Assembly (NCBI GenBank): GCA_934667465.1
Contig: CAKUMG010000034.1
Coordinates: 1 to 16,204 of the forward strand
Length of the DNA stretch: 16,204 nucleotides
Reading direction: 5' to 3'
Source of the DNA: an uncultured Actinoplanes sp.
GTDB taxonomy: Bacteria > Actinomycetota > Actinomycetes > Mycobacteriales > Micromonosporaceae
Positions within the stretch are counted from its first letter, which is position 1. The number at the start of each line of letters is the position of its first letter. Positions 1 to 16,204 of this stretch are shown here, piece by piece. The position numbers and the translations under genes were made by a program. The notes under the pieces are model-generated. The model saw only the letters and a list, made by a program, of their open reading frames with translations, was not told where the DNA came from and did not search any database.

Positions 1-459
1 CTGCAGCTCGGAGTCGGGGCGGCCGATGGCGATGAGCCGGGCGCCGCGCCGGGTGGCCGCGTCGGCGGCGGCGAGCGCCTCGGGGCTGCGCCCGGACGCG
101 GACACCGCGATGACCACGTCGGCGGCGCCGACCCAGCCGGGGATGCCGGCGCTGCGGTGGCCGATGACCGGCACCGGGCAGCGCGGCCCGGCGACGGTGG
201 ACAGGATGTTGCCGGTGAGCCCGGCGGTGCCGATGCCGGCCACCACGACCGCGCGGGGGCGGCCCTCGTCGGCCAGGCCGGTCAAATTGGCCTCGGCGGC
301 CAGCGCCGCCGCCTCACGGACCTGGGCGCCGGCCGACGCCGTGGCGCGCAGCATGCCGCCCGGGTCGTTCTCGAGCATCGCCTTCTCGTCCTCGAGCAGC
401 GACTCGTCGGCGACGCGGCGCCCGCTCAGGCCCGCCGTTCCCTCGTCGGGGCTTGCCAT
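1..459 (-). CDS. SIS-domain protein, phosphosugar isomerase-like (3' end outside window)
   Basis: The frame is open from an ATG at 459 to the left edge, giving the first 153 residues; the C-terminus lies outside. The N-terminus is acidic (residues 16-33, with DESLLEDEK) and is followed by a Rossmann-like start 'AVVVAGIGTAG' near residues 70-80 and the SIS signature 'VIAVSASGRSPEAL' near 116-129, where the Ser/Gly loop binds the phosphosugar. SIS proteins at this position, between a Trm112-like gene and manA in actinobacteria, are usually annotated as mannose-6-phosphate or glucose-6-phosphate isomerase-like. The start has a good ribosome site (GAGGTGG, about 6 nt upstream), and the stop of the Trm112-like gene is 1 nt away, so translation is probably coupled. 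The exact substrate cannot be read from the sequence. Confidence 0.87.
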   Translation of the reverse strand, partial: MASPDEGTAGLSGRRVADESLLEDEKAMLENDPGGMLRATASAGAQVREAAALAAEANLTGLADEGRPRAVVVAGIGTAGLTGNILSTVAGPRCPVPVIGHRSAGIPGWVGAADVVIAVSASGRSPEALAAADAATRRGARLIAIGRPDSELQ

Positions 460-460
460 G

Positions 461-664
461 TCAGGCCACCTCACTCTGGGCGCCGCCGGAGGGGGCCGGC
501 GGCCCGGCCTCGTCCAGCAGCAGGACCGGGATGTCGTCGCGCACGGCGAAGGTGCGCCCGCACTCGGTGCAGGTCAGCTGCTGCGCGCCGGCATCGTAGG
601 CGAGCGGCGCGTGGTGCGTGTCCGGGCAGGCCAGGATGTCCAGCAACTGCGGGTCGAGGGCCAC
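461..664 (-). CDS. Trm112-like small zinc-ribbon protein
   Basis: This 67-residue protein has the Trm112 / UPF0434 pattern: an N-terminal 'LLDILACP' with Cys13, then 'LTCTECGRTFAV' with Cys32 and Cys35, then 'DDIPVLLLDEA'. Only three of the four classical zinc cysteines are visible, because the usual CPxC is CPDT here. From memory this is common in actinobacterial members of the manB neighbourhood. Trm112 proteins activate partner methyltransferases in other organisms; the role of the actinobacterial form is not established. The start is GTG at 664, preceded by AAGGAG with 7 nt spacing. It follows manB by 88 nt, in which I see no terminator, and abuts the SIS gene, so the three look co-transcribed. 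Confidence 0.85.
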   Translation of the reverse strand: MALDPQLLDILACPDTHHAPLAYDAGAQQLTCTECGRTFAVRDDIPVLLLDEAGPPAPSGGAQSEVA

Positions 665-752
665 CGGAAGGCTCCTTCGCGGAGTGCGGATCGGTCAGGG
701 GTGCCCGCGGGTCACAGCGGACCCCCGGACAGTCCCCAGGAACCTCGTGATC

Positions 753-2132
753 CTAACCGCGGACCACGGCGAGCACCTCGTCGCGCAGCGCCGCCATCCG
801 GTCGGGCTTGGGCGCCTCGACATTGAGCCGGAGCAGGGGCTCGGTGTTGGAGGCGCGCAGGTTGAACCAGGCGCCGTCGGCCAGGCGCACGGTCATGCCG
901 TCGAGGAAGTCGAACTCCGCGCCCGGGTAGGCCGCGCGCACCTCCTCGATCTTGGCGGGGGCGTCCGGCACAGTGGAGTTGATCTCACCGGAGGCGCTGT
1001 AGCGCTCGTACTCCGCGGCGAACTCCGACAGCGGCCGCTCCTGCCCGCCGAGCGCGGCCAGCACGTGCATGGCGGCCAGCATGCCGGTGTCGGCGAACCA
1101 GAAGTCGCGGAAGTAGTAGTGCGCGGAGTGCTCGCCGCCGAAGATCGCGTTGGTGCGGGCCATCTCGGCCTTGATGAAGGAGTGGCCGACCCGGCTGCGC
1201 ACCGGCTCACCGCCGCTCTCCTCGATGATCTCGGGCACCGCGGCGGAGGTGATCAGGTTGTGGATCACCGTGGCGCCGGGCGCCTTGGCCAGCTCGCGCC
1301 GGGCGACCAGGGCGGTGATCGCCGAGGGCGAGACCGGGTCGCCCTTCTCGTCCACCACGAAGCAGCGGTCGGCGTCGCCGTCGAACGCGAGGCCCAGGTC
1401 GGCGCCGTGCTCGCGGACGGCTGCCTGCAGGTCCACCAGGTTCGCCGGGTCGAGCGGATTGGCCTCGTGGTTGGGGAACGAGCCGTCGAGCTCGAAGTAC
1501 ATCGGCACGATCTCGAGCGGCAGCGGCGGGAGCAGCTGGTCGCCCAGCACCGCCGGGACCGTGTAGCCGCCCATGCCGTTGCCGGGGTCCACCACGACCT
1601 TGAGCGCCCGGATGCCGCTCAGGTCCACGAGCGAGCGCAGGTGCTCCGCATAGCCGCCGAGCAGGTTGGTGTGCTCCACGGCGGGCGGCATGTCGGCGAC
1701 CTGGCACGCGTCGTCGAGCAGCTCCTCGGCACGCCGGCGAACCGTCGCGAGGCCGCTGTCCTGGCCCACCGGCTTGGCGCCGGCGCGGCACAGCTTGATC
1801 CCGTTGTACTGCGCGGGGTTGTGACTGGCCGTGAACATGGCGCCGGGCAGCCCCAGCGAGCCGGATGCGTAGTAGAGCTGGTCGGTCGAGGCGAGCCCGA
1901 TGTGCAGGACCGCGGTCCCGGCGGCGTTGACGCCCCGGGCGAACGCCGCGGCGAGCCCCGGGCCCGTCTCCCGCATGTCGTGGGCGATGACGATCTTCTC
2001 CGCCGGATCGCCGGACTCGCGCAGCATCTCCACGAAGGCGACGCCCAGCGCCCGTGCCACGGTCTCGTTCAGCTGGTCGGGCACGACACCCCGGACGTCG
2101 TACGCCTTCACGAGCTGGGACAAGTCAGTCAA
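753..2132 (-). CDS. manB: Phosphomannomutase/phosphoglucomutase (alpha-D-phosphohexomutase family)
   Basis: The enzyme interconverts mannose-6-phosphate and mannose-1-phosphate, feeding GDP-mannose for glycolipids and glycans in the cytoplasm. All four phosphohexomutase signatures are present, numbered from the preferred start: 'KAYDVRG' (9-15), the phosphoserine loop 'TASHNP' with Ser103, the Mg2+ loop 'DGDADR' (251-256), the sugar-binding 'GGEHS' (332-336), and the phosphate-binding 'RASNTEP' (427-433). At 459 residues it has the usual length. I choose TTG at 2132 because GAGGAG lies 6 nt upstream; an in-frame TTG at 2150 would add six residues (LAEECA) with a poorer ribosome site. The 95 nt between this start and the nfi stop probably carry a promoter, but I cannot fix it. 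The Trm112-like and SIS genes follow on the same strand. Confidence 0.95.
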   Translation of the reverse strand: MTDLSQLVKAYDVRGVVPDQLNETVARALGVAFVEMLRESGDPAEKIVIAHDMRETGPGLAAAFARGVNAAGTAVLHIGLASTDQLYYASGSLGLPGAMFTASHNPAQYNGIKLCRAGAKPVGQDSGLATVRRRAEELLDDACQVADMPPAVEHTNLLGGYAEHLRSLVDLSGIRALKVVVDPGNGMGGYTVPAVLGDQLLPPLPLEIVPMYFELDGSFPNHEANPLDPANLVDLQAAVREHGADLGLAFDGDADRCFVVDEKGDPVSPSAITALVARRELAKAPGATVIHNLITSAAVPEIIEESGGEPVRSRVGHSFIKAEMARTNAIFGGEHSAHYYFRDFWFADTGMLAAMHVLAALGGQERPLSEFAAEYERYSASGEINSTVPDAPAKIEEVRAAYPGAEFDFLDGMTVRLADGAWFNLRASNTEPLLRLNVEAPKPDRMAALRDEVLAVVRG

Positions 2133-2227
2133 CGCACACTCCTCGGCCAAGTTCCCGTCCCGCAGAGACTAACGGAGCGTAGGTACCCATAAGGCACTAT
2201 CCACGTGGCAGCAGCGTCTCGGTGCGG

Positions 2228-3118
2228 TTACAGAAGCGCGTCCCGGCAGGCACGATCCGCCCGGCGGGTGGTCTCGGGCAGCCGGAACCGCGGGGCCAGC
2301 CGCAGGGTGAGCGCGCACGCCGCGTCGAGCTCCGTCCGATGGCCGACGGACACGAAGACCGGCTTGACCCCATCCTGCGTACGCAGCACAGCCCCCACCG
2401 TCTCCCTCCCCCCGCCGCCGGCGGCACCACGGCCCACCCCGCCGCCGCCGGCCTCCTTGTCGCTGCCGGCACCACAGCCCGCCCCGCCGCCGGTCTCTCC
2501 GCTGCCGGCACCACGGCCCGCCCGTTCGCCGCCGGCCTCTCCGTCGCCGCCAGCCCAGGCCACGTCGCCGTCGATGACCAGGTCGGACCGGGAGCCGCGG
2601 CGGGCGCCCGGCTCCTCCCACGAACCGACCAGCGGCGTCTTGCCCACCCCGAAGGCCGGCAGCCCGGTGAGCACGCCCAGGTGGCACGCCAGCCCGAACC
2701 GCCGCGGATGGGCGAGCCCGTGACCGTCGCAGACGAGCACGTCCGGGCGCACGGTCAGCCGCTCGAGGGCCGTCAGCAGCGCGGGGATCTCGCGAAAGGC
2801 GAACAGCCCCGGCACGTACGGGAAGGCGGCCCGGCCCCGCACGACGGCGGTGTCCCGGACCGTGTGGTCCTCCGCGTCGAGGACCACGACGGCGGCGGCC
2901 AGGCGCTCGCCGTCCTCGTGATAGGCCACGTCCAGGCCGGCCACCAGGGCCGGGCGCTCCGGGCCGCCGCCGAGCACCAGCCGCGACCGCAGCGCGTCCT
3001 GCACCGCGAGCGCCTCCGCCTCGGTCGTCGGCCACCCTTCCGGGGCCGACCGATCCCAGGCTGTCAGCTTTCTCCCGATCGCCGGCTGCCCCTCGGAGAG
3101 CGGCTGCCCCTCGGTCAC
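2228..3118 (-). CDS. nfi: Endonuclease V with a low-complexity Gly/Ala insertion
   Basis: Endonuclease V nicks DNA (or RNA) next to deaminated bases such as inosine. Numbering from GTG 3118, the expected carboxylates are present: Asp63 in 'GLDVAY', Glu110 in 'FREIP' and Asp131 in 'VCDGHGLAHPRR', along with the strand-wedge motif 'PYVPG' (100-104) and the C-terminal 'DGVKPVFVSVGHR' and 'PETTRRADRACR'. Residues about 189-238 form a Gly/Ala/Glu-rich stretch, encoded by imperfect tandem repeats, that I do not expect in the family; the flanking core resumes in frame. The start is uncertain. GTG 3118 lies 26 nt after the upstream aldehyde dehydrogenase stop and lacks a good ribosome site, and the family core begins only near residue 28 ('GWPTTEAEAL'). 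The N-terminus carries two EGQP units (3-6 and 9-12) from a 15-bp repeat. The gene is probably co-transcribed with the dehydrogenase upstream. Confidence 0.9.
   Translation of the reverse strand: MTEGQPLSEGQPAIGRKLTAWDRSAPEGWPTTEAEALAVQDALRSRLVLGGGPERPALVAGLDVAYHEDGERLAAAVVVLDAEDHTVRDTAVVRGRAAFPYVPGLFAFREIPALLTALERLTVRPDVLVCDGHGLAHPRRFGLACHLGVLTGLPAFGVGKTPLVGSWEEPGARRGSRSDLVIDGDVAWAGGDGEAGGERAGRGAGSGETGGGAGCGAGSDKEAGGGGVGRGAAGGGGRETVGAVLRTQDGVKPVFVSVGHRTELDAACALTLRLAPRFRLPETTRRADRACRDALL
2417..2542 (-). repeat. Three imperfect in-frame tandem repeats inside nfi
   Basis: Three consecutive units of about 45 bp (2417-2461), 39 bp (2462-2500) and 42 bp (2501-2542) share the plus-strand core GGCACCACGGCCC (with single substitutions) followed by a CGCC-rich run and a CTC ending. 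All lengths are multiples of three, so the nfi frame survives. They encode Gly/Ala-rich protein repeats around residues 193-234. Confidence 0.75.
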
Positions 3119-3144
3119 CGACTGTCCGTCGGCGGGCGGGGCGC

Positions 3145-4578
3145 TCAGATCTCCACCCCGGTCAGGACCATGACGCGCGGCTCGGTGTAGTCCTCCATCG
3201 CGCTGGCCACGCCCTCCCGGCCGACGCCGCTGCCCTTCTGGCCGCCGTACGGCATCTGGTCCGCGCGGTAGCTCGGCACGTCGCCGACGATCACGCCGCC
3301 GACCTGCAGCGTGCGGTGCGCCGCGAACGCCGTCCGCAGGTCGTGGGTGAACACGCCCGCCTGCAGCCCGTACGCGGAGTCGTTGATCGCGGCGAAGCCG
3401 GCCTCGTCGTCGGGGACCTGCGCGACCACCAGGACCGGGCCGAACACTTCCTCCGCGACCAGCTTGGCCTCCGGCGGCACACCGGTGAGGACGGTCGGCG
3501 CGTACGTGGCGCCGTCGCGCGTCCCGCCGGTCAGCACCGTGGCACCGGCCGCCACAGCCTCGCGGACCCACGCCTCCACGCGCTCGGCGGCCGCCTCGCT
3601 GATCATCGGTCCGACGTCGACGGCGGGGTCGCCCGGATCCCCCGTACGCAGAGATTGCACCTCGGCGATCAGGCGCGGCAGCAGGTCATGGCGCTCGTGG
3701 ACGTAGACCCGCTGGACCGCGATGCAGCTCTGACCGGCCTGATAGGTGCCGAACGTGGCGATCCGCTTCGCGGCCCACGCGAGATCATCGTCGCTGCCGT
3801 AGTCGGCGCAGACCAGCACCGCCGCGTTGCCGCCGAGCTCCAGCGTGACGTGCTTCTCCGGGGCCTGGCGGCGGATCTGCGCGCCGACCGGGCCCGAGCC
3901 GGTGAACGACACGACCGGCAGGCGCGGGTCGGTGACCAGGGCGGACGCGCGCTCGTTGGGGATCGGCAGCACCGAGAACATGCCCGCCGGCAGCTCGGTC
4001 TCGGCCAGGATCGAACCGAGCAGCAGCGCGGTCAGCGGGGTGGCCGGCGCGGGCTTGAGCACGATCGGCGCGCCCACCGCCAGCGCCGGGGCGACCTTGT
4101 GGGCAACCAGGTTGAGCGGGAAGTTGAACGGCGAGATGCCCAGGACCGGCCCGCGCGGCACCCGGCGCACCACGGCCATCCGGCCCGCGCCGCCCGGATC
4201 GGTGTCGAGGCGCTGCAGGTCACCGGAGAAGCGCCGCGCCTCCTCCGCCGCCCAGCGGAACACCGACACCGCCCGGTCGGCCTCGATCAGGGCCCACTTC
4301 AGCGGCTTGCCGTTCTCGGCAGTGATCAGCTCGGCGATCTCCTGGCGGCGCTCCGCGAGGCGCCGGGAGACGTGGTCGAGCGCGGCCGCGCGCACATGGG
4401 CGGGCAGCGCCGCGGCCTCGGCGGCGACCGACGCGGCCGCTGCCACCGCGGCCTCCACCTGCTCGTCGGTGGCCCAGGTGGTCGCACCGACGGCGCGCCC
4501 GTCGAACGGATGGGTCACCGCCACCTCGCCGGTGCCGTGTGCCGGTGTGCCTGCCACATAGAAAGCTGTCGCGTCCAC
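3145..4578 (-). CDS. NAD(P)-dependent aldehyde dehydrogenase, lactaldehyde/phosphonoacetaldehyde-like subgroup
   Basis: This 477-residue protein is full length for the ALDH superfamily. Landmarks are the cofactor and oxyanion segment 'SPFNFPLN' with Asn152, 'VLKPAPATPL' (173-182), 'SFTGSGPVG' (224-232), the general base Glu247 in 'LELGGNAA', and the catalytic Cys285 in 'GQSCIAVQRVYVHE'. The last motif, with IAVQR after the cysteine, resembles the ALDH branch that includes lactaldehyde and phosphonoacetaldehyde dehydrogenases; the true substrate is unknown. The start GTG 4578 has no Shine-Dalgarno sequence but lies 6 nt after a TAGGGT box, so the mRNA may be leaderless. It is divergent from the GAF regulator at 4701 and probably co-transcribed with nfi, whose start is 26 nt beyond the stop. 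Regulation through the inverted repeat at 4633-4657 is plausible. Confidence 0.92.
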   Translation of the reverse strand: MDATAFYVAGTPAHGTGEVAVTHPFDGRAVGATTWATDEQVEAAVAAAASVAAEAAALPAHVRAAALDHVSRRLAERRQEIAELITAENGKPLKWALIEADRAVSVFRWAAEEARRFSGDLQRLDTDPGGAGRMAVVRRVPRGPVLGISPFNFPLNLVAHKVAPALAVGAPIVLKPAPATPLTALLLGSILAETELPAGMFSVLPIPNERASALVTDPRLPVVSFTGSGPVGAQIRRQAPEKHVTLELGGNAAVLVCADYGSDDDLAWAAKRIATFGTYQAGQSCIAVQRVYVHERHDLLPRLIAEVQSLRTGDPGDPAVDVGPMISEAAAERVEAWVREAVAAGATVLTGGTRDGATYAPTVLTGVPPEAKLVAEEVFGPVLVVAQVPDDEAGFAAINDSAYGLQAGVFTHDLRTAFAAHRTLQVGGVIVGDVPSYRADQMPYGGQKGSGVGREGVASAMEDYTEPRVMVLTGVEI

Positions 4579-4584
4579 GGATCC

Positions 4585-4590
4585 ACCCTA
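4585..4590 (-). promoter_or_regulatory. Candidate -10 box of a leaderless promoter for the aldehyde dehydrogenase at 3145-4578
   Basis: On the minus strand TAGGGT (fits TANNNT) is followed by GGATCC and then the GTG start. A start site 6-7 nt after the box would fall on the GTG itself. I do not see a clear -35 hexamer. Confidence 0.5.
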
Positions 4591-4632
4591 TGCCCGCGTG
4601 CGGTATGCGCGCCGACAGCTGAGCGGTGCCTG

Positions 4633-4657
4633 TGGACAACGCGACCGGTGTTGTCCA
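4633..4657. promoter_or_regulatory. Perfect inverted repeat, candidate operator in the divergent spacer
   Basis: TGGACAAC and GTTGTCCA are exact reverse complements, separated by 9 bp (17 bp centre to centre). The element sits in the 122-bp spacer between the minus-strand aldehyde dehydrogenase and the plus-strand GAF regulator, 43 bp from each start codon. Such spacing fits a dimeric regulator that touches two helical faces 1.6 turns apart. The adjacent sequence GATACAGGT (4665-4673) could be part of the regulator's promoter. Confidence 0.6.
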
Positions 4658-4700
4658 TGAGCGTGATACAGGTCACGATGGGGCGACTGGGAGGTGCACC

Positions 4701-6074
4701 GTGCCCGACCCCTGGCTCGCCCTCGACCTCGGCGCCGACCCCGCGGAACGGATCGGGCAGGTCGGCCGCGCCCACGAGCGCTTCGTGCTGGAGCAGGCGG
4801 ACGGGGTGGTGCCCGGCGGTCCGGATCGGCAGGATTCGAGCGGCGGACACGTTGGCCGCCGTGGTACTTCCCCCTCCCTGGGCGGGGAGCCTGTGGTGGG
4901 CGCGGGAGGCGGGGTGCGGCCGGTGGTGGCCGCGTCGTGGCGGCGGTCGGCGGGGGCGCTGGTGAGTCCGGACAGCACCGCGCCGATCGAGCTGGCCGAT
5001 GCGGAGCTGGAGGCGTACCGGGCGGCGCATCCGCTGGCCCGGATGCTGCCGATCTTCCGGGATCTGCTGGGCGGGCTGGCCGACGACGGGGCGCATCTGA
5101 TGGCCGTCTGCGATGCGGCGGGCCGGCTGCTGTGGGTGGAGGGTGCCCCGGCGGTGCTGCGCGGGGCGGAGTCGATGAACTTCGTGCCGGGTGCGCGGTG
5201 GGACGAGGCGCATGCGGGGACGAACGCGCCCGGGACGGCGCTGGCGGTGGACCATTCGGTGCAGATCTTCGCGACGGAGCATTTCAGCCGCGGGGTGCAG
5301 CGGTGGACGTGTGCGGCGGCGCCGATCCACGATCCGGCGAGCGGGCGGCTGCTGGGGGCGATCGATGTCACCGGGGGTGATCATCTGGCGCACCCGCACA
5401 GTCTGGCGCTGGTCCGGGCCACCGCGCTCGCGGCGGAGGCGTGGCTGGGGGCGCTCGTCCCGAGGGTGCGGCGGGTGTCGGTACTGGGGCACGACGACGC
5501 CGTGGTCACCGTCGACGGGCGGCGGCTGCGGCTCGGGCGGCGGCACAGTGAGCTGTTGTGCCTGCTCCTGGTGCACCCGGATGGGCGTACGGGCGAGCAG
5601 TTGGGTTTTGATCTGTATGGCGACGATCTCAAGACGGTGACCGTGCGCGCGGAGCTGTCGCGGCTGCGGCGGGTGCTGGGGCCCGAGGTGCTGGATTCGC
5701 GGCCCTACCGGCTGCGCGGCGAGGTGGACGCGGACTTCCTGACGGTGACCCGGCTGCTGGCGCGGGGGCGGGTCGCGGAGGCGGTCGAGGCGTACGCGGG
5801 GCCGCTGCTGCCGGCCTCGGACGCGCCCGGGGTGGTGCGGCTGCGGGAGTCGATCGAGGCGCGGCTGCGCACGGCGCTCGTCGCGGCGGCCGATCCGGCA
5901 CCGCTGCGGACCTGGCTGAACACCGCGTGGGGCGCCGATGATCTGCAGCTGTGGGAGGCGTACGCGGCAGTGCTCCCGGCGGGGTCGCCGGCGCGGCCGC
6001 TCGCCGCGCACAGGGTCGCGCTGCTGCGTACGGAATATGGACTTGCAACGTCTGTGCAACGTCGCCGTCACTAG
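4701..6074 (+). CDS. GAF-domain transcriptional regulator with SARP-like winged-helix output
   Basis: The start is GTG 4701, preceded by GGGAGG with 6 nt spacing, giving 457 residues. Residues 1-34 and 72-90 form a helical N-terminus ('[10 protein letters not shown]', '[11 protein letters not shown]') like that of AcoR-type activators. Residues about 105-250 form a GAF domain with the AcoR-type signature '[15 protein letters not shown]' (167-181) and '[10 protein letters not shown]' (217-226). Residues about 255-340 look like an OmpR/SARP winged helix ('[16 protein letters not shown]', '[13 protein letters not shown]', 'YRLRG'). Residues 341-445 are helical and resemble a shortened BTAD region. 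No AAA+ sigma-54 domain is present. Residues about 35-72 are a Gly/Pro/Ser-rich insertion. It is divergent from one aldehyde dehydrogenase and 11 nt upstream of another, so it is probably an aldehyde- or alcohol-responsive regulator of both. The ligand is unknown. Confidence 0.85.
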
Positions 6075-6077
6075 CGT
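6044..6077 (+). promoter_or_regulatory. Candidate SARP-type promoter for the AldB-like dehydrogenase
   Basis: TGCAACGTC occurs at 6044-6052 and again at 6055-6063, an 11-bp period. Exactly 8 bp later comes TAGCGT (6072-6077, TANNNT), and the dehydrogenase ATG begins 8 nt after that box. Known SARP activators bind direct repeats with an 11-bp (or 22-bp) period whose 3' copy lies 8 bp from the -10 box and replaces a -35 element; no -35 hexamer is visible here. The repeats lie in the last codons of the regulator gene, and TAGCGT overlaps its TAG stop. Confidence 0.55.
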
Positions 6078-6085
6078 CCCGCGGC

Positions 6086-7571
<1,486 letters not shown>

Positions 7572-7579
<8 letters not shown>

Positions 7580-7599
7580 TGGGCGTGTTCTGATGGGCG
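7572..7599 (+). repeat. 14-bp perfect tandem duplication at the dehydrogenase/DUF779 junction
   Basis: TGTTCTGATGGGCG occurs twice head to tail (7572-7585 and 7586-7599). Each copy contains a TGATG stop/start overlap. The first carries the dehydrogenase stop; the second carries the DUF779 start. Confidence 0.9.
7579..7593 (+). other. Possible four-codon mini-cistron (MGVF) created by the duplication
   Basis: ATG at 7579 overlaps the dehydrogenase stop (TGATG) and reads Met-Gly-Val-Phe-stop; its TGA again overlaps the DUF779 ATG at 7593. It is a direct product of the 14-bp duplication. Terminating ribosomes could re-initiate twice in a row. Whether it is translated is unknown. Confidence 0.35.
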
Positions 7600-7964
7600 C
7601 GCGCGTCGATGTGACCCCCGCGGCGGCCGATCTGATCCGGTCGCTGCGGGGGCAGCACGGGCCGCTGATGTTCCACCAGTCCGGCGGCTGCTGCGACGGG
7701 AGCGCTCCGATGTGCTACCTGGAGGGAGAGTTCCGTACGGGTTCCGGCGACGTCCTGCTGGAGGAGCTCCGCGTCGACGGTGTGGCCGAGCCGGTGTCCT
7801 TCTGGATGAGCGCGGCCCAGTTCGAGGCGTGGAAGCACACGCACCTCACGGTGGACGTGGTCCCGGGCCGCGGCAGCGGGTTCAGTCTCGAGGCGCCGGA
7901 GGGGGTGCGTTTCCTGATCCGCAGCCGTGTGCTCACGGCGGAGGAGCTGGCCGCCCTGGCGTGA
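7593..7964 (+). CDS. DUF779 family protein
   Basis: This 123-residue protein carries the family signature 'HQSGGCCDGSAPMCY' (His28, Cys33, Cys34, Cys41), which suggests metal binding or redox-active thiols, then 'VSFWMSAAQFEAWKHTHLTVDVVPGRGSGFSLE', a stretch typical of the family, and 'VRFLIRSRVLT'. DUF779 genes are repeatedly found directly downstream of AldB/ExaC-type aldehyde dehydrogenases in actinobacteria and proteobacteria, so a helper role for that enzyme (assembly, activation or protection) is a reasonable inference, but no function is proven to my knowledge. The start ATG 7593 overlaps the stop of a four-codon frame; translation is probably coupled to the dehydrogenase. It converges with the methyltransferase gene. 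Confidence 0.92.
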   Translation: MGARVDVTPAAADLIRSLRGQHGPLMFHQSGGCCDGSAPMCYLEGEFRTGSGDVLLEELRVDGVAEPVSFWMSAAQFEAWKHTHLTVDVVPGRGSGFSLEAPEGVRFLIRSRVLTAEELAALA

Positions 7965-7968
7965 GCGG

Positions 7969-8003
7969 GGAGCTCGGCCGGCGTTCAGCCGGCCGGGCGC
8001 TCC
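7969..8003. terminator. Strong hairpin between convergent genes
   Basis: The inner stem CGGCCGGC (7975-7982) / GCCGGCCG (7988-7995) encloses a GTTCA loop. After a small internal loop an outer stem GGAGC (7969-7973) / GCTCC (7999-8003) follows. It starts 5 bp after the DUF779 stop and lies 34 bp from the methyltransferase stop. No T-tract is visible, as is common in high-GC actinobacteria. Confidence 0.55.
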
Positions 8004-8010
8004 TCGCGGC

Positions 8011-8046
8011 GGTTTCACAGGGCCCCCGCGGTGGTTTCACAGGGCC
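8011..8046. repeat. 22-bp period tandem duplication across the methyltransferase stop codon
   Basis: GGTTTCACAGGGCC occurs at 8011-8024 and 8033-8046, separated by 8 bp. The second copy contains the methyltransferase stop (TGA on the minus strand, 8037-8039). A further 13-bp pair, GGCCGGGCGCTCC, flanks it at 7992-8004 and 8043-8055, so the gene's last codons are partly duplicated downstream. Confidence 0.8.
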
Positions 8047-8738
8047 GGGCGCTCCCCGACCGCGTACCGGAAGTGGTTGAGCAGGCGGTAACTCCCGTCG
8101 GGCCGGCGGAAGGGCGCGGCCGCGGCGAGCACGACCGGGTCCAGTTCCGGCTCCTCCCCGAGCAGGATTCCCCGTACGAGACTCGCCCCGTCCGCAGGCT
8201 CCCACGGCACCGCGACCAGCCCGTCCGCCACCGGCGTGAGCCCGCCGTCGGCCAGGAGCCCGGTCAGCCCCTCCGCGGTCCGCAGGTCACCGTCGGGCGC
8301 GGACCCGCCGTCGTTGAGCGCCCGCTCGATCGCGTCGAGGTCGTTGTGCGCGGCCTCCGCCCAGGTGACCACCGCGATCCGCCCGCCCGGCACGGTCACC
8401 CGGGCCATCTCGGCGATCGCGTCGTCGGTGTCCCCCGCGAACTGCACCGCGTTGAACGATGTCACCAGCTTGAAGCTCGCATCGGCCCACGGCAGCCGCT
8501 CGGCGCCGGCCTCACGTACGTCCGCCGCCCGGGTGCGGGCCAGCGCCACCATGGTCGCGGACGGGTCGGCGCCGGCGGCCCGCAGCCCGCGCGTGATCGC
8601 GTACGCGAGGAAGTGGCCCGCACCGCAGCCGACGTCCAGCACCCGGCTCCCCGGCGCCGGGCCGGCCGTCTCGAGGACGGCCCGCCAGGCCGGTTCCGCG
8701 ACGCCGCCCCACAGCTCCGCCCACTCCGCTTCGCTCAC
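8037..8738 (-). CDS. Class I SAM-dependent methyltransferase
   Basis: This 233-residue protein has the class I methyltransferase fold order: motif I 'VLDVGCGAGHFLAY' (about 33-46) for AdoMet binding, acidic motif II region 'AAGADPSATMVALART' (54-69), 'ADVREAGAERLPWADASFKLVTSFNAVQF' (72-100), and 'MARVTVPGGRIAVVTW' (111-126). It is of the UbiE/Methyltransf_11 type that acts on small molecules; the substrate cannot be deduced. The C-terminal half ('LLNHFRYAVG') is a family-specific cap. The start is GTG 8738; the upstream GGTGG is a weak ribosome site. It is a single gene, converging with DUF779 and divergent from the DUF3455 gene. Confidence 0.88.
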   Translation of the reverse strand: MSEAEWAELWGGVAEPAWRAVLETAGPAPGSRVLDVGCGAGHFLAYAITRGLRAAGADPSATMVALARTRAADVREAGAERLPWADASFKLVTSFNAVQFAGDTDDAIAEMARVTVPGGRIAVVTWAEAAHNDLDAIERALNDGGSAPDGDLRTAEGLTGLLADGGLTPVADGLVAVPWEPADGASLVRGILLGEEPELDPVVLAAAAPFRRPDGSYRLLNHFRYAVGERPAL

Positions 8739-8914
8739 CCGGACACCATGCCACCCGGGGTGTTTCGATGACCATTTACCCAGCTTGTCCGTTCGGGCGG
8801 TTTCCGCCGGTCCTTAAGGGCAACGGTGAACTCCGGCGGCGCCCGCATCCGTGTCCCCGGGCGAACACCCGAGTCTTCCTGCGCGACATCCGAGTTTGTC
8901 GAAGGAGCACCACC
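8739..8914. promoter_or_regulatory. Divergent spacer between the methyltransferase and DUF3455 genes
   Basis: These 176 bp must carry both promoters, but I cannot assign -10/-35 boxes confidently. Visible structure includes a small hairpin GGCGG-TTT-CCGCC (8796-8808), the palindrome CCTTAAGG (8812-8819), and two related copies of ACAYCCGAGTYT 21 bp apart (8866-8877 and 8887-8898), just upstream of the ribosome site GAAGGAG (8901-8907) of the DUF3455 gene. Confidence 0.35.
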
Positions 8915-9466
8915 ATGCGGACTCCGCTCCGTACCGTCGTCCTGGGCACGGCCGCTCTCGCCGTCGCCGGCACCGTCACCGCCGTCACGTTCAACGCCTC
9001 CGCCGCCGAGACGTCCGCGACCGCACGGCCCCGCCCGAGCGCGAGCACCGTCGCGTCGCCGATCGACCCGCCCGCCGGCAAGCGCTGGCTCGGCACCTAC
9101 AAGGTCGTCAGCGGCACCCAGACCTACACCTGCGCCAACGGCTCGTTCGCCGGCGCGTCGGTGCCCGAGGCGCAGCTCGTCGGCACGGGCGGCCGCCTGC
9201 ACCACTTCAAGGGCCCGAGCTGGCAGTCCACGCGCGACAAGTCGCTGGTCACCGCAGCGAAGGTCGGAGAGCGGGCGCGTACGGGCACGATCGCCGAGCT
9301 GCTCCTGGAAGTGAACAGCCACACCGGACCCGCGAACGGCGTGCTCGGGAAGGCCACGCACATCCAGCGCCTCGGCACCTCCGGCGGGGTCGCGCCGACG
9401 CGCGCCTGCACCGACGGGCAGACCACTGCCGTGCGCTACGGCGCCACGTACGTCTTCTGGGGCTGA
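8915..9466 (+). CDS. Secreted DUF3455 family protein
   Basis: The start ATG 8915 has a clear ribosome site (GAAGGAG, 7 nt spacing). The 183-residue product begins with a signal peptide: Arg residues, a hydrophobic core from Val8 to about Val24, and a likely cleavage after 'NASA' (residue 30). The mature part shows the DUF3455 pattern: 'GTYKVVSGTQTYTC' (60-73), 'LHHFKGPSWQS' (95-105), 'GTIAELLLEV' (124-133) and 'THIQRLGTSGGVAPTRAC' (148-165). Cys73 and Cys165 are the only mature cysteines and could form a disulfide after export. Fungal and bacterial DUF3455 proteins are extracellular and of unknown function. It stands alone and is followed by a strong intrinsic terminator. An upstream in-frame extension to 8768 lacks a ribosome site and would bury the signal peptide, so I reject it. 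Confidence 0.9.
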   Translation: MRTPLRTVVLGTAALAVAGTVTAVTFNASAAETSATARPRPSASTVASPIDPPAGKRWLGTYKVVSGTQTYTCANGSFAGASVPEAQLVGTGGRLHHFKGPSWQSTRDKSLVTAAKVGERARTGTIAELLLEVNSHTGPANGVLGKATHIQRLGTSGGVAPTRACTDGQTTAVRYGATYVFWG

Positions 9467-9484
9467 TCTCTCCGTGTCTCTCGG

Positions 9485-9523
9485 GGGCCGGTAGCGCACG
9501 CGCGCTACCGGCCCTTTCGTTTC
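9485..9523 (+). terminator. Intrinsic terminator of the DUF3455 gene
   Basis: A perfect 13-bp stem, GGGCCGGTAGCGC (9485-9497) / GCGCTACCGGCCC (9502-9514), encloses the loop ACGC and is followed by TTTCGTTTCT. It is the clearest intrinsic terminator in the window. Confidence 0.9.
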
Positions 9524-9627
9524 TCCCCAGTCCGTGCCACCCCTTCGAGGACTCGCCATCCCCGCCGGGGCGGGACACCATATTGGGCTCCGTCCTGTTC
9601 CCGAGGTGCCGACGGAGTCATGAGCAA

Positions 9628-10506
9628 ATGCGTGCGACCAAGCTGTACGTGATCGGGCTCGCGCTGGCCGGGCTGGCCGGCTGCGGAACGGCGCTGGCCG
9701 CCGAGCACGAACCCGTCTGGGTCGCCCCCGCCTCGTCCACGCCGGCCACCGTCGCACCCGCCCCCGCGGCCTCCTCCTCGCGGGCGAAGGTCCCGGCACG
9801 ACCCTCGTCCCCGCCCGCCACCTCGGCCCCCGCCACGTCGGCCCCGGCCACCTCACCGCCTGCCTCCGCTGCTCCCGCCACCCATGCGCCGGAGCAGCAC
9901 GGCGGCCCGGCGAACAGCCTGATGGTGACCGGGCAGAAGGGCGTGGCGCTCACCTTCGACGACGGCCCCGACCCGGAACAGACGCCGAAACTGCTCGACC
10001 TGCTCGCCGCGCAGGGCGTGAAGGCGACCTTCTGCGTGGTCGGCGAGAACGTGCAGGCGCACCCGGACCTGGTCCGGCGGATCGCCGCCGAGGGACATAC
10101 CCTCTGCAACCACACCTGGGACCACGATCTGAAGCTGGGCAAGAAGAAGCCGGAGAAGATCCACAAGGACCTGGCCCGCACCAACGACGCGATCTGGGCC
10201 GCCGTGCCGGACGCCGAGATCGCGTTCATGCGGGCACCGGGCGGCAACTTCACGCCGGCGTTCGTCCGGGAGGCACGCAAGCTCGGCATGGCGAGCATCT
10301 ACTGGCAGGTCGACACCCGCGACTGGGACCACTCCGGCGGCGAGTCCCCGGGCAAGCACCAGAGCATGGTCATCAGGTCGGTGAAGAAGCACGTGTCGGA
10401 CGGGGCGATCGTGCTCTCCCACGACTACGCCCAGCCCGACACGATCAAGGCCTACGAGAAGCTGATCCCCTGGCTGAAGAAGCGCTTCACGCTGATCGCG
10501 CTCTGA
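9628..10506 (+). CDS. Polysaccharide deacetylase (NodB, CE4) lipoprotein
   Basis: The enzyme removes N-acetyl (or O-acetyl) groups from a cell-wall or extracellular polysaccharide. The 292-residue product has a lipoprotein signal with lipobox 'LAGC' (Cys19), so it is probably anchored to the outer face of the membrane. A Pro/Ala/Ser/Thr-rich linker (about 30-97) contains repeated PATSA units. The NodB domain has motif 1 'TFDDGP' (Asp111 base, Asp112 metal), motif 2 'HTWDH' (His162 and His166), motif 3 'RAPGGNF' (Arg202), motif 4 'DTRDWD' (229-234) and motif 5 'IVLSHD' (His265), so it looks catalytically complete. ATG 9628 is chosen because the lipoprotein signal starts there; GGAG lies 11 nt upstream. 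An out-of-frame ATG at 9620 opens a 10-codon overlapping frame. It converges with DUF3499 across a repeat array. Confidence 0.93.
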   Translation: MRATKLYVIGLALAGLAGCGTALAAEHEPVWVAPASSTPATVAPAPAASSSRAKVPARPSSPPATSAPATSAPATSPPASAAPATHAPEQHGGPANSLMVTGQKGVALTFDDGPDPEQTPKLLDLLAAQGVKATFCVVGENVQAHPDLVRRIAAEGHTLCNHTWDHDLKLGKKKPEKIHKDLARTNDAIWAAVPDAEIAFMRAPGGNFTPAFVREARKLGMASIYWQVDTRDWDHSGGESPGKHQSMVIRSVKKHVSDGAIVLSHDYAQPDTIKAYEKLIPWLKKRFTLIAL

Positions 10507-10521
10507 CCGGCGTTCTCGGCC

Positions 10522-10619
10522 GGGCGGGATGACGCTTCAGCTGGGCGGGATGACGCTTCAGCTGGGCGGGATGACGCTTCAGCTGGGCGGGATGACGCTT
10601 CAGCTGGGCGGGATGACGC
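10522..10619. repeat. 21-bp tandem repeat array (4.7 copies) across the DUF3499 stop codon
   Basis: GGGCGGGATGACGC begins at 10522, 10543, 10564, 10585 and 10606, a strict 21-bp period; the last copy is partial and lies in the coding region. Read on the minus strand each unit encodes Ser-Val-Ile-Pro-Pro-Ser-stop, the C-terminus of DUF3499 with its TGA. The array fills most of the spacer between the convergent deacetylase and DUF3499 genes. A weak hairpin (CCGGC/GCCGG, 10507-10523) precedes it. Confidence 0.95.
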
Positions 10620-10962
10620 GGAGGTGCCCGCGGCGGCCGGTCTGCTGGCCGGGGTAGGTGTCGTGGTCCTCGGGGCGGGGCGGCGGCGCGGGGCGCGCGG
10701 CCTCGCGGACCGCGTCGGCCAGGGCCACGAGGTCGTCGGTGGTCGGCGGCGGGGGCGCGAAGTCGCCGTCGTGCCGGACCAGTTCCCAGCCGCGCGGGGC
10801 GGTGAGGCTGCGGGCGTGGGGTTCGCACAGGTCGTACGTGTGCGGCTCGGCGAACGCCGCGAGCGGGCCCACCACCGCCGTCGAGTCGTTGTAGACGTAG
10901 GTCAGGGTGGCGACCGCCTGTCGGGGACAGCCGTTCCGGGAGCAGCGCCGTGGGGACCTCAC
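10600..10962 (-). CDS. DUF3499 family protein
   Basis: This 120-residue protein matches the actinobacterial DUF3499 pattern: 'CSRNGCPRQAVATLTYVY' (7-24), 'DSTAVVGPLAAFAEPHTYDLCEPHA' (26-50) and 'LTAPRGWELVRH' (53-64). Cys7, Cys12, Cys46 and His49 could bind one zinc ion. The function is unknown. The family is near-universal in actinobacteria and sits next to whiB2 and manB. The C-terminal half is Pro-rich. The start GTG 10962 lies 6 nt after TAACGT with no Shine-Dalgarno sequence, suggesting a leaderless mRNA. The first stop is the innermost of several stops in the 21-bp repeat array. It is divergent from the metallopeptidase-like gene. Confidence 0.93.
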   Translation of the reverse strand: MRSPRRCSRNGCPRQAVATLTYVYNDSTAVVGPLAAFAEPHTYDLCEPHARSLTAPRGWELVRHDGDFAPPPPTTDDLVALADAVREAARPAPPPRPEDHDTYPGQQTGRRGHLRVIPPS

Positions 10963-10968
10963 GGCGGC

Positions 10969-10974
10969 ACGTTA
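10969..10974 (-). promoter_or_regulatory. Candidate -10 box of the DUF3499 leaderless promoter
   Basis: On the minus strand TAACGT is followed by GCCGCC and the GTG start, the same TANNNT-N6-GTG layout as three other genes here. Confidence 0.5.
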
Positions 10975-11006
10975 TCCCCAACGGCGCTCGCGCGCAGCCG
11001 AAGCAG

Positions 11007-11148
11007 CCGCGACACGCCGGACCGCCATGCATCACAGTTTGGCCATGACACCGCGACACGCCGTCCCAATGGGACGAAATTCGCCGAGAACGGGGCGGAT
11101 CGCCCCGCGTCAAGGGGGAAGTTCGCCGCCGCGAAACGCGCGCGACAC
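11007..11148. promoter_or_regulatory. Divergent regulatory region with GACAC cluster, 13-bp direct repeat and palindromes
   Basis: The spacer between DUF3499 and the metallopeptidase-like gene holds two perfect copies of CCGCGACACGCCG (11007-11019 and 11051-11063), four plus-strand GACAC pentamers (11011, 11047, 11055, 11144), an inverted repeat CGTCCCA-A-TGGGACG (11062-11076) and a hairpin CGGGGCG-GAT-CGCCCCG (11091-11107). GACAC is the core of the WhiA site in Streptomyces. Which protein binds here is not known. Confidence 0.4.
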
Positions 11149-11179
11149 AGCCTGACCACGGACGACGGCTCCGGCGGGC

Positions 11180-11185
11180 TAGGCT
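11180..11185 (+). promoter_or_regulatory. Candidate -10 box of the metallopeptidase-like gene, leaderless
   Basis: TAGGCT is followed by GGCGGG and the GTG start at 11192. The same hexamer and spacing stand in front of fbiC. Confidence 0.55.
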
Positions 11186-11191
11186 GGCGGG

Positions 11192-11728
11192 GTGACTACC
11201 AGTCCCGACCGCCGCCGCGCCGGTTCAGAGCGGGCCGGCTCCGAGCGGGCCGGCTCCGAGCCGGGCCGGAGCGGCGCCGACCCGACCCGGGCCGGACGCT
11301 CTGCCGGACCGGGCCGTCCCGCACGCCGGGACCGGCACGGGCGGGGACTCCGCGGCCGGCTCGTGCCGGCCACCGTGCCCCTCGCCCGGACCAAGGCGGA
11401 GATCTTCGACGACCTCGTGCTCGACACGGTCGAGAGCCTCGAGCGCCGCTACGCCAAGGAGCTGGCCGGCGTCGAGTTCGCCGTCGAGGACGTGCCGCCG
11501 GAGCTCAACGTCTACGACTCCGACGTGCTCGAGGACGGCGAGGTCCCGCTCGCGCGCCTGCTGCCCGGGCGTCCGGGCCGGCAGGAGCTGCCGCCGCGGA
11601 TCGTGCTCTACCGCAGGCCGCTGGAGTTCCGCGCGATGGATCGGGAGGATCTCGCCGACCTCGTGCACGACGTCATCATCGAGCAGGTGGCCAACCTGCT
11701 CGGGGTGGATCCGGACGAGCTGTCCTGA
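11192..11728 (+). CDS. Metallopeptidase-family (zincin-like) protein with degenerate active site
   Basis: The 178-residue product has a basic, Arg/Gly/Ser-rich N-terminus (about 1-65, including SERAG repeats and 'RRDRHGRGLRG') and then a domain of the Zincin_1/DUF1025 type: 'ARTKAEIFDDLVLDTVESLERR' (66-87), 'EFAVEDVPPEL' (95-105), 'LPPRIVLYRRPLEFRA' (131-146) and 'DLADLVHDVIIEQVANLLGVDPDEL' (151-175). Family peptidases carry HExxH in this last segment. Here the aligned segment appears to be IEQVA, so both histidines are missing and hydrolase activity is unlikely. It is the expected neighbour of DUF3499 and whiB2. The GTG start directly follows a -10-like box, suggesting a leaderless mRNA; an inner GTG would remove the disordered N-terminus but also the 'RHGRGLRG' stretch that I believe is conserved in relatives. 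Confidence 0.85.
   Translation: MTTSPDRRRAGSERAGSERAGSEPGRSGADPTRAGRSAGPGRPARRDRHGRGLRGRLVPATVPLARTKAEIFDDLVLDTVESLERRYAKELAGVEFAVEDVPPELNVYDSDVLEDGEVPLARLLPGRPGRQELPPRIVLYRRPLEFRAMDREDLADLVHDVIIEQVANLLGVDPDELS
11228..11260 (+). repeat. 15-bp in-frame tandem repeat in the metallopeptidase-like gene
   Basis: GAGCGGGCCGGCTCC occurs at 11228-11242 and 11243-11257, followed by a degenerate third copy that starts with GAG at 11258. It encodes the ERAGS units near residues 13-22. Confidence 0.85.
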
Positions 11729-11736
11729 CCCGCCCG

Positions 11737-11774
11737 GCTCTCGCGACGCGGCCCCCCGGCGTCGTCACGAGAGC
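11737..11774. terminator. Bidirectional hairpin between convergent metallopeptidase-like and whiB2 genes
   Basis: GCTCTCGCGACG (11737-11748) pairs with CGTCACGAGAGC (11763-11774) with one mismatch across a 14-nt loop. It lies 8 bp after one stop and 8 bp before the other. There is no T-tract. Confidence 0.6.
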
Positions 11775-11782
11775 GCGGTGGA

Positions 11783-12040
11783 TCACGCCACGCGGCGCTT
11801 GAGCTTGCGGCGTTCCCGTTCGGACAGGCCGCCCCAGATGCCAAACCGCTCGTCATGGCCCAACGCGTACTCCAGGCATTCGCCCTTCACGTCGCACCGG
11901 CCGCAGATCCGCTTCGCCTCGCGGGTCGAACCGCCCTTCTCCGGGAAGAAAGCTTCCGGGTCCGTCTGCGAACACAGCGCCCGTTCCTGCCACTCGGGCG
12001 CGTCCCCCAGCAGGTCGACCCCTTCTACCTGCGCTTCCAT
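11783..12040 (-). CDS. whiB2: WhiB-family iron-sulfur transcription factor, WhiB2/WhmD type
   Basis: This 85-residue protein has the four [4Fe-4S] cysteines at positions 23, 46, 49 and 55 (C-x22-C-x2-C-x5-C), the turn motif 'GIWGG' (67-71) and the basic tail 'LSERERRKLKRR' (72-83). The motif 'QTDPEAFFPEKGGSTREAKRIC' is typical of the WhiB2/WhmD group; the Streptomyces orthologue WhiB acts with WhiA in sporulation septation, and the mycobacterial one in cell division. ATG 12040 is chosen for the strong AAGGAGG site 7 nt upstream; a longer frame to 12217 would run through the promoter. It converges with the metallopeptidase-like gene. A promoter at 12158-12187 with a palindrome over its -10 box implies control by a dimeric repressor or activator. 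Confidence 0.96.
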   Translation of the reverse strand: MEAQVEGVDLLGDAPEWQERALCSQTDPEAFFPEKGGSTREAKRICGRCDVKGECLEYALGHDERFGIWGGLSERERRKLKRRVA

Positions 12041-12107
12041 CGGCGTGCCTCCTTCTCCGCGCCGGCAGCGATGCCGACGCTGACCCCCCACGCACGCGGC
12101 GTGTTTC

Positions 12108-12147
12108 TTGCGGGAAAGCCGCGGTTCGCGACGCCCCTTTCCCGCAA
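12108..12147 (-). promoter_or_regulatory. Hairpin at the 5' end of the predicted whiB2 leader
   Basis: TTGCGGGAAA and TTTCCCGCAA form a perfect 10-bp stem around a 20-nt spacer that itself can fold through CGCG-AAC-CGCG. It would begin about 4 nt after the predicted transcription start (near 12151) and end 67 nt before the ATG. It may protect the mRNA, act as an attenuator, or be a protein site at DNA level. Confidence 0.6.
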
Positions 12148-12157
12148 CCCCACCGAA

Positions 12158-12187
12158 ATTACACGCGTGTAAGACGTGCGTCGTCAA
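12158..12187 (-). promoter_or_regulatory. Predicted whiB2 promoter with a palindrome overlapping the -10 box
   Basis: On the minus strand TTGACG (12187-12182) is followed after 18 bp by TGTAAT (12163-12158), close to the vegetative sigma consensus. The perfect 14-bp palindrome TTACACGCGTGTAA (12159-12172) covers most of the -10 box. The predicted leader is about 110 nt. Confidence 0.7.
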
Positions 12188-12599
12188 GCCGAACCTGATA
12201 AATAGGCCCGTTTCCACAAGGCTCCGAGGTCTCCTCGTGGTCCCGTTCCTGCCCTATCTCTCGGAGCTGCCCCCAGGTAACGCACCGTCGGTGCAGCGGG
12301 TCCAAATTACCCCATTTTGTAACTCGCTGACCCGGCTCACATGATCGCTTGGCGTTGCACACGGTACATGCATCGGCGCTCACTGTCACATTCGGAGGAG
12401 TGAACGATCAGCCTTTCGGTGGCGGCATCCATCGGCGTCCGAAAATGGACAGTGGGTCATCGCGAGAAATCGACCATCGGCGAGACGCCCGCCACACGAA
12501 AAGCGAGCACGAAAACCCGAACGGGGGAAATACTCCGGGTAGCGGCGCCACCCGGCGAGGCGCCTGCTACCCCGGTTGCGACCGGGCTAAACCACTGAA
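12188..12599. other. Gene-free region with inverted repeats and a low-confidence small ORF or structured RNA
   Basis: I see no convincing gene. Present are an 8-bp inverted repeat GCTCCGAG/CTCGGAGC (12221-12228 / 12260-12267), a tight one GCACCG-T-CGGTGC (12282-12294), and on the plus strand GGAGGAG (12394-12400) in front of a frame open from 12407 (ATC) or 12419 (GTG) to a TGA at 12596-12598 (about 59-63 codons). By count about one third of its codons end in A or T, far more than in neighbouring genes. The plus strand is rich in GAAAA runs flanked by short stems (for example GTCC-GAAAAT-GGAC at 12437-12450), which fits RNA structure better than coding. Confidence 0.4.
12535..12586. other. 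Two overlapping, mutually exclusive hairpins downstream of fbiC
   Basis: The first stem pairs CCGGGTAGCGGCGCC (12535-12549) with GGCGCC-T-GCTACCCCGG (12559-12575) around a 9-nt loop. The second pairs CCCGGT (12571-12576) with ACCGGG (12581-12586) around TGCG. They share 12571-12575, so only one can fully form, which is a switch-like arrangement on either strand. Confidence 0.55.
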
Positions 12600-12627
12600 C
12601 CGGGGGAACTTCACCGCGTTCCCCCGG
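12600..12627 (-). terminator. Terminator hairpin of fbiC
   Basis: A perfect 10-bp stem CCGGGGGAAC / GTTCCCCCGG encloses an 8-nt loop, starting 12 nt after the fbiC stop. On the minus strand TTCAGTGGTTTA follows. The hairpin is symmetrical, so it could also end plus-strand transcripts from 12394 onward. Confidence 0.7.
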
Positions 12628-12639
12628 CGTCGCTCGGCG

Positions 12640-15141
12640 TCAGCGGCGGCCATAGACGGTCGTACGCTCGGCCGCGGTCCGCCCCGCCTTGCCGGCCAGC
12701 TCCTTCAGCTCCGCGACCGTGCGGGCCGAGCCGTGCTCCGAACCCGCCATCCGGGAGATGGTCTCCTCCATCAGCGTGCCGCCGAGGTCGTTGCAGCCGC
12801 CGTTGAGCATGGCGATCGTGCCCTCGTCGCCGAGCTTGACCCAGGAGCACTGGATGTTGTCGATCCGGCCGTGCAGCAGGATGCGGGCCATCGCGTGCAC
12901 GACCCTGTTCTCGCGCCACGTCGGGCCCGGCTTCGCGATGCCGGCCAGATAGATCGGCGCGTTGGTGTGGATGAACGGCAGCGCCACGAACTCGGTGAAG
13001 CCGCCCGTCACGTCCTGCACGCCGGCGAGCACCCGGAAGTGGCCCAGCCACTGGCGCGGGTGGTCGACGTGGCCGTACATCATGGTCGAGCTGGACCGGA
13101 TGCCCACCTGGTGCGCGGTCGTGACCACGTCCACCCAGGTGGCGGCGGGGAGCTTGCCCTTGGTCAGGACCCAGCGGACGTCGTCGTCGAGGATCTCGGC
13201 GGCGGTGCCCGGGATCGTGTCGAGGCCCGCCTCGCGCAGCTCGGTCAGCCAGTCGCGCACCGGGACGCCCGCCTTCGCCGCCCCGGTCACGATCTCCATC
13301 GGCGAGAACGCGTGGACGTGCATGCCCGGGACGCGCTGCTTCACGGCGCGCACCATCTCGGCGTACGCGGTGATGGGCAGTTTGGGGTCGATCCCGCCCT
13401 GCATGCAGACCTCGGTCGCGCCGTCCCGCCACGCCTGCTCGGCGCGATCGGCGACCTGCTCGATCGAGAGCCGGTAGGCGTCGGCGTCCTTCTCCCGCTG
13501 GGCGAACGCGCAGAAGCGGCAGCCGACGTAGCAGACGTTGGAGAAGTTGATGTTGCGGTTGACGACGTAGGTGATGTCGTCGCCGTTGACGTCCTTGCGC
13601 AGGTCGTCGGCGATGCGGGCGAGCTCGTCGAGCGCCGAGCCGTCCGCCTGGAACAGGGCCATCGCCTTGGTCTCGTGCTCGGGCAGCAGCAGCTTCGCCG
13701 GATCCTGCGCGGCCAGCCGCAGCCCCGCCAGCACGTCGGTGCCGGTGGTCTCCGTCGACCCCGTGGTGACGTGCGCGGCCACCTCGGACCAGTCGCCGTA
13801 GACGGAGTCGAAGTCGCCGCGCCGGTCGCCGGTGCGGCCGTCGGTGTCGATCGTGGCGAACAGGTCGGTGCGACCCCCCGCGTACGCGTCGTCGGGCTCC
13901 TGCCACGGCAGGCCCACCGGCAGGGCGCTCTCGCGCGCGAGCCCGGTCGCCGGATCGGCCAGCGCCGCCACGTGCCCCGCCAGCCGCGGGTCGAGCCAGC
14001 CCTCGCCCCGGCGCACATATTCGGGGTAGATCGTCAGGCGCTCGCGCAGCTCGAAGCCCGAGGCCACGGACATCTCGCGCAGCTGCTCGATCTGCGGCCA
14101 GGGGCGCTCGGGGTTGACGTGGTCGGGCGTCACCGGCGACACGCCGCCCCAGTCGTCGATGCCGGCCCGCAGGAAGAGATCGTATTCGCTGTCGATCAGG
14201 TTGGGCGGGGCCTGGATCCGGGCGCGCGGGCCCATGATCACCCGGGCCACCGCGATCGTGGCGGCCAGCTCGTGCAGCTCGGCGTCGGGCATGCCGCGCA
14301 TCGCCGTGTCGGGCTTGGCCCGGAAGTTCTGGATGATCACTTCCTGGATGTGGCCGTACTCCCGGGACACGCGGCGGATCGCGAACAGGCTGTCGGCGCG
14401 CTCGGCGCGGGTCTCGCCGATGCCGATCAGGATGCCCGTGGTGAACGGCACGTTGGTGCGGCCCGCGTCCTCGAGCACCCGCAGCCGGACGGCCGGCTCC
14501 TTGTCGGGCGACGCGTAGTGCGGGGCGCCGGGCTCGGACCAGAGCCGGGTCGCCGTGGTCTCCAGCATCATGCCCATGCTCGGCGCGACCGGCTTGAGGC
14601 GCTGCAGCTCGGCCCAGCTCATCACGCCCGGGTTGAGGTGCGGCAGCAGGCCCGTCTCCTCGAGCACCGCGATCGCGCAGGCCCGGACATAGTCGAGCGT
14701 CGAGTCGTAGCCGCGCTCGTCGAGCCACTGCCGGGCCGCCGGCCAGCGCTCCTCGGGCCGGTCGCCGAGCGTGAACAGGGCCTCCTTGCAGCCCTGCGCG
14801 GCGCCCTCCCGGGCGATGGCCAGCACCTCGTCGCGCTCCAGGAACGCGGCGGGCAGGCGGTGCGGCACGGTCGCGAACGTGCAGTAGTGACACCGGTCGC
14901 GGCAGAGCCGGGTCAGCGGGATGAAGACCTTCTTCGAGTACGTGACCATGCCCGGCCGCCCCGCCTCGCGGAGCCCGGCGTCGCGCACCGCTCCGGCCAC
15001 GGCCAGCAGGGAGTCGAGCGCCTCGCCACGCGCGGCGAGGAGCGCGGCGGCTTCCTCGACGTCGAGCGCTTTGCCATCGGCGGCCCGCTTCAGCGCGCGA
15101 CGGATGCTGGCTTCGGTCGGCGGGGTGTCCTGAACTGCCAC
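12640..15141 (-). CDS. fbiC: FO synthase, fused CofG-CofH type (coenzyme F420 biosynthesis)
   Basis: This 833-residue single chain carries both radical-SAM halves of 7,8-didemethyl-8-hydroxy-5-deazariboflavin (FO) synthase, which makes the F420 chromophore from tyrosine and the ribityl-diaminouracil intermediate. The CofG half has '[12 protein letters not shown]' with Cys80, Cys84 and Cys87, plus 'LNPGVMSW' and '[33 protein letters not shown]'-type conserved segments around 169-176 and 314-345. The CofH half has '[14 protein letters not shown]' with Cys537, Cys541 and Cys544, then '[10 protein letters not shown]' and 'HAFSPMEI'. The fused form is typical of actinobacteria. GTG 15141 lacks a Shine-Dalgarno sequence but lies 6 nt after TAGGCT, so the mRNA is probably leaderless. 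It is transcribed alone, with a terminator at 12600-12627, and lies upstream of whiB2 on the same strand. Confidence 0.97.
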
Positions 15142-15147
15142 CCGTGC

Positions 15148-15153
15148 AGCCTA
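15148..15153 (-). promoter_or_regulatory. Candidate -10 box of the fbiC leaderless promoter
   Basis: On the minus strand TAGGCT is followed by GCACGG and the GTG start. No convincing -35 hexamer is visible. Confidence 0.55.
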
Positions 15154-15237
15154 GGCCGGAAAGTGATCGACCACCGCCGAGAGGGGTGCCGGACGGTAGT
15201 GGTCTGAAACACCCCGCCGTTGTCCTCGGATGGCGAA

Positions 15238-15265
15238 AGCCCCGGACGTCGCTCCGTCCGGGGCT
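15238..15265 (-). terminator. Intrinsic terminator of the Q/P/G-rich membrane protein gene
   Basis: An 11-bp perfect stem AGCCCCGGACG / CGTCCGGGGCT encloses a 6-nt loop; a further GGCG/CGCC pairing extends it with a 2-nt bulge. On the minus strand TTCGCC follows. It separates the membrane protein gene from fbiC. Confidence 0.75.
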
Positions 15266-15282
15266 CGCCTTGCTCACTTATC

Positions 15283-15317
15283 TCGGCCGGTCGTTCTTCC
15301 TTCGGCCGGTCGTTCTT
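15283..15317. repeat. 19-bp period tandem duplication at the membrane protein stop codon
   Basis: TCGGCCGGTCGTTCTT occurs at 15283-15298 and 15302-15317. The second copy runs into the stop codon (TAA on the minus strand, 15316-15318). Confidence 0.85.
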
Positions 15318-16204
15318 ACTTGGGCTGGTCGTTGCCCAGGTAGCGGGTGCGGTCCTCGTCGTCCGGGTCGGTGGGGGCGTGCGGGGTGCCGGGCGACGGT
15401 GCGTACGGGCCGGGCGGGGTGGCCTGCGCGGGCTGCTGGGTGGTGGGGGTGCCCCAGGCGGGCTGCTGCTGGCCCCAGGCGGGCGGCTGGCCGTACTGCT
15501 GCTGGCCCTGCTGCGGCTGCGGCTGACCCCAGACGGGCGGCTGGCCGTACTGCTGCTGCTGCCCGTACTGCTGCTGACCGTAGGGCTGGCCCTGGGGCGG
15601 GTACTGCTGGTGCTGGCCGGGCTGCCCGTACGGGGGCTGTCCCCAGCCGGGCGGCGGCGGGCCGTAGGAGCCCGCGGCGGGCTGCGTCTTCGGGCGGGGC
15701 GTGAAGTAGAAGTTGCGCCAGACCAGGTACGTCGCGTAGGCCGCGAGCGCGAAGACCACCAGCCACGCCGCGCGGACCAGGAACTCCTCAAACGCCACCC
15801 GGACGCTGAACGTGCCCAGGTTGACCACGCCGAACAGGAAGCCGAAGACGGCCGCGAAGAAGGCGGCGATCGCGTACTCCGCCAGGGCGACGACCGTGAG
15901 CAGGCGGGCCTGGCGGTGCACCGGCTGCACCAGCAGCGCGAGGAGCACGCCGGCCAGCGGCATGACGATCGACTCGATGTTGACGAAGCTGTAGAAGCTG
16001 TTCTGCGCGCGGGTCGCGAAGTTCTGCCCGACGTCCGACGGGATCAGCCGGATCACGGCGATGAAGAGCCAGACCGCAGGGGCGAAGACCAGCGCGTACG
16101 CCGCGAGGTCGCGCAACGGGCGCAGCACCGCGGGCACGGGCCGGCCGGCCGGGACCGCCTCCGGCCCGGGCTGCTGACCGCCCTGCTGGGGACCGGGCTG
16201 CTGC
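15316..16204 (-). CDS. Four-helix membrane protein with Q/P/G-rich tails (5' end outside window)
   Basis: The frame stays open to the right edge, so about 296 codons are visible and the start is missing. The first 22 visible residues are Gln/Pro/Gly-rich. Then come four hydrophobic segments: 'AYALVFAPAVWLFIAVIRLI', 'IVMPLAGVLLALLV', 'LLTVVALAEYAIAAFFAAVF' (running on into 'GFLFGVVNLG'), and 'AAWLVVFALAAYATYLVW'. After 'RNFYFTPRPK' a cytoplasmic or extracellular tail of about 120 residues is built from QQYGQPP and WGQ units and ends with acidic 'DPDDEDRTRYLGNDQPK'. The DNA behind the tail includes a 24-bp identity (15481-15504 and 15535-15558). A GTG at 16137 could be used but has no ribosome site and the open frame upstream has the same composition as the tail, so I prefer a start beyond the window. 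The function is unknown. Confidence 0.8.
   Translation of the reverse strand, partial: QQPGPQQGGQQPGPEAVPAGRPVPAVLRPLRDLAAYALVFAPAVWLFIAVIRLIPSDVGQNFATRAQNSFYSFVNIESIVMPLAGVLLALLVQPVHRQARLLTVVALAEYAIAAFFAAVFGFLFGVVNLGTFSVRVAFEEFLVRAAWLVVFALAAYATYLVWRNFYFTPRPKTQPAAGSYGPPPPGWGQPPYGQPGQHQQYPPQGQPYGQQQYGQQQQYGQPPVWGQPQPQQGQQQYGQPPAWGQQQPAWGTPTTQQPAQATPPGPYAPSPGTPHAPTDPDDEDRTRYLGNDQPK

What the first reader, a model, noticed from the sequence alone, without database searches (positions are those of the whole stretch)
6044..6088. Aldehyde dehydrogenase promoter that fits the SARP rule, inside the 3' end of its putative regulator gene
Seen: TGCAACGTC twice with an 11-bp period, then exactly 8 bp, then TAGCGT, then ATG 8 nt later. 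Known: SARP activators (OmpR-type winged helix plus BTAD) bind 11-bp-period direct repeats whose 3' copy is 8 bp from the -10 box. The gene that contains the site encodes a GAF protein whose C-terminus looks like that kind of output domain. Inference: the regulator activates aldB from a site in its own last codons, so the operator is also coding sequence ([10 protein letters not shown]).
Basis: partly seen in the sequence, partly recalled or inferred. Interest (0 to 1): 0.72.

Follow-up and report, generated by a model that had tools for sequence, protein, structure and literature searches.

The report
Sensor-linked activator and its single operator
A bacterial gene switch built like known antibiotic-gene activators, but carrying its own sensor domain, appears to turn on one aldehyde-oxidising gene from a short DNA site that here lies inside the last codons of the switch's own gene, and the same site is kept with its exact spacing in many related bacteria.

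The parts
4701..6074 (+). GAF-SARP regulator gene, 457 aa (P0003 start GTG 4701; the ORF is open back to GTG 4626)
5001..5456 (+). sensor half: GAF domain, closest in fold to the DhaR sensor (borders approximate)
   Evidence: Pfam GAF 31.3 bits, cut-off 22.4; Foldseek 4lrx_C E 1.7e-9
5457..6071 (+). output half: OmpR-type winged helix plus BTA-like helical domain (complete SARP fold)
5634..5678 (+). recognition helix, residues 312-326; R316 and R321 differ in paralogues without the site
6044..6051 (+). upstream operator repeat TGCAACGT
6055..6062 (+). downstream operator repeat TGCAACGT
6072..6077 (+). -10 hexamer TAGCGT; its TAG is also the regulator's stop codon
   Evidence: TANNNT in 80 of 80 junctions examined; stop codon at the -10 in 52 of 80
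6084..6086 (+). predicted transcription start (7-9 nt after the -10), at or next to the ATG: leaderless exaC mRNA
   Evidence: inference from spacing; no Shine-Dalgarno-like sequence
6086..7579 (+). exaC-type acetaldehyde dehydrogenase, the target
   Evidence: NF050026 924.2 bits
7593..7964 (+). DUF779 protein, next gene in the same direction
   Evidence: PF05610 E 1.8e-45

Best explanation
The gene at 4701-6074 encodes a one-protein sensor-activator: an N-terminal GAF sensor of the DhaR kind and a C-terminal SARP-type output domain. Two output domains bind side by side on the two TGCAACGT repeats, at -40 to -19, and hold RNA polymerase on the -10 hexamer TAGCGT to start exaC transcription. 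The exact box occurs once in each genome checked, so the regulator mainly serves exaC. In this lineage the regulator gene ends inside its target's promoter and the leader between promoter and ATG has been lost, so exaC should be read from a leaderless mRNA. Shown by computation: site, geometry, conservation, co-occurrence, fold. Inferred: binding, activation, start site, and an alcohol- or aldehyde-related signal.
Against: No binding, footprint or 5'-end data. 5 of 87 exaC genomes counted as having the regulator show no site: G227 has the repeat but no TANNNT, G189's regulator is of the no-site type, G270's match is a GAF-only stretch on another contig, G118 and G239 are unexplained. 40 of 113 class-wide site rows (104 distinct sequences) have no exaC start within reach, some because the fetched stretch was too short. 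Pfam's BTAD model matched 0 of 12 members. The 11 no-site paralogues may be one lineage, so their helix change may be one event.
Confidence: 0.88

Rival explanations
1. The box is a real exaC operator, but another OmpR-family protein (a PhoP- or GlnR-like response regulator) binds it; the neighbouring GAF protein is incidental.
Against: exaC genomes without a detected regulator have no box (0 of 24), those with it have one in 82 of 87. Recognition-helix changes go with absence of the box. One box per genome in 11 genomes does not suit a global regulator.
Confidence: 0.08
2. The repeat is kept because the regulator's C-terminal tail (ATSxQR) is a protein feature; there is no operator.
For: In 61 of 80 junctions the site is in the same frame and is read as that tail.
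Against: 19 of 80 junctions keep the DNA in another frame, across the stop or beyond it; in L072 it goes with exaC, away from the regulator; several class-wide copies lie beyond the regulator's stop, for example L109, L112, L114, L115. The tail is the least confident part of the output domain (mean pLDDT 46-47 for the last 5-7 residues).
Confidence: 0.01
3. The promoter is used by an ECF sigma factor (AAC at -35, CGTC at -10) rather than by a SARP-assisted housekeeping RNA polymerase.
For: TGCAACGT and TAGCGTC contain AAC and CGTC, and sigma-E promoters listed in PMC6767563 have AAC and CGTC (passage).
Against: CGT is not kept in the -10 (TAGCCT, TAGCTT, TAAGTT and others) while T, A, T are invariant, and the first repeat is as invariant as the second. 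Spacing: 14 nt from the second AAC to CGTC here, 25 from the first, against 17 in the two AAC-CGTC rows seen in that passage.
Confidence: 0.03
4. exaC is expressed only by read-through from the regulator (operon); the box is an evolutionary remnant in this window.
For: exaC starts 11 nt after the regulator's stop, so translational coupling is possible.
Against: Box and -10 are perfect in the window and in its four leaderless relatives; relatives with long gaps or separated genes keep it too.
Confidence: 0.05

Closest known systems
AfsR (SARP, Streptomyces coelicolor) on the afs box
   Different: AfsR has its SARP domain at the N-terminus, followed by NOD and TPR domains; here it is C-terminal behind a GAF sensor. 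Different repeat sequence. The target is an aldehyde dehydrogenase.
EmbR (Mycobacterium tuberculosis)
   Different: EmbR has an additional C-terminal FHA domain; here the additional domain is an N-terminal GAF sensor.
DhaR (E. coli dihydroxyacetone kinase operon regulator)
   Same: Sensor half (Foldseek E 1.7e-9; NF008485 over residues 153-265 of the 482-aa form).
   Different: NF008485 match is 47.7 bits, cut-off 551. The output half here matches AfsR; that DhaR's own output half is of the enhancer-binding type is recalled.
OmpR/PhoB-type response regulators
   Different: No receiver-domain match; an extra BTA-like domain is present.

Membership tests
SARP (output domain = ODB plus BTA) | OmpR-type winged-helix DNA-binding domain | tested here: met
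   Fold; Trans_reg_C in 7 of 12 family members, best E 4.1e-4, not in P0003 itself
SARP (output domain = ODB plus BTA) | BTA domain following the winged helix | tested here: met
   Model residues 3-200 align with AfsR 23-249 and 2-199 with EmbR 8-240. Fold evidence only
SARP (output domain = ODB plus BTA) | Sequence match to the Pfam BTAD model | tested here: inconclusive
   0 of 12 members list it at E up to 10, but HMMER's filters drop weak matches
SARP (output domain = ODB plus BTA) | Operator of direct repeats with 11-bp period | tested here: met
   81 of 81 loci; class-wide near forms also have period 10 or 22
SARP (output domain = ODB plus BTA) | 3' repeat 8 bp from the -10 element | tested here: met
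   8 bp after the 9-mer TGCAACGTC, 9 after the heptamer GCAACGT; box at -40 to -19 if the start is at 6084
SARP (output domain = ODB plus BTA) | Binds the repeats and activates transcription | not testable with these tools
   Needs EMSA and in vitro transcription
Published SARP architecture classes (small, large, SARP-LAL) | SARP domain at the N-terminus | tested here: not met
   Here it is C-terminal, residues 253-457 (review section 4). So it is filed under none of these classes, only as a protein with a SARP output domain
ExaC acetaldehyde dehydrogenase | NF050026 above curated cut-off | tested here: met
   924.2 bits, cut-off 900
DhaR | NF008485 above curated cut-off | tested here: not met
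   47.7 bits, cut-off 551

The most novel reading that the evidence does not exclude
GAF-SARPs form a class-wide, sensor-first branch of SARP-type activators that serves alcohol and aldehyde oxidation through an essentially single operator. In one group of genomes a paralogue has kept the same DNA code but attached it to a small structured RNA gene, making it a SARP-type regulator with a noncoding RNA as target.
Probability: 0.45. Interest if true: 0.75.

Novelty: new variant of a known kind. Interest (0 to 1): 0.62.

Why it matters
In the SARP sources read here, SARPs are described as activators of antibiotic clusters, with nucleotide-binding or TPR domains if any are added. Here the full SARP fold sits behind a GAF sensor and appears to regulate one aldehyde dehydrogenase gene, with the operator, the -10 and the recognition helix all readable from sequence. 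That gives a simple natural system for SARP mechanism: one protein, one main box, one gene, a predicted leaderless product, and a paralogue group with altered recognition-helix arginines to test specificity. It also warns that a conserved protein C-terminal motif (ATSxQR) can be a DNA operator in disguise.

Tried and rejected
Chance repeat: plausible from the window alone, rejected by conservation. Coding constraint: rejected by frame shifts. ECF promoter: not supported. Another box in the window: a scan of both strands (period 10, 11, 12 or 22) found none with up to 2 mismatches other than a 22-bp-period pair that shares the first repeat of the finding; it allowed up to 4 mismatches if TANNNT followed, and the one such hit (minus strand, 2209) has 4. 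So neither the regulator's own start nor the divergent aldehyde dehydrogenase shows a box. Rfam at gathering thresholds: no match in the window nor in 6 of the 12 hairpin loci.

Papers: ten searches; from the titles and abstract starts listed I saw none on a GAF-SARP or on this box. One search found 44 papers with GCAACGT and Streptomyces and listed 20; I opened passages of three: a sigma-E target table and two primer lists. The other 41 were not opened. Only PMC papers under CC0, CC BY and CC BY-SA are held, so absence from print is not shown. Of PMC10936776 I saw passages and section 7; of PMC10972967 passages and section 4; of PMC12692060 passages.

Controls and limits: the reversed control is not independent, because the reversed pattern matches the same TGCAACGT box; that is. 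In some searches at most 5 candidates per genome were scored, so 'no regulator' can be a false negative. 'Regulator present' means a full-length match in the genome or a tblastn match over 100 bits in a fetched stretch; stretches were longer around sites than in front of exaC without a site. Two of the 24 no-regulator genomes (G031, G099) have only a 63-64% identical enzyme. The class-wide pattern fixed period, gap and TANNNT; only the 81 junctions and the 12 near forms (period 10, 11, 12 or 22 and gap 10-12 allowed; all came out at the same gap) test them more freely. Of 185 regulator relatives the 80 best were kept. For one search I copied 119 entries, leaving out weaker GAF-only rows and merging the two pieces of G304 and of G039. 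Genomes of the genome search are unnamed, so no taxonomy is claimed for them. One search was wasted: the query was on the wrong strand.

Full report
What is there. The window looks like Micromonosporaceae: its nearest ExaC relatives are Actinoplanes sp. RD1 and Symbioplanes lichenis; no whole genome is held for it. A regulator gene (4701-6074) is followed 11 nt later by an exaC-type acetaldehyde dehydrogenase (6086-7579) and then a DUF779 gene (7593-7964). The TAG of the hexamer is the regulator's stop codon.

Is it more than chance? The repeat alone is not: Markov windows give about 0.4 exact 9-mer repeats of 11-bp period each. The whole layout appeared in 0 of 300 random windows. The decisive test is conservation. 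The best 80 of 185 regulator relatives in the genome collection (79 from genera that I know as Micromonosporaceae, L054 from an actinomycete MAG) were found with six regulator peptides that lie outside the operator. In 80 of 81 junctions (80 loci plus the window) GCAACGT-N4-GCAACGT is followed at exactly 9 nt by TANNNT; 76 are perfect in both heptamers, 3 have one mismatch, 1 has two. In the exception, L072, exaC lies on the other strand away from the regulator, and a genome search found the box 27 nt in front of exaC. Per column, GCAAC in both repeats and T, A, T of the hexamer are invariant in 80 of 80, while spacer bases and the other hexamer bases vary, giving 11 different hexamers.

Operator or protein tail? 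In 61 of 80 junctions the box is inside the ORF in the window's frame; in 10 inside in another frame; in 4 across the stop; in 5 beyond the stop. The ExaC tree (quick method, 80 rows) needs at least 5 changes between frame 0 and the rest. So the DNA is under selection and the protein tail follows from it. In 52 of 80 the regulator's stop codon is the first three bases of the -10; the other 28 keep TA without a stop there.

How many targets? The exact two-heptamer pattern occurs once in each of 11 genomes of 5.2-13 Mb, each time at coordinates inside the locus. Class-wide, a looser pattern is in 97 of 296 genomes, its reversed control in 8 (counted from the table). 89 of 109 sites lie within 5 kb of one of the 119 regulator-query matches that I copied. 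73 of 113 site rows (104 distinct sequences; some sites counted twice because stretches overlap) have exaC starting 27-311 nt downstream. Among the others, read by eye from translations and not from a family search, are zinc alcohol dehydrogenases (L127, L217, L230), acyl-CoA synthetases (L154, L165, L167), a diol-dehydratase-like subunit (L153), unrelated-looking genes (for example L191, L211) and the hairpin group below. They hint at an alcohol-to-acid pathway.

Does the box go with the regulator or only with exaC? Of 296 genomes, 111 have exaC. Of 87 counted as having the regulator, 70 have the exact layout, 12 a near form (repeat spacing 10 or 22, or one mismatch, always at the same distance to the -10) and 5 none. 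Of 24 without a detected regulator, 0 have a box (shuffled upstream control 0 of 111). Of the 21 genomes with a full-length regulator match but no exact pattern, 20 were first fetched: 10 have exaC nearby, 9 of these with a repeat (one without TANNNT); 10 have no exaC within the stretch and no box; the 21st also has neither. Of 29 exaC genomes with neither the exact pattern in front of exaC nor a listed full-length regulator, 25 show no regulator in the 3 kb fetched and no box, and 4 show a regulator and a box.

Geometry. If transcription starts 7 nt after the -10 (6084), the two 11-bp repeats occupy -40 to -19. The AfsR paper gives -19 to -40 for the afs box, contacts over the first 8 bp of each 11-bp repeat and none over the last 3 (section 7). 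Here about 8 bp are conserved and 3 are free.

Specificity. In a chosen set of 38 recognition helices, 27 of 27 from site-linked genes (window, 18 exaC type including near forms, 8 hairpin type) have R at both residue 316 and residue 321; 11 of 11 from paralogues without a nearby site have K and H. By the S-R-L-R motif, R321 corresponds to AfsR R92, which the paper names as base-contacting; this pairing is my inference from the motif. The 11 paralogues may descend from one event.

Leaderless mRNA. Only 5 of 80 junctions have 8 nt between -10 and ATG: the window, L002, L006, L007 and L011. They are one side of a branch (SH-aLRT 92), and none has a Shine-Dalgarno-like sequence, whereas 74 of 75 others do. 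The window's exaC is thus predicted to be leaderless.

Hairpin RNA. On 12 sequences 7 of 13 pairs have changes on both sides and 92.3% of cells pair, against 24-49% for slid versions; 0 of 500 shuffles reach these, but 42 of 500 reach the number of further pair types. L262 fits poorly. Rfam has no match in the 6 loci searched.

Verdict. What is new is the sensor-first SARP architecture, the class-wide control of an aldehyde dehydrogenase through one main box, and the RNA-linked paralogue.

Noticed in passing
L253-L264 (for example L253:7146-7245): The same GCAAC-repeat promoter in front of a ~50-nt hairpin with compensatory changes, next to a GAF-SARP paralogue, an MshB-like deacetylase and peptide-ABC-transporter-like genes (names by eye): candidate small RNA; no Rfam match in the 6 loci searched.
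   Followed up: partly
L258-L262, just after the first hairpin: A second inverted repeat, close to GTGGCGTGCTGAA...TTCAGCACGCCAC, follows the first hairpin; function unknown, perhaps a terminator.
   Followed up: no
L243-L252, L294: A GAF-SARP paralogue group with recognition helix TLKAEVSHLR (TVKAEVSHLR in L251) and no GCAAC box nearby; its operator is unknown.
   Followed up: no
window 6086 and L002, L006, L007, L011: Loss of the exaC leader and its Shine-Dalgarno sequence in one clade, turning a leadered gene into a predicted leaderless one.
   Followed up: yes
window 3145-4578 (-): A second aldehyde dehydrogenase is transcribed divergently from the regulator; no GCAAC box was found in front of it.
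   Followed up: partly
L217 (ORF starting 39 nt after the site), L127, L230: Boxes in front of zinc alcohol dehydrogenase-like genes (by eye) in other genomes suggest that the regulon can cover alcohol oxidation too.
   Followed up: no
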